A DNA stretch of 64,000 bases from Gluconobacter aidae (GTDB taxonomy: Bacteria; Pseudomonadota; Alphaproteobacteria; Acetobacterales; Acetobacteraceae). The notes under the pieces were generated by a model, which saw only the letters and a program-made list of their open reading frames with translations, searched no databases and had not been told where the DNA came from. Below, in pieces: positions 1 through 64,000 of the stretch; position 1 is the first letter of the stretch, and each line of letters begins with the position of its first letter. The position numbers and the translations under genes were made by a program. Where the stretch lies: the NCBI RefSeq assembly GCF_009547075.1, contig NZ_WIPH01000002.1:124001-188000 (forward strand), given 5' to 3'.

Positions 1-124
1 CGCGCTGCATCGTGTTGGCAGACATTTTCTGCGGCGCCACGAGCGCGGTTCCGGCCATCAGCGTGGCACCGATGAACGAAGCGCGTCTGCGGGCGCGTGC
101 TGGGAGCCACAGGGGCACCGTCAT
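1..124 (-). CDS. lptD: LPS-assembly protein LptD, N-terminal fragment (cut by window edge)
   Basis: Only the first 41 codons are present. The fragment begins MTVPLWLPARARRR and continues into a hydrophobic stretch with small residues, as in a signal peptide for an outer-membrane protein. The start codon overlaps the lptG stop by one base (TGATG), so it is translationally coupled to lptG. LptD is the outer-membrane beta-barrel that inserts LPS into the outer leaflet, and lptF-lptG-lptD is a common order in alphaproteobacteria. The identification rests on gene order and the signal peptide, because no LptD domain lies inside the window. Another exported protein remains possible. Confidence 0.55.
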   Translation of the reverse strand, partial: MTVPLWLPARARRRASFIGATLMAGTALVAPQKMSANTMQR

Positions 125-1314
125 CAACCATCCTCCATGTGCAGCAGAAGAGCCACGGCGAGGCAGAGCCCCGCACCTGTCGGCGCCCATGCGGCAAGAA
201 CCGGCGGCAGGGCGCCGGATTCACCAAACTGTTCGGCCACTTTCGAGATGGTGAACAGCGCAAAGCCTGCGGCAATTCCCGATCCCAGCATCCGGGCCAC
301 ACCGCCGCGCCGTGTCGGGCGCATCGAGAAGCCTGCGGATACCAATGCCATGGTCCCGGCCAGAATGGGAAGGGCCAGGAGCGACTGGAAATGAAGTCTG
401 TGCCGGATCGAGGGGAAACCCGAGCGTTCCAGAAGGCTGATGAAGCCGGGAAGTGCGAAGACGGACAGTGTATCGGGCGACGCGAAACTTTCCTGTACGC
501 GGCCCACCGTCAGATCGGACGGCAGGGTCATGTCCCCGATCTGCTGCGGAAGGTGATCGGGGTGGAGTACCGAGGTGCCATGCAGGATCCACCGGTGATC
601 GCCAAGGGTGCCCTGCGGGGCCTCGACACGGAGGATCAGGCGGTCCCGGTCGTCGAGGCGGAAGATCGAGACGCCCGAAACCTTCAGGGCGCCGTCGATG
701 AGATGGACGTCCTGGGCATGCAGGATCGCGACGCCGTGCGGGACCAGACCGTCATCGGACTGTCTGAGCCAGAGCGCGCCTCCGTTGAGTGTCAGGGGCC
801 CGCCGCCGGTGCGCAGATAGGTCTGGTCGAGCATTTCGGCACTGCGGAACATGGTCGAGGACAGGGCGGAGATGCCGGTTGTCGTCAGCAGGCCGGTCAG
901 CAGGGCGCAGGCCAGCGGACTTGCGAGGAACTGCCAGGCGGAAATGCCGGCGGCGCGGGCGACGATGAGTTCGGACGAGCGTGTCAGGCGGGAGAAGCAT
1001 ACGATCCCGCCCAACAGGATGCCGAAGGGCAGGACGTAGATGACATAATAGGGAACATGCAGGGCCGCGATCTTGACGATGAGGCTGGCCGGGACATTGG
1101 GCCGTGTTGCCGCGCGGCGCAGCAGGTCGATGAAGTCGAACAGGGAGACCAGTCCGGTCAGGGCCAGCACCATGGACAGGGTGCTGAGCATGAACTGCCG
1201 CGCGATATAGATCGCCAGTGTCGTGGAGAACCCGGCATGTTCGTCGCGGGTGCTGATCGCCTGGAACAGGGATGTCAGCCAGGGGCCCAGACGGGGGGAC
1301 GGGATGGCTCTCAT
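124..1314 (-). CDS. lptG: LPS export ABC transporter permease LptG
   Basis: This 396-residue inner-membrane protein belongs to the YjgP/YjgQ family. It has three N-terminal membrane segments, a periplasmic beta-jellyroll-like middle (about residues 130-290) and three C-terminal membrane segments. LptG pairs with LptF and the LptB ATPase to extract LPS from the inner membrane and push it onto the LptA/LptD bridge. An upstream in-frame start exists, but the ATG at 1314 overlaps the lptF stop as ATGA and gives the usual family length. The conserved family pattern is visible: an amphipathic N-terminus, a helix ending in VLPFGILLGG, and SRLTRSSELIVARAAG in the coupling-helix region. The second gene of the pair is conventionally LptG; which paralogue is F or G is assigned from order. 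Confidence 0.9.
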   Translation of the reverse strand: MRAIPSPRLGPWLTSLFQAISTRDEHAGFSTTLAIYIARQFMLSTLSMVLALTGLVSLFDFIDLLRRAATRPNVPASLIVKIAALHVPYYVIYVLPFGILLGGIVCFSRLTRSSELIVARAAGISAWQFLASPLACALLTGLLTTTGISALSSTMFRSAEMLDQTYLRTGGGPLTLNGGALWLRQSDDGLVPHGVAILHAQDVHLIDGALKVSGVSIFRLDDRDRLILRVEAPQGTLGDHRWILHGTSVLHPDHLPQQIGDMTLPSDLTVGRVQESFASPDTLSVFALPGFISLLERSGFPSIRHRLHFQSLLALPILAGTMALVSAGFSMRPTRRGGVARMLGSGIAAGFALFTISKVAEQFGESGALPPVLAAWAPTGAGLCLAVALLLHMEDG

Positions 1315-2483
1315 CGGGTGGCCCCCGGGGATGTCAGGGACGCGGGGGCGGTCTGACGCACGGTTCCGGTCCACTGTTCGAGGAACAGCATGACAGCGCA
1401 GATGACGGCCGGAAGAATGGCCTCAAGCCAGATGAGAGGCACCAGGGCAAGATGCCGCCCGGCGAGGTTCTGGAGCATAAGTGAAATGGCCAGCAGCCCG
1501 ACAACCGTGAGGATGGCGATCAGGGGGCGCGTGATGTTGCCGTGACGGGAGAAGGCCCCCCGGAGGACGGTGACCAGACCGATCATTGCAAAGGACAGGG
1601 CCGTCAGCGGCGAGGTGAGCCGGCGCCATCCCACGACGATGTTCTTGCCGCGGTCTCGCTCGGAAACTTCGCGGAGATCGGGATGGAACAGTTCGCGCAG
1701 GGACATTTCGTCCGGATCCCGGTCTTCGTGGTTGCTGCGGCGCGAGGAGGTGAGGTCGATGGTGTTGCGTCCGAAGGTCAGGACATTCAGCCGCCCGGTA
1801 TGACGGTCGATTTCCTCGCGCGAGCCGTCATACAGGACGACGCGCGGCTGGTCATTGACCACGACCATGGTGCCGCGTTCCGCGAGGATCGTGGTGTGGG
1901 AATCGGGATCCCGGTCATCCTCGACCAGCACGCCATGCAACTGGCCATCGCTGGTGCGGCCGCGCACATAGACCGTCATGTCATTGGACAGGCTGGTGAA
2001 CACGCCGTCCTGAAGCAGGAAGGCCGCCATGCGGTTACGGATCTGGAACTCGTAGCGATGAAACGCATGGTAGGAGACGGGCGCGAGCCACAGCGTCAGG
2101 ACATAGCACAGGACGACCGAGAAGAGGGCACAGAGCAGCCCTGGCCTTGCAAGTTCCAGCGGTGAGCGGCCGGCTGCGCGCATGACCGTAAGTTCCCTGT
2201 CGCCGACCATGCGCTGATAGGTGAAAAGCACCACAAGAAACGTCGTGATCGGCAGGATGACGGCGATGAAGGATGGCAGCATCAGTGCGGTGAGCTGGAT
2301 GAAAACCCGCAGAGACAGGCCGTGCTGGACCACCATCGAGACGAAGTGCAGCGACTGGGTCAGCCAGATCAGGGCCGTCGCCCCTCCCGTCAGCGCCAGC
2401 AGGGCGATGAGAAGCTGGCGAAGAATGTAGCGGTCGAGCAGAGGCAGGATCTGCCGCCCGGAGATACCGGAGGATAAGGCCAT
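1311..2483 (-). CDS. lptF: LPS export ABC transporter permease LptF
   Basis: This 390-residue YjgP/YjgQ-family permease is the partner of LptG. Membrane segments lie at about residues 18-40, 60-85 and 100-125 and again in the last 110 residues, around a periplasmic domain. The coupling-helix motif YQRMVGDRELTVMRAAGRSP follows the second segment, typical of LptF. The gene overlaps lptG by four bases (ATGA) and lies 57 bases after a small coiled-coil membrane protein gene. Co-transcription with sua5 and cysQ upstream is likely from the spacing. The LptB ATPase and LptA/LptC are not in the window. Confidence 0.92.
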   Translation of the reverse strand: MALSSGISGRQILPLLDRYILRQLLIALLALTGGATALIWLTQSLHFVSMVVQHGLSLRVFIQLTALMLPSFIAVILPITTFLVVLFTYQRMVGDRELTVMRAAGRSPLELARPGLLCALFSVVLCYVLTLWLAPVSYHAFHRYEFQIRNRMAAFLLQDGVFTSLSNDMTVYVRGRTSDGQLHGVLVEDDRDPDSHTTILAERGTMVVVNDQPRVVLYDGSREEIDRHTGRLNVLTFGRNTIDLTSSRRSNHEDRDPDEMSLRELFHPDLREVSERDRGKNIVVGWRRLTSPLTALSFAMIGLVTVLRGAFSRHGNITRPLIAILTVVGLLAISLMLQNLAGRHLALVPLIWLEAILPAVICAVMLFLEQWTGTVRQTAPASLTSPGATR

Positions 2484-2540
2484 GGCCCTTCATCTATCCC
2501 TAGCGCGTGGCGGGAGGAAGGCGAAAAAACGAAACAGTTT

Positions 2541-3023
2541 CTATCGCAGATAGGAGGCCCGGTCGATGGGCGCCCTTGTGACGGACAGGCTGTGATAGAA
2601 TTGTGTTCCGGCAATACCGACCAGAAGACCCGCGCCGGCGGCGAAGACGATGGCGATGTAGCGCCAGGGTCGTTGCATGCGCAGGGTCGCCAGTTCCAGC
2701 TGGATCAGCCCCAGATCCGTTTGGCAGCGTCCCAGGCGCATCTGTGCCGTGCGCGTGTCGGACTCGCTCTGTCCGAGGCGGCGTTCCAGCCCGGAGATAT
2801 GCTCCCGGAGACGTTTTTCGCGGTCGGTTTCGTCTTTGCCGGACAGCGTTCCGATGCGGGTGGCAAACAGGTTTTTCAGCGCGCCGCCCGTGACGCCGTC
2901 GCGACGGGCCATCTGGCGGATCCGTTCCAGGGCGGTTGCGGCATGGCCCGGCTGTTCATCCAGCACCAGCGCCAGAATGTCCGACAGGATCTTGATTTCC
3001 CTGGGGTCCGGGGCGCGGGCCAT
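2541..3023 (-). CDS. Small coiled-coil membrane protein, unknown function
   Basis: This 160-residue protein is not recognised as a named family. The N-terminal half is charged and helical (residues 1-75). A predicted coiled coil follows, rich in E/R/L/Q (about 70-118), then one membrane segment (about 122-145) beginning RYIAIVFAAGAG, with a short tail outside. The ATG lies two bases after the sua5 stop, so it is probably translated from the same mRNA. It sits between a tRNA-modification gene and lptF and might serve the envelope, but nothing in the sequence shows a function. Base use is like its neighbours. Confidence 0.75.
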   Translation of the reverse strand: MARAPDPREIKILSDILALVLDEQPGHAATALERIRQMARRDGVTGGALKNLFATRIGTLSGKDETDREKRLREHISGLERRLGQSESDTRTAQMRLGRCQTDLGLIQLELATLRMQRPWRYIAIVFAAGAGLLVGIAGTQFYHSLSVTRAPIDRASYLR

Positions 3024-3025
3024 GC

Positions 3026-4039
3026 TCAGGTCAGGGTCACGGCATGGGTGCGCGGTTCGGCGGCACGGCGAAGACGGTCCCGGATGGCGAGACCGAGTCC
3101 GTGGCGGGGGATGGACTGGGCGGCGATGGTCGTCAGGCCGCGCCGGGTTCCTTCCGCGTCCAGAAAGCGCAGTCCGGCGAAGAGACGGGCCGCGGCTTCT
3201 TCAAGATTTCCGCTCTCGCTCAGGTTCCATGTCAGGCCGGCGCCGGGCAGGGGGGTGCCGAAAGCAAGCTGGGCTTCGTCGGGCGCGATGGAGGTCGCGT
3301 CCAGCCTGACAGGCAGGCTCGGGGCGTAATGCGAGGCCAGCCGACCGGGCGAGGCCGGGGCGATTTCGGAAAAATCGTCCGGATGGCGGATGGGGCCGCA
3401 CAGTTCGGTGAGGTCTTCAAGCGTCACACCGCCGGGGCGCAGGAGAACGGGCACCTCCCGGGTCAGGTCGAGCACGGTGCTTTCCACGCCGATCGAGCAG
3501 GGGCCGGAATCCAGAACCGCGTCGATCCGGCCGTCCAGCGAGCGCAGGACGTGGAACGCATTGGACGGGCTGACCGTGCCCGAAACATTCGCGGAGGGCG
3601 CGGCAACGGGCGCGCCGACTTCGCGGAGCAGGGCCAGGGCCGTCTTGCCGCGCGGAACACGCAGCGCCAGCGTGGACAGGCCCGCCGCCGCGAGGTCGGA
3701 GACGGTTGAATCCGGAGAACGGGGCAGCACCATCGTCAGCGGACCGGGCCAGAAACGCTCGGCCAGCGCATGGGCGATCTCTTCCATTCTGCCGCTCAGC
3801 GATGCCTGTGCGAAAGCGCTCTGGGCGTCGGGGAGATGGCTGATGAGCGGGTTGAAGCGCGGGCGTCCCTTGGCGGCGAAGATTTTTGCGACGGCCATAT
3901 CGGAAGAGGCGATGGCACCTAGGCCGTAGACGGTCTCGGTTCCGAACGCGACCAGCTTTCCGGCTTTGAGGAGTTCGGCGGCGCGGCGGATGCCTTCGGG
4001 CGTGGCTGCCAGACGCTCGGTGTGAAGCGTGTCGCTCAA
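3026..4039 (-). CDS. sua5: Threonylcarbamoyl-AMP synthase, Sua5 type
   Basis: The enzyme makes threonylcarbamoyl-AMP from threonine, bicarbonate and ATP, the first step of t6A formation at A37 of ANN-decoding tRNAs. The product is 337 residues: a YrdC domain (about 10-200) with the signature FGTETVYGLG and KGRPRFNPL, and a C-terminal Sua5 domain (about 210-335), so it is the long Sua5 form rather than short TsaC. I place the start at a TTG at 4039: GGAGG stands six bases before it, it overlaps the cysQ stop (TTGA), and the protein then begins MSDTLHTERL. A longer in-frame reading up to 4171 would only add an arginine-rich tail overlapping cysQ. Confidence 0.92.
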   Translation of the reverse strand: MSDTLHTERLAATPEGIRRAAELLKAGKLVAFGTETVYGLGAIASSDMAVAKIFAAKGRPRFNPLISHLPDAQSAFAQASLSGRMEEIAHALAERFWPGPLTMVLPRSPDSTVSDLAAAGLSTLALRVPRGKTALALLREVGAPVAAPSANVSGTVSPSNAFHVLRSLDGRIDAVLDSGPCSIGVESTVLDLTREVPVLLRPGGVTLEDLTELCGPIRHPDDFSEIAPASPGRLASHYAPSLPVRLDATSIAPDEAQLAFGTPLPGAGLTWNLSESGNLEEAAARLFAGLRFLDAEGTRRGLTTIAAQSIPRHGLGLAIRDRLRRAAEPRTHAVTLT

Positions 4040-4833
4040 GATGCGCCTCCGGTGCAGTAGAATGAGCCGTTCAGCCAGTTCGGCTTGCCATAGCGCAGAG
4101 GCATGCCGGTCTCGTCGAGCAGGGCGCCGCCCGCGGCTTCCAGAATGGCCTGGGGGGCGGCCGTGTCCCATTCCATCGTGGGGCCGAAGCGGGGATAGAA
4201 ATCCGCGGCGCCTTCGGCCACCCGCATGAACTTGACCGAGGATGACAGCTTCCCGACGGAGGCGACCTGTCGTCCGGCGAGCCAGCGTTCCAGAAGTTCG
4301 GGATTGCCGTGATGGCTCGAGGCCAGAACGCGCAGGCCTTCCGCGGGAGGCGTGGCGGTATGGATCGGCGTGCTGTTTGTACCGTCCGAACGGTGGGCGC
4401 CGAGGCCCTGTCCGCCGCTGTAGATCAGGCCATAACCCGGCAGGGCCACCACGCCCAGAACCGGCCGGTCATGACGGATCAGGCCGATATTGACGGTGAA
4501 GTCCTTCCCGCCCGACGCAAAGCCGCGTGTCCCGTCGAGGGGATCGACCAGCCAGTAGGCGTCTTCCACGGTTATCCGGATTCCGGCCGATATTTCTTCC
4601 TCGCCAATGGCGGGAATGGACGGGCAGGCCGCGCGCAGGCCGGACAGGATGTGATGTTCGGAGGCGTGGTCCGCTTCCGTGACGGGGGAGGCATCGTCCT
4701 TGATGTCCGTGCGAAAGCCGCGTTCACGGATGGCATTGATGATGTCCGAGGCTTCGGAAGCGAGCCGGAATGCCAGATCCAGCAGGGCGCGGTCATCGTT
4801 GGCGGGGACGGTAAAGGGGGAAGCGGAAGTCAT
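4036..4833 (-). CDS. cysQ: 3'(2'),5'-bisphosphate nucleotidase CysQ
   Basis: This Mg-dependent phosphatase of the inositol-monophosphatase superfamily removes the 3'-phosphate of PAP/PAPS, a by-product of sulfate assimilation. The 265-residue protein shows the metal-binding motifs in order: GEE at about 78, WLVDPLDGTRGF at about 93-104 and MEWDTAAPQAILEAAGG near 220-236. The DGTRGF form of motif 2 is typical of CysQ rather than SuhB. It is the upstream gene of a tight minus-strand cluster with sua5, and its stop overlaps the sua5 start. Another IMPase-family gene is at the far end of the window and is of the SuhB type. Confidence 0.88.
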   Translation of the reverse strand: MTSASPFTVPANDDRALLDLAFRLASEASDIINAIRERGFRTDIKDDASPVTEADHASEHHILSGLRAACPSIPAIGEEEISAGIRITVEDAYWLVDPLDGTRGFASGGKDFTVNIGLIRHDRPVLGVVALPGYGLIYSGGQGLGAHRSDGTNSTPIHTATPPAEGLRVLASSHHGNPELLERWLAGRQVASVGKLSSSVKFMRVAEGAADFYPRFGPTMEWDTAAPQAILEAAGGALLDETGMPLRYGKPNWLNGSFYCTGGAS

Positions 4834-4898
4834 TCGGCCAGACTACTCCAAGATGGTTTCTGCGTCATGTGTCGATGCGGCCGGTAATACTTCGGGTC

Positions 4899-5537
4899 TT
4901 ACCATGGACAGGTGGGTACGGGAGCGGTGCTGCCGTTCCATGTCGCAAAGGGGATTTTTGTCGCGGCGCTGAGGGCGATGTCGGCGTGACAGGTCGTGAC
5001 CGGGGATGTGAGTGTGGACAGGAGCCTGAAGGAGAAGGGGGTGGTGCCGGGTTCACCGTGTTCTTGTGTCAGTTGGTAGATCCGCACATGCGCCGGGCCG
5101 GGCTGCGGAACGGGATGGGGGCCCATGTCGCGCGTTGTGACGAACAGCAGAAGGCCGGGTTGTCCGTTCACGCGGGCCGTGGCGAAATGGATGGTCTGGA
5201 TCGCGTCTTCGCCGGTGTGTGGACTATCCTGAAGCATGTCGAGGAGCGGCCCGTTATGGTTCGCGTTCTGCGTATCCACGAGGTCAGCCTGATCGGGTTG
5301 TACGGCGTCGGGGACGGTGACGGCATACAGATGATAGCCCCAGGCGTTTCCGTTCTCCCGCCAGAATGGCGTGACCGTTATGGCGGGAAAGCCCCTCAGG
5401 TGCAGGGTGACCGGGCTGTTGCCGATCAGAATGGGCGCGATTTCGGTGATTTGTGGCGTGGCGGGAGCGGCATGTCCTTTCGGGAAACCGAGCGTAACGG
5501 CGGAGCAGAGCAGGATCTTCAGGGCGATGCGGCGCAT
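4899..5537 (-). CDS. Predicted exported protein, unknown function
   Basis: This 212-residue protein has a clear signal peptide (MRRIALKILLCSAVTLGF, cleavage likely after GHAA at about residue 24). The mature part is about 188 residues, has no membrane segment, and looks like beta-rich soluble sequence. Two cysteines lie near the C-terminus (TTCHAD and VPTCPW) and could form one disulfide in the periplasm. I do not recognise the family. It is transcribed toward cysQ with a 65-base gap and divergently from pepA, so the 91 bases between 5537 and 5629 should hold promoters for both directions. Confidence 0.75.
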   Translation of the reverse strand: MRRIALKILLCSAVTLGFPKGHAAPATPQITEIAPILIGNSPVTLHLRGFPAITVTPFWRENGNAWGYHLYAVTVPDAVQPDQADLVDTQNANHNGPLLDMLQDSPHTGEDAIQTIHFATARVNGQPGLLLFVTTRDMGPHPVPQPGPAHVRIYQLTQEHGEPGTTPFSFRLLSTLTSPVTTCHADIALSAATKIPFATWNGSTAPVPTCPW

Positions 5538-5628
5538 GGAAGGTCTTTCTCGGGAGAGGGCTTGTATGCCAGGGCGGTGTTTCCGATAACGGAGCTGACG
5601 ATTTCATGTTCCAGACGACAGGGCCATC

Positions 5629-7101
5629 ATGCTTTCAGTGATTTTCGATTCCCTTCCTGCTTTTTCCGCGGATGCGCCCAAAGCGGTCGTCCTGCTGTGC
5701 GAGACTGCGGGGGGCGAGACGTTCTCGGCGCTGGACAAGACGACGGCGGGTGCGGTGTCGCGCGCTGTTGCTCTGAAGGGGTTCAGGGGGGAGGCGGGGC
5801 AGAGCGTGGTACTGCCAGCTCCGGCCGAAGGGCTGTCGCAGATCGTTCTCGCCGGGGTGACGCCGAAGGGCGGCGCGGTTGTGGATGCCGTGGCGGTCGA
5901 GAACGCTGCGGGTCGTGCGGTACGGCTGCTCGATGGTGTTGAAAGCGCGGTTCTGGTCGTGTCCGGGATACTGGAACAGTTTGCTCCGGAAGCGGGGCTG
6001 GGCGCGCGCCTGGCGTCTTATGATTTCGATCTGTATCGTACGAAAAAGCCCGGTGCCCGTCCGGTTCTGAAGACACTGAGCGTCGCGGTGTCAGACGTGG
6101 CGGCCGCTCAGGCGCGCTGGACGGCTTTGGACGCGGTGTCGCAGGGGGTGATCCTGACACGGAATCTCGTGAGCGAGCCGCCGAATGTGCTTTATCCCCA
6201 GACCTTTACGCAGCGCATTGAAGAACTGCGTGAACTTGGCCTGACGGTTGAGGTTCTCGACGAGAAGGCCATGACGGAGCTGGGCTTTGGCGCGCTTCTG
6301 GGCGTGGCGCAGGGCAGTGTGCACAAGCCGCGTATGGTGATCGTCCGTCATAATGGCGGTGGCAGCGAGGCGCCTCTGGCCTTCATCGGCAAGGGCGTGA
6401 CGTTCGACAGCGGCGGTATTTCCATCAAGCCCGCGGCTGGCATGGACGAGATGAAAACGGATATGGGCGGCGCTGCGACCGTGATCGGTCTCATGAGTGC
6501 GCTGGCCCGTCGCAAGGCGCCGGTCAATGCGATCGGTGTGGTCGGGCTGGTCGAGAACATGGTGTCCGGCGGGGCGCAGCGTCCGGGCGATATCGTGCGG
6601 GCCTATGACGGGCAGACGATCGAGGTTCTGAACACCGACGCGGAGGGCCGTCTCGTTCTGGCGGATGTGCTGTCCTATACGCGCAAGCGCTTCAGCCCGA
6701 AGCTCATGGTCAATCTGGCGACGCTGACGGGCGCGATCGTGGTCAGCCTTGGCTACGAGAACGCGGGGCTGTTCAGCAACAGCGATACGCTGGCCAAGGG
6801 GCTGGCCGAGGCCGGGTCGCAGGTCGGTGAGGGCCTGTGGCGGATGCCGATGGGCGAGGCCTATAACCGTGAACTCGACTCCGATATTGCCGACATGAAG
6901 AATATCGGTGGCCGTCCGGGCAGTGCGATCCTGGCGGCGGAGTTCCTCAAGCGCTTTGTGGGCGATACGGACTGGGCGCATCTGGATATTGCGGGGACGG
7001 CCTGGAAGACCAAGGCGTCCGCTATCGCTCCGAAAGGTGCGACGGGCTTCGGCGTGCGTCTGCTGGATTGTTTCGTGAAGGCCCACGAAGCCAGCGCCTG
7101 A
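5629..7101 (+). CDS. pepA: Leucyl aminopeptidase (cytosol aminopeptidase, M17)
   Basis: This Zn/Mn-dependent aminopeptidase removes N-terminal residues from peptides. The 490-residue length fits the family. The C-terminal catalytic domain (about 180-485) carries GKGVTFDSGGISIKP, MDEMKTDMGGAA and the signature NTDAEGRLVLAD, which supply the two-metal ligands and the catalytic Lys and Arg. The N-terminal macro-like domain is weakly conserved, as usual. PepA homologues in enterobacteria also bind DNA; nothing here tests that. The gene is followed after 16 bases by holC, a pairing seen widely in proteobacteria, so the two are very likely co-transcribed. Confidence 0.96.
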   Translation: MLSVIFDSLPAFSADAPKAVVLLCETAGGETFSALDKTTAGAVSRAVALKGFRGEAGQSVVLPAPAEGLSQIVLAGVTPKGGAVVDAVAVENAAGRAVRLLDGVESAVLVVSGILEQFAPEAGLGARLASYDFDLYRTKKPGARPVLKTLSVAVSDVAAAQARWTALDAVSQGVILTRNLVSEPPNVLYPQTFTQRIEELRELGLTVEVLDEKAMTELGFGALLGVAQGSVHKPRMVIVRHNGGGSEAPLAFIGKGVTFDSGGISIKPAAGMDEMKTDMGGAATVIGLMSALARRKAPVNAIGVVGLVENMVSGGAQRPGDIVRAYDGQTIEVLNTDAEGRLVLADVLSYTRKRFSPKLMVNLATLTGAIVVSLGYENAGLFSNSDTLAKGLAEAGSQVGEGLWRMPMGEAYNRELDSDIADMKNIGGRPGSAILAAEFLKRFVGDTDWAHLDIAGTAWKTKASAIAPKGATGFGVRLLDCFVKAHEASA

Positions 7102-7117
7102 GGAGCGGGACCACGCC

Positions 7118-7561
7118 GTGGATGTCGGGTTCTATCATCTGACGCGCACGCCGCTTGAAGAAGCGCTTCCGGCCCTGCTGGGCCGGACGCTGGATGCGGG
7201 GGAGCGCGCGCTTGTGCGGTGTCCGGATGCGGAGGCGGTCATGGCACTGGATGCGGCGCTGTGGGCATGCCGGGACCCGGTCTGGCTTCCACATGGGACA
7301 GCAAAGAGCGGTCATGCGGCTCGCCAGCCGATCTGGCTGACCGAGGGCGAGGACGTGCCGAACGAGGCGCGGTTCCTGTTCCGCGTGGATGGGGCGGGGC
7401 GTGATGAGTTCGCACCCTTTACGCGGATTTTCGATCTGTTCGATGGTGGAAATTCACAATCCGTTCAGCGGGCAAGACAACGCTGGGTGGCGATGAAATC
7501 TTCCGGTCACAATCTCGTGTACTGGAAACAGGAAGAGCGGGGCTGGAAAAAGGCGGGGTAA
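7118..7561 (+). CDS. holC: DNA polymerase III subunit chi
   Basis: The 147-residue chi subunit links the clamp-loader to single-strand-binding protein at the replication fork. The start is a GTG at 7118 preceded by GGAG at 7102. The opening MDVGFYHLTRTPLEEALP and the central block with ALDAALWACRDPVWLPHG match the alphaproteobacterial HolC pattern, which ends in a basic YWKQEERGWKKAG tail. It sits directly downstream of pepA, the classic neighbour. The psi subunit (HolD) is usually absent from alphaproteobacteria and is not seen here. Confidence 0.9.
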   Translation: MDVGFYHLTRTPLEEALPALLGRTLDAGERALVRCPDAEAVMALDAALWACRDPVWLPHGTAKSGHAARQPIWLTEGEDVPNEARFLFRVDGAGRDEFAPFTRIFDLFDGGNSQSVQRARQRWVAMKSSGHNLVYWKQEERGWKKAG

Positions 7562-7645
7562 GGTTTCAAATTATGTCTGAGACCCTTGATGGAAGACGCT
7601 CCGTAACCGGGGTGCCGTTCATTCCACTGGAGAGGACGCCTGACT

Positions 7646-8770
7646 GTGCCAGAGCCCGCGAATTCTTGTGCCGCATCTTTCAAAACTGATCTGCGTCGCG
7701 TCGATATTAATCCCGATTTCTGGTATCCGCTGGCATGGTCGACTGATCTCAAGCGCGGGAAGACGATCGGGCGACGGTTCGGGCGCTTTCCCATTGCACT
7801 GGTGCGTCCCGAAGAAGGAAATGTCTTCGCCCTCGAAGACCGCTGCGCGCACCGTCAGGTTCCGCTCAGTCTGGGCAAGGTCAGCGGTGAGGCGGTCCAG
7901 TGCTGCTATCACGGCTGGGCCTATGGCCGGTCCGGGCGATGCATTGATGTGCCGTATCTGGGCAAGGGCAAGCTGCCGAATGGTGTGAAGACGTATCCCT
8001 GTCGTGAGGCAGGCGGGATGATCTTCATTTTCCCCGGCGATGCGGAAAAGGCGGAGAGTGTGCCGCTGCCGCCTCTGGCCCAGGTGGACAATCCGGCGTT
8101 CAAGACGCGGCGTTTCAGCCCGGTCGTGAAGTGCCACTACACGTTCATGCATGAGAACCTGATGGACATGAACCATCAGTTTCTGCACCGCCGCCAGATG
8201 GGGCAGATCAGGGCGCGTTTCCTGGGGCAGGACGCGGGTGAGAACTTCATTGAGGCGCGCTACAGCTTTGCGCGGACGGGAAACCAGCAGCCACTGGCGG
8301 AACGTCTGATTTTCGGCAAGCATCACGATGATCCGAACCGGGAGCAGCCGGTCGAGGAAATCGTCAGCATCCGCACGACCTATCCGTATCAGAGCCTGAA
8401 AATCCATGACAAGGACGGCGATCTGGTCATGGAACTGTTCAGCGTTTATGTGCCCAATGCGGCGGATGGCATGAGTACGCAGTGTTTCGGCCTGCTGTCG
8501 GTGCTGCGGCCCAAGACGCCGTTCCTGATCGACATGATCTGGCCTGCGCTGGGTATCTTCACGCACCGGATCTTTGAAGAAGACCGCGAAATCATGGAAC
8601 TGGAGCAGAACGCCTGGCGCGAACTGGGCGGCGATCATAACGTCGAGGTCTTCCCGATCGTGCGCAGGCTGCGGGATCTTCTGGCACGGAACGGTGTCGC
8701 GCCGGGAACCGATACGGTGGGGCAGGCTGAAGTTGCGAGGGAACAGCCGGCTGATCCTGTCGTTGTCTGA
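7646..8770 (+). CDS. Rieske [2Fe-2S] non-heme iron oxygenase, alpha-subunit-like
   Basis: This 374-residue protein has a Rieske domain followed by a mononuclear-iron domain. The cluster ligands are C67-x-H69 and C86-x2-H89 (CAHRQVPLS and CCYHGWAYG). The iron site is at ENLMDMNHQFLHRR: D174, H177 and H181. The two histidines are three residues apart, where most ring-hydroxylating oxygenases have four. The substrate cannot be read; vanillate-demethylase-like or pheophorbide-oxygenase-like enzymes are the nearest general types. The start is GTG with AGAGGA upstream. No reductase or ferredoxin gene adjoins it. It lies 21 bases before an aldo-keto reductase gene and probably belongs to one transcript with it and the following membrane complex. 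Confidence 0.85.
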   Translation: MPEPANSCAASFKTDLRRVDINPDFWYPLAWSTDLKRGKTIGRRFGRFPIALVRPEEGNVFALEDRCAHRQVPLSLGKVSGEAVQCCYHGWAYGRSGRCIDVPYLGKGKLPNGVKTYPCREAGGMIFIFPGDAEKAESVPLPPLAQVDNPAFKTRRFSPVVKCHYTFMHENLMDMNHQFLHRRQMGQIRARFLGQDAGENFIEARYSFARTGNQQPLAERLIFGKHHDDPNREQPVEEIVSIRTTYPYQSLKIHDKDGDLVMELFSVYVPNAADGMSTQCFGLLSVLRPKTPFLIDMIWPALGIFTHRIFEEDREIMELEQNAWRELGGDHNVEVFPIVRRLRDLLARNGVAPGTDTVGQAEVAREQPADPVVV

Positions 8771-8791
8771 GGACACGGACAGGAAACGGTT

Positions 8792-9637
8792 ATGAAAACA
8801 GTCACACTCAGGAATGGTGTCACGGTTCCCGCGCTGGGCATGGGAACCTGGAATATCGGCGACAGTACCGCGCGGCGCGTGGACGAGATCGAGAGCCTGC
8901 GTCGGGGGCTGGAAGCCGGGCTTCGTGTTGTCGATACAGCGGAGATGTATGGGGGTGGCCGGTCGGAAGACCTGGTGGGAGAGGCCATCGCGGATGTACG
9001 CGATGACGTCTATCTCGTCAGCAAGGTCGTGCCGTCCAATGCGTCCTATGATGGGGTGCGCAAGGCGTGCCGGCGTTCACTGAAGCATCTCGATACGGAC
9101 TGGATTGATCTGTATCTGCTGCACTGGCGCGGGGGTACGCCGCTTGAGGAGACGATCCGTGCGTTCGAGGATCTGAAGGATGACGGGTTGATCCGGGGCT
9201 GGGGTGTTTCGAACTTCGATGTCGATGACATGGAAGAAATTGAAAGCCTGTCGGGGAACTGTCTGGTCAATCAGGTTCTGTACAATCTTGAGCATCGCGG
9301 GACGGAGTTCGATCTTCTGGATCATGATCTGGGCATCGATACGGTCACGATGGCGTATTCGCCGCTCGGGCAGGGCGGAGAGCTTCTGGAGCATCCGGCC
9401 CTGAAAGACGTAGCGTCACGTCATGAAACATCTCAGGGGCCCGCCGATCCGGCGCAGATCGCACTGGCCTGGGTGCTGCGCCGGCCGAATGTGATGGCCA
9501 TTCCGAAGGCTGGGTCGCCGAAGCATGTTGCCGGAAATCTGGCCAGTCTGGAGATCACTCTGACGGATGCGGATCTCAAAACGCTGGACAGTGCTTTCCC
9601 TCCGCCGAAACGCAAGGTATCTCTCGCCATGATCTGA
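8792..9637 (+). CDS. Aldo/keto reductase
   Basis: This 281-residue NADPH-dependent oxidoreductase has a (beta/alpha)8 barrel. The catalytic pattern is visible: DTAEMYGGG carries D50 and Y55, the Lys of VSKVVPSN follows, and the His is in LYLLHWRG. GWGVSNFDVDDM and the C-terminal IPKAGSPKHVAGNL (nucleotide binding) complete the AKR signatures. Acetic acid bacteria use such enzymes to reduce aldehydes and ketoses, but the substrate here is unknown. The ATG follows an AGGA-type ribosome site. It is spaced 21 bases after the Rieske gene and 12 bases before the HyfB-like gene. Confidence 0.9.
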   Translation: MKTVTLRNGVTVPALGMGTWNIGDSTARRVDEIESLRRGLEAGLRVVDTAEMYGGGRSEDLVGEAIADVRDDVYLVSKVVPSNASYDGVRKACRRSLKHLDTDWIDLYLLHWRGGTPLEETIRAFEDLKDDGLIRGWGVSNFDVDDMEEIESLSGNCLVNQVLYNLEHRGTEFDLLDHDLGIDTVTMAYSPLGQGGELLEHPALKDVASRHETSQGPADPAQIALAWVLRRPNVMAIPKAGSPKHVAGNLASLEITLTDADLKTLDSAFPPPKRKVSLAMI

Positions 9638-9649
9638 CGGTCGTGATGA

Positions 9650-11002
9650 TTGCGGTCCGTTTCCACCCCTTGTCCGGACCGCGCCCTGCATATTTTCGCC
9701 TCCCTTTTCCACGTTGATCCGGTTTCTCTCTGTCTGGCGTTTCTGGTCGTTCCTGCCTGTGTGCAGGCGATGCAGCCGGGGCAGGCAGGGAGAGCCGTGA
9801 TTCTCTGTGTGGCGGCGCTGGCTGCGGTTCTGGGCCTGTCGCCAGCCGTTCAGGCAGTCGCGCTGGGTGTGATTGCAGCGCAGGACCGGGAGGCCTGTCC
9901 GGCAGTCTGGAGCGTTCCGGCTCTGCTGTTGTCCGTGCTGTTTCCTGCCCGGACATTCGTCGTGCTGGCAATGCTGCCGGTCCTGTTCTGGTCCGCGCTG
10001 GTGCGCCGGCCTGACGGGGGACAGGAAGGCGGGGCATCTCCCGCCGTAACGGGCATTTTAGGCGTATCGCTGGTCTGGCATGCGCCGACAGCGGTTCCGT
10101 CGGAACTCGTCGCGGGGCTTGGGGCCGCTGTCATCGGGCTGCTTGGCCGGTCTGTGCTCGGGGCCTGTCGCCCGGGAGATCTGGGGCTTTTGCGGCCTGT
10201 TCTTCTGATGGTTCTGGTCGTGGCGGCGCAGGCGGAAGGGCTTGCGGTCTGTGCCCGGATAGCACTGGAAGCCACACTTCTCGATCTGTCACTGCTGGTT
10301 CTGACGGCCGCACTGGGACGCGCGTTTCCGGTGCTGTCGGTGTTGCGGCTGCCGTTTCCGCCTTTGCCGGGACTGGTTGTCCTGTGGCTCGGGATTCATG
10401 CCGCGCTTGGTATGGCGGCGGGTGTCGAAGGGTGGAGCGTGCTTGGGGTGGCGGTCGCCCTGCTGCTCGGCCTGCTGGGTCTGTCGGATATTCTTGTTGT
10501 GGGGCGGGTGTTCCGTGCCTGTCAGGGGCGTGTTCCGGGCGTTTGCGTCCTGCTGGTGGGGGCTGGAAGTCTGCTGTTGCCCGGTCTGGCGTTCGGGGTG
10601 GTCAGTCCGGTCCTGCATTTCGTGGGTGGAGAGTGGGTCTGGCCTGTCTGGCGTATGGGCGGCGGCGATGGAGCCTCTCTGCGGTTGCCGGCTTTCGTGC
10701 TGACGGGGGCGGTTCTGTGGTGCGTGCTGGTGCGTCCCTGGCGGATTGTCGGCGGGATCGTGCAGACGGCTTCCACGCTTCTTCCTGCACTGGGAAACCT
10801 GCTTTCGGTCGGGGACGGTCTGTTTGAGGAAGCGCCGTCCCTGGGCTGGAAAATACGCTGCGTCATTGTGGCGGGGCGTCGTCGTCTCAGGGCGCTTGGG
10901 GGCGTAAAGGCTCCTGTTCTTCCTGATCTGCGTCAGGGCGCGGTGGGGCTCTGGCTCGTGCTTCTTGGTCTCGTTCTGGCGGTGCTGGGAGTGATGGCGT
11001 GA
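9650..11002 (+). CDS. HyfB/NuoL-like membrane subunit of an Ehr-like complex (diverged)
   Basis: This 450-residue, very hydrophobic protein has about 12 membrane segments. It is the first gene of a six-gene block whose order matches hydrogenase-4 (B, C, E, F, G, I), so I read it as the antiporter-like HyfB/NuoL/N subunit. True HyfB is about 670 residues; this one is short and I cannot see the usual proton-channel Lys and His motifs clearly. The start is uncertain: the in-frame TTG at 9650 has no strong ribosome site and no ATG comes until codon 41. Its last codons overlap the next start by four bases. Identity rests mainly on context. Confidence 0.6.
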   Translation: MRSVSTPCPDRALHIFASLFHVDPVSLCLAFLVVPACVQAMQPGQAGRAVILCVAALAAVLGLSPAVQAVALGVIAAQDREACPAVWSVPALLLSVLFPARTFVVLAMLPVLFWSALVRRPDGGQEGGASPAVTGILGVSLVWHAPTAVPSELVAGLGAAVIGLLGRSVLGACRPGDLGLLRPVLLMVLVVAAQAEGLAVCARIALEATLLDLSLLVLTAALGRAFPVLSVLRLPFPPLPGLVVLWLGIHAALGMAAGVEGWSVLGVAVALLLGLLGLSDILVVGRVFRACQGRVPGVCVLLVGAGSLLLPGLAFGVVSPVLHFVGGEWVWPVWRMGGGDGASLRLPAFVLTGAVLWCVLVRPWRIVGGIVQTASTLLPALGNLLSVGDGLFEEAPSLGWKIRCVIVAGRRRLRALGGVKAPVLPDLRQGAVGLWLVLLGLVLAVLGVMA

Positions 11003-11871
11003 TGGGGCATGAGATCGGCCTGATCCTGCTGTCGGTGCTGGAAGCACTGTTTCAACTGGGGCTGCTTCTTGTTCTGGCGCCCGTGATGGGCTGGTGTCTG
11101 GACAGCCTGCCGTTCTGGCTGGCGGGACGGTCGGTCGGGACAGTAAGGTTCCGTCTGTTGCAGGCGGTGCGTTTCTGGAGATCGCTGTTTCAGGTTCCGC
11201 TGGGCGGGCGTCCGGCACTGGCGCTGACGACGGGTGTGCTGACGCTTGTGTGTCTGCCGGCGGTTACGACGGGATCGGTGCTGTCGTCGCTGGCTGATCC
11301 GCTTGTTATCGGACTGGTCGTGCTGCTGGGGCGCGGATTTCTGGGGCCGGGCCTGGTGCAGGGTGAGGCGGCGCGTCTGGTGCCTGCGGTTCTGCTCCTG
11401 TGTCTGACCGAGGCCCTGATCGCTCTGGCCGCGCCGGGAACGGACGGGCTGTCTGGCCTGTGTGCGATGCTGCATATCGAGCCGGAACCCGGCCTGGAGG
11501 GTGCGCTTGCGGCCTGTGCCCTGGCGCTGGGAATTGTCTGTCCGCCTCTGCGGTCAGAGGACGTGACGCAGATGCTGTCCGGTCTGCGGGGCCGGCATGA
11601 GCGTGAGACCGCGCGCAGTATCGCCGATGTGCTCAACTGTGGCTGGCTGCTGCTGCTGGGGGATCTGGCGCTGCCGGTGAGTGTGGGGCTCGCGCAGGGT
11701 GGCGTGCAGGGCTGGTGGCTCGGGCTGCTGGCGCTGGGCGGACGGCTGGCGCTGACTGTGGCTGTGGCGGTCGGGCTGCGTCTGATGGCGCAGGAGCGGA
11801 GTGCCCGGCTGACGGCGCTGTTTGCGGGTGTGGCGCTTCTTCTGGCTCTGGCGGGGAGGTTCGGCACATGA
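10999..11871 (+). CDS. HyfC/NuoH-like membrane subunit of an Ehr-like complex
   Basis: This 290-residue protein has about eight membrane segments. NuoH/HyfC forms the membrane foot that holds the hydrophilic arm and, in complex I, the quinone cavity. The segment after the first helix (FRLLQAVRFWRSLFQVP) resembles the cytoplasmic Q-x-DL-KL loop of HyfC. A second charged loop carries LRSEDVTQMLSGLRGRHERE, where NuoH/HyfC have their conserved acidic loop. It overlaps the genes on both sides by four bases (ATGA). The strong divergence from HyfC is notable. Confidence 0.65.
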   Translation: MMGHEIGLILLSVLEALFQLGLLLVLAPVMGWCLDSLPFWLAGRSVGTVRFRLLQAVRFWRSLFQVPLGGRPALALTTGVLTLVCLPAVTTGSVLSSLADPLVIGLVVLLGRGFLGPGLVQGEAARLVPAVLLLCLTEALIALAAPGTDGLSGLCAMLHIEPEPGLEGALAACALALGIVCPPLRSEDVTQMLSGLRGRHERETARSIADVLNCGWLLLLGDLALPVSVGLAQGGVQGWWLGLLALGGRLALTVAVAVGLRLMAQERSARLTALFAGVALLLALAGRFGT

Positions 11872-12389
11872 TCGTCGGATTTGGATTATTGCTGCTTCTG
11901 GCGCTGGCGGGGCTGGGCAAGGACGGGCGGGGGCTGCCGCTTTACGGGGCGGTCTGTGCCTTTGCGGGGGCGACGGTCTGTTCGGGGTTGATGGCGCTTC
12001 TGACATCTGCCGCTCTGGTTGGGCTGAATGTTCTGGCCTGGGCCTGGCTGCGGCGGTTTGCGCCTGAAGCGCCGGACCGGGCGGCTGTTCTGCCGGTTGT
12101 CGGGACGCTTGTGCTGCTGCTCGCGCTCGGGCTGTCGGGTGCGGGTCTGGGGCTCGCGCCTGTTCTGGGTGCGGGCGCGGTTCTGGCCGGTCTTTGCGGT
12201 GCTGCGTGGGGGACGCCGCTGGTTCAGTTCACGGGATTGCTGCGGGCAGCGGACGGGCTGGTTGTTGTGGCCTGTGTGCTGCATTCATGGCCGCTTTTTG
12301 CGGCGGCGCTGAGTTTGTGGGGCGTTCTGGCTGCGCTGGGTGTCACGCTTCTGCCGCGTCTGGCGTGGCGCAGGGTGGAGGACGTCTGA
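11868..12389 (+). CDS. HyfE-like membrane subunit of an Ehr-like complex
   Basis: The 173-residue protein has about six membrane segments and little soluble sequence. Position and size fit HyfE (about 216 residues), a NuoK-like component with extra helices. The start is the ATG in the ATGA overlap at 11868; a reading extended back to 11715 would only duplicate HyfC coding sequence. The end overlaps the next start by one base (TGATG). The motif LLRAADGLVVVACVLHSWPL near residue 130 is where HyfE has its most conserved stretch. Assignment depends on order in the cluster. Confidence 0.6.
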   Translation: MIVGFGLLLLLALAGLGKDGRGLPLYGAVCAFAGATVCSGLMALLTSAALVGLNVLAWAWLRRFAPEAPDRAAVLPVVGTLVLLLALGLSGAGLGLAPVLGAGAVLAGLCGAAWGTPLVQFTGLLRAADGLVVVACVLHSWPLFAAALSLWGVLAALGVTLLPRLAWRRVEDV

Positions 12390-13489
12390 TGCATCCGCTT
12401 GCTCCTGTCGGGACGCTGTTTGCCGTAACGGTCTGGCCGCTTCTGGCGGCGTTGCTGCTGCTTTTGACGCCGGAAAACCGCCAGTCTTCCAGTAGTCTGA
12501 CTTTCGCTGTGGCGGGGCTCGCCATAACGCCGCTGGCTGTCTGGCTCATGCCGGGAACGGATGCGCTTGCCGCCGCATGTTCGTGTCTGGTGACAGCCAT
12601 TCCGCTGCTTCTGCCGCAGGCTCAGGATCGCACTGGCCGTATTTTGCCATTTCTGGTGACGGGCTGTGCGCTTCTGGCGCTGAATGTCCATTCGGCCTTT
12701 GCCGTGACGGTTCTGTGTGGCGCGGGAACGGTTCTTCTGGCCTGGCGCGAGGGGCGTGGGCCGCGCAGGGCGCTTGTTGTCTGGGATATGGCGCGCAGCC
12801 GGCTGGGCGGTGTGGTTCTGGGGCTTCTGGGGGCCTCGCTTCTGCCGATGCAGCAGTCGTCGCTTGGTGCGGTGCTGCTGACGGTAGGGCTGTGCATGGT
12901 GGCGGGGCTTGGGCCGTCGCCGGCTCCGGCGCCTGAGGCAGCACTTCTGGATACGGGGCTTCGGTTTTCGGCACTCATGCTGATGTTCCGGCTGAGTGCG
13001 TATCCGCTGGTTCATCTGCTGATGCTGATCGCGGGGTTCGGGACGATCATCATGCTCGTCCTCTCGCGTTCCTCCGGGGCGTCCTCTGGCCGGAGTACCT
13101 CCCTGCCGATGCTGTCTGCCTTCGGGGCTCTGGCGGCTGCGACCGGGGAAGGCACGGCGCTGGTCCTGCTGCTGCTTGCGGCGCTCGGGCTTGCGGTTCT
13201 GGACCTGCGCGGGGCAGTGGGCGAGGACGGGATCGCGGCCGGGGCTGCGCCCTGGCCGGTGTTCTGTGCGCTTGTCGGGATAGGGCGTTCGCTTGAGACG
13301 GGGCAGCTTGTTCTGCTGGTGGTGTGTCTGCTGCCCACTTTGTGGTCTGTGCGGCACAGGACGCTTCTGCCGGCGTTTGCGCGGGGAGAGCGGGGCATGG
13401 TGGCCGTGATGCAGGGGGTTCTGCTGCTGGGGGGGCTGTGTGGTCCGCTGTTGCTGGCCTGGCACCCGGTGACGGGGTGGCGGCCATGA
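12389..13489 (+). CDS. HyfF/NuoN-like membrane subunit of an Ehr-like complex (short)
   Basis: This 366-residue protein has about ten membrane segments. In hydrogenase-4 this position is HyfF, a second antiporter-like subunit of about 526 residues, so the present protein is about 160 residues shorter. I chose the ATG at 12389 because it forms a TGATG overlap with the HyfE-like stop and starts MHPLAPVGTLFAV. The region LDTGLRFSALMLMFRLSAYP (about 195-215) lies where antiporter-like subunits have conserved charged and helix-breaking residues. Whether a proton path survives cannot be judged by eye. Confidence 0.6.
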   Translation: MHPLAPVGTLFAVTVWPLLAALLLLLTPENRQSSSSLTFAVAGLAITPLAVWLMPGTDALAAACSCLVTAIPLLLPQAQDRTGRILPFLVTGCALLALNVHSAFAVTVLCGAGTVLLAWREGRGPRRALVVWDMARSRLGGVVLGLLGASLLPMQQSSLGAVLLTVGLCMVAGLGPSPAPAPEAALLDTGLRFSALMLMFRLSAYPLVHLLMLIAGFGTIIMLVLSRSSGASSGRSTSLPMLSAFGALAAATGEGTALVLLLLAALGLAVLDLRGAVGEDGIAAGAAPWPVFCALVGIGRSLETGQLVLLVVCLLPTLWSVRHRTLLPAFARGERGMVAVMQGVLLLGGLCGPLLLAWHPVTGWRP

Positions 13490-14925
13490 TGGGGATGGGG
13501 CGGATCATCCGCAGCGGCGAGCGGGTTGCGCTTTCGCATTATCATCTTGATGCCGAACAGTGGAGCGCGATGCTGTCCGCGCCGGGTGCGACACTGCCGC
13601 TGATATCCTGCTGGGCGGACGATGCCCGTGCCTATGTGCTGCTGCTGGAGGGGGATCGCCCGCTTGTGGCGAGTACGGCGGTGGAAGAGCGGCGTTATCT
13701 TGCGCCGTCCTCGCGTTTTGCCGGGGCCGAGTGGGGTGAGCGCGTAGCGTATGACCTCTATGGCGTGGAAGCGATGGATGCCCGCGGGAACGGAGCACCG
13801 GCGCTGGATGAGGGCGGCTGGACGTCCACCTGGCCGCTGTCGTCCCGTCCGGGGCCGGCGGCGGGAGGATTGCGGCCGCTGGCGGGAAGCCATCTGCTGC
13901 GTCCCGAGCAGACGGGGCTGAGCGGACCGCTGGAACTGTCCTTCGAGGTTCTGAAGGGCAAGGTCCGGAGTGTGGAGGTCTGCGCGGGCGGCGCGCATCG
14001 CGGGGTCGTGTCGCGCTTGCTGGGACGGACGCCGGAAGAGGCCATGCCGCTGGTGTCGCGGATGACGGCGGGTGGGTTCGTGGCGCATCCGCTGGCTTTT
14101 GCGCGGGCTGTGGCGCAGGCGCGCGGGTTGGTTCCGGGGCCCGGCATCCGGGATGTCTGGATGGTACTGCTGGAGATCGAGCGGATGTCGCTCCATCTGT
14201 TCGACATGGCCCGGACGGCGCGGGGCGTGGATGCGGAACTGCTCGCGACGCATTGCGATCATGCGCGGGAAGTCATCGCGCGGGCCTGTGCGGAGCAGGG
14301 CGTTTCGCGCCGTCTGATGGATATGGTGGCCTGTGACGGGTTTCGGGATGGGCTCGAGATCGTACCGCTGGCTCAGGCCGTTCATGCGGCGATGCAGCCC
14401 CGTCTTGCGGCGCTGGAAGAGCTTCACCGGGTTTTTGCGCCGCGTCTGGACGGGTTTGCGGTTCTGGATGTGCGGTTGGCCGAGCGCTTTGCCGTGGGCG
14501 GCGTGACCGGGCGCGCGAGCGGTCGCAGCATGGATATGCGGCGGCGGGAGGCCGGGATGCGGCTGGAGGCGTTGCGGGCGACAGGATCGAGCCAGGGGGA
14601 TGCCCGGGCGCGGGAAGAGCTGCGGCTTGCGGAGATCCGCGATTCCCTGAAGCTTCTGGAGCGGATTCTGGGGAGCATAGGTCTGGAAGACGACGAGCCC
14701 GCGCCGGATCGGACGGATGAGGGCATTGGCGTGGCCGAGGGGGCGCGCGGAGACGTATGGTACTGGGTGCGCCTGAAAGACGGGCGGATCGAGGGCCTGC
14801 ATGTGCGGGACCCGGGCGTGTCGCTTCTTCCGGTTCTGGGCGCGATGCTGCGGGGCTATCCAGTCAGGCGGGTGCCGGCGGCTCTGGGCTCGATCGGGAT
14901 TTCACCGGCGGGGATTGCGCTGTGA
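13486..14925 (+). CDS. HyfG-like large subunit (NuoC-NuoD fusion) lacking Ni-Fe cysteines
   Basis: The 479-residue protein fuses a NuoC-like domain (about 1-120; motif WGERVAYDLYGVEAMDARG) to a NuoD/[NiFe]-hydrogenase large-subunit-like domain (about 128-479; GAHRGVVSRLL). In true hydrogenases the first metal motif is RxCGxCxxxH; the aligned stretch is RMTAGGFVAH (residues 192-201), so both cysteines are replaced. The C-terminal DPCxxC is also gone: the protein simply ends SIGISPAGIAL. It therefore cannot bind a Ni-Fe site in the usual way and should not be called a hydrogenase. This fits the Ehr group of complex-I/hydrogenase intermediates. It overlaps both neighbours (ATGA, GTGA). Confidence 0.85.
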   Translation: MMGMGRIIRSGERVALSHYHLDAEQWSAMLSAPGATLPLISCWADDARAYVLLLEGDRPLVASTAVEERRYLAPSSRFAGAEWGERVAYDLYGVEAMDARGNGAPALDEGGWTSTWPLSSRPGPAAGGLRPLAGSHLLRPEQTGLSGPLELSFEVLKGKVRSVEVCAGGAHRGVVSRLLGRTPEEAMPLVSRMTAGGFVAHPLAFARAVAQARGLVPGPGIRDVWMVLLEIERMSLHLFDMARTARGVDAELLATHCDHAREVIARACAEQGVSRRLMDMVACDGFRDGLEIVPLAQAVHAAMQPRLAALEELHRVFAPRLDGFAVLDVRLAERFAVGGVTGRASGRSMDMRRREAGMRLEALRATGSSQGDARAREELRLAEIRDSLKLLERILGSIGLEDDEPAPDRTDEGIGVAEGARGDVWYWVRLKDGRIEGLHVRDPGVSLLPVLGAMLRGYPVRRVPAALGSIGISPAGIAL

Positions 14926-15407
14926 AGACTGTGCAACGGACGGGCCCTCTGAGCCTGCTTTACGCTTTTATGGATGCAACGCGCGGGCGGCCGTCTGCGA
15001 AGGGAGCGGCTTCGCGTCGGGAGCGGCCGATCGGGCTGTATGTCCTCGAGACCGGTGGCTGCGAGGGGTGCTTCATGGAGATCGAGTCCCTCAATGGCAG
15101 CGCGTTCGCGCTGGAACAGGCGGGTTTTGTCTGTGTGAGCGATCCGGCGGATGCGGACTGGCTGCTGCTGACCGGGGCGGTGACGCGGGTCTGCGCCGAA
15201 ATGGTGGACCGGGTGTGGCGGGCGATGCCGCCGGGCCGATGTCTGATTGCTGTGGGGGCGTGTGCCGTGGATGGCGGGCCTTTTCCGGCCGGTTATGCGA
15301 CGCTGGGGGGCCTGGAGGCCCTGACGCCGGTGCGGCGTTCGATTACGGGATGTCCGCCGTCGCCGGACGATATTCTGCGGGCTTTGCAGGAACTGGCGCA
15401 GGTCTGA
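14922..15407 (+). CDS. HyfI/NuoB-like small subunit with [4Fe-4S] cluster
   Basis: This 161-residue member of the complex I 20-kDa / hydrogenase small-subunit family shows all four ligands of the proximal (N2-type) cluster: C47 and C50 in ETGGCEGCFMEIESLNG, C114 in VGACAVDGGPF and C144 in ITGCPPSPDDIL. The start is a GTG overlapping the HyfG-like stop. The cluster-binding half of the enzyme is intact although the neighbouring large subunit has lost its metal site. No HyfH/HyfA-type ferredoxin gene and no hydrogenase maturation gene (hyp) is found in the window, so the electron partner is unknown. Confidence 0.88.
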   Translation: MKTVQRTGPLSLLYAFMDATRGRPSAKGAASRRERPIGLYVLETGGCEGCFMEIESLNGSAFALEQAGFVCVSDPADADWLLLTGAVTRVCAEMVDRVWRAMPPGRCLIAVGACAVDGGPFPAGYATLGGLEALTPVRRSITGCPPSPDDILRALQELAQV

Positions 15408-15572
15408 ACGGTTTGGTCGGGCGCGGGAATTTTCCTGAAACAACGAAGTTTTGTCCCCCGACGGCTTGCCGTGACACGGTTTCGCGTTAAAGCAGATGGA
15501 CGCACTGGATGCGTTTTCCATGAGGTTCGGTCGCCTGTTGTTCAGGTCACCGTATAGAGCACAGGGCTAGAG

Positions 15573-16508
15573 ATGGCTGATTATCGCCTTGGAATTGATC
15601 TTGGTGGCACGAAGATCGAAATCGCGGTTCTGAATCGTTCGGGCGATCTTGTCCTGCGTGAACGTATTCCCAACCCTGGTATCTATAATGAAGCCGTCCT
15701 GGCCATCCGTGATCTGGTGATGGATGTGGATCGTCGTCTGGGAGCGGTGCCCAGCCATCGTGTTTCGGCAGGCCAGCACACATCCACGCTGGGGATCGGG
15801 ATTCCGGGGTCTATTTCTCCGGAGACCGGGCTGATCAAGAACGCCAATGCGACCTGGCTGAACAACCAGCCTTTCGGGCATGATCTTGAATCCGCTCTCG
15901 CACGTCCTGTCCGTACGGAAAACGATGCGAACTGCTTTGCACTGTCCGAGGCGGCCGATGGTGCAGCCAAGGGGATGCTGACCGTGTTCGGTGTCATCAT
16001 CGGGACCGGCATGGGCGCGGGGATCGTCAATAATGGTCGCGTGCTGGAAGGCCGCCATCACATTGCTGGCGAATGGGGGCATCTGCCTCTGCCCTGGCCG
16101 ACGGAAGACGATATGCCGGCCCGTGACTGCTTCTGCGGGAACAAGGGCTGCATGGAGCGCTATCTTTGCGGTCCCGCGCTGGCGGCGGACTGGAAGGGGC
16201 CGGGCAACCGCAACACGGCCGGGATTGAAGAGGCAGCCGCCAATGGCGATCAGGCTGCGATTGCGGCGCTCGGTCGTTATACCGAGCGTTTTGCCCGGGC
16301 CTGCGCCATGGTCATCAACTTCCTCGATCCGGATGTGATCGTTCTCGGTGGCGGCGTCTCCAACCTTCATACGCTCTATGAGCGCGTGCCGCCGCTTCTG
16401 GCCAAGCATGTTATTACCCCGGTCTGCACGACGCCGATCGTACGGAACAAGCATGGTGATAGCTCTGGCGTGCGTGGTGCGGCATGGCTGTGGGACGTGA
16501 CGGAATAA
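15573..16508 (+). CDS. frk: Fructokinase, ROK family
   Basis: The kinase phosphorylates fructose to fructose-6-phosphate with ATP in the cytoplasm. The 311-residue protein has the ROK features: an N-terminal phosphate-binding loop LGIDLGGTKIEIAVL, the catalytic Asp in RTENDANCFALSE, and the zinc motif CFCGNKGCMERYLCG with HIAGEWGH before it. In Gluconobacter, fructose enters metabolism through such a kinase, because glycolysis is incomplete and the pentose phosphate route dominates. Other ROK substrates (N-acetylglucosamine, mannose) are possible. The 165 bases upstream hold its leader; I could not fix a promoter. A strong terminator follows. Confidence 0.88.
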   Translation: MADYRLGIDLGGTKIEIAVLNRSGDLVLRERIPNPGIYNEAVLAIRDLVMDVDRRLGAVPSHRVSAGQHTSTLGIGIPGSISPETGLIKNANATWLNNQPFGHDLESALARPVRTENDANCFALSEAADGAAKGMLTVFGVIIGTGMGAGIVNNGRVLEGRHHIAGEWGHLPLPWPTEDDMPARDCFCGNKGCMERYLCGPALAADWKGPGNRNTAGIEEAAANGDQAAIAALGRYTERFARACAMVINFLDPDVIVLGGGVSNLHTLYERVPPLLAKHVITPVCTTPIVRNKHGDSSGVRGAAWLWDVTE

Positions 16509-16530
16509 GCCTGTCGCAGACTGGATATGA

Positions 16531-16566
16531 AAAAGGCCGCCCGGATGACCGGGCGGCCTTTTTTGT
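16531..16566. terminator. Bidirectional rho-independent terminator between frk and pssA
   Basis: A perfect ten-base-pair stem (GGCCGCCCGG at 16535-16544 with its complement at 16549-16558) closes a four-base ATGA loop. It is flanked by an A run on the left and a T run on the right, so it works in both directions. It lies 22 bases after frk and 15 bases after the end of pssA, which converge here. Confidence 0.93.
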
Positions 16567-16581
16567 TGGCATTTCCCGCTC

Positions 16582-17463
16582 TCAGGCGGGTTCTTCTTCC
16601 ACCGTTTCCGACATCTCCTCCGCCGCCAGTTTCAGGCGGTGATAGGACCGGCGGGAGAAGGGCAGGATTGCAATATAGAGCAGTCCCGCACCGGCAAGAG
16701 CGCCCCAGGGGTCTGCGACCAGAAGGGCCGCATACAGGCCGGTTCCGAGCATCAGGGGCAGGACGTAACGGGCCGGAACCTTGAAATTCTTGAAGGACCA
16801 GACCGGCAGGGTCGAGACCAGTAGCAGGCCCGTGACGGTCAGGCAGACGGCCGAGACGAGGGGCAGGCGCGCGAAGGCAGACAGTCCCTCGGCATGCAGG
16901 CGGTCGGCTTCGAGCCCGAGGAAGACCGGGAACAGGACCAGTCCGGCCCCCGCGGGGGCCGGGACGCCCGTGAAGAAGCTGTATGAATATTCCGGCTTGT
17001 CGTCGTCATCGAGGCTGGCGTTGAAGCGGGCGAGACGCAGCGCCATGCAGACCGTGAACAGGATGCATGGGACGAAAGAATAGCGTCCGGCATGTTCGAG
17101 CGACCACATGAGCAGCACGAAGGACGGAGCCACGCCAAAGCACACGAAGTCCGACAGACTGTCGAACTCGGCGCCGAAGCGTGTGGCGCCTTTGAGGAGA
17201 CGTGCGATGCGTCCGTCCAGCCCGTCGATGCAGGCTGCGATCAGGAGCGCCACGGCCGCGGGTTCGAACTGGTGTTCGAGCGCGAAACGCATGCCGCTGA
17301 GCCCGGCGCAGAGACCGAGCATCGTCATGATGTTGGGGATGAGGCGGTTGAACGACGGCCCCCGCACGCGGGTACGGGGATTGCGCCCCATGCGTCGAAG
17401 CCTGCGTCGGATGCGGCGTCTTTTGGCGGGGCGGATGGGGTCAGCCGTGGGCGGTGTGGTCAT
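16582..17463 (-). CDS. pssA: CDP-diacylglycerol--serine O-phosphatidyltransferase
   Basis: The enzyme makes phosphatidylserine from CDP-diacylglycerol and serine in the inner membrane. The 293-residue protein has about seven membrane segments. It carries the CDP-alcohol phosphotransferase motif at about residues 82-107: DGRIAR, then G and two spaced Asp (DSLSD), matching DGx2ARx8Gx3Dx3D. The N-terminus is strongly basic (KRRRIRRRLRR). It starts 14 bases after psd, so the two steps of phosphatidylethanolamine synthesis are co-transcribed. Confidence 0.95.
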   Translation of the reverse strand: MTTPPTADPIRPAKRRRIRRRLRRMGRNPRTRVRGPSFNRLIPNIMTMLGLCAGLSGMRFALEHQFEPAAVALLIAACIDGLDGRIARLLKGATRFGAEFDSLSDFVCFGVAPSFVLLMWSLEHAGRYSFVPCILFTVCMALRLARFNASLDDDDKPEYSYSFFTGVPAPAGAGLVLFPVFLGLEADRLHAEGLSAFARLPLVSAVCLTVTGLLLVSTLPVWSFKNFKVPARYVLPLMLGTGLYAALLVADPWGALAGAGLLYIAILPFSRRSYHRLKLAAEEMSETVEEEPA

Positions 17464-17477
17464 GAACGGCGTCTGGC

Positions 17478-18155
17478 TCAGAGCTTCGCCAGGACAGTTT
17501 CGCCACCAACCATGGTCTGTCCTTCCACAACCAGGGGTTCAACGCCGGGCGGCAGGTAGACATCGGTGCGCGAGCCGAAGCGGATCAGGCCGAAGCGTTC
17601 GCCGGCTTCCACCCGGTCGCCTTCTTCGACGAAGCACAGGATGCGGCGGGCGATCAGCCCGGCGATCTGGACAACACCGATGTTGCGACCGTCCGGCAGC
17701 GTCAGACGCAGTTCGTTGCGCTCGTTGTGCTCGGACGCCTTGTCGAGGCTGGCATTGAGGAACTTGCCGGCGTGATAGGCGATCTTCGTCACTTCACCGG
17801 CGGCTGGCATGCGGTTGATGTGGACGTTCAGTACGGAGAGGAATGTCGAGACGCGCCAGACCGGGGTATGGCCCATTTCCAGCGCGGGCGGTGGCGTGAC
17901 GAGGGCGACTGATGTGACGCGACCATCGGCCGACGCCAGAACCAGATCGGCACGCGGCGGCGGGACGCGCTTGGGATCGCGGAAGAAATACAGACAGAAC
18001 GCCGTGAAGGCGATGCCCGCATTGCCGAGCAGGCGCGTGGCGCGCCATGGCGTGGCCCGTCCGAGCAGTCCGATGAACGAACCGGCGAGAAGGAAGGGAG
18101 TCGCGGCGCGGTGCGGCGGCGACAGGACGAGCTTGAAGGACTGGATCAGCGACAT
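17478..18155 (-). CDS. psd: Phosphatidylserine decarboxylase proenzyme
   Basis: This enzyme converts phosphatidylserine to phosphatidylethanolamine. The 225-residue protein is the short, archaeal/alphaproteobacterial type. Near the C-terminus, [12 protein letters not shown] holds the self-cleavage site, where the Ser of GS becomes the pyruvoyl cofactor. The [10 protein letters not shown] and [16 protein letters not shown] blocks are also family signatures. I take the ATG at 18155 ([11 protein letters not shown]); an in-frame TTG at 18191 would add 12 residues. It lies immediately upstream of pssA. Confidence 0.94.
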
Positions 18156-18244
18156 GGAACGCACTCTTACGGCACACGGCGGGAGGGTCAAGAATTCGCC
18201 ACAAAGAAGGCGTTTTTCGGGCAGGTTTTCCGCTCGAAACGGTC

Positions 18245-18961
18245 TCAGGCAGGTTCTGCGATCTGCCGGGGGAGCGGGACGCGCAGTTTTTCGTCAATCA
18301 GTGGCGTGCCTGCATAGACGTTTTTGCGGGCTGTGACGATATGAACGCCGCCGCAGGGAAGATGGAGGCTCCGGCCCATCCGCTCTGTCAGACGGCCCTG
18401 CGTGAGGGAAAGGGCGGCAGGAGGGATCATCAGGGCGCCCTGATGCTGTTCGATCCGGAACAGGGCCTGATCGAGGAGGCGGGTCAACTGGCCGCTGCTA
18501 TAGGGGATGCCGTGGCCAAAAGGGGTTGCGTCGGAATGCGCCCAGAAGCCGGAGCGGTTGGGCACGACCAGGGTAAGGAGGCCGTCATCCGTCAGAGTCC
18601 GCCAGATGGCGCGCAGGAAGTCCGGCGCAAAACGGGTGAACTCCAGCCCATGCACCACGAGAACACTGTCCATCGACAGATCGTCGAAAGGAAGGGAGGC
18701 GCTGTCGACCACACAGTCATATTGCGACCGATTACGGGATTTCTGGGTCTGGGAATGATTCAGGCGTGCGCAGACCGCGAACTCAGCATTTGGCGGCAGA
18801 TATGGGGCCGTGTAGCCTATCCCCAGAATGCGTCGGCCGCGCATGGTTGGCATGACGTGTCGCAGCCTGTCGTCGAGGAGTTGAGCCGTGCGGCGACCCT
18901 GTCGGCTTTCGTAGAAAGTTGCGGCATCATCGGAACGGGTGCGGTTCAGGAACGTCAGCAT
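18245..18961 (-). CDS. SAM-dependent methyltransferase (class I, methyltransferase-11 type)
   Basis: This 238-residue protein has a Rossmann-like methyltransferase core. Motif I is [14 protein letters not shown] (about 41-54) and is weaker than the usual DxGxGxG. The acidic pair and post-motif region read [31 protein letters not shown] and [18 protein letters not shown], which is the typical type-11 arrangement. The substrate is unknown. The gene is divergent from gloB (40-base gap) and transcribed toward psd. A methyltransferase next to gloB is a recurring alphaproteobacterial neighbourhood. Confidence 0.82.
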
Positions 18962-19001
18962 TCGGTTACCTAATCAGCAGGACTTTCGAAGGGGAACAGT
19001 C

Positions 19002-19718
19002 ATGCCACCCGATATCAAGCCGATTCCGGTTCTTTCGGATAATTATGCCTGGTTGCTGACCGCGGCCGGGGGTGCTCGTGCCATTGTCGATCCCGGTGAG
19101 GCGAGGCCGATCATCGACGAAATCGGGGAGGGCCGTCTTGACATGATCCTGCTGACCCATCATCACGCCGACCACACGGCCGGGGCGGAGGCGCTGCGAG
19201 AGCGTTATGGCGCACAGGTTTACGGACCGCGCCAGAAGCAGGAATGGCTCCCTCGGCTGGATCACGCCGTTGAGGACGGGGACAGCTTTTCATTGGGTGA
19301 CACGCAGATCAGTGCGCTGTCCACGCCAGGTCATGCGGTGGGACACGTATCGTATGTCGTGCCCGAGGTTCCGGCGCTGTTCTGCGGAGACGTGCTGTTC
19401 AGTCTGGGTTGCGGGCGGCTTCTGGAAGGCACGGCGCAGGAACTGTTCGACAGTCTGCATCGCTATGACAGTCTGCCGCATAATACGCTTGTCTGTGCGG
19501 GGCACGAATATACGCGCTCCAACCTGGCGTTCGCGCTGCATGTCGATCCGGATAATGCTGCCCTGAAGGCGCGGGCCGGAGAAGTTGAACGACTGCTGGA
19601 AGCCGGGCGGCCGACGCTGCCGGTCACGCTGGGTGTGGAGCGCAGGACCAATCCGTTCCTGCTCGCGCCGGATGTTGCGACCTTCGCGCGGCTTCGCAGG
19701 GAAAAGGATACGTTCTGA
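19002..19718 (+). CDS. gloB: Hydroxyacylglutathione hydrolase (glyoxalase II)
   Basis: The enzyme hydrolyses S-D-lactoylglutathione to D-lactate and glutathione, finishing methylglyoxal detoxification. This 238-residue metallo-beta-lactamase-fold protein has the binuclear motif THHHADHTAG (about 46-55), H of STPGHAVGH, D of LFCGDVLFSLGCGRL and H of VCAGHEYT. The ATG at 19002 is preceded by AAGGGGAAC and gives MPPDIKPIPVLSDNY, the normal start; an earlier in-frame start would overlap the divergent methyltransferase gene. Confidence 0.95.
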   Translation: MPPDIKPIPVLSDNYAWLLTAAGGARAIVDPGEARPIIDEIGEGRLDMILLTHHHADHTAGAEALRERYGAQVYGPRQKQEWLPRLDHAVEDGDSFSLGDTQISALSTPGHAVGHVSYVVPEVPALFCGDVLFSLGCGRLLEGTAQELFDSLHRYDSLPHNTLVCAGHEYTRSNLAFALHVDPDNAALKARAGEVERLLEAGRPTLPVTLGVERRTNPFLLAPDVATFARLRREKDTF

Positions 19719-19777
19719 CGATGCCATAAAAAAAGCCCCGCTCGAAAGAGGCGGGGCTTTTTTTATGGCATCGTCAG
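19715..19777. terminator. Very long perfect inverted repeat acting as bidirectional terminator
   Basis: Two perfect 27-base arms (19715-19741 and 19751-19777) face each other across nine bases. The core is AGCCCCGC/GCGGGGCT with a seven-A tract before and a seven-T tract after, so it ends transcription from both sides. The outer 13 bases extend the symmetry beyond what a terminator needs, and the left arm includes the gloB stop codon. The right arm ends four bases before the stop of the DUF2474 gene. Confidence 0.93.
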
Positions 19778-19781
19778 GCCG

Positions 19782-19931
19782 TTACCAGCCGAAGATGACC
19801 TTCTTGAGCAGTTCGGCGCCAAGGCCCACGACGACGACGCCGCCAGCCCAGATCGCCACGAACCAGCCCACACGTTTCATCCAGTTCAGGAAGCCTGGCT
19901 TCTCGTCGGGCTGACCGTATTCGATGCGCAT
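19782..19931 (-). CDS. DUF2474 small subunit of the bd-type (CIO) quinol oxidase
   Basis: This 49-residue protein begins MRIEYGQPDEKPGFLNWMKR, then has a single membrane segment (about 22-42, VGWFVAIWAGGVVVVGLG) and a short basic end KKVIFGW. Small DUF2474 proteins of this form are encoded directly after cioB/cydB in proteobacteria and play the part that CydX has in E. coli, stabilising the oxidase. It lies 18 bases after the cioB stop in the same orientation and ends just before the long terminator. The gene is short enough that length-based gene finders can miss it. Confidence 0.88.
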   Translation of the reverse strand: MRIEYGQPDEKPGFLNWMKRVGWFVAIWAGGVVVVGLGAELLKKVIFGW

Positions 19932-19949
19932 GGGGCTGGTCCTTTACCG

Positions 19950-20975
19950 TCAGTGGTAGTGGTGCCCGGCGGACATTTTTCCGCGGAACACATAGTATGA
20001 ATAGGCGGTGTAGGAGAGGATCAGCGGCAGGAGGAACATCGTGCCGACCAGCAGGAAGGTCTGGCTCTCCGGCGGAGAGGAGGCCTGCCAGATGGTGATG
20101 GTCGGCGGGACGATATAGGGCCACACATTGATGCCCAGACCGCTGAAGCACAGGAAGAACAGGCCCAGCGTCGCGATGAATGGCAGCAGGTGCGAGCGGG
20201 GGTTGCGCAGTCCAAGGAACAGCACTCCTGCGAGAACGACCACTGCAACCGGGACTGGTGCTACCAGAGCGAGCTGCGGCAGGGCGAGCCAGTGCTGCAT
20301 GTAAGTGGTGTGGAGCATCGGCGTCCAGATCGAGACAAGCGCGATCGTCACCAGCATGAGTCCGCCAAGGACGAAGGCAATGCGGCGCATCGTGTCATGC
20401 AGCTCGCCTTCGCAGCGCCACAGAAGCCAGGTTGCGCCGAGAAGTGCGTAACCGATGACCACGGCAAGGCCGCAGAACAGGGCGAACGGAGAGAACCAGT
20501 CGAAGCTGGATCCGACGAACACGTTGTTCTCGACCTTGATGCCCTGGACGAGCGTTCCGAGGATGACGCCCTGCATGAAGGCGGCCACGAAGGAGCCACC
20601 GCAGAAGGCCGTGTCCCAGAAGAACTGGCTCATGGGCGTTTCCGACTTGAAGCGGAACTCGAAGGACACGCCGCGCAGGATCAGGGCCAGCAGCATGAAC
20701 AGGACCGGCAGGTAGAGCGCCGGAAGGATCGTGCCGTAAGCCACGGGGAAGACGCCGTACAGCGCCGCGCCGCCGAAGATCATCCAGGTTTCGTTGCCGT
20801 CCCAGACGGGGGCGACGGTGTTGACCATGAGGTTGCGGTGATCGTGGTCCTTTTCCCTGAGGAAAAGGATGCCGATCCCGAGGTCGAAACCATCAAGGCA
20901 GATATAGAGGAAGATGGCTGTTGCTGCGAGCAGCGCCCAGACCACCGGGAGCCAGAAGCCGGCTGTTTCTGTCAT
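19950..20975 (-). CDS. cioB: Cyanide-insensitive bd-type ubiquinol oxidase subunit II
   Basis: This 341-residue CydB-family protein has eight to nine membrane segments. The N-terminal helix carries LYICLDGFDLGIG, the family signature, with WDGNETWMIFGGAALYGVFP following. Subunit II supports assembly and haem binding by subunit I. It lies five bases after cioA and before the DUF2474 gene, so the operon is cioA-cioB-DUF2474. The oxidase reduces O2 with ubiquinol and does not pump protons. In acetic acid bacteria this oxidase works beside cytochrome bo3, notably at low pH. Confidence 0.95.
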   Translation of the reverse strand: MTETAGFWLPVVWALLAATAIFLYICLDGFDLGIGILFLREKDHDHRNLMVNTVAPVWDGNETWMIFGGAALYGVFPVAYGTILPALYLPVLFMLLALILRGVSFEFRFKSETPMSQFFWDTAFCGGSFVAAFMQGVILGTLVQGIKVENNVFVGSSFDWFSPFALFCGLAVVIGYALLGATWLLWRCEGELHDTMRRIAFVLGGLMLVTIALVSIWTPMLHTTYMQHWLALPQLALVAPVPVAVVVLAGVLFLGLRNPRSHLLPFIATLGLFFLCFSGLGINVWPYIVPPTITIWQASSPPESQTFLLVGTMFLLPLILSYTAYSYYVFRGKMSAGHHYH

Positions 20976-20980
20976 GGTTC

Positions 20981-22420
20981 TTACTCCGCCATGCCAGCGC
21001 CGGCCGTGGGGCTGGACGGGGGCTGATGAGAGACCTGTGTTGTACCTGCGGCACGCTGGGGCTGGTCTTCAGCGGGGCCATGTTCGCCCGGATGGGGTTC
21101 TTCGGCAAAGGTCCGCAGCAGGATGGTGATGCCACCCATGAACACGATGAAATAGACGATGATGAAAGCGATCATCGATGTTGCGATACTCGGCAGGGCG
21201 ATCGGCGAGACGCTGTCGGCAGTCCGCATCAGACCATAGACAGTGAAAGGCTGACGGCCGACTTCGGTGGTGATCCAGCCACACAGCAGGGCGAGGAAGC
21301 CTGCCGGAGACATGAACAGGGCGACCCGGTGCAGCAGCGGCGTATCGTACAATTTGCCTTTCCAGCGCAGATACAGCGACCACAGACCGACCAGCACCAT
21401 CAGCATGCCGAGGGCGACCATGATGCGGAAAGAGAAGAACAGCAGCGGAGAATAGGCGCGGTCTTCCTTCGGAAAATCCTTCAGACCCGGGACTTTGCCG
21501 TCCAGGCTGTGCGTCAGGATCAGCGAGCCCAGATAGGGGATTGCGATCTTGTAGTGCGTCGTCTCGTTTTCCATGTCGGGAATACCGAACAGGAGTTCCG
21601 GAGCGCGGCTTTCGGATTCCCAGTCGCCTTCAAGGGCGGCGATTTTGGCGGGCTGATATTCCAGCGTGTTCAGACCCTGCGTATCACCGGCCAGAACCTG
21701 GATCGGCGAGACGATGGCGGCCATCCACATGGCCATGGAGAACATCAGGCGGACCTGTTCGGATGCCTGACGACCTTCACGACGCGCCTTGAGCAGATGC
21801 CATCCGGCTACACCCGCCACAATGAATGCCACGCACAGAAATGCTGCGAGGCCCATATGGACGATGCGGTACGGGAAGGAGGGGTTGAAGACGATCTGCC
21901 ACCAGTCAACCGGCAGGAAGCGCCCGGTGGCCTCGTCGATGCGGTAGCCGCGCGGGGTCTGCATCCAGGAATTGGACGACAGGATCCAGCTCATGGAAAT
22001 CAGCGTGCCGATCGAGACCATGCAGGTGGCTGCGAAATGCAGGCCCTTGCCGACGCGGTTGAGGCCGAACATCATGACGCCGAGGAAGCCGGCTTCAAGG
22101 AAGAAGGCCGTCATGACCTCATAGGCCAGCATCGGACCGAGGATCGGACCGGCTTTTTGCGAGAAGGCCGACCAGTTTGTTCCGAACTCGTAGGACATGA
22201 CGAGGCCGGAGACCACGCCCATGCCGAAGACTACGGAGAAAACCTTCAGCCAGTATTTGAAAAGGTCGAGATAGGCGCTGCGCCCAGTTTTGAGCCACAG
22301 GCCTTCGAGAACTGCGAGATAGGCTGCGAGACCGATCGAGAATGCCGGGAACACGATGTGGAACCCGACCGTAAACGCGAACTGGAAACGCGCCAGGAAT
22401 AAAGCCGACAAGCCAAACAT
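20981..22420 (-). CDS. cioA: Cyanide-insensitive bd-type ubiquinol oxidase subunit I
   Basis: This 479-residue CydA-family protein has haem ligands H21 (VGFHIVFPAF) and H188 (YRIVHMGLAAF), acidic residues E101 and E109 (LAYEVMTAFFLEAG), and the GWITTEVGRQP motif near 388. It is shorter than E. coli CydA (522) because the quinol loop is short, as in the Pseudomonas CIO. This is the basis for the cyanide-insensitive label, which is inference. It ends in a Pro-rich soluble tail of about 40 residues. The ATG follows 216 bases of noncoding DNA containing a candidate FNR box. It probably takes electrons delivered to ubiquinone by the glucose dehydrogenase encoded at 32990-35416. Confidence 0.96.
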   Translation of the reverse strand: MFGLSALFLARFQFAFTVGFHIVFPAFSIGLAAYLAVLEGLWLKTGRSAYLDLFKYWLKVFSVVFGMGVVSGLVMSYEFGTNWSAFSQKAGPILGPMLAYEVMTAFFLEAGFLGVMMFGLNRVGKGLHFAATCMVSIGTLISMSWILSSNSWMQTPRGYRIDEATGRFLPVDWWQIVFNPSFPYRIVHMGLAAFLCVAFIVAGVAGWHLLKARREGRQASEQVRLMFSMAMWMAAIVSPIQVLAGDTQGLNTLEYQPAKIAALEGDWESESRAPELLFGIPDMENETTHYKIAIPYLGSLILTHSLDGKVPGLKDFPKEDRAYSPLLFFSFRIMVALGMLMVLVGLWSLYLRWKGKLYDTPLLHRVALFMSPAGFLALLCGWITTEVGRQPFTVYGLMRTADSVSPIALPSIATSMIAFIIVYFIVFMGGITILLRTFAEEPHPGEHGPAEDQPQRAAGTTQVSHQPPSSPTAGAGMAE

Positions 22421-22594
22421 GTCGATTGCCTTCTGGGTAGATGGCGAAACGCAGAGACCGACAGGAAGGATGTCGGCTCCCCGCAGACCGCACGCATAAC
22501 AGGATAACGAAGTCGTGATCTCTTCGCGTGTTGCCGTCTTTTGTACCTTTTAAACGCATTTGGCCAGAAAAAGTTTGATACTCCGGACATGATT

Positions 22595-22608
22595 TTGACA
22601 AAAATCAA
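22595..22608 (-). promoter_or_regulatory. Candidate FNR/CRP-family (anaerobox) site upstream of cioA
   Basis: The sequence TTGAC-AAAA-ATCAA matches the FNR consensus TTGAT-N4-ATCAA at nine of ten half-site bases. It lies about 175-190 bases before the cioA start and 28 bases after the start of the spacer (end of the DUF2125 gene is 22637). On the minus strand the box overlaps TTGTCA, which with TATCAA 15 bases later could be a -35/-10 pair. FNR or CydR control of bd oxidases is common. The regulator gene is not in the window. Confidence 0.55.
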
Positions 22609-22636
22609 TGTGGTATCCGGGATTTTTCCGGCCGTG

Positions 22637-23701
22637 TCAGGGGGTTCTGAAACTCTGGCTGACAAGTGCTGAAACCGCCTGCGCATCCGGGAGGATCTGA
22701 CCATTGACGACGGGCATGGAGAGCGAAAAGGGGCGCTCCTTCATGCCCGGGATGCCGGATGCTTTCTGCAGCAGTTTTTGCAGCGTTGCCTGAAGGTCGG
22801 GAGCGAGATGCGACTCTATTTCCGGACGATCGAGGAGACGGGAAGCCAGTTCCTGCCAGTGGGTCATGGTGAGGGTGAGCGTACCGTTCTGTTCCGGTAG
22901 GGCGAGGGCGCCTGTCAGGGTGATCCGGTTGTCCGGGGAGGCCGGGGCAGGAGTGGCTGATGCTTCCTGCAGGATGAGCCGTCCGTAGGATGTGGGGTCG
23001 AGCAGGGAAAGTCCCGGCGATGACTGCGATGCTGTGAGGGCGATTGCCAGACGTGCGTTGCGCAGGTTGCTGGAGAGGCCATAAGGCAGGGGAAAGCCGT
23101 TGACTGTGGCGGCATGCGCGATGAGGCCGAGGCGTGTGGCGTCCGGGCTGGCAGCGGGAAACCGGATGAGGCGTCCGGACAGGGTCTGTGTGGAGAACTG
23201 TCTGTCCGGCCATCTGCCGGAAAAGGCCAGTTGAAGCCGGGGTGCCGAAAAGACCAGGTTTTCCGGATTGCGGAAGCGGATCTGAAGGCCGGAAGCCAGT
23301 ACGGTCAGAACATTCTCATTCACGGCGAGGCGGGCGGCCTGATGTCCTGTCAGGGAGAGTGGAAGTCCCGCGTGGAGCAGGGAGAACCATGATCCGCCCA
23401 GACGGATGTTCTCACCGGCCCACCCTGCACCATAAGAAGAGACGGCCGAGGCGGGGTGTGTGCCGTTCAGGCGGTTGAGTTCCACCCAGGCTCCGAAGGG
23501 CCAGCCACCCCTGTGCAGTGGAGTCGTCTCAACCTTCCAGCCATTTTCGCGGGCGGCGGTCAGGGCGGTTTGGGCCGTGGCTTCCAGCCTGTGGACGGTC
23601 TGGAGCCAGAAGAGTGTATCGAGCTCTGCGGATATTGCGAGAAAGGCAATCAAGACCACAGCAGATCGGCCGTAACGGACAGTAAAGAATGGACGAGCCA
23701 T
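22637..23701 (-). CDS. DUF2125-type envelope protein
   Basis: This 354-residue protein has one N-terminal membrane segment (about 10-28, SAVVLIAFLAISAELDTLFW) followed by a large, beta-rich periplasmic part. The pattern WKVETTPLHRGGWPFGAWVEL near residue 60 matches the DUF2125 family, a group of alphaproteobacterial proteins of unknown role. The start is uncertain: ATG at 23701 (MARPFFTVRYG) is preferred over an in-frame TTG at 23740. It lies 249 bases after plsC on the same strand; that spacer shows no gene or clear hairpin. Confidence 0.75.
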   Translation of the reverse strand: MARPFFTVRYGRSAVVLIAFLAISAELDTLFWLQTVHRLEATAQTALTAARENGWKVETTPLHRGGWPFGAWVELNRLNGTHPASAVSSYGAGWAGENIRLGGSWFSLLHAGLPLSLTGHQAARLAVNENVLTVLASGLQIRFRNPENLVFSAPRLQLAFSGRWPDRQFSTQTLSGRLIRFPAASPDATRLGLIAHAATVNGFPLPYGLSSNLRNARLAIALTASQSSPGLSLLDPTSYGRLILQEASATPAPASPDNRITLTGALALPEQNGTLTLTMTHWQELASRLLDRPEIESHLAPDLQATLQKLLQKASGIPGMKERPFSLSMPVVNGQILPDAQAVSALVSQSFRTP

Positions 23702-23950
23702 TGGGCATGTCTTTTCAGGGGTGACTGTGGGATTGGTCAAGCCCTACCTGTTTTATCCCCAGCCATTGAAAGTGGCCTCCATGAGTTTGAAAATGCTCAC
23801 GGATGCCTGACCAAAAATGGAATCCCGATAATCGGAGACCGGTGAAAAGTGCGGAAGATCAAGGTATGTGGAGATTCTGTTAAGGGCGGTCCGTCATGAT
23901 TGCGCCAGCTCCGGAAGGCTGTTGAAAGATTTAAGTTTTTTTCAGGTCGA

Positions 23951-24703
23951 TCAGACATTTTCCGGGTCCACAGAGTTATCCACAGGATCACGGGGCAGGG
24001 TATGGGTTGTGCACAGGTCGTCCCACGCGCTCTCCAGAGCCTGTGTGAAGGCTTTGCGTTCCTGCTGCGGAGGCAGAGACTGGCCGATGACGACGTGCAG
24101 GGTTCCCGGACGTTTGAGCCAGGCATTGCGGTCCCAGAACAGGCCTGAATCGGTGGCGACGGGCACGATGGGAACGTCTGCCTGGCGTGCCAGGGCGACG
24201 ATGCCGGGCTGAATCGGATGGCGCTCTCCGGGAAGGGTCCGGGTGCCTTCAGGGAAAATGATGATCTGGCGATTATCGGCATGGGCCGCCTTGGTGTCCC
24301 GCATCATGTCGCGCAGGGCTTTCGGGCCGGCCTTCCGGTCGATGGCGATCATGCCGGTCAGGAGCAGCATCGGGCCGACGACGGGGATGCGGGTCAGTTC
24401 GGACTTGATGATGTAGTCGGGTCGGTCAACGAGCGTCATCCAGATGAAACCGTCGAAGAAGGACTGGTGCTGCGAGGCGATTAGCAGCGGACCGGGAGGC
24501 AGGTTCTCGCGCCCCGTGACCTCGATGCGTACCGAGCAGATCCGGGTGAAACCGGCCAGAACGGCCCGCGCCCAGAGTTTCGCGCAGGAGAGAGCCAGCG
24601 TCTGGTTTTTCATCAGGCGGATCGGAATGGTTCCGAGGCCCATGAACAGGGTGATCCAGAAAAGATAGAGATTGAAAAGGACGCCACGCAGAATGCTCAT
24701 CAT
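23951..24703 (-). CDS. plsC: 1-acyl-sn-glycerol-3-phosphate acyltransferase
   Basis: The enzyme adds the second acyl chain to lysophosphatidic acid, giving phosphatidic acid at the inner membrane. The 250-residue protein has an N-terminal membrane helix (about 8-28), the catalytic ASQHQSFFDGF (HX4D), GMIAIDRK and the substrate-binding IIFPEGTR. The ATG at 24703 begins MMSILRGVLFNLY; an in-frame TTG at 24739 would add 12 residues. It directly follows a YdcF-like gene on the same strand (ftsE, ftsX, ydcF-like, plsC), an order common in alphaproteobacteria. Confidence 0.93.
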   Translation of the reverse strand: MMSILRGVLFNLYLFWITLFMGLGTIPIRLMKNQTLALSCAKLWARAVLAGFTRICSVRIEVTGRENLPPGPLLIASQHQSFFDGFIWMTLVDRPDYIIKSELTRIPVVGPMLLLTGMIAIDRKAGPKALRDMMRDTKAAHADNRQIIIFPEGTRTLPGERHPIQPGIVALARQADVPIVPVATDSGLFWDRNAWLKRPGTLHVVIGQSLPPQQERKAFTQALESAWDDLCTTHTLPRDPVDNSVDPENV

Positions 24704-24745
24704 GGTGTTCTGCACACCAGAAAAGTGATTCCGACACAAGGGCTG

Positions 24746-25366
24746 TCAGGTGCCGTCCAGTCCTTCCCGGCCATCCGGAAGGCCGGTGAGGACACAGATT
24801 TCCGCGCCGAGGAACTTGTTGTATTCGCGAAACATCAGGAACAGGGTCCGGCGGGAAAGGGGTGCCTGAAGGGCGAGGGGCACGACCGGATAGGGGACGA
24901 GAGCCAGATCCGGAGCCACGCGATGGATTTCGAGAACCGCCCGGCGGATATGGTAGCCGGCCGTGACGACCAGAAGGCGGTGGAGGTGATTGTCACGGGC
25001 CCACTGGGCGGTTTCGTGGGCGTTGCCGATCGTGCTGGTAGCACGGCGGCCCAGTGTGATGCGCTGCGTGATGCGCTCTGTCGGGGGGGAGGACAGGGAT
25101 TCCCGCTGGGAGTGCAGGATATGTTGCAGCGTGACATGAGGGCCGACCCCCGAGATCAGAAGCAGGTGCCCGTATCCACCTCGCAGAAGCGTGATGGCCG
25201 TATCGACGCGCTGTTCTCCGCCGGTCAGGGCGACGATTCCATCGCAGACGGGGGCCGTGACGGACGCCTTGCTCGCGTCCTGAATGAACCATGCGAATCC
25301 CGCCAGCCAGAGCCCTCCCACTGCCAGACACGTCAGACCCACGCATCTCAGGAACAGCCGCTTCAT
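24746..25366 (-). CDS. YdcF family protein (DUF218)
   Basis: This 206-residue protein has an N-terminal membrane helix (about 8-28) and a periplasmic or cytosolic DUF218 domain. Family marks are DGIVALTGGEQRVDTAI near 45, the GRRATSTIGNAHETAQWA block near 107 and LLVVTAGYHIRRAV near 130. DUF218 proteins such as SanA and YdcF act in envelope integrity or bind SAM, but the reaction is unknown. The ATG overlaps the ftsX stop by ATGA, which decides the start; a longer reading to 25516 would lie inside ftsX. Confidence 0.88.
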   Translation of the reverse strand: MKRLFLRCVGLTCLAVGGLWLAGFAWFIQDASKASVTAPVCDGIVALTGGEQRVDTAITLLRGGYGHLLLISGVGPHVTLQHILHSQRESLSSPPTERITQRITLGRRATSTIGNAHETAQWARDNHLHRLLVVTAGYHIRRAVLEIHRVAPDLALVPYPVVPLALQAPLSRRTLFLMFREYNKFLGAEICVLTGLPDGREGLDGT

Positions 25367-26271
25367 GGCAGGCGCCGGAGCCAGACGAGCACGACGGTCT
25401 GCGCGGTGAGCCAGCCCAGGCATGCGGCAATCAGAGGCAGCGCGCCAAGCTCTTCGAGAAGGAGGCGGGGCAGGACATGCAGGGTGTTCCACCAGTTGGC
25501 CAGCATGGTCTGCCATGTTGCCGCGGGCAGGGATGACGGGCCCGCTTCATGTGAAAAGGGCGCCAGTTTCCGTGCGAGCAGGGTGATGACCGGGCTCAGG
25601 AACAACAGTCCGGCAAGGCTGCCGGCGAGACTCAGGAGGGCGGCCCTGCCAGCGATACGACTGGAGATCGTTACATCTCCGGCACCGAGGAAATGGACGA
25701 TCTCGACGGCCTTGCGCTGGGCCATCACGGAGCGGCGGACGGTCATGCCGACTGACAGGACCACGATGGCGGCGATAAGGCTGACCGCCAGCCAGGCACA
25801 GGCGACGAGGCTGCTCCCCAGACCGTTGAGCCGGTCTCCCCAGCGGCGGTCCTCTTCCACGACGGCTTCCGGCAGCGCCTCATGCACGACCTTACCCAGA
25901 TCAGGTGTTCCGGTATGGGCGACGATCAGAACGACGGGCAGGGAAAGGCCGGGAAGATGCCCGCTGTCCGTGACCTGCCCGAGCCATGGGGCGAGAAGGG
26001 TCTGCACCTGCGGGGGAGAAAGTTCCCGGACAGTCGTGACATCGGGCGTTTTATGAAGCGTCTGGATGAGGGCGCGGGTGCGATCCTCAAGCTGGGGCGT
26101 GTCGGACGGGATCTCGATCGTGGTGGCGTTGCGTGCGGCGCCAGCCCAGCCTTCGGCGAGAGTCTGCACGCCTGTCAGCCCGGCGATTGAGAGCCCGGCC
26201 AGCAGGGTCATGAGTGCGACCAGAAGCGGCAGGCTGCCGGAGCGCAGGCCGGGGGAGACAGGCGCGCTCAT
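25363..26271 (-). CDS. ftsX: Cell division protein FtsX
   Basis: This 302-residue FtsX-family permease has four membrane segments: one near the N-terminus (about 13-35), then a periplasmic loop (about 40-155), then three in the last 150 residues. The block RRSVMAQRKAVEIVHFLGAGD is the conserved cytoplasmic loop before the third segment. FtsEX recruits peptidoglycan hydrolases to the septum and couples them to ATP hydrolysis. It overlaps ftsE by four bases. Confidence 0.93.
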   Translation of the reverse strand: MSAPVSPGLRSGSLPLLVALMTLLAGLSIAGLTGVQTLAEGWAGAARNATTIEIPSDTPQLEDRTRALIQTLHKTPDVTTVRELSPPQVQTLLAPWLGQVTDSGHLPGLSLPVVLIVAHTGTPDLGKVVHEALPEAVVEEDRRWGDRLNGLGSSLVACAWLAVSLIAAIVVLSVGMTVRRSVMAQRKAVEIVHFLGAGDVTISSRIAGRAALLSLAGSLAGLLFLSPVITLLARKLAPFSHEAGPSSLPAATWQTMLANWWNTLHVLPRLLLEELGALPLIAACLGWLTAQTVVLVWLRRLP

Positions 26272-26969
26272 GCTCTGTCGCTCCGGTGTGCGGCGATTCC
26301 GTCCTGAGGATCGGCCCCTGCGAGTGTGCCGTCCTGAAGGACGATGGACGAGGCCGGGGCTTCGCGGACCAGCGCTTCATTATGGGTGGCGACGATGACG
26401 GTCGTGCCCATGTCCACCAGTTCCTGAAACGTGGCCAGCAGGCGACGGGCCTGCGCATCCTCAAGGGCGTTGGTGGGTTCATCGGCCAGCAGGACTTCCG
26501 GACGGCCGATCAGGGCCCGGGCGATGGCGGCGCGCTGCTGTTCGCCGCCCGAAAGGGTTCCGGGGCGCTTGTCAGCGAGATGCGCGACGTCCAGCCATTC
26601 CAGAACGGAAAAGGCCTCACGTCTGGTGTCGCGTTCGGAGGCGCCGCGCAGTCTCAGCGGGAGAGCCACGTTGTCGAACACAGTCCATTCCCCGATCAGG
26701 CGATAGTCCTGGGGAACAAACCCGATCCTCCGCCGCAGGTTCCGTAGCGTGGACCGGCTGGCCTGACTGACGGACACGCCAAGCAGGTCCATCTGACCGG
26801 AAGAGGGGCGTGTTTCGAGCGTCAGGAGGCGCAGCAGACTCGATTTGCCGGCTCCGGACGGTCCGAGCAGCCAGCGGAACTCTCCCTGCGGGACGGTGAG
26901 CGTCAGATTCCGCAGAACGGGCTGTCCCACGCCGGGAGGCATCATCGAGACATTCAGGAGGCGGATCAT
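26268..26969 (-). CDS. ftsE: Cell division ATP-binding protein FtsE
   Basis: This 233-residue ABC ATPase has Walker A GPSGAGKSS, Q-loop near RIGFVPQDYRLI, signature LSGGEQQRAAIARAL and Walker B VLLADEPTNALED, followed by the H-loop ATHNEALV. It pairs with FtsX. It is the first gene of a minus-strand operon (ftsE, ftsX, ydcF-like, plsC). The 123 bases to the divergent zinc-ribbon gene are AT-rich near 26995-27030 and must hold promoters for both sides. Confidence 0.95.
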   Translation of the reverse strand: MIRLLNVSMMPPGVGQPVLRNLTLTVPQGEFRWLLGPSGAGKSSLLRLLTLETRPSSGQMDLLGVSVSQASRSTLRNLRRRIGFVPQDYRLIGEWTVFDNVALPLRLRGASERDTRREAFSVLEWLDVAHLADKRPGTLSGGEQQRAAIARALIGRPEVLLADEPTNALEDAQARRLLATFQELVDMGTTVIVATHNEALVREAPASSIVLQDGTLAGADPQDGIAAHRSDRA

Positions 26970-27092
26970 GATGCTTTCATTGAAAAGGCGGGCAATCTAT
27001 TAACCATTTAATAACGATCATTTCGTCATAACAGGCAAGCACACGGATCAGGCTAGGCCGGATCGGAGCCGGCTGTCGAAGGGATTGATTGA

Positions 27093-27587
27093 ATGCGCAT
27101 TGAATGTCCCCACTGTCATGCAGTCTTTGAGGTCCCGGAGGCGCTGGCAAAAGGGGTCAAGCGTCTGCGTTGCGCCAACTGTGGAGACAGCTGGGAACTG
27201 GGTGCGCCCGCGGCTTCGAAACTGGAAGAGGCGCCCGAGGGGGCTGTCGCCGCGCCTGAAGTTTTCGAGGTTCCGGAAGAGGAGGCTGCGGCTGCATCTT
27301 CCGTTGCGGAGTCGGCGGTTTCGGGGCCCGAAGGGGCGTTCCGGGCGACCGGGGCCATGGCCAGCCGCAGCAATGCGCGCCGTTCCGCGGTTCTGCATTC
27401 GCGCTCGGCCGGAGAAATGCAGGCGCCCGCAGATACGGCTGGTCCGTCGATGATCGGGTCCACCAGAGTCTGGATTGCGGCCTGGGGCGCCAGTCTTGTT
27501 CTGGCAGGGTCCGGGGTTGCCGCGCTGTGGTACTGCAAGGGCGCTGGCGTTTTCGGATTTCTGCCTGGGGTCGGACATTTCTCCTGA
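27093..27587 (+). CDS. MJ0042-type zinc-ribbon membrane protein
   Basis: This 164-residue protein begins with a zinc ribbon, MRIECPHCHAVFEVP then RLRCANCGDSWEL (two CxxC pairs at about 5-8 and 27-30). An Ala/Glu-rich linker follows (about 40-120), then one membrane segment near the C-terminus (about 126-146). Alphaproteobacterial proteins of this form are usually annotated as zinc-ribbon proteins and lie beside ftsEX, as here. The cytoplasmic ribbon plus membrane anchor suggests a docking role, but no function is known. It has a convergent neighbour 12 bases downstream. Confidence 0.85.
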   Translation: MRIECPHCHAVFEVPEALAKGVKRLRCANCGDSWELGAPAASKLEEAPEGAVAAPEVFEVPEEEAAAASSVAESAVSGPEGAFRATGAMASRSNARRSAVLHSRSAGEMQAPADTAGPSMIGSTRVWIAAWGASLVLAGSGVAALWYCKGAGVFGFLPGVGHFS

Positions 27588-27599
27588 CCCCCGCGAATC

Positions 27600-28010
27600 T
27601 TACATGTTGCGGGCAGCGAGGGCCGAGACCGTGGCCCCGATCGCGGCGATGGCCATGAGGAGGATACCGTCGAAAATCAGGGAGCCCGGTGTGACGAGGT
27701 GAGAACCGATCTGCAGATGGTTCGGGAGGGTCCCGGCGACATGGTTCATGATGTCACGGGCCTGCGGATCGGCCGTGGCGGCGCTCGTGGTGATCGCGTT
27801 GACGATATGTGGCAGAATGTACCAGCCTACTCCCAGAATCAGCAGGAGAGGCGCCATAAGCTCGGCGATCTGCTGGACCAGATAGAAGGCGAAATAGCAG
27901 ACCGACCAGATACCCGTCCGGATCATGGAGGACGTGGTGAGCGATGAATCGCTGCGGCTGCTGCGGCCCAGAAGGCGGTCCGTGATATGGGGTGGGGGCT
28001 GCATGTCCAT
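27600..28010 (-). CDS. Small membrane protein, unknown function
   Basis: The 136-residue protein has two or three membrane segments (about 40-70 and 112-132) with a loop between them. The start is likely the ATG at 28010 (MDMQPPPHITDRLL); an upstream in-frame reading to 28094 would run into the histidine kinase leader. No family is recognised. It is convergent with the zinc-ribbon gene and divergent from the kinase pair. A link to the kinases is possible only from position. Confidence 0.7.
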   Translation of the reverse strand: MDMQPPPHITDRLLGRSSRSDSSLTTSSMIRTGIWSVCYFAFYLVQQIAELMAPLLLILGVGWYILPHIVNAITTSAATADPQARDIMNHVAGTLPNHLQIGSHLVTPGSLIFDGILLMAIAAIGATVSALAARNM

Positions 28011-28126
28011 AGATATGGCTTCCAGTGGTCCGGCAACGGGAGTTAGTCTTCGCCTCTGAAAACGGACGAACGGTTCACCTCGGACTAGCTGCAAGAGAAC
28101 GCCAATGCAAACTTTCCCGTGCTGTC

Positions 28127-29947
28127 ATGCCTTTTCCTGAGTTCGAGATGCCTATGGTGACGTCCAACATGCCCCGGGTGGTCCTTGTGGAGCCCGATTG
28201 TGACCATGCCCGGCAGATTGCCCAGGTTCTGGTCAAGGAGGGGTTTGCCCTGACCTGCGCCACGAGTGGCGAGGAGGCGCTGGGCACGATCGAGGAGACC
28301 ATGCCGGATCTGGTGGTCGCATGTACCGAACTGCCGGGCATGAGTGGCGGCCAGCTGGCGCGGCGGCTGCGGCTGGATGCGCTGACCCGCAATATCCCGA
28401 TCCTGATGCTGACTGAAGATGCGTCGCCGGGTGTGGAGCGTGAGGGGCTGGAGAGCGGCGCGGACGCCTATATCTCCAAGTCGGCTCATCCGGATCTCAT
28501 GGTTCTGCGGATGCGGGCCCTGTTGCGGGAAGGGCCGGAACTCCTTCAGGTCGATGAGGCATCCCGTCTGCGCCGGGCGCGGATCGTGATCGTCAATTCT
28601 CCGCGTGAGGATGAAGACGAGGAAGAAGTTGCCGAGGATGTTCCTGAGACCACTCTGGGAGAGCTGCTCTGGCGTGACGGGCATACCGTCACCTCCATCG
28701 AGCGTTCCGATGATCTCATTGAAGGCGGCTGGCTTCGGGGGGCGGACAGTCCGGACTGTCTGGTGCTGGAGCTGGGCAGCGGGGACGAGGATCTGAAGTT
28801 CTGCCGTCTTCTGGATGCGCGTCGGCAGGCGGTGCTGGAAGCGGGAGGGATTCCGTTCCGGACGCTCGGGATTGTGGAGGCCTCGCGTTTCCGGCGGCAG
28901 TCTTCCGGTGAGTTCTTCGAGGCCGGAATTGATGATCTCGTACCAAGCGATATTGCGCTTGAGGCGCTGGCCATGCGGATCCGGACGCTGGCGCAGCGCA
29001 GGATGGCGCAGGACGAATTCCGTCAGCAGGAAATCGAGCGTCAGCAGAACGCCCTGACGCTGGAGGCAGCGCGTGCCAAGGCGGAAATGGCCGAGGCGCT
29101 GGCGCAGGCCAACATGGAGCTGGCGCGGACGAACGAGCGGCTTCTCCAGGCGCAGTCCAAGCTCGTACAGACGGCGAAAATGGCGTCGCTGGGCGAGCTG
29201 GTGGCGGGCATTGCGCATGAGATCAACAATCCGCTGGCCTTTACGATCGCACATGCGGATACGGTGACGCGGACCCTCAAGCGGTTGCAGGGGGTGAATG
29301 CTTCCGATGAGGCGATGTCGCTGACGAAAAAGGGGATGTCGCGTCTGGAATCCATGAAACTTGGCTTGCAGCGGATCCAGAACCTTGTTTTGAGCCTGCG
29401 GCGGTTTTCACGACTGGATGAGAGTTCGTTCCAGAAGGTCGATGTTCCGGCCGCTCTGGATACGGCGCTCGCTCTTCTGGCGCACAAGCTGGGGCTGGGG
29501 ATTGTCGTGCAGAAGGATCTTCAGGCGCCAGCCGAACTGGTCTGCCAGCCGGCGTTTCTCAATCAGGTTGTCATGAACATCATTTCCAATGCGGCCGATG
29601 CGCTGGCGGACATGTCCACCGACGGAGATATCGTGCGGGGCAGGATCGTTATTGCCTCGCGTCTGGAAAACGGGCGCTACGAAATGAGTGTGAGTGATGA
29701 CGGGCCGGGGCTGCCGCCTGATCTGCGGACGCGGATTTTTGATCCGTTCTTCACGACCAAGCCCGTGGGAACCGGGACAGGTCTGGGGCTGGCCATTGCC
29801 TATAGCGTCATGGAGGCGCATGACGGGGTAATCGAGGTAACGGACGCCAATCTGCCGGACGGCCGTGGGATCGGAGCGTGTTTCCGGATGAGTCTGCCCG
29901 TTCGCATGACCGAGGAGGGGCCGGTGGCGACTGGTCGTGCAGCATGA
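28127..29947 (+). CDS. Soluble histidine kinase with two degenerate receiver domains
   Basis: The start is uncertain; ATG at 28127 gives 606 residues, and ATGs at 28148 and 28154 are alternatives. Counted from 28127, receiver 1 spans about 15-135: the phospho-Asp is replaced by C66 in [14 protein letters not shown] while the Thr and Lys (LMLTED, YISKS) remain. Receiver 2 (about 150-295) has E215 in [10 protein letters not shown] at the Asp position. A coiled coil (about 300-350) leads to the kinase: H363 in [16 protein letters not shown]-box [28 protein letters not shown] and [13 protein letters not shown]. There are no membrane segments. It overlaps the next kinase gene by ATGA, so both are made together. 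Confidence 0.85.
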
Positions 29948-31881
29948 CTTTCTGGAGTGCCAAAGGGCCGTCGCGTCCGCTGATCCTGCTGGTTGATGAT
30001 GAGGAGGAGATCCTTGTCGCCCTGACGGATCTGCTGGAAGACCAGTATGAAATCCTGTCCACTACGGACCCGCTGAAGGCGCTGGATCTGCTGCGGGCGC
30101 ACAGGGATGTCGCGACCATCATTTCCGATCAGCGGATGCCTGGTCTGACCGGAGACCAGTTGCTGATGCAGGCCCGGGCGTTTTCGGATGCCCGCAGCAT
30201 TCTGCTGACGGGATATGCCGATCTGGAGGCCGTCGTCTCCGCCCTGAACCAGGGACAGGTGCAGGCCTATGTCCACAAACCGTGGGATTCGGATGCTCTG
30301 CGTTCGCTGGTCGGGGAAGTCACGCAGCACTGTCTGGCGCAGCGTGCCCTGAGGACGGAGCAGGCGCTTTTACGGGGGCTGATGGAAGCGCTTCCGATCG
30401 GGCTTGTCTTTTCTGATCGGGACGGGCGGTGTATCCGCAGCAATGTTCGGGATGAATCCGAGAGTGGGGCCGAGAACGAGCAGACCCATTTTCCCGAAAA
30501 TCTCTGGCCCGAGATCACGGCCATGCGTGAGGATGTGCGCGTTTCCGGGCAGGAAGAGCGTCTGGTCGGAGAGGTTCTTACGCAAGGAGAGGGCCGTTCT
30601 GTCACGCGCTGGCATGAACTGACGCGGCTGGCTCTTGCCTGGCCGGAAGGTGCCTCCCGGGCAGATGCCTGGCAGGTCAGCATGGACCGGGATGTGACGT
30701 CCCGTGTCGTTATGGAATCGCGGCTGCGTCAGGCCGAGAAGCTTCAGTCACTTGGGACGCTGGCTGGCGGTATCGCGCATGATTTCAATAATTTGCTGGC
30801 GGCGATTTCAGGGTCTCTCGAGCTTCTGGAGGATATCGCAGAGCTTGATGAAGCCTCTCTGGCATTGTTGCGCAATGCAGCGGATTCCGCCCAGCGCGGG
30901 GCTGTTCTGACGCGACGGCTGCTTCAGTTCGGACGTCCGCGCGAGGCGCGTCTGTCGGCGGTGTCGCTGGGGCAGTTGCTGCCGGGGCTGGCGGATCTTC
31001 TGCGTCAGAGTCTCAAGAAGCGGGGTGTTCCGGCATCGGCGGCTCCGTGCGCGCTGTGTGTGGAAGACGTGCCGCCGGATCTGCCGCTGGTCTGGTCGGA
31101 TGCGGACCAGCTTGAAATGGCGCTCCTGAACCTGTGTGTGAATGCGCGGGATGCCATGGCGGAGGGCGGGACGGTGCGGATCCGTGCGCATGTCGTCGAG
31201 CAGAAGCGGACGGATCTTCCCGCGGAATGCTGTCCGGATCGGGTCGTGGCGCTGGAGGTCGTGGATGAAGGCGAAGGCATGCCGCCGGAGGTGGCGGCAA
31301 GGATTTTTGATCCCTTCTTTACGACCAAGGAGGTCGGGCGCGGGACCGGGCTGGGTCTGTCCAGCGTGTATGGTTTTCTGAGCCGGAGTTATGGCGAAAT
31401 CGTTGTTGATAGTGTCGTGGGCAGGGGGACGCGCATGACGCTGCTGCTTCCAGTGGCGCGGGCCGGTCAGGAACGGGTTGCCGCGCCGCAGCTTCAGGGA
31501 GGGAAGCTTGAACGGCGTCTGAGGGTCCTGGTACTGGATGATGAGGCGCCTGTGCGGATGGTGACGGCCGGATTCCTGGCCCAGGATGGCCATGAGGTGA
31601 CGGCTGTTGCCTCGTTGGCGAGTGCCCTGAAACGTGTTGATCCGGCATCTCCCTTCGAGCTTGCGATCATTGATATGAGGATGCCGGATCATGATGGTCT
31701 GGCCTGTGCGGAAGCATTGCTGAAGGCCGTGCCCGGATTGAGGGTGCTGTTTATCAGTGGGCACACAGATGATATGCCGGCCCCTGAAAACGGTCTTCTT
31801 CTGCCGAAGCCTTTTACGCAGGAAAGCTTGCAGAGGGCCGTTGCCGAAACCATGCGTTCCGTGGACGCCGGCGCGTCATAG
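29944..31881 (+). CDS. Hybrid histidine kinase: receiver-PAS-like-kinase-receiver
   Basis: This 645-residue soluble protein starts with a standard receiver (about 12-128; phospho-Asp D62 in IISDQRMPGLTG, and AYVHKPWDSD), of the type seen at the front of NtrC-like or HD-GYP proteins. A PAS-like region follows (about 140-255), then the kinase with H279 (LAGGIAHDFNNLLAAISG), N-box [29 protein letters not shown] and GTGLGLSSVYG. It ends in a second intact receiver (about 525-640; D577 in LAIIDMRMPDHDG). A phosphorelay inside the protein or with its partner is likely. No DNA-binding output gene adjoins it. Confidence 0.9.
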   Translation: MTFWSAKGPSRPLILLVDDEEEILVALTDLLEDQYEILSTTDPLKALDLLRAHRDVATIISDQRMPGLTGDQLLMQARAFSDARSILLTGYADLEAVVSALNQGQVQAYVHKPWDSDALRSLVGEVTQHCLAQRALRTEQALLRGLMEALPIGLVFSDRDGRCIRSNVRDESESGAENEQTHFPENLWPEITAMREDVRVSGQEERLVGEVLTQGEGRSVTRWHELTRLALAWPEGASRADAWQVSMDRDVTSRVVMESRLRQAEKLQSLGTLAGGIAHDFNNLLAAISGSLELLEDIAELDEASLALLRNAADSAQRGAVLTRRLLQFGRPREARLSAVSLGQLLPGLADLLRQSLKKRGVPASAAPCALCVEDVPPDLPLVWSDADQLEMALLNLCVNARDAMAEGGTVRIRAHVVEQKRTDLPAECCPDRVVALEVVDEGEGMPPEVAARIFDPFFTTKEVGRGTGLGLSSVYGFLSRSYGEIVVDSVVGRGTRMTLLLPVARAGQERVAAPQLQGGKLERRLRVLVLDDEAPVRMVTAGFLAQDGHEVTAVASLASALKRVDPASPFELAIIDMRMPDHDGLACAEALLKAVPGLRVLFISGHTDDMPAPENGLLLPKPFTQESLQRAVAETMRSVDAGAS

Positions 31882-31938
31882 CAGGCCGGTTCTGCGCTGG
31901 CTGGCGGCAGGGGGCCTGTGAATTGGAGATTGTGACAC

Positions 31939-32373
31939 GTGAGTGATGCCTATCTTGTTCCCCAGGAGGACACGGCTGCTGCGGCCATCGAGGAGATCGA
32001 GGCCGAGCTGGGTCTGTTTGATGACTGGATGGAGCGGTATCAGTACATCATCGAGATGGGACGCAAGCTGCCGCCATTTCCGGAAGAGTGGCAGGATGAT
32101 GCCCATCGTATTCCGGGCTGTCAGAGCCAGGTCTGGCTTGAAGCGGTCGAGCGGGATGGAAAGCTGTTTTTCGCCGGGGCGTCGGATGCCGCGATCGTCC
32201 AAGGGCTCGTGGCGCTTCTGCTGAGGGTTTATTCGGGTCGGCCCACAGCGGAAATCCTGGAGACAAGTCCTGTGTTTCTGCATGATATGGGACTGGTCAA
32301 GGCGCTTTCGACGAACCGGGGTAATGGGGTCGAGGCCATGGCGCAGGCCATTCAGAAGCGTGCTGCCCGCTAG
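31939..32373 (+). CDS. sufE: Cysteine desulfuration protein SufE
   Basis: SufE accepts persulfide sulfur from SufS and passes it to the Fe-S scaffold. The 144-residue protein carries the catalytic Cys in HRIPGCQSQVWLEA and the family helices FDDWMERYQYIIEMG and VQGLVALLLRVYSG. The start is GTG at 31939. It stands alone here; the rest of the suf cluster is not in the window. It follows the kinase pair by 57 bases and may have its own promoter. Confidence 0.92.
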   Translation: MSDAYLVPQEDTAAAAIEEIEAELGLFDDWMERYQYIIEMGRKLPPFPEEWQDDAHRIPGCQSQVWLEAVERDGKLFFAGASDAAIVQGLVALLLRVYSGRPTAEILETSPVFLHDMGLVKALSTNRGNGVEAMAQAIQKRAAR

Positions 32374-32380
32374 ACATGAA

Positions 32381-32408
32381 AAATCCCCGTTGGCCTGAGC
32401 CAGCGGGG
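32381..32408 (-). terminator. Terminator of the small Cys-repeat protein gene
   Basis: A ten-base stem (32385-32394 with 32399-32408, one G-T wobble) closes a four-base loop. On the minus strand it is followed by a T run (the A run at 32379-32383). It therefore ends transcription of the 32427-32651 gene. It has no T run on the plus strand and so is a weak terminator for sufE. Confidence 0.8.
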
Positions 32409-32426
32409 GCATGATCGTGCGTGATC

Positions 32427-32651
32427 TTATTGCGGTTTGCTGGTCGAGGGGGGCGTGGCGGGCGCAGATGCTGTGCTGCTGGCGGAGCACTTGGTGAATT
32501 TGCCCTTTGTATCGCGGCAGGGCTTGGGCTTCTGCGGGGCTTCACACTTCGTGAACTTGCCCTTGTCGTCACGACAGGGTTTTGCGTGGGCCATCTGGGC
32601 GCCAAGAGCCATAACGGCGAGGGCGGCAACGGAGAGGTGGCGGAATGACAT
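32427..32651 (-). CDS. Small exported protein with two Cys-containing tandem repeats
   Basis: The 74-residue product begins MSFRHLSVAALAVMALGAQM and is likely cleaved after AHA (about residue 23). The mature part holds two near-identical 13-residue repeats, KPCRDDKGKFTKC and KPCRDTKGKFTKC, about 18 residues apart, then an Ala/Ser/Thr-rich tail. Each repeat has two Cys, so disulfides or metal binding in the periplasm are possible. No function is known. An upstream in-frame reading to 32738 only adds noncoding sequence. It is followed by its own terminator. Confidence 0.75.
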   Translation of the reverse strand: MSFRHLSVAALAVMALGAQMAHAKPCRDDKGKFTKCEAPQKPKPCRDTKGKFTKCSASSTASAPATPPSTSKPQ

Positions 32652-32744
32652 GATGGTTGTCTCCAGGGCAATACCGGGGCATGCGGACCGCGCCCCGGAT
32701 TTATCGAAAGAATGCAATATGTTTTGGAACTGACGCAAGTTGTC

Positions 32745-32913
32745 TCACGCGGGGAGGTTAGCGGAACTCCTTTTGATCCAAAGGTAGGAGAGATCCCGGC
32801 CGAAGCTATCCTGATACTGAGAGACTATGGGTGTGCCGTCGGTGAGGAAGCCGACGACGCTGATGGTGCGGGCCCATCATTGCCCCGACAGGATGTTTTT
32901 CAGGATGTTTTTC
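32745..32913. other. Noncoding gap with a decayed-looking minus frame and a tandem repeat
   Basis: The 338 bases between the small secreted gene and gdhM hold no convincing gene. On the minus strand, 43 sense codons (32748-32876) run to a TGA with strong third-position C/G bias (about TISVVGFLTDGTPIV then DLSYLWIKRSS), but no start codon exists in the open stretch, which is bounded by stops. At 32890-32913 a 12-base unit AGGATGTTTTTC is repeated twice exactly. These could be remnants of a lost gene or small element. Confidence 0.4.
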
Positions 32914-32930
32914 TGGCCACTGTGCCGAAA

Positions 32931-32965
32931 AAAAGGGGAGATGCCACATGACATCTCCCCCTTTT
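32931..32965. terminator. Terminator downstream of gdhM
   Basis: A perfect nine-base stem (GGGGAGATG at 32935-32943 with its complement at 32952-32960) closes an eight-base loop. A seven-A tract lies before it (T run for minus-strand transcripts) and a CTTTT tract after it. It stands 29 bases after the gdhM stop and would end that transcript. It is plausible in both directions. Confidence 0.88.
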
Positions 32966-32989
32966 CATGTCCTGAACTGCTCGATCAGA

Positions 32990-35416
32990 TCATTTCTGAT
33001 CGGGCAGGGCGTAGGCGATGATGTCGTCGCCCATGCGGGTCGGGAACGAGTTGTGTCCGCCAGCATAGGTCACGATGTACTGCTTGCCATTGATGGCATA
33101 GGTCATCGGTGTGTTCTGGGCGCCGGCCGGCAGGCGGTCCTGCCACAGGACCTTGCCTGTCGTCAGGTTGTAGGCCCGGATGTAGTAATCCATGGACGAC
33201 GTCAGAATGCCGATGTTGCCGGCCGTGGAGAGCGGGCCGCCAAGGCTCGGGACACCGATCTTGATCGGCGGCAGCGGGATCGGCAGGGAGCTGCCATACA
33301 TCGAATCACGTAGGGTGCCGTTACGGTGCTGCCAGACGACCTTGTTGGTCTTCAGGTCAATACCGGCGACATAGCCCCAGGGCGGCGTGCGGCATGGCAT
33401 CTTGATGCCGAATGGCAGCAGCACCGGATCCAGGAACGGATGCAGGTTGACGGCATACGGGATGCCATAGTTGTGCTGCAGGCCGGTTTCACCACCCGTG
33501 CCCTTGGCGTTTTCATCTGGCCAGAGCGGGTTGCCCGGTCCACGGGGAACAAGCTGGGAGACGAACGGCAGGGAGATCGGGTTGGCGAAAGCCACCTGAC
33601 GCTGCGGATCGACGGAAAGGCCGCCCCACTCGAACATTCCAAGATCGCCCGGGAAGATGAGCGAGCCCTTGAGCGACGGCGGCGTGAAGGGGCCCTCGTA
33701 GCGCAGGGTGTGGAAATAGATGCTGCAGAACATCTGGTCGAAGATCGTGCCACCCCAGATATCGGAGTCGTTCAGCGGGTTCTTCGGACGCAGGGTCAGT
33801 TGCGACATCCGCTGGGTCGGGCTGGTGTGATCGCCAGGAGCGGCCTCCTGGGGAACCGGAGTTTCCGGAGCCGGGACGATTTCCTTGCCGGTGCGACGGT
33901 CGAGGACGAAGATGTCGCCGGTCTTGGTCGGAGCGTAGATGGCCGGGACGAGCGTGCCGTCCTTCTGCGTTATGTCCACGAGGCTCGGCTGGGACGGAAC
34001 GTCCATGTCCCACAGGTCGTGGTGAACCGTCTGGTAGAACCAGGCAAGCTTGCCCGTGTCTGCGTTGAGCGCGATGATGCCCGGAGCGAAACGCTCGGAA
34101 TCCTTCGTGCGGTCACCGCCCCACTGGTCGGGAGTACCCACGCCCATCGGGATGTATACGAGGTTCAGGTTGCGGTCGTAGGACGACACGATCCAGGAGT
34201 TCGGGGAGTTCGGGTGAAAGACAGGATGGCTGTCATCCGGAAGCTGGTTCGGATCGGGGTTGGAGGCATCGAACACCCAGACGCGCTTGCCTGTATAGAC
34301 GTCGAATGCCTGCGTGGCACCGGAAGCCTGCTTGACCGAACCGTTATCGGTGATCGCGCTGTTGGCGATAATCAGCTTGTCCGTGATGACCGGCGGGGAT
34401 GTCGGCTCGTACTGGCCGAGTGTCGTGTAAGGCTGGTTCGGAACGCGCAGATTGATCTCGCCATTGTTGCCGAACCCGGAGCAGGTCTTGCCCGTGTCGG
34501 CATCGACTTCAACCAGACGGCCATCGTTGACCGGCAGGATGATACGCCGGGTGCAGTCCGTCGGAGCGGGGTTACCATCGGAATCCGTTGCATTGGCCGG
34601 CGTTTCGTGGAAGCTGACGCCACGGCAGGTCAGATGCTGGAAGCCAGGGTTGATCTGGAGTTTCGGATCATAGACCCACTTGACGTTGCCGGTGGCGCCA
34701 TCAACCGCAAACAGCTTCTGGTGCAGGGAGCACATATAAAGCGTGTTGTTGAACTCGATCGGGGTCGCTTCGTTCGTCGCTTCGCCCGGGTCGTTGGAGT
34801 TCATCATATCCTTGGTGTGGATATGCCATGCGACCTTGAGGTTGCTGACGTTGGACGCGTTGATCTGGTTCAGCGGGGACCAGCGGTCACCGGCCTGCGT
34901 ACGACCATAAGCGTGCCACTCGCTGGCCGGAACATTGTCCGGGTCGGCGGGAGAGGCGTTTGCGATCTGCGTCGGCAGGTCGCCGCTGATGTCGTGCGGG
35001 TCCGTGAAGAGGCTGGCGAACAGGGCCAGAACCGCAACGCCAACGGCGCCGGCGAGCGGCAGGACGGTCGTCCGTGTGCCACCGATCTGGCGGGAGACGA
35101 ACGGCAGCAGCAGCCAGATGCCGAGGATGATGACGATGTCCGAGCGCGGGATCAGGGCCCAGATGTCGAGACCGACAACGGTGAGTTCCCAGATGACCGT
35201 TCCGAAGACGACGACTGCGAACAGATAGAGGGCAGCCGGATTGCGCCGGAATGAGAGGAAAGCCGTGGCAAGGAGCGCCAGGCCAAGGATGACATAATAA
35301 AGTGGGCCGCCGATAGCGGCGACCCATGCGCCGCCTACGGTAAGGATCGCGCCGCAAAGCGCGAAGACCGCGGCCGTTATCAGGGCCCAGAGCCCTGGCC
35401 GGGATGATGTGCTCAT
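32990..35416 (-). CDS. gdhM: Membrane-bound PQQ-dependent glucose dehydrogenase
   Basis: This quinoprotein oxidises D-glucose to glucono-1,5-lactone on the periplasmic face and reduces ubiquinone. The 808-residue product has five membrane segments in the first 140 residues, then an eight-bladed PQQ propeller. Recognisable blocks are ASEWHAYGRTQAGDRWSPL at the propeller start, VHHDLWDMDVPSQP (region of the catalytic Asp) and the tryptophan-docking repeats. The ATG at 35416 begins MSTSSRPGLWALITA and gives the length known for the Gluconobacter enzyme; longer starts up to 35485 are less likely. It is transcribed alone and ends in a terminator. In these bacteria this enzyme sends most glucose through periplasmic oxidation. 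PQQ-synthesis genes are not in the window. Confidence 0.96.
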   Translation of the reverse strand: MSTSSRPGLWALITAAVFALCGAILTVGGAWVAAIGGPLYYVILGLALLATAFLSFRRNPAALYLFAVVVFGTVIWELTVVGLDIWALIPRSDIVIILGIWLLLPFVSRQIGGTRTTVLPLAGAVGVAVLALFASLFTDPHDISGDLPTQIANASPADPDNVPASEWHAYGRTQAGDRWSPLNQINASNVSNLKVAWHIHTKDMMNSNDPGEATNEATPIEFNNTLYMCSLHQKLFAVDGATGNVKWVYDPKLQINPGFQHLTCRGVSFHETPANATDSDGNPAPTDCTRRIILPVNDGRLVEVDADTGKTCSGFGNNGEINLRVPNQPYTTLGQYEPTSPPVITDKLIIANSAITDNGSVKQASGATQAFDVYTGKRVWVFDASNPDPNQLPDDSHPVFHPNSPNSWIVSSYDRNLNLVYIPMGVGTPDQWGGDRTKDSERFAPGIIALNADTGKLAWFYQTVHHDLWDMDVPSQPSLVDITQKDGTLVPAIYAPTKTGDIFVLDRRTGKEIVPAPETPVPQEAAPGDHTSPTQRMSQLTLRPKNPLNDSDIWGGTIFDQMFCSIYFHTLRYEGPFTPPSLKGSLIFPGDLGMFEWGGLSVDPQRQVAFANPISLPFVSQLVPRGPGNPLWPDENAKGTGGETGLQHNYGIPYAVNLHPFLDPVLLPFGIKMPCRTPPWGYVAGIDLKTNKVVWQHRNGTLRDSMYGSSLPIPLPPIKIGVPSLGGPLSTAGNIGILTSSMDYYIRAYNLTTGKVLWQDRLPAGAQNTPMTYAINGKQYIVTYAGGHNSFPTRMGDDIIAYALPDQK

Positions 35417-35726
35417 GATGTTCCTGGATCTGTTGTTCTGATGCATCACGGTGACTTCCGGACAAAGCACATGGATGGATATCAAGGGTCAAGATGTCAG
35501 AAGGTTCATCTTGCTCACGTCAGTGTGAGGGTATTCACGTCGTCGTGACTTGAGGAAAGGAAGAACTTATGATTGAGCGTTCAAGAAAATAATGCGCTTG
35601 CAGAATACTTTGGCCTCGGATAAGGACACCGCTTCCACGCACGCGTCCGGGCCACGAGTGGCATGCCCGGCCGTGCAGAGTCCTGACTGTGTGAAGGACC
35701 AATCGTTTACGGCGAGGGAGACCGAA
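35417..35726. promoter_or_regulatory. Divergent intergenic region between gdhM and rpmI
   Basis: These 310 bases must carry the gdhM promoter (minus) and the rpmI-rplT promoter (plus). I see a seven-base inverted repeat CAAGATG...CATCTTG at 35490-35513, about 75-100 bases before gdhM. There are also interrupted TCACG/CGTGA arms near 35536-35550 that could be an operator. The plus-strand leader from about 35590 is long (about 135 bases) and would allow feedback control by L20, as in other bacteria. No promoter can be fixed by eye. infC, which often precedes rpmI, is absent. Confidence 0.4.
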
Positions 35727-35927
35727 ATGCCCAAGATGAAGACCAAGTCGTCGGTCAAGAAGCGGTTCAAGATCACCGCGACCGGCAAAGTGATGTGCGG
35801 CCCGGGCAACAAGCGCCATGGCCTTATCAACCGTCCGCAGAAGATGAAGCGCACCAACCGTGGTCCCCAGACCATGACGGACATGGATGCGAAGACAATC
35901 AAGCAGTGGGCGCCCTACGGGCTCTGA
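35727..35927 (+). CDS. rpmI: 50S ribosomal protein L35
   Basis: This 66-residue basic protein begins [20 protein letters not shown] and contains [14 protein letters not shown], both L35 hallmarks. The ATG at 35727 is preceded by GGGAGA; the longer in-frame reading from 35592 is leader. It is followed by rplT after 13 bases. Confidence 0.97.
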
Positions 35928-35940
35928 GGAGATAAGGTAA

Positions 35941-36297
35941 ATGGCACGTGTCAAGCGGGGCGTAACGTCGCACGCCCGTCACAAGAAGGTTCTCGAGCTC
36001 GCCAAGGGTTATCGCGGCCGTTCGTCCACGAACTACCGTATCGCTCTGGAGCGTGTCGAGAAGGCGCTGCGTTATGCGTATCGTGACCGTCGCAACAAGA
36101 AGCGTGATTTCCGCGCTCTGTGGATCCAGCGCATCAACGCTGCCGTCCGCGAGCACGGTCTGACGTACAGCCGCTTCATCAACGGTCTGGACAAGGCTGG
36201 CATCGAGATCGACCGTAAGGTCCTCGCCGCCATTGCTTTTGACGATAGCGCCGCTTTCGGTGAAATCGTGAAGAAGGCCCAGGCCGCTCTCGGCTGA
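35941..36297 (+). CDS. rplT: 50S ribosomal protein L20
   Basis: This 118-residue L20 has the conserved opening [35 protein letters not shown], and [21 protein letters not shown]20 binds 23S rRNA early in 50S assembly and represses its own operon in many bacteria. The gene ends 98 bases before pheS, with a strong hairpin between. Confidence 0.97.
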
Positions 36298-36336
36298 GCT
36301 TTTCCGGCTTGATCCCTCCGGGGGTCTGGTGACTGG

Positions 36337-36373
36337 CGGGCCGTCCTGTTATCAGGACGGCCCGTTTTGTTTT
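36337..36373 (+). terminator. Rho-independent terminator (possible attenuator) between rplT and pheS
   Basis: A perfect twelve-base stem (CGGGCCGTCCTG at 36337-36348 with its complement at 36353-36364) closes a TTAT loop and is followed by TTTTGTTTT. It lies 40 bases after rplT and only 22 bases before the pheS start. That leaves almost no room for a pheS promoter downstream, so either the hairpin is read through or it attenuates pheST. Confidence 0.92.
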
Positions 36374-36394
36374 GTGCTGCAGGGGATGGGCGGT

Positions 36395-37465
36395 ATGGCT
36401 GACGATCTCGATATACTCAGGAATGACACGCTGGCGGCGCTGGCCGGAGCGCAGGACCGCGCCCAGTGGGATGCGATCCGTGTTGGCACACTGGGCAAGT
36501 CCGGTGCGCTGACCGGTTTGCTCAAGCAGCTCGGCAAGCTGGAGCCGCAGGAGCGCAAGGAGCGCGGTCAGGCGCTGAACCGTCTGCGCGACGAACTGAC
36601 GGCAGCTATCGAGGCCCGTGGCCGCGATATCGAGGAAGAAGCGCTTCAGGCCCGTCTGCGCTCTGAGCGCGTGGACGTGACGATGCCGGCACCTGCGGTC
36701 GTGACGGGCACCATCCATCCCATCAGCCGCACCATTGAGGAAATGACGGCCATTTTCGGCGCGATGGGTTTTTCCGTTGCCGAAGGGCCGGATATCGAAA
36801 GCCAGTGGCATAATTTCTCGGCGCTCAACACGCCGGACCACCATCCTGCGCGGACCGAGCACGACACGTTCTATCTGCCGCCGAAGACTGAAGGCGGGGA
36901 GCCACGGGTGCTGCGGACGCAGACATCCGGTGTACAGATCCGCACAATGCTCGGCTCACAGCCGCCGATCCGTATTATCGCTCCTGGCCGTACCTATCGT
37001 GCCGATCATGATGCGACCCATTCGCCGATGTTTCATCAGTGCGAAGGTCTGGTGGTCGATCGCAATATCACGCTGGGTCATCTCAAAGGCTGTCTGATCG
37101 AATTCCTGCGTGTTTATTTCGACAAGCCGAACCTGCCTGTTCGCTTTCGCGCTTCCTATTTCCCGTTCACCGAGCCTTCCATGGAAGTCGATATCGGCTG
37201 GTCGAAGGCGACAGGCGAGATCGGTGGCGGGTCTGACTGGCTTGAGGTTCTGGGCTCCGGGATGATCCATCCGCGGGTTCTGGCGAATTGCGGGCTGGAC
37301 CCGGCCGAGTGGCAGGGATTTGCGTTCGGGATGGGGATCGAGCGTCTGGCGATGCTGAAGAATGGCATTCCGGATCTGCGCTCATTCTATGAGAGCGATC
37401 TGCGTTGGCTGCGGCATTATGGATTTTCGGCGTTTTCGCCGGCCACGCTGACGGAGGGCGTGTGA
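36395..37465 (+). CDS. pheS: Phenylalanine--tRNA ligase alpha subunit
   Basis: This 356-residue catalytic subunit of the (alpha-beta)2 enzyme charges tRNA-Phe. It has an N-terminal coiled coil (about 1-90) and a class II core with TFYLPPK, LLRTQTSGVQIR-like motif 1-2 sequence (VLRTQTSGVQIRTML), HQCEGLVVD and motif 3 FGMGIERLAMLKNGI. The ATG at 36395 is preceded by AGGGGATGGGCGG; nearby in-frame ATGs at 36386 and the longer 36329 reading are alternatives. The pheT start follows after one base. Confidence 0.97.
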   Translation: MADDLDILRNDTLAALAGAQDRAQWDAIRVGTLGKSGALTGLLKQLGKLEPQERKERGQALNRLRDELTAAIEARGRDIEEEALQARLRSERVDVTMPAPAVVTGTIHPISRTIEEMTAIFGAMGFSVAEGPDIESQWHNFSALNTPDHHPARTEHDTFYLPPKTEGGEPRVLRTQTSGVQIRTMLGSQPPIRIIAPGRTYRADHDATHSPMFHQCEGLVVDRNITLGHLKGCLIEFLRVYFDKPNLPVRFRASYFPFTEPSMEVDIGWSKATGEIGGGSDWLEVLGSGMIHPRVLANCGLDPAEWQGFAFGMGIERLAMLKNGIPDLRSFYESDLRWLRHYGFSAFSPATLTEGV

Positions 37466-37466
37466 C

Positions 37467-39935
37467 ATGAAGTTCTCTCTCTCATGGCTGCGTGAACATC
37501 TTGATTTTACGGCTTCTGTTGAAGACATCTGCGCCCGGCTGAATGTCATCGGGCTTGAGGTCGAGGGTGTTGAGAACCCGGCCGACCGTCTGGTGGGTTT
37601 CCGAACGGCCAAAATTGTTGAAGCGCACCGCCATCCTGATGCAGACCGCCTTCAGGTCTGTCGTGTAGCGGCTGGCGGTGGTTTTGAAGATGTGCAGGTC
37701 GTGTGTGGTGCCCCGAATGCGCGCACGGGTCTGCATGTGATCTTTGCGCCGCCGGGGACGTATGTTCCCGGACTCGACATCACCATCAAGAAGGGCAAGA
37801 TCCGGGGGCAGGACAGCAACGGAATGCTGTGCTCCCTGAAGGAACTGGGGCTGGGCGAAGAGAGCAACGGAATTGCCGAGCTTTCCGAAGCGGCTCCGAT
37901 CGGCGAGTCTTATGCAGCCTATGCTGAACTGGATGATCCGGTCATCGAGATCGCGATTACGCCCAACCGGGGCGATGCGCTGAGTATTCGTGGCATTGCG
38001 CGGGATCTGGCTGCGGCGGGAATCGGACGTCTCAAGCCCTGGCTTACGGAAGCGCTGGAAGGAGATTTCCCGTCTCCGCTGGTATGGAAGACCGAACATC
38101 CGGCCTGTCCGTATATTGTCGGGCGCGTCATTCGGGGGGTGAAGAACGGTCCGAGCCCGGACTGGCTGCGGCGGCGTCTGGAAGCTGTCGGGGTCAAGCC
38201 GATTTCGGCGCTTGTCGATGTGACGAACTACCTTACATACGATCTTGGCCGTCCGCTGCATGTCTTTGATGTTGCGAAACTTAAAGGCGATACCCTCACG
38301 GTGACGCATGCGGCCCGCGAGACCTTTACGGGGCTTGATGGGCGCGAATATGTGCTCGGCACCGAGGATATGGTCATTGTCGATGAAGCCGGCGTGCAGT
38401 CGCTTGCCGGTCTGATTGGTGGCGAGAGCAGTGGCGTGGATGAGAACACGACCGATGTGTTCGTGGAATCTGCCCTCTTTGATCCGGTGCGGATTGCCCT
38501 GACCGGACGTCGTCTGGCCATTCACACCGATGCGCGCCAGCGTTTCGAGCGTGGGATTGATCCGGCACAGGTTCTCAACGGACTTGAAGCCGCCACGGTC
38601 ATGATCCGCGATCTGTGTGGTGGTGAGGTCAGCGAGATTACCGAAGCAGGCACTCTGCCGGACTGGAAGCGGACCGCGATGCTGCGTTTCGGGCGTCTGA
38701 AGACGCTGGGGGGCGTGGATATCGCATCTGAAGATGCTGTGCGCTCGCTTGAGCATCTCGGCTTTGAGGTGACGGAGCAGACGGCGGACGCTGCGACTTT
38801 CCTTGTGCCGTCCTGGCGGAATGATATCGCTTCGGGACAGGTTCTGGCGCAGGCACCGACGCTGGACGAGACTGTCGCCGCGAAGGCTGCCAGCCATGTT
38901 CAGGCCATGGAAGCGGAATGTGATCTTCTTGAAGAAGTGCTGCGTCTTTACGGGCTGGACAATGTTCCGGCGGTCGCGCTGCCGCAGGCGACTGTGGTTC
39001 CGGCTCCTGCCGTGACGTCTCTTCAGGCGCGTGCGGCTCTGCTGCGGCGGATCTGTGCGGCGCGTGGCCTGACAGAGACGGTCGGCTTTTCTTTTGTGGC
39101 GCAGGACGATGCGGCACTGGTCGGAGAGCTGCCGGAGACCCAGCATCTTCTGAATCCGATCGCAACGGATCTGGATCAGCTTCGTCCAACCCCGCTGGTC
39201 AATCTGGCGCGGGCACTGTCACGTAATCTGGCGCGCGGTCTTGGCGTTTCGGGCGAGGGCGCGTTGTTCGAAGTCGGACCGTGCTTTGATGCCGAGGGAC
39301 AGCATCTGCGTCTTGCCGGACTTCGGGGCGGGCAGACGGCGCGTGAGCCGGGCATTGCGGCGCATGAAGCGACGCTCTGGGAGGCGAAGACGGATCTGAC
39401 CGCCGCTCTGGTGGCGCTGGGAGTGCCGGAAGCGGCGCTGTCCGTGACGGCGGATGCTCCGCGCTTCTATCATCCGGGTCGGTCGGGGCAGGTACGGCAG
39501 GGGCCGAAGACGGTTTTGGGGAGCTTTGGCGAACTGCATCCGCGTGTTGCGCGGGCATTGGGGCTGAGCGGAACCGTGGTGGCGTTTGAAGTTTATCTGG
39601 ATCGGGTGCCGCAGCCGAAGGTCAAACGGAAATCCGTGCCTGTCCTTTCGGCATTGCAGCCTGTTCGGCGCGACTTTGCTTTCGTCGCAGGGCCGGATGT
39701 CGAAATCCAGGCCGTTCTGAAAGCGGTGCGGATGGCGGATCGCAATCTGGTGCAGGATGTCCGGCTGTTCGACGTGTTCGAAGGCGGCAGCCTGCCGGAA
39801 GGGTATCGCTCTCTCGGTGTGGAAGTGGTCTTGCAGCCGCAGGGTGAGAGCCTTACGGATACGCAGCTTGAAGCGGTTTCCAAATCGGTGGAAGCTGCGG
39901 TTCTCAAGGCAACAGGGGCAGTACTGCGTCGATGA
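37467..39935 (+). CDS. pheT: Phenylalanine--tRNA ligase beta subunit
   Basis: The 822-residue subunit has the full bacterial domain order: an N-terminal tRNA-binding domain (about 40-150, with CGAPNARTGLHVIFAPPG), B3/B4 editing domain (about 215-390), B5 (about 400-490), a class II-like core (about 500-690) and a C-terminal anticodon-binding FDX-ACB domain (about 730-820, with RDFAFVAGPDVEIQAVL). The start ATG at 37467 begins MKFSLSWLREHLDF. It is co-transcribed with pheS and overlaps lpxB by four bases. Confidence 0.97.
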   Translation: MKFSLSWLREHLDFTASVEDICARLNVIGLEVEGVENPADRLVGFRTAKIVEAHRHPDADRLQVCRVAAGGGFEDVQVVCGAPNARTGLHVIFAPPGTYVPGLDITIKKGKIRGQDSNGMLCSLKELGLGEESNGIAELSEAAPIGESYAAYAELDDPVIEIAITPNRGDALSIRGIARDLAAAGIGRLKPWLTEALEGDFPSPLVWKTEHPACPYIVGRVIRGVKNGPSPDWLRRRLEAVGVKPISALVDVTNYLTYDLGRPLHVFDVAKLKGDTLTVTHAARETFTGLDGREYVLGTEDMVIVDEAGVQSLAGLIGGESSGVDENTTDVFVESALFDPVRIALTGRRLAIHTDARQRFERGIDPAQVLNGLEAATVMIRDLCGGEVSEITEAGTLPDWKRTAMLRFGRLKTLGGVDIASEDAVRSLEHLGFEVTEQTADAATFLVPSWRNDIASGQVLAQAPTLDETVAAKAASHVQAMEAECDLLEEVLRLYGLDNVPAVALPQATVVPAPAVTSLQARAALLRRICAARGLTETVGFSFVAQDDAALVGELPETQHLLNPIATDLDQLRPTPLVNLARALSRNLARGLGVSGEGALFEVGPCFDAEGQHLRLAGLRGGQTAREPGIAAHEATLWEAKTDLTAALVALGVPEAALSVTADAPRFYHPGRSGQVRQGPKTVLGSFGELHPRVARALGLSGTVVAFEVYLDRVPQPKVKRKSVPVLSALQPVRRDFAFVAGPDVEIQAVLKAVRMADRNLVQDVRLFDVFEGGSLPEGYRSLGVEVVLQPQGESLTDTQLEAVSKSVEAAVLKATGAVLRR

Positions 39936-41179
39936 ACGCTCTTCCAGAATCCGGATCTGACGGACAGTCCCCGGCGGACCCTTCCCAAAAGGCCACGCCT
40001 TTGCCCCGTTACGGGCGGGTGATCTGGATTCTGGCGGGTGAGGCCAGCGGGGACGTCATTGGTGCGCGTCTGATGCAGGCTTTGCACGCGCAGGACCCTT
40101 CGCTGGTGTTTGCCGGCGTCGGGGGCGGGCGCATGGAAGCGCTGGGGCTGCACAGCCTGTTTCCCATGAGTGATCTGGCGGTCATGGGTCTTGTCGAGGT
40201 GCTGCCTCGTCTGCGGCATCTGTCGCAGCGCCTTCTGGAGGCCGTGCAGGATATCGAACTGCGGAAACCGGATCTTGTCGTGACGATCGACAGTCCGGGT
40301 TTCGCTCTGCGCCTGTTGCAGAAAATCGAGCGTTCCGGGATCAGGCGCGTTCACTATGTGGCACCGCAGGTCTGGGCCTGGCGGGAAAAGCGGGTCAAGG
40401 AATTTCCGGGTCTGTGGGACCGGCTTTTGTGCCTGTTACCCTTCGAGCCGGAATGGTTTGCAAAGCGCGGGCTTGAGGGCCGGTTTGTGGGGCATCCCGT
40501 GCTCCAGTCCGGTGTGCGGCAGGGCAATGCGCAGCGTTTCCGGCTGCGTCATAACATTCCGGCCCATGCACCGGTCGTGATCCTGATGCCCGGTAGCCGG
40601 CGTTCGGAAGCGCCCCGGCTTCTGCCAGTGTTCCGTAAGATGCTGGATATTTTGCGGGTGCAGTATCCTGATATCTGTCCGGTCATTCCGGTGGCACCCG
40701 TGATTGCGCCGACGATCCGCCAGTTGATCCGAAAATGGCCGATCCAGCCGCATATCGTCACGGACATTCATGACAAGCACGATGCGTTTGCGGCGGCCCA
40801 GTGCGCCCTGACCAAGTCAGGAACGTCCACGCTGGAGCTTGCGATGGGCAATGTGCCGATGGCGGTGACGTATCGGGTCAATCCGGTGACGGCGACGATC
40901 GCGCGGCGCCTGATCAAGGTGCCGCATGTGGCGATGGTCAATCTGCTGGCCGGTCGGGAAGTTGTGCCGGAACTGCTTCAGGAAGACTGTACGCCAAAGA
41001 AGCTGGCTGAGATGGTCTCGAAGCTGTTGAGCGATCCACAGATGGTGGAAAAGCAGCGTATGGCGTTCGCCGATGTGCTTGAGATGCTCGCGCCGCCTGT
41101 GGGAACGCCCGCCGACGCGGCGGCGGCAGAGATCATGGATCTGCTGAACGAACCGGTGTCCCGGTCGTCCAGCCACTAG
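39932..41179 (+). CDS. lpxB: Lipid-A-disaccharide synthase
   Basis: LpxB joins UDP-2,3-diacylglucosamine and lipid X to make the lipid A disaccharide on the inner membrane. The 415-residue GT19 protein shows ILAGEASGDVIGARLM, GVGGGRMEALGL, TIDSPGFALRL, YVAPQVWAWREKR and LPFEPEWFAKRG. The first 27 residues (Ser/Pro-rich) are extra. The ATG overlaps the pheT stop (ATGA), an unusual partner. Usual lipid A neighbours (lpxA, lpxD, fabZ) are not here. Confidence 0.95.
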   Translation: MNALPESGSDGQSPADPSQKATPLPRYGRVIWILAGEASGDVIGARLMQALHAQDPSLVFAGVGGGRMEALGLHSLFPMSDLAVMGLVEVLPRLRHLSQRLLEAVQDIELRKPDLVVTIDSPGFALRLLQKIERSGIRRVHYVAPQVWAWREKRVKEFPGLWDRLLCLLPFEPEWFAKRGLEGRFVGHPVLQSGVRQGNAQRFRLRHNIPAHAPVVILMPGSRRSEAPRLLPVFRKMLDILRVQYPDICPVIPVAPVIAPTIRQLIRKWPIQPHIVTDIHDKHDAFAAAQCALTKSGTSTLELAMGNVPMAVTYRVNPVTATIARRLIKVPHVAMVNLLAGREVVPELLQEDCTPKKLAEMVSKLLSDPQMVEKQRMAFADVLEMLAPPVGTPADAAAAEIMDLLNEPVSRSSSH

Positions 41180-41183
41180 GATC

Positions 41184-42173
41184 CTAGCGCAGGAAGCCGA
41201 CGAGGCGTTCGGCTTCCTGAACGATTGGTTCCGAAACACTGTTCGCACGTTCGGCACCTGCACGCAGGACCGAGAGCAGATGCGCTTCGTCCTGAAGCAG
41301 GCGCTGTGTTTCGCTGGCGACCGGGGCCAGACGCTCCACCAGAAGATCCGCGAGAGCGTTCTTGAAGGGGCCGAAGCCCTGCCCGCTGAAACGGGCCAGA
41401 ACGTCCGCGGGTGTTTCATCCGACATGGCTGCATAGATGGAGACAAGGTTCCGGGCTTCCGGACGTTCGCTCAGACCCTCCATTTCGCTGGGAAGCGGTT
41501 CGGAATCGGTCTTGGCGCGGCGGATCTTCAGAGCGATGTCATCGGCTGTGTCCGTCAGTACGATGCGGCTCTGCTCGGACGGGTCGGACTTGGACATCTT
41601 CCTGCTGCCGTCGCGCAGGCTCATGACGCGGGCTGCGGCGGGCGGGATGAACGCCTCGACCTGCGGGAAGAACTCCACGCCCATGTCGTGATTGAATTTC
41701 TGGGCGATATCGTTGGTCAGTTCGATATGCTGGCGCTGGTCTTCGCCCACGGGCACGCGAGTGGCGTGGAAAGCGAGAATGTCGGCCGCCATCAGGTTCG
41801 GGTAGACATACAGGCCCGCCGAGTGGTTCTCGCGGTTCTTGCCGGCCTTGTCCTTGAACTGGGTCATGCGATTGAGCCAGCCGAGCCGGGAGACGCAGTT
41901 GAAAATCCAGCCGAGGCGGGCATGAGCACTGACGGCGGACTGGTTGTACAGGCGCGTGGGCTCGATGCCGGCTGCGAGAAGGCAGGCTGTTGAGCCCAGC
42001 GTCTGTTCTCGCAGGGTCTGCGGGCCCCAGGGCATGGTGATGGAATGCAGGTCCACCAGACAGAAGACGCAGTCATGGTCTTTCTGCAGCGTGACCCAGT
42101 TGCGGATCGCTCCGAGATAGTTGCCCAGATGGGGGATGCCGGTTGGCTGGATGCCGGAAAATACGCGCTGCAT
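41184..42173 (-). CDS. trpS: Tryptophan--tRNA ligase
   Basis: This 329-residue class I synthetase has the HIGH-like PTGIPHLGNYLGAIRNW at about 10-26 and the KMSKS loop RKMSKSDPSEQSRIVLTD near 192. The middle block GEDQRQHIELTNDIAQKFN is conserved in TrpRS. It converges on lpxB with only four bases between the stop codons, so they must share or lack a terminator. The ATG at 42173 gives MQRVFSGIQPTG. Confidence 0.97.
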   Translation of the reverse strand: MQRVFSGIQPTGIPHLGNYLGAIRNWVTLQKDHDCVFCLVDLHSITMPWGPQTLREQTLGSTACLLAAGIEPTRLYNQSAVSAHARLGWIFNCVSRLGWLNRMTQFKDKAGKNRENHSAGLYVYPNLMAADILAFHATRVPVGEDQRQHIELTNDIAQKFNHDMGVEFFPQVEAFIPPAAARVMSLRDGSRKMSKSDPSEQSRIVLTDTADDIALKIRRAKTDSEPLPSEMEGLSERPEARNLVSIYAAMSDETPADVLARFSGQGFGPFKNALADLLVERLAPVASETQRLLQDEAHLLSVLRAGAERANSVSEPIVQEAERLVGFLR

Positions 42174-42221
42174 GAATTCAGTCTTCAGTTTCTGAAAAAA
42201 TCAGGGAAGGGATGATGCGTT

Positions 42222-42707
42222 TCATCGAACGGGCGTCTGCAGGTCCAGCTTCTGGCGTTCCTGCAGAACCTCGGATGCCGACATCGGATGCGTGCGTGCG
42301 GCGGCAACGTCCGCAGCAGTAAAGATTGGAGTGCTGCCGGACATTTCCTGACTCGCGACGAAGGTCAGGATACGGGCGATCTCGTCGTTTGGCAGGCGCT
42401 GGAAAGACGGCATGGCGCCGTTGTAATGGCCGCCGCCGGCCGTGATGGGGCCATCCAGTCCATAAAGCAGGACATCGACGAGATAGTGATGACCTGCGGG
42501 CGTTTGGGCAATCGGGCCGACGCGTCCGAAAATGGGGGCGATTTCAGAGACCTGACCATGGCCGCCATGATGGCAGATACTGCATTCATTGGAGTATTCG
42601 CGGGGGGCCTGGATACGGTTTTCCCAGGCATGGCCGATCACGAAGACTATCACCATGGAAATGGCGAGAAACAGGGGAAGCCGGACAGCGGGGTCAATTC
42701 TGATCAC
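42222..42707 (-). CDS. Membrane-anchored single-haem cytochrome c
   Basis: The 161-residue protein has an N-terminal membrane helix (about 8-26, LFLAISMVIVFVIGHAW) and one haem-binding CSICHH at about 42-47. A likely Met ligand is in GHYNGAMPSFQRLPNDE near 98, so it is a class I cytochrome c in the periplasm, held by an uncleaved anchor. The start is GTG at 42707 and is the best choice by length but has a weak ribosome site. It could donate or accept electrons for a dehydrogenase; no partner gene adjoins. It is transcribed toward trpS and divergent from tdk. Confidence 0.82.
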   Translation of the reverse strand: MIRIDPAVRLPLFLAISMVIVFVIGHAWENRIQAPREYSNECSICHHGGHGQVSEIAPIFGRVGPIAQTPAGHHYLVDVLLYGLDGPITAGGGHYNGAMPSFQRLPNDEIARILTFVASQEMSGSTPIFTAADVAAARTHPMSASEVLQERQKLDLQTPVR

Positions 42708-42801
42708 ACTGTCGTTGTGGCATTTTCAGAGGCGTTTCAGCAAGGCCGGGCTTGGCAAAACGGTCGGAATAGGGCTCATGGCGCTATCGGAAGGAGCAAT
42801 C

Positions 42802-43344
42802 ATGACCGTCAGGGGACGTCTTGTACTGTATGTGGGGCCTATGTTTGCGGGCAAATCCGCGCATCTGATTGCCGCGGCGAAGAGGCAGGCGGATGTTCTG
42901 GCACTCAAGCCCGGTTTTGATACGCGCGATGGTTCGGAACTGGTGAGTCGGGACGGGTCGCATCTTGCGGCCGTTTTCGCGAATGCGTGGCCCGAGGATG
43001 CGGACCGCTACAGTCATATCGTTCTGGATGAAGGACAGTTCTGGGTCGCGCCGCATTACCGGGGCGATATCGTTGAGGACATCCGGGCTGCGCGTGCGCG
43101 GGGCGCGGACGTGACGGTCGGGGGGCTGGATACCGACTACCGGCGTGTGCCGTTCGACGTCATGACAAGGCTGCTGGATGAGGCGGATGAGGTCATTGTC
43201 CTGACGGCGCGCTGTCATGTCTGTGGAGCACCGGCAGCCTGGACCGCCAAAACCCATGAAACCGGGCATCTGCTGGAAACGGGCGATCAGGAACTTTATG
43301 AAGCGCGCTGTGATGCGCACTGGTCCCTCCCGGACAGACCCTGA
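42802..43344 (+). CDS. tdk: Thymidine kinase (type II)
   Basis: The enzyme phosphorylates thymidine to dTMP in salvage. The 180-residue protein has the P-loop GPMFAGKSAHLI, the Asp-Glu motif VLDEGQFW, the lasso sequence GGLDTDYRRVPFDVM, and CHVCGA with a further Cys near the end (ARCDAHW) for zinc. AAGGAGCAATC precedes the ATG at 42802, which sets the start. It is slightly shorter than E. coli Tdk (205) and lacks its tail. Confidence 0.92.
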   Translation: MTVRGRLVLYVGPMFAGKSAHLIAAAKRQADVLALKPGFDTRDGSELVSRDGSHLAAVFANAWPEDADRYSHIVLDEGQFWVAPHYRGDIVEDIRAARARGADVTVGGLDTDYRRVPFDVMTRLLDEADEVIVLTARCHVCGAPAAWTAKTHETGHLLETGDQELYEARCDAHWSLPDRP

Positions 43345-43374
43345 GGGCATATATCCGGAAGGGGGACGGCCGGG

Positions 43375-43875
43375 TTACTGCTGGCCGCTGTTGTTGACGC
43401 CCAGAAGGCGGATCTTGAAGATCAGCGGGCTGTTGGACGGGATGATGCCCATGGAGCGCTTGCCGTAGCCAAGCTTTGGCGGCAGGTAGAGCATCCATTC
43501 GTCGCCCACATGCATCATGGGCAGGGCTTCGAGCCAGCCTTGTACCAGGCCGTCCAGTGGCATTTCCATATAGGCGCCGTTTCCATGCTGATCGGAACTG
43601 TCGAAGATGCCTCCATCGGGGAGGCGGCCCTCGTAGATGACCATGATGGTAGAGCCGTGATGAGGGCTTTCACCGTCTTTGGGGCCTGACTGGAGAACCT
43701 TGTAGGACAGGCCGTCCGGCAGAGTCTTGACGCCGGGCATGGCATGGACTTTCGCCATGTACTGCTCGGGCGTCAGGTCGGAATCATCCACCTGCTTGTG
43801 GCCACCGGCGCACCCTGTCAGGGCGAGGGCGCCACACAGGGCAAAAGCGGATGTGAGACGGATCAGACTGGTCAT
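43375..43875 (-). CDS. FKBP-type peptidyl-prolyl isomerase, lipoprotein
   Basis: The 166-residue protein has a lipoprotein signal (MTSLIRLTSAFALCGALALTGC, lipobox LTGC with Cys 22). The mature part is an FKBP domain: FDSSDQHGN, the hydrophobic pocket VQGWLEALPMMHVGDEWMLYLPPKLGYG, and the end PLIFKIRLLGVN. It probably aids folding of envelope proteins, anchored in the outer or inner membrane. Its stop is 31 bases after tdk's stop (convergent). argG lies upstream on the same strand: its stop at 43902 is 26 bases before this ATG. Confidence 0.93.
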   Translation of the reverse strand: MTSLIRLTSAFALCGALALTGCAGGHKQVDDSDLTPEQYMAKVHAMPGVKTLPDGLSYKVLQSGPKDGESPHHGSTIMVIYEGRLPDGGIFDSSDQHGNGAYMEMPLDGLVQGWLEALPMMHVGDEWMLYLPPKLGYGKRSMGIIPSNSPLIFKIRLLGVNNSGQQ

Positions 43876-43901
43876 GGTCCCCCGGGGAGTCTGTTGAGAA
43901 A

Positions 43902-45134
43902 TCAGAGCGTGCCGCCGCGACGGCCGATCTGGCCGCCGAGCCGCAGACGCAGGGCGTTGAGCTTGATGAAGCCCTGGGCATCCTGCTGATTATAGGCGCC
44001 TTCGTCGTCCTCGAAAGTCACGACGCGGGTATCATACAGGCTGTGCGGGCTTTCACGACCCACGCAGGTCACATTGCCCTTGTACAGGCGCATGCGGACA
44101 CGGCCGGTCACGGAATGCTGGCTGGTGTCGATGAGGGCCTGAAGCATCCGGCGCTCGGGCGAGAACCAGAAGCCGTTATAGATGATCTCGGCATAGCGCG
44201 GCATGATGCTGTCCTTGAGATGGGCAGCTTCGCGGTCGAGCGTGATGCTTTCGATGGAACGGTGGGCCGCCAGCAGGATCGTGCCGCCCGGCGTTTCGTA
44301 GATGCCGCGGGACTTCATGCCCACGAATCGGTTCTCCACGATGTCGAGACGGCCGATGCCGTTGTCACGGCCCAGTTCGTTCAGACGGGTCAGCAGGGTG
44401 GCCGGGGTCATCTCGACGCCGTTGATGGCCACCGGGTCACCGCTGACGAAATCAATGGTGATTTCGGTTGCGACATCCGGTGCGGCTTCTGGCGAGATCG
44501 TGCGCTGGAAGACGATTTCCTCGGCACCGATCGACGGATCTTCGAGCAGCTTGCCCTCGGAAGAGGAGTGCAGAAGGTTTGCGTCCACGGAGAAAGGGGC
44601 TTCGCCGCGCTTGTCCTTCGTGACCGGGATCTGGTTCTCTTCAGCAAAAGCGAGGAGCTTCGTGCGGGACGTCAGGTCCCACTCGCGCCACGGTGCGATG
44701 ACCTTCACGTCCGGCTTGAGGGAGTAATAACCGAGTTCGAAGCGGACCTGATCGTTGCCCTTGCCGGTTGCGCCATGCGCCACGGCATCGGCACCGACGG
44801 CTTCGGCGATCTCGATCTGGCGCTGTGCGATCAGCGGGCGGGCGATGGACGTACCCAGCAGGTACTGGCCTTCGTAGAGCGTGTTGGCCCGGAACATCGG
44901 GAACACGAAATCCTTCACGAAGGTTTCGCGCAGATCCTCGACAAAGATCTCCTTGACGCCGAACATCTCGGCCTTTTTGCGGGCAGGTTCGAGCTCTTCA
45001 CCCTGGCCGAGATCGGCGGTGAAGGTGACGACCTCGCAGTTATAGGTCTTCTGGAGCCAGCGGAGGATAACCGAAGTGTCCAGGCCGCCAGAATAGGCGA
45101 GCACAACTTTCTTGACGTCCTGGTGGGCGCTCAT
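43902..45134 (-). CDS. argG: Argininosuccinate synthase
   Basis: This arginine-pathway enzyme joins citrulline and aspartate using ATP. The 410-residue protein has the N-type ATP loop [17 protein letters not shown] and other family marks: [32 protein letters not shown] and [20 protein letters not shown]. The length is normal. It begins ATG at 45134, preceded by a 78-base gap from rlmN, and is followed by the FKBP gene on the same strand. Confidence 0.97.
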
Positions 45135-45212
45135 AACTGCGTGGTCCTTGGTGTGTTTCGTTTGAGAAGCGTTTCTAGCATCTCGGGGGGGAAGAGGGAA
45201 ACCGGGCGAATG

Positions 45213-46436
45213 TCAGGCTTCCGGGGTGGCGGAGCGGCGCTGGCGCTCGCTTTCGGTCTTGAGTTGACCGCAGGCCGCGAGGATGTCCTGACCGCGTGGC
45301 GTGCGGATGGGGGAGGCGAAGCCGGCATCCATCACGATGTTGGCGAATTTCGTGAGCTGCTGACGGGTCGAAGGCTGGAAATCCGAGCCTGGCCAGGGGT
45401 TGAACGGGATCAGGTTCACCTTGGCCGGCAGGTCACGGATCAGGCGCACGAGCTCGCGGGCATCGGCTTCGCTGTCGTTCACGCCACGGAGCATGATGTA
45501 TTCGAAAGTGATGCGGCGGGAATTGGACGCGGCCGGATAGCGGCGGCAGGCGGCGATCAGCTCTTCGATCGGATATTTGCGATTCAGCGGGACGATCTGG
45601 TCGCGCAGTTCGTTGGTTACGGCATGCAGGGAGATGGCGAGGTTGACGCCAAGCTCTTCGCCGCAACGGTCCATCATCGGGACCACGCCGGACGTTGAAA
45701 GGGTGATGCGCCGGCGGGACAGCGCGATGCCTTCGCCGTCCATGATGATCCGCATGGCTTTGGCGACATTTTCGTAATTGTAGAGCGGCTCGCCCATGCC
45801 CATCAGGACGATGGTGGACAGGTAGCGCGGCATGTCCGCGCTCGGGCTGGGCCATTCGCCGTAGCTGTCGCGCGCTGCCATGAACTGGCCCACGATCTCG
45901 GCGGGGCCGAGGTTGCGGACGAGCTTCTGGGTGCCGGTATGGCAGAAGGTGCATGACAGGGTGCAGCCGACCTGTGAGGAAATGCAGACGGCGCCGCGGT
46001 CTTCCCGACGATCCGGGATGTAGACGGTTTCGGCTTCCTGACCGTCGCGGAAGCGGAAGAGGAACTTGCGCGTCTCATCCACGGAGGTCTGTTCGGTCGC
46101 GGTCTCGGGACGGCTGACGACGAAATGCTCGGCGAGTTTGGCCTGCATGGGCTTGGCGATGGTCGTCATTGCCGAAAAATCGGTCGCGCCCTGATGGTAG
46201 ATCCAGTGCCAGAGCTGCTTGGCGCGAAAAGGCTTCTCGCCGATATCCGTCATGAGTGTGGCCAGTTCTTCGCGGGACAGGCCCACCAGATCGCGTCGTC
46301 CGTCCGCGAGACGCGCCTCAGGCGGTGCGAACAGGGCGGATTTGGCGTGGATGCGCTCGCGCTCGGCCGCGTTCAGGTCGTCAGAGGCGACGGAATTGAT
46401 TCGGGGGCGGATGTCGGGATGGATTACGGCTGTCAT
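45213..46436 (-). CDS. rlmN: Dual-specificity RNA methyltransferase RlmN
   Basis: This radical-SAM enzyme methylates C2 of A2503 in 23S rRNA and A37 of some tRNAs. The 407-residue protein has the cluster motif [20 protein letters not shown] (CxxxCxxC), the block [13 protein letters not shown], the substrate Glu/Asn region and the C-terminal [13 protein letters not shown] with the second catalytic Cys. The N-terminal part (about 60-130) is the usual helical lead, with [18 protein letters not shown]. Confidence 0.96.
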
Positions 46437-46516
46437 GACGGCGGAGCCATAGCACGGAGAAGACCCGCAGTTCCAAAGGAAAAGCGCGGTCTTTCCCGTA
46501 AAACTGTTTTGGAAAA

Positions 46517-47278
46517 CTATTCCGCTTCTGGCCGAGGGGGAGCAGTTTTTCTGGCAGCGATCAGGAACTCGCGGTTGCCTTCAGGGCCGGTAATGGGGCT
46601 GGCCTCGATCCCGAGAACCTCCCAGCCGGGGAGGGCTGCGAACCATTCCCGGATTTCTTCGCAGACGCGCTCATGGACCGCAGGGTCCCGGACAACGCCT
46701 TTTGCGCCGACTTCCCCGCGGCCTGCCTCGAACTGGGGCTTGATGAGGGCTACGGCCCAGGCATCCGGGGTCGTGAGTTCAAGGGCTGCGGGCAGGACGG
46801 TGCGCAGGCCGATGAAGCTGGCATCGCAGACCACGATTCCGGCAGGTTCGGGGATATGCTCGGCCGTCAGGGCGCGGGCGTTTGTCTTTTCCAGGACGAC
46901 GACGCGCTCGTCCGAGCGGATTTTCCAGGCAAGCTGACCATGCCCGACGTCCACGGCATAGACCTTTTCGGCGCCATGGGTCAGCAGAACGTCCGTGAAG
47001 CCGCCGGTCGAGGCGCCCACGTCGATGGCGATCCGGCCCTTTGGGTCCAGCCCGAAATACTCGATCGCATGGATCAGCTTGAGACCGCCACGCGACACCC
47101 AGGGGTGGTCCTGCCCCTTGAGGGCGAGAGGAGCGTCTTCGGGGAGCTGGTCACCGGCCTTTGCGATCCGGCGGTCACTCGTATAGACGAGGCCCGCCAT
47201 GATCAGCGCCTGCGCGCGTGTCCGGCTTTCGACCAGCCCCCGGTTAACGAGGAGCTGGTCGGCGCGGCGTTTGGCCAT
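46517..47278 (-). CDS. tlyA: TlyA-family rRNA 2'-O-methyltransferase
   Basis: This 253-residue protein has an S4 RNA-binding domain (about 4-65, [19 protein letters not shown]) and an FtsJ-like Rossmann methyltransferase domain (about 80-250) with [17 protein letters not shown] and [17 protein letters not shown]. TlyA methylates C1409 of 16S and C1920 of 23S rRNA in mycobacteria; the gene is often mislabelled hemolysin A. It lies seven bases after dxs, which is the usual neighbour in this group, and was probably transcribed with it. Confidence 0.93.
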
Positions 47279-47285
47279 CAGTCGC

Positions 47286-49268
47286 TCAGGCGGACTGCTG
47301 GGCGACGTTTACGCCAAGAGCGTCTGCTGCCGTCCGGACGATATGCGGTGCGGTCAGGCCCGCGTCTTCATACTGCGCATCCTGCGTGTTGTGATCGATG
47401 TAGCGATCCGGCAGGGCCATCGGACGGAACTTCACCTTGTCCAGCAGGCCGGTCTCGGCGAGGTGCTGAACGACGAGGCTGCTGAAGCCGCCAATGGCGC
47501 CTTCTTCAATCGTGATGAAGACTTCGTGCTGTCTGGCCAGTTCCTCGACAAGGGCTTTGTCGATCGGCTTGGCGAACCGCGCATCAGCAACCGTGACCGG
47601 GACACCCTGCGCGGCAAGCTGGTCAGCGGCACGCAGGGAGTCATGCAGGCGCGGGCCAAGCGACAGGATGGCGACCCCTCCGCGGGCGTTCGGTGCGCGG
47701 CGGGCTTCGCGGACGATGCGACCCTTGCCGATTTCCAGCACTTCACCCTTTTCAGGAAGGTCAAGACCAATACCGTTGCCGCGCGGGTAGCGGAAGGCGA
47801 TCGGACCGTTATCGTATTCGCAGGCCGTTGCCGTTGCGTGCAGGAGTTCCACTTCGTCACACGGGGCCATGACCACCATGTTCGGCAGACAGCACAGATA
47901 ATTCAGATCGAAGGAGCCTGCATGGGTGGCGCCGTCAGCACCAACCAGACCAGCGCGGTCGATCGCGAAGCGCACAGGGAGGTTCTGGAGTGCAACGTCA
48001 TGCACGACCTGGTCATAGGCCCGCTGCAGGAAGGTCGAGTAGATCGCGCAGATCGGACGCAGACCTTCGGACGCGATACCCGCAGCGAAAGTGACGGCGT
48101 GCTGCTCTGCGATTCCGACATCGAAGAAGCGGTCCGGATAGGCCTTGGCGAAAGCGTTCAGGCCCGTGCCGGACGGCATGGCGGCCGTGATGGTGACCAG
48201 CTTGTCGTCGGTCTTGGCGCGCCGCATCAGTTCGCGGCTGAAGATGGACGTGTAGCTTGGCGGTCCTGCCGGAGCCTTCTTCTGCTCACCCGTGACGACG
48301 TTGAACTTGCTGACGGCGTGGTACTTGTCGCCAGCGGTTTCGGCGGGTTTGTAGCCGCGGCCCTTCTCGGTGATGATGTGCAGCAGGATCGGGCCCTGAT
48401 CGTCGGCGTCGCGCAGGTTGCGCAGGATCGGCACGAGCTGGCTCATGTCGTGGCCGTTGACCGGACCGACATAATAGAAGCCGAGTTCTTCGAACAGCGT
48501 GCCGCCCGTAATCATGCCGCGGGCATATTCCTCGGCGCGCTTGGCGGTGCGCTCGATCTTGCCCGGAAGACGCTTGGCGACCTTGCCGGCCAGATCGCGC
48601 AGGCTGAAGAACTGGCGCGAGGACATCAGGCGGGACAGGTAGTCCGACATCGAGCCGACCGGCGGGGCGATCGACATCTCGTTGTCGTTGAGCACCACGA
48701 TCAGGCGGTTCGCGCCGGGGCCTGCGACGGCAGCGTTGTTCATGGCTTCGTAAGCCATGCCAGCGGAGATCGAGCCGTCGCCGATCACGGCGATGACGTT
48801 GCGCTCATGATAGCTCGGGTCTTCTTCCGCGCGCAGATGGTGCGCGACGGCCATGCCGAGACCAGCCGAGATCGACGTGGAGGAATGGGCGGCGCCGAAC
48901 GGGTCGTATTCGCTTTCCGCGCGGCGGGTGAAGCCGGACAGGCCCTCGGGCTGGCGCAGCGTGCGGATGCGGTCGCGGCGACCCGTCAGGATCTTGTGAG
49001 GATAGGCCTGGTGTCCGACGTCCCAGATGATGCGGTCGTCCGGCGTGTTGAAGACGGCATGCAGGGCGACGGTCAGTTCGACGACGCCGAGAGACGCGCC
49101 GAGATGGCCACCCGTGGTGGAGACGGCATCAACGGTTTCAGAGCGCAGTTCGTCGGCAAGCTGCTTGAGCTGGTCAACGGACAGGTTCCGCATGTCGGCA
49201 GGGAAGCGGACGCGATCCAGTTCCGGATAGCGGCCATAGGTGGGAATCGTGGAGGACTTCTTGCTCAT
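47286..49268 (-). CDS. dxs: 1-deoxy-D-xylulose-5-phosphate synthase
   Basis: This TPP-dependent enzyme makes DXP from pyruvate and glyceraldehyde-3-phosphate, the entry to the non-mevalonate isoprenoid route. The 660-residue protein has [18 protein letters not shown], the TPP motif [17 protein letters not shown], and the transketolase pyrimidine and C-terminal domains ([12 protein letters not shown]-like sequence [20 protein letters not shown]). The ATG at 49268 stands four bases after the ispA stop with AGGAA upstream; an in-frame start at 49331 would lie inside ispA. It supplies precursors for ubiquinone and hopanoids. Confidence 0.97.
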
Positions 49269-49272
49269 GGGA

Positions 49273-50178
49273 TCAGTTCCTGCGCTCGACGACATAATCT
49301 GCCAGAGCCCTGAGGGCGTCGGCCTGTGCACCGAAAGATGAAAGGGCCTCCCGGGCCCGGTCGCTCAGGCGACGGGCCTCGGTGCGGGCACCGTCAATGC
49401 CAAGCAGGGAGACATAGGTTGATTTGCCGCTGGCTTCGTCCTTGCCAGCGGTTTTGCCGAGTTCCTCGGCGGTGGCTGTGGAGTCCAGAACATCGTCCGC
49501 AACCTGGAAGGCCGTCCCGAGATCGCGGCCATAGGCGACGATGGCGGCGCGGCGGGCGTCGTCCACATCGGCGAGGATGGCGCCGGACTCGGCGGCATAG
49601 CGGATGAGGGCACCGGTCTTCAGGGCGTGCAGGCGACGGACCTGGTCCAGCGGGAGGGCCCGGCCTTCGCCACGGATGTCGATGACCTGACCGCCGACCA
49701 TGCCGGCCGATCCGGAAGCCTGTGCAAGCGCAAGGGCCAGATTGGCGCGGACGGTCGCGTTGGGGCTGGTTTCAGGCTCGACGAGGATTTCGAAGGCACG
49801 GGTTTGCAGCGCGTCACCGGCCAGAATCGCAATGGCTTCGTCAAACTGCTTGTGCGTGGAGGGCTGGCCACGTCGCAGGTCGTCATCGTCCATGGACGGC
49901 AGATCGTCATGTACCAGCGAATAGGCGTGCAGCAGTTCAACCGATGCGGCGACACGCAGTGCGGCCTTGCGGTCTGCGCCGAACAGCGTGGCCACTTCGA
50001 CAGCCAGGAAACCACGCAGACGCTTGCCGCCACCGAGGGCCGCGTAGCGCATGGCTTCAATGAGAACGGACTCGTCTCCCGGCACCATGGGCAGCAGGGT
50101 GTCGATCGTGCTTTCGATCTCGGAACAGGCGCGGGCGAGCGCGTCCTTCAGGGAAACAGACGTGGTAGGGGCATTCAT
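49273..50178 (-). CDS. ispA: (2E,6E)-farnesyl diphosphate synthase
   Basis: IspA condenses DMAPP and IPP to geranyl and farnesyl diphosphate. The 301-residue polyprenyl synthase has the first Asp-rich motif [20 protein letters not shown], and the second DDVLD (in [19 protein letters not shown]). [19 protein letters not shown] is also diagnostic. It is coupled to xseB upstream by a four-base overlap and to dxs downstream, the classic xseB-ispA-dxs operon. Confidence 0.96.
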
Positions 50179-50426
50179 CGGCCGGACTCTCCGGTATCGG
50201 CAAGAGGCTCCGTGCCTGTCGTGCCGTCATCGTTCTGCACGATGGCGCGGACACGCATCTCGGCCTCTCCCAGCTTCGCATCACAGTGCCTGCGCAGGGC
50301 AGCACCGCGTTCATAGGCGGAAATAGCGTCCTCGAGCTTCATCTGGCCGCCTTCAAGGCCACGTACGATCCGCTCCAGTTCGGAGAGGGCATCCTCGAAA
50401 GACATGGCATCAATGGGTTCGGGCAT
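50175..50426 (-). CDS. xseB: Exodeoxyribonuclease VII small subunit
   Basis: This 83-residue subunit works with XseA, which is not in this window. FEDALSELERIVRGLEGGQM and KLEDAISAYERGAALRRHCD are the XseB signature helices. I use the ATG at 50426 (preceded by GAGG) rather than the in-frame TTG at 50438. It heads the xseB-ispA-dxs-tlyA operon and overlaps ispA. Confidence 0.93.
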   Translation of the reverse strand: MPEPIDAMSFEDALSELERIVRGLEGGQMKLEDAISAYERGAALRRHCDAKLGEAEMRVRAIVQNDDGTTGTEPLADTGESGR

Positions 50427-50523
50427 GAAAAGCCTCAAGGCACACTTTGGAACAAGGTAGCGAGGGGATTACAGGCAGAAGACAGGTTTTGCCAGCCCCG
50501 AGCATGGGAACGCTGGAGTTTCT

Positions 50524-50778
50524 TCAGGACGGTGACGTTTCTGCACGTCGCCGGATCATGAAGGAAAGCACGCCTGCGGTGTCCGTAAACGCAATGAGCG
50601 CATGGCCGGTTTCGCGGCAGTAGAACTGGAAATCAGCCACGGATGCGCGGTCCGTCGCGAGGATGCGCAGCCTGGAGCCGGGCGGCATGTCACGAAGGGC
50701 GCGGTTGGCCTTGAGAACAGGCATCGGACAGGCCAGGCCACGCAGGTCAAGGAGTGTTTCTGTCGGGGGAGCGCTCAT
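50524..50778 (-). CDS. TusA-like sulfurtransferase
   Basis: This 84-residue SirA/TusA-fold protein has the catalytic motif LRGLACPMPVLKANRAL (CPxP) at about 12-28. TusA-like proteins relay persulfide sulfur, for example to tRNA thiolation. No partner sulfur-relay gene (tusBCD, tusE) is beside it. It is transcribed away from the phage-like cassette on its right. SufE, another sulfur carrier, is encoded separately at 31939. Confidence 0.9.
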   Translation of the reverse strand: MSAPPTETLLDLRGLACPMPVLKANRALRDMPPGSRLRILATDRASVADFQFYCRETGHALIAFTDTAGVLSFMIRRRAETSPS

Positions 50779-50856
50779 GGGGCACTATTATGCGCCTATC
50801 CGGCAGGAGGGCCAAGGCGGGTTTTCCTGTGCCAGATGGTGGTTTTCAGGTTTTCA

Positions 50857-50885
50857 TTGATAAACGGCGTGTTTGTTTCTATGTT
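50857..50885 (+). promoter_or_regulatory. Candidate sigma-70 promoter before the phage-lysis-like pair
   Basis: TTGATA (50857-50862), a 17-base spacer, and TATGTT (50880-50885) form a good -35/-10 pair on the plus strand. Transcription would begin near 50892. A terminator hairpin lies only about 10 bases further on, so most transcripts may end as a roughly 45-base RNA. Confidence 0.55.
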
Positions 50886-50901
50886 AATGGCTTAATGCCA
50901 C

Positions 50902-50935
50902 AAAAGCGTTCCCCTCGGGGTGCGCTTTTTTTTAT
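50902..50935 (+). terminator. Rho-independent-type hairpin just ahead of the phage-like pair
   Basis: The arms AAAAGCG (50902-50908) and CGCTTTT (50923-50929) pair, with an inner CCC/GGG stem closing a CTCG loop and one mismatch between. An eight-T tract follows (50926-50933). It stands about 20 bases before the ATG of the small coiled-coil gene at 50948 and within 15 bases of the candidate start of transcription. Confidence 0.7.
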
Positions 50936-50947
50936 TTGGGGGACGGC

Positions 50948-51292
50948 ATGTCGGACAGGGAAGGCCGGACGATCAGTCTGGCTGATGGAAATGAAAGACG
51001 CGCTTATACGCTTCGGATGCTTGAGGACAGGGTTCTGCGGCTGGAGACGATCGCAGGTGGGCTGTCGGATCGATACGAGGAACTGCGTACCGAGATGCGG
51101 CAGGAAATCTCGTCTCTGCGGGATCAGATGAAGCTGCTGGAAGCGAAGGTTGACGAGGGGAATCGTGTCGTCAACGGCAAGCTGGACCGCCTGATCGGGG
51201 GGCGGGCCGTCATTACCGGGATCATCACGCTGGCCACATCCATTCTGGGGACGGGCATGGTGCATCTTGCCCTCTCCCTGAGCACGAAGTGA
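50948..51292 (+). CDS. Small coiled-coil membrane protein, phage holin-like
   Basis: This 114-residue protein has a coiled coil (about 25-85: LRMLEDRVLRLETIAG, YEELRTEMRQEISSLRDQM) and one C-terminal membrane segment (about 88-108: RAVITGIITLATSILGTGM). The shape resembles coiled-coil/one-helix holin or spanin-like genes in phage lysis cassettes, but no family is certain. The start is taken at ATG 50948 (MSDREGRTIS). It is followed ten bases later by a transglycosylase-like gene. Both may be a domesticated phage remnant. Confidence 0.6.
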   Translation: MSDREGRTISLADGNERRAYTLRMLEDRVLRLETIAGGLSDRYEELRTEMRQEISSLRDQMKLLEAKVDEGNRVVNGKLDRLIGGRAVITGIITLATSILGTGMVHLALSLSTK

Positions 51293-51302
51293 GGGAGGCG
51301 GC

Positions 51303-51782
51303 ATGAGCGGAATTGATGCGGGCCAGCTCAAGCATCTGGTGGTTGCTCCGGCGTTGGCGGCGCTGGGGCTTGATGGGGATGTCGCGGTCAATCTGGTGAC
51401 GGGCACGGCTCTGGCGGAGAGCCGGGGGACTTATGTCAGGCAGATTGGTGGAGGGCCGGCTCTGGGGCTGTGGCAGATGGAGCCTGCCACGCATGACGAC
51501 TGCTGGGTCAATTTTCTGTGTTATCCGGTTGGAAAGCGGTTTGAGCGGATTCTGCAGGGAATGCTGTCGCAGGATCTGCCGAGGAGCGCGCAACTGGTTT
51601 CAAACCTGAGATATGCGTCCGCGATGGCGCGTATCCGGTATTACCGGGTCTCGGCCCCCTTGCCGGTGACGAGTGATCCGGCTGCTCTCAGCCGTTTTCA
51701 CAAGCAGTATTACAACACGGCTGCGGGCGCGGCGGACCCGCTCAGTAATATTCCATATTTCCGGCAGGCGGTTATGGTCTGA
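51303..51782 (+). CDS. Phage-like lysozyme/transglycosylase-like protein
   Basis: The 159-residue protein carries LVTGTALAESRGTYVRQIGGGPALGLWQMEPATHDD, arranged as in lytic-transglycosylase folds: a Glu in an ESRG loop (E39), then G-x-GLWQM. The C-terminal half (RIRYYRVSAPLPVTS, HKQYYNTAAGAADP) looks like phage endolysin sequence, although a secretory signal is absent. It is probably co-transcribed with the holin-like gene upstream. It could be a phage relic or part of a gene-transfer-agent-like unit; no structural phage genes are nearby. Confidence 0.6.
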   Translation: MSGIDAGQLKHLVVAPALAALGLDGDVAVNLVTGTALAESRGTYVRQIGGGPALGLWQMEPATHDDCWVNFLCYPVGKRFERILQGMLSQDLPRSAQLVSNLRYASAMARIRYYRVSAPLPVTSDPAALSRFHKQYYNTAAGAADPLSNIPYFRQAVMV

Positions 51783-51791
51783 AGGGAGGGA

Positions 51792-51831
51792 GCGGTGTCG
51801 GGGAATGTATGCATCACGCTCCCGACACCGC
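51792..51831. repeat. Eleven-base perfect inverted repeat after the phage-like pair
   Basis: GCGGTGTCGGG (51792-51802) and its exact complement (51821-51831) flank an 18-base loop, ten bases after the transglycosylase-like stop. No T run follows, so it is not a typical terminator. It may be an att-like or mRNA-end structure. Confidence 0.6.
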
Positions 51832-51907
51832 ATGAATACTTAAACCGTTTCAATATGACCGAATAGTGGCAAGTGGCGTTGGAAATTGGTTCGGATCAGT
51901 TTGGGGA

Positions 51908-52684
51908 TCAGGAAAGAGGCAGGGTCCGGATGGCCAGATCGCCTTTGAATGTCGTGCTGCCGGTATGTGTCAGGGAAAGGCCGCGGTGCAGCGAGACGCT
52001 TCCGCCCATCGCGGTCCAGCGGCGGCAGAACGCGAAATCTTCGGAAAGATAGGTACGGGTTTCGGGATCGATCAGGCAGTCGAAAAGGGCATAGGCGTCT
52101 GAGGACGGTGCGTTCGGACTGTTGCCTTCGGTTCTGGCGTCGATGCGGCTGTAACGTGTTTCCGGATAACGGGCGATCATGTCGAGCACCATCTGGCGCG
52201 TTATGAGCATGAAGCCGGTGCCGATATAGGAGACGGTCGCGATTTCGCCCGGTGCGCTGTCATCGTGCAGTGCGGTGCAGTCTCCGACATAGCGCAGGCT
52301 GGCGGTGGCGGCGGGTTCTCCGGCGGCGATGAAACGGTCCGTATCGTGGTCCCAGTAATGGGATTTGAGGGGGTAGGCCCCGCCGATCAGAGGACGATCC
52401 GCATCCAGTAGCGCAAGAATATCGGTGATGGAAAAGCCGATGTCGCTGTCGATGAAGAGAAGATGGGTCGCATCGGTCATGGTCACGAACTGATGCAGCA
52501 GCGTATTCCGGGCGCGGGTGATGAGGGCATCGCTTCCGATGGTCGACAGGGTCAGTTGCAGGTTGTGAGCCGGGGCGGCGGCCATGCAGCCGATGAGGGA
52601 CTGCATGTAGCTCAGCGTGACGGTGCCACCGAAGCAGGGCGTGGCAATGAAGACGTGGCGAGGTGTATCGGCGCAGGGAGTCAT
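51908..52684 (-). CDS. Glycosyltransferase-like protein
   Basis: This 258-residue protein has a GT-A-like core: FIDSDIGFSITDILALLDAD holds a DSD motif, and RTYLSEDFAFCRRW an ED motif as in family 2-like transferases. The N-terminal HVFIATPCFGGTVTLSY is a typical opening strand-loop. It is cytoplasmic with no membrane segment. The target is unknown. It lies beside the phage-like pair, and proteins with this layout also occur in phages, so transfer is possible. Confidence 0.7.
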   Translation of the reverse strand: MTPCADTPRHVFIATPCFGGTVTLSYMQSLIGCMAAAPAHNLQLTLSTIGSDALITRARNTLLHQFVTMTDATHLLFIDSDIGFSITDILALLDADRPLIGGAYPLKSHYWDHDTDRFIAAGEPAATASLRYVGDCTALHDDSAPGEIATVSYIGTGFMLITRQMVLDMIARYPETRYSRIDARTEGNSPNAPSSDAYALFDCLIDPETRTYLSEDFAFCRRWTAMGGSVSLHRGLSLTHTGSTTFKGDLAIRTLPLS

Positions 52685-52742
52685 GACAGACAGCCTGCCT
52701 GGAAGTCATGAAAAAATGATTAAAACGGCGTCTGGAAAGTGC

Positions 52743-54077
52743 TCATGCGCCCATGTGGGCCTGAAGGATCATGTAAAAGACGAAGGCGGCATCCAGGCCG
52801 AGAACGATGGGTGTCAGGCGCTGGAACTGGCGTGTGGCGATGGCGAGGGCGGTGTAAATCAGGAGACCACAGGAGAGGCTCAGCATGAAATTGCCTGTCA
52901 CTCCTGCGATGAGCAGCATCGTCAGGGGAGGGATGGCTTCTGCGGGCGTTTCGGCGACCCGGCTGAGGCTGCCGAGCATGTTCAGTCCTACGAGAATGAG
53001 CACGGGGGCCGTGGCAATGGCCGGAATGGCGGTGATGAGCGGCCAGAACACCGAAGACAGGGCGAACAGGACGGCGACGACCAGCGCGCTCAGCCCCGTG
53101 CGACCACCGGCTTCAACGCCTGTAAGGCTCTCGACATAGGCGGAGACCGTGCAGGTTCCGAGCGAGGCGCCAATGATGCTCGCGGCACCGTCGGAGCCGA
53201 AGGCGCGGTGATCGAGAGCGGGTTTCTCGACCGTTCCGTCCAGCCCGGCGCGGTGGGCGACGCTCATCATGGTCGCGGTCGCGTCGAAGAAATCACTCAG
53301 CAGGAAGTAGAGGGTGATGGGGACGAGCAGTCCGAGATGGGAAAAATATTCGTGGAAATCGAAGGGCAGGAAGAGGTTGGTCGGGTAGTGCGGCCAGTCC
53401 AGAAGCTGTGCGGGCAGATGCGTGATCGGGCCGGAAGGCGTCTGGATGAAGAGGCCGGCCAGGGTAATGGCCAGAATGGCGATGAGTAGACCTGCGGGGA
53501 CGCGCAGCACCACGAGGATGGCGCTCAGGACGACGCCTGCCATGCTGAGCAGGACGGACGGGTTGCTCAAAGATCCAAATGTCAGACCCTCGGGAGAGGG
53601 GACGGCGATCCCGCCTGTTGTCAGGCCGATCCGGGCAATGAAGGCGCCGAGGGCGATCTGGATTCCGAGGACGATCGAAGGTGGAAAGCCGCGGATGATG
53701 CGCTGGCGGATCTGGCTGAGGGAAAGAGCCGTAAAGCACAGGCCGCTGAACAGAACGACCGTGAAGGCCGTGCGCGGGCTGACATGAGCCTGCTGGACGA
53801 CGACCTGCGCGAACAGGACGTTGCTGCTCATTGCGGGAGCGAGGGCGATGGGCAGTCTGGCCCAGAGTGCCATCAGGAGTGTGCCGGCGACCGCACCTGC
53901 GATGGTCGTCATGACCATGTCATGGCGGTCCAGACCCGCTGCCGAGAGAATGGCGGGATTGACGGCCACGATATAGGCCATGGCCCCGAAAACCGTCAGT
54001 CCGGCAATGATCTCACGCGGGATCGTTGAACCGCGGGCCGTGATATGGAACCAGCGGTCGAGTCTGGATAGCAGCAA
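52743..54077 (-). CDS. NCS2 purine permease, AzgA type
   Basis: This 444-residue transporter has about 13 membrane segments. It has the AzgA-type signature AYIVAVNPAILSAAGL and MALWARLPIALAPAMSSN near the N-terminus, then IGASLGTCTVSAYVESLTG and GGRTGLSALVVAVLFAL. Family members import adenine, guanine or hypoxanthine with protons. I place the start at a TTG (54077), preceded by GGAG at seven bases and giving MLLSRLDRWFHITARGST, the usual AzgA opening. An ATG at 54152 would add 25 atypical residues. Confidence 0.88.
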   Translation of the reverse strand: MLLSRLDRWFHITARGSTIPREIIAGLTVFGAMAYIVAVNPAILSAAGLDRHDMVMTTIAGAVAGTLLMALWARLPIALAPAMSSNVLFAQVVVQQAHVSPRTAFTVVLFSGLCFTALSLSQIRQRIIRGFPPSIVLGIQIALGAFIARIGLTTGGIAVPSPEGLTFGSLSNPSVLLSMAGVVLSAILVVLRVPAGLLIAILAITLAGLFIQTPSGPITHLPAQLLDWPHYPTNLFLPFDFHEYFSHLGLLVPITLYFLLSDFFDATATMMSVAHRAGLDGTVEKPALDHRAFGSDGAASIIGASLGTCTVSAYVESLTGVEAGGRTGLSALVVAVLFALSSVFWPLITAIPAIATAPVLILVGLNMLGSLSRVAETPAEAIPPLTMLLIAGVTGNFMLSLSCGLLIYTALAIATRQFQRLTPIVLGLDAAFVFYMILQAHMGA

Positions 54078-54158
54078 GCGGATGCTCCGGGGGCAGGGAA
54101 GGCTGGGCCAAGCTATAGTCAAAAAAGCCGTTCCTGCCAGGGGCCGGATCATATCTTT

Positions 54159-56315
54159 TCATTTCGGGTTCGATTTTTTCTCCCAGGCCTTGCGGACTTC
54201 AGCCGGTGACAGGCGGCGGTGCGGGGTTTTTGCAGATTTTCCAGCGGCATGGGTTCCACTCCGTGCATGTTCAGGGTGTGGAACGCTGCTGGGGCCAGCA
54301 CCTGTGGTTCTGCCGGGAGCAATGCCGGCGGCCGGATGCTCGTTGGCTTCCAGAATGGCTTTTTCACAGGCCGAGCCCTTGCCGACGCCAAGCTGGATCG
54401 TCGGGATCAGGGCTGCGGGCGGGAAGACGATCCCCAGGCCCACGGAGGCTGCGACGCGACCGAGCAGTTCCGCGCCGGGCAGGACCGTCGGGCTCTTCAT
54501 GGAGCCAAAAATATGGACCGCGCCAGGCAGGGACAGGATCTGTGGTCCGATCGAGCGTGTTGTGACCGCGTAGTCCAGCGTGTCCTTGTGGAAATTGACG
54601 GTTCCCGTGCCCATCGTGCGGGTGGTGCCGGTCTGCAGGAGCATGGAGTTGGTGTGTACGATGCCGTCTTTCAGCGGCAGATCGGCGACGAGGCATTCCA
54701 GCTTGGAGCGGTTCGGGATGCCCAGGGCGGAGAGGATGGCAGAGCCGAGTTTGAGACCCAGAAGATCCGGGAGAAGTGCTGTGACATCGCCACCGCGATC
54801 CAGAACGAGGGTCGTGCCGCCATCGCCGTTTTCGACGAGGGTTGCGACCGAATTGCCGGTTGAGGTCAGGGTCACGTGTCCGCCGATGGTGCCTTCTCCC
54901 TGGAACATGTCTTTGGACGTCATGATGCGGGACAACGGCAGGCGCGAGACATCGAGGCGGAAGCGGGTGTGGAACTGTTCGTTTTTCGTCGGCTCCAGCG
55001 TGGCATTCGCGGAGATGGTGCCTGTTCCGGTTGCGAAGGCCAGGTGTTTGAGGTCAATGGCGCCGTCGCGAATGTTCAACTCGGCGTCAATATTGTCCAG
55101 CGGCCAGTTTTTGTTGCGGATGTGATCGCCGTGATAGGTCAGATGGACATTGGCGGCATTGAGTTTGGGGACATTGATCTTCTTGTCAGGCAGGACGCGG
55201 GCGCTGGCCGGTTCGGCTTTCTTTGCCTCGCCGGGCTGCGCGCCGATGAAGCCGCCCAGATCCGCCAGATCGACCGAGTGCGAATGAAGCGCGGCTTCCA
55301 CGAAGATCGGCTTCTGATGCGGATCGACGTTGATGTCCCCGCCGATATCCGAAGAGCCCATATGCCCTTCGAATTTCTGGAAACGGATTGCGCGGTCGGA
55401 ATAGGCCAGATTGCCGGTCACGCTGTAGGCCGGGGTCTGGGGGATGGGGATTCCCGTCAGCGGGTAGAGGAGCGCCATGTCCGGGCCGGCAAAATGCAGT
55501 GCCAGATTGGTGCCCTGGAAGTGGATCGGATCGTCGACCGTGCCGCGCAGCGTGACATAGGTCGGGCCGTTGGCGAGGCGTCCGTCGATCGGGTAGGGAT
55601 GTGTTGAATCCGTCAGGCCGAGCAGGGTGCCACCGACGATATGACCTGTGATCGGGGCCTGCGCGTATCGGCCCTTGAGGTCGATGACGAGATGTCCGTC
55701 ATCGCCGTTTTTCGGCTCCTCGGTATGGATGAGGACATGCATGTCCGTTTTGAGCTTCGCCAGAGCCAGTCGGATATCGCCGCCATTGATTTCGATCTTG
55801 CCGAGCTTCGGCAGGGTCGCGGTGGACGATGAAGACGTCTGCGACGACGGATCGGATGAGGATGCGAAACTGTAGTTGTTCGTGCCGTTGAGCAGCGAGA
55901 CGATATCGCCTTTGGGGGTGTCGGCGCGGATCAGTGGCAGGGAGAGACCACCGCCCGTCAGATAGCGCCAGGCATCGACGGTGACGGTAATGGCCCTGGC
56001 GGAAGCGAAATCGTCCTTCTCTTTCTCGAAACCTTCCGGCTGACCGATTTTCAGGTCATCGACGGTGACGGTGGTTTTAAACCCAAGGCCGACATGCAGA
56101 TGTGCGATGCTGACGGGACGGTGCAGGGCTGAAGTGGCCTTGCGGTTGAGATAGGGAACGAACCAGTCCCACTGCCAGACCAGGATCAGGACGATGATGG
56201 CAGTCACCAGTGTTCCCAACACCCCCCCGATGGTTTTCAGGATCAGATGTCGCTTTTCCGGGCGGGGGGCGTGCCCATCTGAAGGGGAGGAGGGTTGGGG
56301 TGGGGTGCTGCTCAA
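54159..56315 (-). CDS. AsmA-family envelope protein
   Basis: This 718-residue protein has an N-terminal membrane segment (about 27-48) then a very long periplasmic beta-rich region, and ends in a Pro/His/Ala-rich tail. Early motif LNRKATSALHRPVSIAHL and the repeated DIKKLNAANVHLTYHG-type strands fit AsmA, with the AsmA_2 region near VLDRGGDVTALLPDLLGLKL. Bacterial AsmA-like proteins are thought to move phospholipid between membranes. The start is a TTG with GGAGAA upstream. It is transcribed toward the purine permease and divergent from the heme oxygenase gene. Confidence 0.88.
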   Translation of the reverse strand: MSSTPPQPSSPSDGHAPRPEKRHLILKTIGGVLGTLVTAIIVLILVWQWDWFVPYLNRKATSALHRPVSIAHLHVGLGFKTTVTVDDLKIGQPEGFEKEKDDFASARAITVTVDAWRYLTGGGLSLPLIRADTPKGDIVSLLNGTNNYSFASSSDPSSQTSSSSTATLPKLGKIEINGGDIRLALAKLKTDMHVLIHTEEPKNGDDGHLVIDLKGRYAQAPITGHIVGGTLLGLTDSTHPYPIDGRLANGPTYVTLRGTVDDPIHFQGTNLALHFAGPDMALLYPLTGIPIPQTPAYSVTGNLAYSDRAIRFQKFEGHMGSSDIGGDINVDPHQKPIFVEAALHSHSVDLADLGGFIGAQPGEAKKAEPASARVLPDKKINVPKLNAANVHLTYHGDHIRNKNWPLDNIDAELNIRDGAIDLKHLAFATGTGTISANATLEPTKNEQFHTRFRLDVSRLPLSRIMTSKDMFQGEGTIGGHVTLTSTGNSVATLVENGDGGTTLVLDRGGDVTALLPDLLGLKLGSAILSALGIPNRSKLECLVADLPLKDGIVHTNSMLLQTGTTRTMGTGTVNFHKDTLDYAVTTRSIGPQILSLPGAVHIFGSMKSPTVLPGAELLGRVAASVGLGIVFPPAALIPTIQLGVGKGSACEKAILEANEHPAAGIAPGRTTGAGPSSVPHPEHARSGTHAAGKSAKTPHRRLSPAEVRKAWEKKSNPK

Positions 56316-56411
56316 CAGGGTATTCTCCGAAATCCGGGGGCGTGTCAGAAAGAATCTGGTCGTTGCAAGTCACTCTGATTACGGACAGAACCGGAAACGG
56401 TTTCACAGCGC

Positions 56412-56987
56412 ATGGGAAGATCAGCACGAATGGAGACAGTTGGAAGCGCCGATGAGCGGAAGAACTCTGCTCTGGCGGAACTGCGGCATGTCAGCCGGAA
56501 GGCCCATGAGGCGGTCGATGAGGCATTTTCCCGGTTCGAACTTGCGGATCCGCAATCCTATGGGGCCTTCCTGACGGCTCATGCGCGCGTGCTTGTGGGG
56601 GCGGAGGCTTATCTCAGCCGACATGCGTCTTCAGTGCCGGCCTGGCGTCCGCGGGCGGAGCTTCTGAAGGATGATCTGCGGCAGATGGGCCTGGCTGTCC
56701 CTGCCGTGCAGGCGGACTGTTTCCCGGAAAATGACGGCACGGCGATGGGTGTTCTGTATGTGCTGGAAGGCTCGCGGCTTGGCGGGCGTGTTCTGTCCGG
56801 GCGCGTATCAGAAGGGCTGCCCCGGGCCTATCTGTCGGCGTTTCATCAGAAAGGGGAATGGCCGGCGTTTCTTGAGCGGCTCGGGCGGTATCTGGATGAA
56901 AGTGACGCGGTGAGCCGACAGGCCGTGACGGAGGGCGCGGTCGCGACGTTTGCGCTGTTCCGGAAGAGTGCCGGGCTTCAGGACTGA
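56412..56987 (+). CDS. Biliverdin-producing heme oxygenase (BphO-like)
   Basis: This 191-residue haem oxygenase opens haem to biliverdin, CO and iron. Marks are HVSRKAHEAVDEAFSRF (proximal His likely H33 of the KAHEAVDE helix) and MGVLYVLEGSRLGGRVLSGRV (distal helix). The start may instead be the ATG at 56430. No bacteriophytochrome gene is adjacent, though BphO usually sits beside one, so iron acquisition or another bilin use is open. It overlaps the last ten bases of the convergent GT2 gene. Confidence 0.85.
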   Translation: MGRSARMETVGSADERKNSALAELRHVSRKAHEAVDEAFSRFELADPQSYGAFLTAHARVLVGAEAYLSRHASSVPAWRPRAELLKDDLRQMGLAVPAVQADCFPENDGTAMGVLYVLEGSRLGGRVLSGRVSEGLPRAYLSAFHQKGEWPAFLERLGRYLDESDAVSRQAVTEGAVATFALFRKSAGLQD

Positions 56988-58384
56988 GGCGGACGCACCG
57001 GCATGAGGCTTCGCGGGATCAGGCCGGGGAAGGTCTGCGCGAGGCGTTCGGCGTCTTCGGGAGAAAGCATCGCGATGGCACAGCCCAGCGCGCTGGCGTC
57101 CGGAGCAGGGAGCCGGTCGATCCCCTGCAGGAGATCGGCAAGACCATGGCCTTCCGCCGTCAGCACCATGAACGATGTCATCCGCGTGTAGAGTGCCGTG
57201 GTGGCGTCGATCCTGGTCAGGGCATGGTCGGGAATGGCGATCCGGATTTCTTCGCCACTGACGGGCGACAGGACCGCATTTTCCGAGATCATGACATGAA
57301 GCGGCACCATCGGCAGAAGGGTGGGCGAACCGGGAAGGGAAAGGTAGCGCCCGGGGAGCGGGTTTTCCGTGAAGAGGCAGGCGTTCCAGACATCCCCGTC
57401 CGACGCTTCGAGCGCCACGATCAGGGGATTGTAACGGCCGAAGTTCACGTCTCCCCTCCCGACAGACACGAGAGAGCCCGTCTGCATGTCCCACATCAAC
57501 TGCTTCGTCTGGCCGAACATGCAGAAATGGAATTGCGGAGGTGTTCGACGGGATGATGGCGTGGAAAGCTGCGCTGGTGTCAGGCCGAGGTCCTGAAGAA
57601 TGGCGCGGTCCGCGTGGGTGACGCTGGCCTTGAGGCGCCAGTACAGATCCGTCAGCGACGCCTGTATGATGGAAGAGGCAATCCGGCGGCTTTCCGGCAG
57701 CCAGCGGCTCGCGCCCGTATATTCGGCGTCGTTGCGGTCGAAGTTCTGCCAGGCTTTGTCCGGGGCGGCGCTGGAGTTGCGCCGCAGGAAGCTTTCATGA
57801 TCGCCAGCGGCGAAATGAAGGATACGGCTGTCGGACCAGGTCGCGTTTTTCTCAAGCGCGGAAAACGGATCGGGCAGAGTGTTGGCGATCCGGCGGGGCT
57901 GGACGAGATGCCGGACAACGCGATGATCCGGCAGGCTCAGCAGGCCGTGCCGCGTGAAGGTCTCGACCGGCGAGAAGGGGGAGGGAAGCGTGCGGCCTGA
58001 CGAGCCAAACAGGCACCAGTTTACCGGGAGCATGGCGGCGGAGGCAGCGGCAGTGAACTCGGCGACGGACCGGGCGGTTTCAAAATGCAGATATTCGTCC
58101 GCCGCCAGGATCATCATCCAGTCGAATTCGTTCCTGCCCTGCTCCAGGGCCATTTCGTGAAAGCGGGTCTGGCGTTCCAGGCGTTCGGTCAGGGGTGTAT
58201 CGGAAGAGTGGACGCGGATGTCGTAAAGCGTGGCCGCGTTGGACAGAACCGCGTCTGTTCCGTCAGTCGAATGATCATCACAGACGATCAGGGTTGAAAA
58301 CCCGATGGTTGCATGATGCGCGAGCCACCATCCGATCGTGTCGACTTCATTGTGAACGAACAGGATGGCGGCGCTTTTCGACAT
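56978..58384 (-). CDS. Glycosyltransferase family 2 (Glyco_tranf_2_4-like)
   Basis: This 468-residue protein begins with a GT2-like core: AAILFVHNEVDTIGWWLAHHATIGFSTLIVCDDHSTDGTD (residues 5-44), with the strand-loop and DDHS before the acidic DWMMILAADEYLHFE motif (about 88-102). The C-terminal 180 residues show no known domain and no membrane segment. Acceptor unknown; it could work in surface polysaccharide. It lies ten bases before lepA's stop and overlaps the haem oxygenase end. Confidence 0.82.
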   Translation of the reverse strand: MSKSAAILFVHNEVDTIGWWLAHHATIGFSTLIVCDDHSTDGTDAVLSNAATLYDIRVHSSDTPLTERLERQTRFHEMALEQGRNEFDWMMILAADEYLHFETARSVAEFTAAASAAMLPVNWCLFGSSGRTLPSPFSPVETFTRHGLLSLPDHRVVRHLVQPRRIANTLPDPFSALEKNATWSDSRILHFAAGDHESFLRRNSSAAPDKAWQNFDRNDAEYTGASRWLPESRRIASSIIQASLTDLYWRLKASVTHADRAILQDLGLTPAQLSTPSSRRTPPQFHFCMFGQTKQLMWDMQTGSLVSVGRGDVNFGRYNPLIVALEASDGDVWNACLFTENPLPGRYLSLPGSPTLLPMVPLHVMISENAVLSPVSGEEIRIAIPDHALTRIDATTALYTRMTSFMVLTAEGHGLADLLQGIDRLPAPDASALGCAIAMLSPEDAERLAQTFPGLIPRSLMPVRPPQS

Positions 58385-58394
58385 AAGGCAGCGG

Positions 58395-60197
58395 TCAGTC
58401 CATCTTCAGGGCGGCGAGGAAGGCGCTCTGGGGAATTTCGACCTTTCCGAACTGTCGCATGCGCTTCTTGCCTTCCTTCTGCTTGTCCAGAAGCTTGCGC
58501 TTGCGGGAAATATCACCGCCATAACACTTGGCCGTCACGTCCTTGGACAGCGCGCCGATCGTTTCACGGGCGATGACCTTGGAGCCGATGGCCGCCTGAA
58601 TGGCGATTTTGAACAACTGCTTGGGGATAAGGTCCTTGAGCTTGGCGCAGATGGAGCGGCCGCGCTGTTCGGCGACGGTGCGGTGCGAGATGAAGGACAG
58701 CGCATCGACCGGCTCGTGGTTCACGAGAATGGAGATGCGGACGAGATCGCTCTCTTCGTAGCCGTCCATCTGGTAGTCGAACGAGGCATAACCGCGGCTG
58801 ATGGATTTGAGGCGGTCGTAGAAATCGAACACCACTTCATTCAGCGGCAGGCGATAGACGGCCATCGCGCGGTTGCCGACATAAGTCAGATCGACCTGGA
58901 TGCCACGACGCTCGGAGCACAGTGTCAGGACCGGGCCGAGATACTCGTCCTGCACCATGATGGTGGCCTTGATCCACGGTTCCTCAATCGTCTCGATCTT
59001 GCTCAGTTCCGGCATGTCGGCCGGGTTGTGCAGGTCTTCGGACGTGCCATCCGTCATGTGCATCTTGTAGACCACGGACGGAGCGGTCGCGATCAGGTCC
59101 AGATTGAATTCGCGGGACAGACGCTCCTGAATGATTTCCAGATGCAGCAGCCCGAGGAAGCCGCAGCGGAAACCGAAGCCCAGCGCGGCTGAGGTCTCGG
59201 CTTCGAAATGGAACGAGGCGTCGTTCAGACGCAGCTTCGCAAGACTGTCACGCAGCTTTTCGAAATCGTCGGCGTCGATCGGGAAGAGACCACACCACAC
59301 CACGGGAATGGACGGCTTGAAACCGGGCAGGGCCTTTTCGGCGGGGCGCCTGTCGAGCGTGACGGTGTCACCGACATTGCAGTCCGCGACGGTCTTGATG
59401 GCGGCGTTGATGTAGCCCATCTCGCCCGGGCCGAGGCTTTCGACCGACTGCATCTTGGGCAGGAACACGCCGACCTGGTCGACATGATAGGTCGCGCCAG
59501 TCTGCATCATGCGGATGCGGTCACCGCGTTTGAGGCGGCCGTCCTTGATACGGACGAGGATGATGACGCCCAGATAGGCATCGTACCAGCTATCGACCAG
59601 CAGGGCCTGAAGCGGGGCTTCGGCGTCGCCTGTGGGAGCGGGGAGACGCTGGACGAGGGCTTCGAGCACGCCTTCGATATTGATGCCGGTCTTGGCGCTG
59701 ATCTCGACGGCGTCATCGGCCGGGATGCCGACCACGTCCTCGATCTGGGCGCGGACGCGCTCGGGTTCGGCAGCCGGCAGATCGATCTTGTTCAGGACCG
59801 GGACGATCTCGTGATTGGCATCGAGCGCCTGATAGACGTTGGCCAGCGTCTGGGCTTCCACGCCCTGCGACGCGTCCACGACCAGAAGCGAGCCCTCACA
59901 GGCGGCAAGCGAGCGGCTGACTTCATAAGCGAAGTCGACATGGCCCGGCGTGTCCATCAGGTTCAGCGTGTAAACCTTGCCGTCCTTGGCCGGATAGGTC
60001 AGGCGGACGGTCTGCGCCTTGATGGTGATCCCGCGCTCCTGCTCGAGTTCCATCGAATCGAGGACCTGGTTTTTCATTTCACGCGCGGTCAGCGCGCCAC
60101 AGGCCTGGATCAGGCGATCGGCCAGCGTCGATTTGCCGTGATCGATATGAGCGATGATCGAGAAATTGCGGATAAGGGAGAGCGGGGTATCGGTCAT
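58395..60197 (-). CDS. lepA: Elongation factor 4 (LepA)
   Basis: This 600-residue ribosomal GTPase promotes back-translocation and ribosome maturation. The G domain shows [34 protein letters not shown], and [15 protein letters not shown]. Domain II, III and the LepA-specific C-terminal domain follow to residue 600 ([17 protein letters not shown] near the end). The ATG at 60197 gives [21 protein letters not shown]; a longer reading to 60245 is not needed. Confidence 0.97.
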
Positions 60198-60281
60198 GGC
60201 TGCTACATAAGGGATTATCGCAGAAATGTCAGTAGATCTGCGCAAAAGCCTGCCTTTGTGAAAAGGCAGGCGGAAGAAGGA

Positions 60282-61283
60282 TCAGCGGTCCGTCAGACGG
60301 AACTCGATCCTGCGGTTTCTGGCATAGGCTGCCGGCGTGCTGGCGGCGTCCAGAGGCTGGTAATCGGCAAAGCCTGTCGCGGCCAGATGATGCGGGTCCA
60401 CACCTTCGGCAATGAGCAGCTTGACCACGGTGATGGCACGTTCGGACGACAGTTCCCAGTTGCTGGGAAAGGCGCTGTGGATCGGTTGGCGGTCAGCATG
60501 GCCATCCACCCGCAGAATCCACGGCAGGTCCGTCGGGATCGTTGAGGCGACCTGCCTGAAGGTGTGGGCGAGGGTCGTGATTTCCTTGCGGCCTTCCGGC
60601 GTCAGATCAGCACTGCCTTGCGGGAACAGGATTTCCGACTGGAAGACGAAGCGGTCTCCCACGACATTCACGCCCTTCTGGTTTTTCAGCAGGTCCCGCA
60701 GGCGCCCGAAGAACTCCGAACGGTAGCGTTTGAGCTGATTGACCTTGTCCGCCAGCGCCAGATTGAGCTTGCTGCCAAGATCCGCGATCTGCGCGTCCTT
60801 GCCCTGCTCGGCTTTCTTCTCGATGTCGAGGGCGTTGCTGATCGCCTGAAGCTGGCGGGTCAGTTCCTCGATCTGGGCCTGAAGGTCTGAGATCTTGCTG
60901 TTCTGCTGTTTGCTCGTGTCGTCAGCCGAGGCCAGAGCCTGATCCTTCGATTGTAGCTGCCCCGTCAGGGCGGCGATCTGGGTCGACAGGGTCTGGAGCT
61001 GGGCCTGGTTATGCTGCTTCTCGTCCGCCAGCGTGGCGACGGTGGAAGACAGGCTTTTGTTCTTGTCTTCCGTCATCGACAGCATGTGCGACAGCTCGGC
61101 CAACTGCTTTTGCAGAGCGTCGAGCGTGTGTTCGCGCCGTGAGAGCGAGACCGACAGGAACTGCTGCCCCACGACGAAGACGAGCAGGACGAAGGTGACG
61201 ACCATCAGCAGGGTGGACAGGGCGTCCACATAGCCGGGCCACGCATCGAGGGCGTTGTGGGATCCGCGTCTGCGCCGGGCCAT
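60282..61283 (-). CDS. MotB/OmpA-like peptidoglycan-binding membrane protein
   Basis: This 333-residue protein has one N-terminal membrane segment after WPGYVDALSTLLMVV, with an Asp (about residue 20) where MotB/TolR have the proton-carrying Asp. A long coiled coil follows (about 50-190), then an OmpA-like peptidoglycan-binding domain (about 215-330: LFPQGSADLTPEGRKEI, RVDGHADRQPI, NWELSSERAITVVKLL, FADYQPLDAASTPAAYARNRRIEFRLTDR). It starts three bases after the MotA-like gene. The two probably form a proton-driven stator-like channel in the cell envelope, but the driven part is unknown. Confidence 0.85.
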   Translation of the reverse strand: MARRRRGSHNALDAWPGYVDALSTLLMVVTFVLLVFVVGQQFLSVSLSRREHTLDALQKQLAELSHMLSMTEDKNKSLSSTVATLADEKQHNQAQLQTLSTQIAALTGQLQSKDQALASADDTSKQQNSKISDLQAQIEELTRQLQAISNALDIEKKAEQGKDAQIADLGSKLNLALADKVNQLKRYRSEFFGRLRDLLKNQKGVNVVGDRFVFQSEILFPQGSADLTPEGRKEITTLAHTFRQVASTIPTDLPWILRVDGHADRQPIHSAFPSNWELSSERAITVVKLLIAEGVDPHHLAATGFADYQPLDAASTPAAYARNRRIEFRLTDR

Positions 61284-61286
61284 GGA

Positions 61287-62423
61287 TCAGCCCTGCCTGC
61301 CAGGAGGGGGTGTCGTATTGCCCGAGGCCGCCGCGATCGTGCGGGCCAGAACACGGAGATCGTTGCGAAGCTCGCCGATCGTCTGGGCGCGGCCTTCATG
61401 AAGTTCCTGGATCAGACGGCTGAGATGTGTCTCGATCCGCAGGAGCGCCGTTCCCTGCGAGCCCGGACCTTCATCGCCCATATGGCGCAGAAGGGCGGTC
61501 TGGGTCTCGGCCGTGCGGGTCATGAGCGTCTGGTTGGCAGCCAGCAGATCCGTCATGCCGCGCAGGCGTTCCTGAAGACTGTCGAGCATGTGCAGTTCGC
61601 GGACGCGGTTTTCCTCGCTGCGGGAGACGGCGTTCTGGAGCGTTTCCAGATTTTCGGCGGTCTGTTCGAGCAGGGCCTGAACATAGGCCGGGACAGGCGC
61701 GCCATCGCTGTCGATGGACGTGCTGCCGCTGACACGCGTGACGCCAGCCAGCCACTCTTCCAGTTCGTTGAAGAAGCGCGTCTGGGCCTGACCAGCCGTA
61801 AGATCCAGAAAGCCGAGGACCAGGGCTCCGGCCAGACCGAACATCGAGCCCGAGAACGCCGTGGACATGCCAGCCAGCGGTCCGGCCAGTCCGGTCTTGA
61901 GCTGGTTGAACATGACGTCCATGTCCCCGCCGCCTGCGGACATGCCGCCGATGACGGATGCGATGGAGCTGACCGTCAGCAGAAGCCCGTAGAACGTGCC
62001 CAGCAGACCCAGGAAGATCAGGAGCTGAGTCATGTAGCGGGAGATTTCCCGGCTTTCATCCAGACGCGAGGACAGGCTGTCGAGCATGGCCTGTGTCGTC
62101 TGGGTCGAGAGCGTCAGGCGGTCCGTGCGGTTGCGGGCCGCCAGCATGCTGGCCATGGGGGCGAGCAGGCGCGGGGCCTTGGGCGCGGCCAGACCGGCGC
62201 GGGGCTGACGCAGGAGCTCAACCCACTGCACTTCGGGCATCAGGCGCTGGACGACATGGAGATTCCACAGGATCCCCAGCAGGAGGACGCCAAGGATGAT
62301 GGCGTCGAGCTTGGGGTTCGCGTTGAAAGCATGGAGCAGGGTCGTGCCCATTGTCGCGGCCAGAAGGCCGACCGCGACAAGGAAAACGGCCATTCGCAGC
62401 AGGTAGGTCGTAGGACGTGTCAC
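61287..62423 (-). CDS. MotA/TolQ/ExbB-like proton channel protein
   Basis: This 378-residue protein has about four membrane segments: two near the start (10-30 and 40-55) and two around LIFLGLLGTFYGLLLTVSSI (about 140-160) and GMSTAFSGSMFGLAGALVLGF (about 195-215), the MotA/ExbB core. A helical cytoplasmic tail (about 235-365) follows. The order MotA-like, MotB-like, and an OmpA-like protein upstream is common in alphaproteobacteria. The tail is much longer than in ExbB. It is not flagellar MotA: no flagellar gene is near. Confidence 0.85.
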   Translation of the reverse strand: MTRPTTYLLRMAVFLVAVGLLAATMGTTLLHAFNANPKLDAIILGVLLLGILWNLHVVQRLMPEVQWVELLRQPRAGLAAPKAPRLLAPMASMLAARNRTDRLTLSTQTTQAMLDSLSSRLDESREISRYMTQLLIFLGLLGTFYGLLLTVSSIASVIGGMSAGGGDMDVMFNQLKTGLAGPLAGMSTAFSGSMFGLAGALVLGFLDLTAGQAQTRFFNELEEWLAGVTRVSGSTSIDSDGAPVPAYVQALLEQTAENLETLQNAVSRSEENRVRELHMLDSLQERLRGMTDLLAANQTLMTRTAETQTALLRHMGDEGPGSQGTALLRIETHLSRLIQELHEGRAQTIGELRNDLRVLARTIAAASGNTTPPPGRQG

Positions 62424-62444
62424 GGCGTGTCTTTCCTGATTTTA

Positions 62445-63224
62445 TTATGGCATGCCGTTTGCGGAGGGGGCGGGGGTATCGGTGGGATTTGTCTCGATGA
62501 CAACATCCAGCCGGTCAGCAGGTGCGGTGTCTCCCGCATCCGGACGCCCCAGTGCGCGGGGGTAGAGGCGGGTCGTGGCGACACCTGCGTGAATGAAGAT
62601 CGAGCGGACGGCGAGCGCACGTGCCAGCGCGATGCGGCGCGGCATGGACACATCATCGCCGGGCAGCGCCGCATAGGCCATCAGCACGACGCGCTGCTCG
62701 GGGTGATGGGAAAGCTCGGTTCCGTAGTCCTGAAGCACCTTGAGGCTGTCTGCGTTCAGCGCCGCGCTTCCGCTCGGGAACAGAACCCGCATCCCCCCAT
62801 CAGGGAGTGGCGCCGTGTGGCTGGCCGCGTCGGGAACGGCCGTGACCTCGGCGGGCGGGACGGGAGGATGAATCTGGACGGGGACGAAAGGCGGGGGCAG
62901 GACAACCGGCGGTGGCGGCGCGGGGGGAACGCCGGGAACGGTCGTGGGCGTTGGTGCGCTCCGGGCGGGCTCTGCCGTGGAGGATGCTCCCGCTGCGGGC
63001 GTTGCTGTCCCGGCGGCCACTTTTGGGGCCGGGGCCCTTGTCGCAGGTTTCGGGGCGGCGTGTCCTGCCGGATGCGTCGTCGGGGCTGGTTTTTTCGCGG
63101 GGGGGGCTGTCTTGGCCTGAGGCAGATCATCCAGATTGCTGGTGACCTGCGCCTGTGCGGCGGACAGCGGAAGGCAGGCCAGAAAGGCCGCCAGAGGAAG
63201 GGAGAAGGGGATCGGCCTGTACAT
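62445..63224 (-). CDS. Exported Pro/Ala-rich protein with OmpA-like domain
   Basis: This 259-residue protein has a signal peptide (MYRPIPFSLPLAAFLACLP, cleaved near AQAQ at about 26). The next 115 residues are very rich in Pro and Ala (a periplasmic spacer). The last 115 residues look OmpA-like, VLFPSGSAALNADSLKVLQ and the RRIALARALAVRSIFIHAG arrangement. The two Asp/Arg of the peptidoglycan-binding core are only partly kept. It precedes the MotA/MotB-like pair by 21 bases, so all three are probably one operon. Confidence 0.75.
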   Translation of the reverse strand: MYRPIPFSLPLAAFLACLPLSAAQAQVTSNLDDLPQAKTAPPAKKPAPTTHPAGHAAPKPATRAPAPKVAAGTATPAAGASSTAEPARSAPTPTTVPGVPPAPPPPVVLPPPFVPVQIHPPVPPAEVTAVPDAASHTAPLPDGGMRVLFPSGSAALNADSLKVLQDYGTELSHHPEQRVVLMAYAALPGDDVSMPRRIALARALAVRSIFIHAGVATTRLYPRALGRPDAGDTAPADRLDVVIETNPTDTPAPSANGMP

Positions 63225-63284
63225 GTCAGGCCGATCCTAGACGACGCCTCACGACTCCCGCAATGGGAAGTGAGGGCAGTTTCG

Positions 63285-64000
63285 TCAGCTCCGGTTCAGG
63301 GCCTCATGCACGAGGGCGCGCAGGGGGCCGTGAAGGTTGGTGTTTCCGGCAACGACATTGACGTCGTCGGGCAGGTCATGGAGTTCGGTTCCGTCCGGAT
63401 CGGTCGCATAGCCACCGGCTTCGCGGACGAGAAGCAGGCCCGCTGCGCAGTCCCAGGGCTTGATGCCGAACTCCCAGTAACCGTCGTAACGGCCGGCTGC
63501 GACCCAGGCGAGATCCAGGGCAGCGGCACCGAAGCGGCGAATCCCGGCAACCTGAGGCATCAGGGCGCCGAGAACGCGCGCGAACGGCAGGCGGCTGCTG
63601 CTCGGGACTTTCGCGAACGGAATCCCGGTTGCAAAAACGGCTTCCAGCATGTTGCGGCGCCCGGAGACACGAAGGCGGCGTTCATTGAGGAACGCGCCCA
63701 CGCCCTTTTCGGCCCAGAACATCTCGTTGGCAGCGGGGTTGTAGACAACCGCGGCAGCCATTTCGATCGTGCCGTCCGGCAGCTTGCGCTGAAGGCCGAT
63801 GGAGATGGCCCAGTGCGGGATGCCGTGCAGGAAGTTCGTCGTGCCGTCCAGCGGATCGACGATCCAGCGCCAGGTCCAGTTATCCCCGCCCGAAGCACCG
63901 CTTTCTTCCATCAGGAAGGCGTAGCCGGGACGGGCGCGGCTCAGTTCCTCGCGAAGGATGGTTTCGGCGCGCAGGTCTGCCTGGGAAACGAAATCTCCGG
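63285..64000 (-). CDS. Inositol-1-monophosphatase family protein (SuhB-like), 5' end cut by window
   Basis: The gene runs off the right edge; about 238 codons remain. Reading continues past the first internal ATG (63911) to the edge, giving DFVSQADLRAETILREELSRARPGYAFL, as in IMPases. The metal motif EESGASGGDNWTWRWIVDPLDGTTNFLHG lies at the start of the visible part, and the second at ALDLAWVAAGRYDGYWEFGIKPWDCAAGLLLVREAGG. DGTTNFLHG is SuhB-like. SuhB acts on inositol phosphate and in some bacteria in rRNA transcription. The CysQ gene near the left edge is a separate branch. Confidence 0.9.
   Translation of the reverse strand, partial: GDFVSQADLRAETILREELSRARPGYAFLMEESGASGGDNWTWRWIVDPLDGTTNFLHGIPHWAISIGLQRKLPDGTIEMAAAVVYNPAANEMFWAEKGVGAFLNERRLRVSGRRNMLEAVFATGIPFAKVPSSSRLPFARVLGALMPQVAGIRRFGAAALDLAWVAAGRYDGYWEFGIKPWDCAAGLLLVREAGGYATDPDGTELHDLPDDVNVVAGNTNLHGPLRALVHEALNRS

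Follow-up and report, generated by a model that had tools for sequence, protein, structure and literature searches.

The six genes at positions 9650–15407 of the window (the whole 64,000-nucleotide stretch of Gluconobacter aidae DNA that was analysed) appear to encode an Ehr-derived, membrane-anchored iron–sulphur module that has lost its pump and acts as a redox relay or sensor, a reading to which we give somewhat better than an even chance. In the clade to which the window belongs, the lysine motifs of B and F, the ND1-type loop of C and the loop histidine of G have been lost together, as one change on the tree. The open frames agree with the initial annotation, which had described six overlapping genes in the hydrogenase-4 order B-C-E-F-G-I; adjacent frames share 1–4 bases. 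This gene order recurs when the loci of relatives are compared and, taken with the dN/dS values below, confirms that the cluster is more than a chance arrangement. The genes and their immediate neighbours, the latter syntenic in many relatives, are as follows.

8792–9637, + strand: upstream neighbour, product presumably aldo/keto reductase-like
9650–11002, + strand: B, 450 aa, tentative TTG start; HyfB position, degenerate antiporter-like subunit
10999–11871, + strand: C, 290 aa; NuoH/HycD-like membrane anchor with the ND1-type loop deleted
11868–12389, + strand: E, 173 aa; NuoK/HyfE-like small membrane subunit with the conserved Glu replaced
12389–13489, + strand: F, 366 aa; HyfF position, degenerate antiporter-like subunit
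13486–14925, + strand: G, 479 aa; NuoC/D-HycE-type large subunit without Ni-Fe ligands
14922–15407, + strand: I, 161 aa, GTG start; small subunit, Cys 47, 50, 114 and 144 for one [4Fe-4S] cluster
16582–18191, − strand: downstream pair of genes, which we take to be pssA/psd-like

Two of the six proteins pass the curated Pfam cut-offs: G matches PF00346 (E = 2.4e-12) and I matches PF01058 (E = 9.6e-24). Their best solved relatives by profile are the formate hydrogenlyase subunits HycE (7z0s_E, E = 1.7e-40) and HycG (7z0s_G, E = 2.9e-38), respectively, and G also matches NuoD models and Nqo4. The small subunit had been credited with all four [4Fe-4S] cysteines, and these are indeed invariant in 18 of 18 aligned I proteins, with the cysteine patterns present in 112 of 113 distinct I sequences. 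I carries CxxC spacing; NuoB has adjacent cysteines. The absence of both Ni-Fe cysteine pairs from the large subunit is likewise borne out, since no pair is found in the L1 or L2 columns among 50 aligned G proteins, window G included; for L2 the result is that of the alignment, because the L2 pattern scan missed the E. coli control. The pattern GRASGxxxDxR is present in G at 34 of 46 lost-type, 12 of 16 intact and 6 of 13 other alphaproteobacterial loci (E. coli HyfG, 0 of 1) and therefore does not discriminate.

The four membrane proteins gave nothing above the curated Pfam cut-offs, no NCBIfam match at E = 1 and no match in a PHROGs scan, and searches of PDB profiles with B alone and with F alone returned no hits. 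As to the NuoH- and antiporter-like subunits that characterise Ehr, comparison with profiles of intact relatives identified C with a probability of 97.9% (E = 5.1e-13) and B, whose best match was the intact HyfB-type B, with 40.5% (E = 2.9e-4, 285 columns). For E, the intact E profile gave the highest probability of the four, a weak 4.9% at a score of 24.0 (intact B: 2.9%, score 25.6), and F was not significant against intact F (0.4%); by sequence, E and F are weakly linked to the subunits whose names they bear. For F, the predicted fold supports an antiporter-like identity: the AlphaFold2 model (pLDDT 89.8) matches E. coli NuoN in Foldseek (7z7r_N, E = 3.2e-5, TMq 0.75). The B model (pLDDT 81.5) gave a weak best E of 0.032, its top matches being mostly complex I NuoL/M and HycC with unrelated folds interspersed. 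B and F are shortened, as first noted, to 450 and 366 residues against 672 in E. coli HyfB and 526 in HyfF. Aligned to HyfB, B is missing the TM7, TM8 and TM12 lysine blocks; the TM7 Lys motif is also absent from F, C has no counterpart of the NPATHLEL loop seen in intact relatives, and LENG of intact E has become AADG.

The TM7 Lys, C loop and G loop elements are what passages of PMC9474812 and PMC11496545 propose as the route of protons and the coupling loops in formate hydrogenlyase and complex I. Grouping by the TM7-Lys motif gave 16 loci of the window's family with two copies, in B and F, and 46, window included, with none. The C ND1-type loop is found in 14 of the 16 motif-bearing loci against 0 of the 46, and the histidine pattern of the G beta1–beta2 loop in 16 of 16 against 2 of 46, the two exceptions (L041 and L178) having the pattern off-site in the printed segment. 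In a comparison set of 13 loci from other alphaproteobacterial families, drawn from 18 genomes with strong matches, both lysine motifs are present in 11 loci and one in two, with the C loop and the G loop His in all 13. On the G tree, whose root on two long, joined branches calls for caution, a single change (joint loss) suffices, with a branch support of 98 by the quick SH-aLRT method. A Thermococci sequence in the comparison (L157) is without the loop His pattern. The E_LENG and R.CG.C patterns were left out, being short and matching by chance too.

Given this joint loss, ion pumping is unlikely on sequence grounds, rather than simply unknown; the initial annotation, correct as to the shortening, had understated the case in leaving ion movement open. 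The novelty lies in a membrane arm that would be without the parts thought to conduct protons. Residue loss alone is no proof of loss of function, because in E. coli HycC six single mutants of antiporter residues made hydrogen at rates not significantly lowered, as described in part of PMC9474812, pumping being outside that test.

In the window's own genome, PF00346 and PF01058 have one match each, which are window G and I, and PF00361, PF00146, PF00374 and HypD PF01924 have none; as positive controls, the models matched in 11 (PF00346), 11 (PF01058), 13 (PF00361), 11 (PF00146), 5 (PF00374) and 4 (PF01924) of 14 genomes. The G. aidae genome therefore has no match for complex I, [NiFe] hydrogenase or HypD. 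Beyond window G and I there are no genome matches to the NuoB/D/H/L-type genes of a full complex I, and of the marks of a group 4 [NiFe] hydrogenase, the two Ni-Fe CxxC pairs are missing from G and the maturation genes, searched for by HypD, gave no match. A maturation cluster or HyfH gene elsewhere with an intact Ni-binding large subunit had been named as a finding that would overturn the assignment, and the genome search yielded no PF00374 or HypD match; nor is there a ferredoxin-type gene among the six, also as annotated.

Ehr complexes are described as being without metal-site cysteines in the passages drawn upon from PMC6349859, PMC10284858 and PMC10432482, and their function as unknown in that from PMC10284858. 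The intact loci (L039, L044 and 14 more in the family; L199–L211 in other Alphaproteobacteria) share with the window a HycG-like I, a NuoD/HycE-like G and HyfB/C/E/F-type genes alongside (in the window, E and F of this type by weak sequence matches), and have L1 metal cysteines in 0 of 16 and 0 of 13 loci, respectively. They differ in having the lysine motifs of TM7, the loop of C and the loop histidine of G, none of which the window clade keeps; in L039, B (705 aa) and F (504 aa) have PF00361 and C has PF00146, above cut-off, with an E match to PF00420 below it. The window cluster has the Ehr-type large subunit, a relative of group 4 hydrogenase/NuoD that has no Ni-Fe pairs, and the small subunit with four proximal [4Fe-4S] cysteines. 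It lacks the conserved channel residues for redox-coupled ion translocation, a presumed and not an agreed feature of Ehr, and for this reason we file it as an Ehr-derived variant rather than a typical Ehr. The original assignment to the Ehr type is supported in part, by the missing metal-site cysteines and by HycE and HycG as best solved relatives, and needs qualifying for the lost channel motifs. By profile, G and I have their nearest relatives of solved structure in E. coli hydrogenase-4 and formate hydrogenlyase (Hyf, Hyc; 7z0s), whose subunit order the cluster shares, but the window has neither a Ni-Fe site nor genes in the positions of HyfA, D, H and J, and its genome has no HypD or PF00374 match. 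The likeness to complex I lies in G (NuoD models, Nqo4) and the F model (NuoN), and the difference in the want of an NADH module within the cluster, the CxxC spacing of I and the lost proton path elements. In open-licence PMC literature we found no paper naming this complex in Acetobacteraceae, or any pump-less Ehr. A tally of 369 among 397 genomes of the family cannot serve as a measure of how common Ehr is, since the weakest matches in it are probably NuoD of complex I.

All six genes are under purifying selection, with median dN/dS between 0.04 and 0.29. The medians in two divergence classes are 0.18 and 0.27 for B, 0.12 and 0.29 for C, 0.04 and 0.15 for E, 0.11 and 0.20 for F, 0.08 and 0.15 for G, and 0.15 and 0.15 for I. 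I is present in 26 of 26 Gluconobacter genomes, only one of which has a NuoB-like second match, although the profile is able to detect such matches and does so in other genera; with 25 genomes lacking one, I is not merely an aid to complex I in Gluconobacter. The cluster of G. oxydans NBRC 14819 (L117) suggests that the laboratory strain G. oxydans 621H has one too. At 13 of 50 loci examined I was not found. For L080 the contig is cut, and the whole genomes of the other 12 all contain a strong I match (E = 5.6e-36 or better), so that I has been relocated in them, in some cases slightly further downstream, and loss of I in several genera is ruled out (12 of 12). A search for I over 24 genomes gave 23 with a match; G116 had a NuoB-like match only, G029 was ambiguous and G066 had none.

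The complex probably handles electrons, as its conserved ligands suggest. G and I would form a cytoplasmic head sitting on the membrane, in which I very likely retains one [4Fe-4S] cluster at the margin of what was once the active site in G; that cavity has neither Ni-Fe ligands nor the loop His, the presumed proton donor. The membrane subunits C, E, B and F, their proposed proton-moving parts gone, would serve as the anchor. A soluble donor would reduce the cluster, and either the electron would move on to an acceptor located in the G/I cavity, or reduction of the cluster would itself be what is sensed.

Three other explanations were considered. The complex could be a structural relic that transfers no electrons and persists as a scaffold for some other membrane complex, or to stabilise it, which we regard as unlikely. 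Acetobacteraceae are reported to keep "deranged" respiratory proteins such as a non-functional bc1, for which a structural role is suggested in the relevant part of PMC10715153, and dN/dS of B, C and F is higher than that of most flanking genes; yet the iron–sulphur ligands of I are among its best-kept residues, the opposite of bc1, where they are lost. Complex I cannot be the scaffold's client in Gluconobacter, because of the 25 genomes without a NuoB-like match. We think it quite improbable that the G/I cavity acts on ubiquinone like the complex I Q module, uncoupled from pumping. Some superfamily framework residues do persist as invariant columns in G, but where Nqo4 has its two quinone ligands, which we take to be His38 and Tyr87, G has other residues in an alignment read by eye, making a quinone acceptor doubtful; the C loop is moreover deleted and the cluster is without an NADH- or ferredoxin-binding subunit. 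Pumping by another route, through a new channel formed in the shortened B and F by residues outside the complex I set, is very improbable: the four membrane subunits are all kept under purifying selection and the F model retains an antiporter-like fold, but the lysine motifs of two subunits, the C ND1 loop, the E Glu and the G loop His have all gone together.

With the pump lost and the iron–sulphur head kept, this lineage would be a natural experiment parting the two halves of the machine. Because the lineage parts pump from head, a role of Ehr besides pumping becomes testable in an industrial bacterium mostly without complex I. The joint pattern is also an evolutionary test of which superfamily residues act as one coupled unit, the candidates being the G loop His, the C ND1 loop, the E Glu and the lysines of the two antiporter subunits. 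More tentatively, and with rather less than even confidence, we suggest that the pump was lost once in the ancestor of a large Acetobacteraceae clade and the head kept for an unrelated, still selected job as a membrane-docked relay or redox sensor that might have a link with NAD homeostasis.

Where I and nrtR, which encodes an NAD regulator, are adjacent (11 genomes from six genera), the I stop overlaps a possible nrtR start by 4 bases in 11 of 11, and nadA comes next in nine of these. As proof of an NAD role the I-nrtR-nadABC linkage is weakened, since a single inversion of the pssA-psd-gloB-nadCBA-nrtR stretch found in Saccharibacter and Bombella-type loci is enough to yield it. The window genome had no match to one NrtR and one NUDIX query, a null that shows nothing for want of a positive control. 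Among 28 intact loci, no partner gene beside the cluster recurs across families, the largest clusters in this comparison being partly antisense frames of the subunits. A transporter-like set (TRAP by eye) is shared by a number of loci, all from the window's family.

Six genes, named after the hydrogenase-4 (Hyf) subunits to which they correspond by position, form one cluster:

9650–15407, + strand: BCEFGI cluster, six genes, open frames with neighbours overlapping by 1–4 bases

The initial annotation had described these six overlapping genes correctly. Two of the six proteins exceed curated Pfam cut-offs: G matches PF00346 (E 2.4e-12) as a large subunit of NuoD type, and I matches PF01058 (E 9.6e-24) as a small subunit of NuoB/hydrogenase type. 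The other four (B, C, E and F) have no match above these cut-offs and none in NCBIfam. By profile, G matches HycE of E. coli formate hydrogenlyase (FHL; E 1.7e-40), the P. furiosus membrane-bound hydrogenase and complex I Nqo4, and I matches HycG (E 2.9e-38). The window's G is 99% identical to that of G. potus and 98% to that of G. oxydans NBRC 14819.

A large subunit without Ni-Fe cysteine pairs and a small subunit with all four [4Fe-4S] cysteines had been proposed, and both descriptions hold. An alignment of 50 G proteins shows no cysteine pair in the L1 or L2 columns of any of them. A pattern search for the L1 pair came up empty in three groups of loci (46, 16 and 13 sequences) and matched E. 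coli HyfG; the corresponding L2 pattern failed to pick up the E. coli control, so that the L2 absence rests on the 50-protein alignment. The four cysteines are invariant in 18/18 I proteins and, as in hydrogenase small subunits, have CxxC spacing. All three simple cysteine patterns occur in 112 of 113 distinct I sequences (159 loci, lost and intact types pooled), the sole exception, L195/L206 from one genome outside the Acetobacteraceae, missing the last pattern.

The genome carrying the window (3.0 Mb, 127 contigs, 99.99% complete) has one PF00346 and one PF01058 match, which are the window's G and I, and profile searches found no PF00361, PF00146, PF00374 or HypD in it; these searches gave matches in 4–13 of 14 control genomes. 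In this genome the searches thus point to neither complex I nor a [NiFe] hydrogenase, nor to hydrogenase maturation. The lack of maturation genes reported for the cluster extends, for HypD, to the whole genome, and the intact Ni-binding subunit that had been named as evidence against the proposal is likewise unmatched there (PF00374).

For the membrane arm, profile–profile comparison of 32–33 acetic-acid-bacterial with 28 intact-type sequences makes the namesake the most probable of four for each subunit. The namesake probability is 97.9% for C (E 5.1e-13), 40.5% for B (E 2.9e-4), 4.9% for E, whose raw score is slightly higher against intact B, and 0.4% for F, so that neither E nor F reaches significance at the sequence level. 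The putative identity of F comes from its place in the gene order and from the resemblance of its predicted model (pLDDT 89.8) to E. coli NuoN (E 3.2e-5, TMq 0.75). For the B model (pLDDT 81.5), most of the structures retrieved are HycC and antiporter subunits of complex I, with weak matches (best E 0.032), and the B and F profiles gave zero matches against PDB sequences.

Alignment with intact relatives and with HyfB/C/E/F of E. coli shows that the TM7–TM8 lysine block and a later lysine are missing from the window's B and F, that C is missing a loop which has the position of the ND1-type loop and carries NPATHLEL in the intact forms, and that E has AADG in place of the intact LENG. Sorted by six-frame count of the TM7-Lys motif, 16 Acetobacteraceae loci have two copies (intact type) and 46 have none (lost type, the window included). 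The C-loop pattern is found in 14/16 two-motif against 0/46 motif-less loci, and the GPxH pattern of the G β1–β2 loop in 16/16 against 2/46, these two (L041 and L178) at a shifted site. From the alignment and PMC9474812, the GPxH histidine would be the proton-donor residue of HycE. In other families, long stretches from 13 of 18 genomes with strong matches have both motif copies in 11/13 and one in two (L210, and L199, which ends at a contig end), with the C loop and loop His each in 13/13; the F motif is present in all 17 short loci from the same search (L182–L198).

In a 66-protein tree of G, one change (branch SH-aLRT 98) accounts for the two states; the tree was made by a quick method and has long branches, the two outgroup rows among these; the outgroup rows stand outside the groups, and L171 and L175, on cut contigs, have no assigned state and both lack the loop His. 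In L040 and L041, B has open frames of 633 and 712 aa, long yet motif-less, and residue loss thus seems to have preceded length loss.

According to PMC9474812 and PMC11496545, what has been lost here forms part of the proposed proton path of FHL and complex I and of the loops coupling that path to catalysis. Their joint loss, with the iron–sulfur ligands kept, points to an electron-handling, non-pumping complex. That it does not pump is highly probable and an iron–sulfur redox role is likely; the full statement, that the complex would still carry or sense electrons with pumping gone, we favour with reserve. Reaction with a quinone could occur but is not the preferred reading, because the positions of Nqo4 that we take to be quinone ligands are, in our own reading of the profile alignment, not kept in G. 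Against over-reading residue loss stands the mutation of six HycC antiporter residues, which according to PMC9474812 left hydrogen production without a significant drop; pumping was outside that test.

The cluster is not a dead relic. Median dN/dS within Gluconobacter is 0.04–0.29 in its six genes, loosest in B and C, against 0.04–0.15 in six flanking genes (17–19 loci per gene, each paired with the window and hence non-independent; a few pairs outside both divergence classes; dS near or >1 in the wider class). I is present in 26/26 Gluconobacter genomes, with a second, NuoB-like match in G218 only, and in 7/7 genomes of a Bombella group (g33), with a second match in none. In all 12 genomes where I is absent beside G it was matched elsewhere; in one genome, G066, neither G nor I was found.

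Energy-converting hydrogenase-related (Ehr) complexes are known; the literature (PMC6349859, PMC10284858, PMC10432482) gives their function as unknown and suspects ion translocation because of the antiporter-like subunits. The open-licence literature yielded no description of a pump-less Ehr form or of a BCEFGI complex in acetic acid bacteria. Degli Esposti 2023 (PMC10715153) reports other 'deranged' respiratory enzymes in Acetobacteraceae, and searching its main text for 'Ehr' gave 0 occurrences. In a small family member of 1.9 Mb (G029, L112:2946-6907), a 567-aa gene is G-like, another match is I-like, and one ORF resembles, by eye, a hydrogenase maturation protease; this is perhaps a true hydrogenase. 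The alphaproteobacterial genome G576 (L190/L199; 0.9 Mb, listed completeness 100%) has an intact-type Ehr with F motif and C loop, and no further NuoD-like match at E 1e-20.

The order pepA-akr-[BCEFGI]-pssA-psd-gloB, in what we take to be the neighbours' names, is common to many loci; those of Saccharibacter, and some of Bombella type, have nadCBA-nrtR beyond gloB. Six genera, Asaia among them, have nrtR directly after I, and the I stop overlaps the possible nrtR start by 4 bases (ATGA or GTGA) in 11/11 genomes with both side by side. Next comes nadA in nine of the 11 (not seen in G025 and G079), and nadB and nadC in six of those nine, the ones with longer stretches fetched. Pfam named NrtR, NadA and the NUDIX neighbour and gave an FAD-binding match for the putative NadB gene; the names NadB and NadC, given partly by gene position, are presumptive. 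I-nrtR-nadA-nadB-nadC forms an apparent operon in L113:1218-5234, L109:4821-9744, L107, L106, L105 and L104. A single inversion explains the I-nrtR-nad arrangement, and the linkage is therefore a lead rather than functional proof. In several genera (L104:5910-6611, L107:5311-5988, L114:3311-4093), I and a gene with a NUDIX domain are arranged head to head. Between I and pssA, most Gluconobacter loci have a gene (15573–16508) that by eye resembles a ROK-type kinase; it is absent there in L050 and L133 and was not seen in the other-genus loci examined. Two genes upstream of B, at 7646–8770, is a protein with, by eye, a Rieske-type CxH...CxxH pattern.
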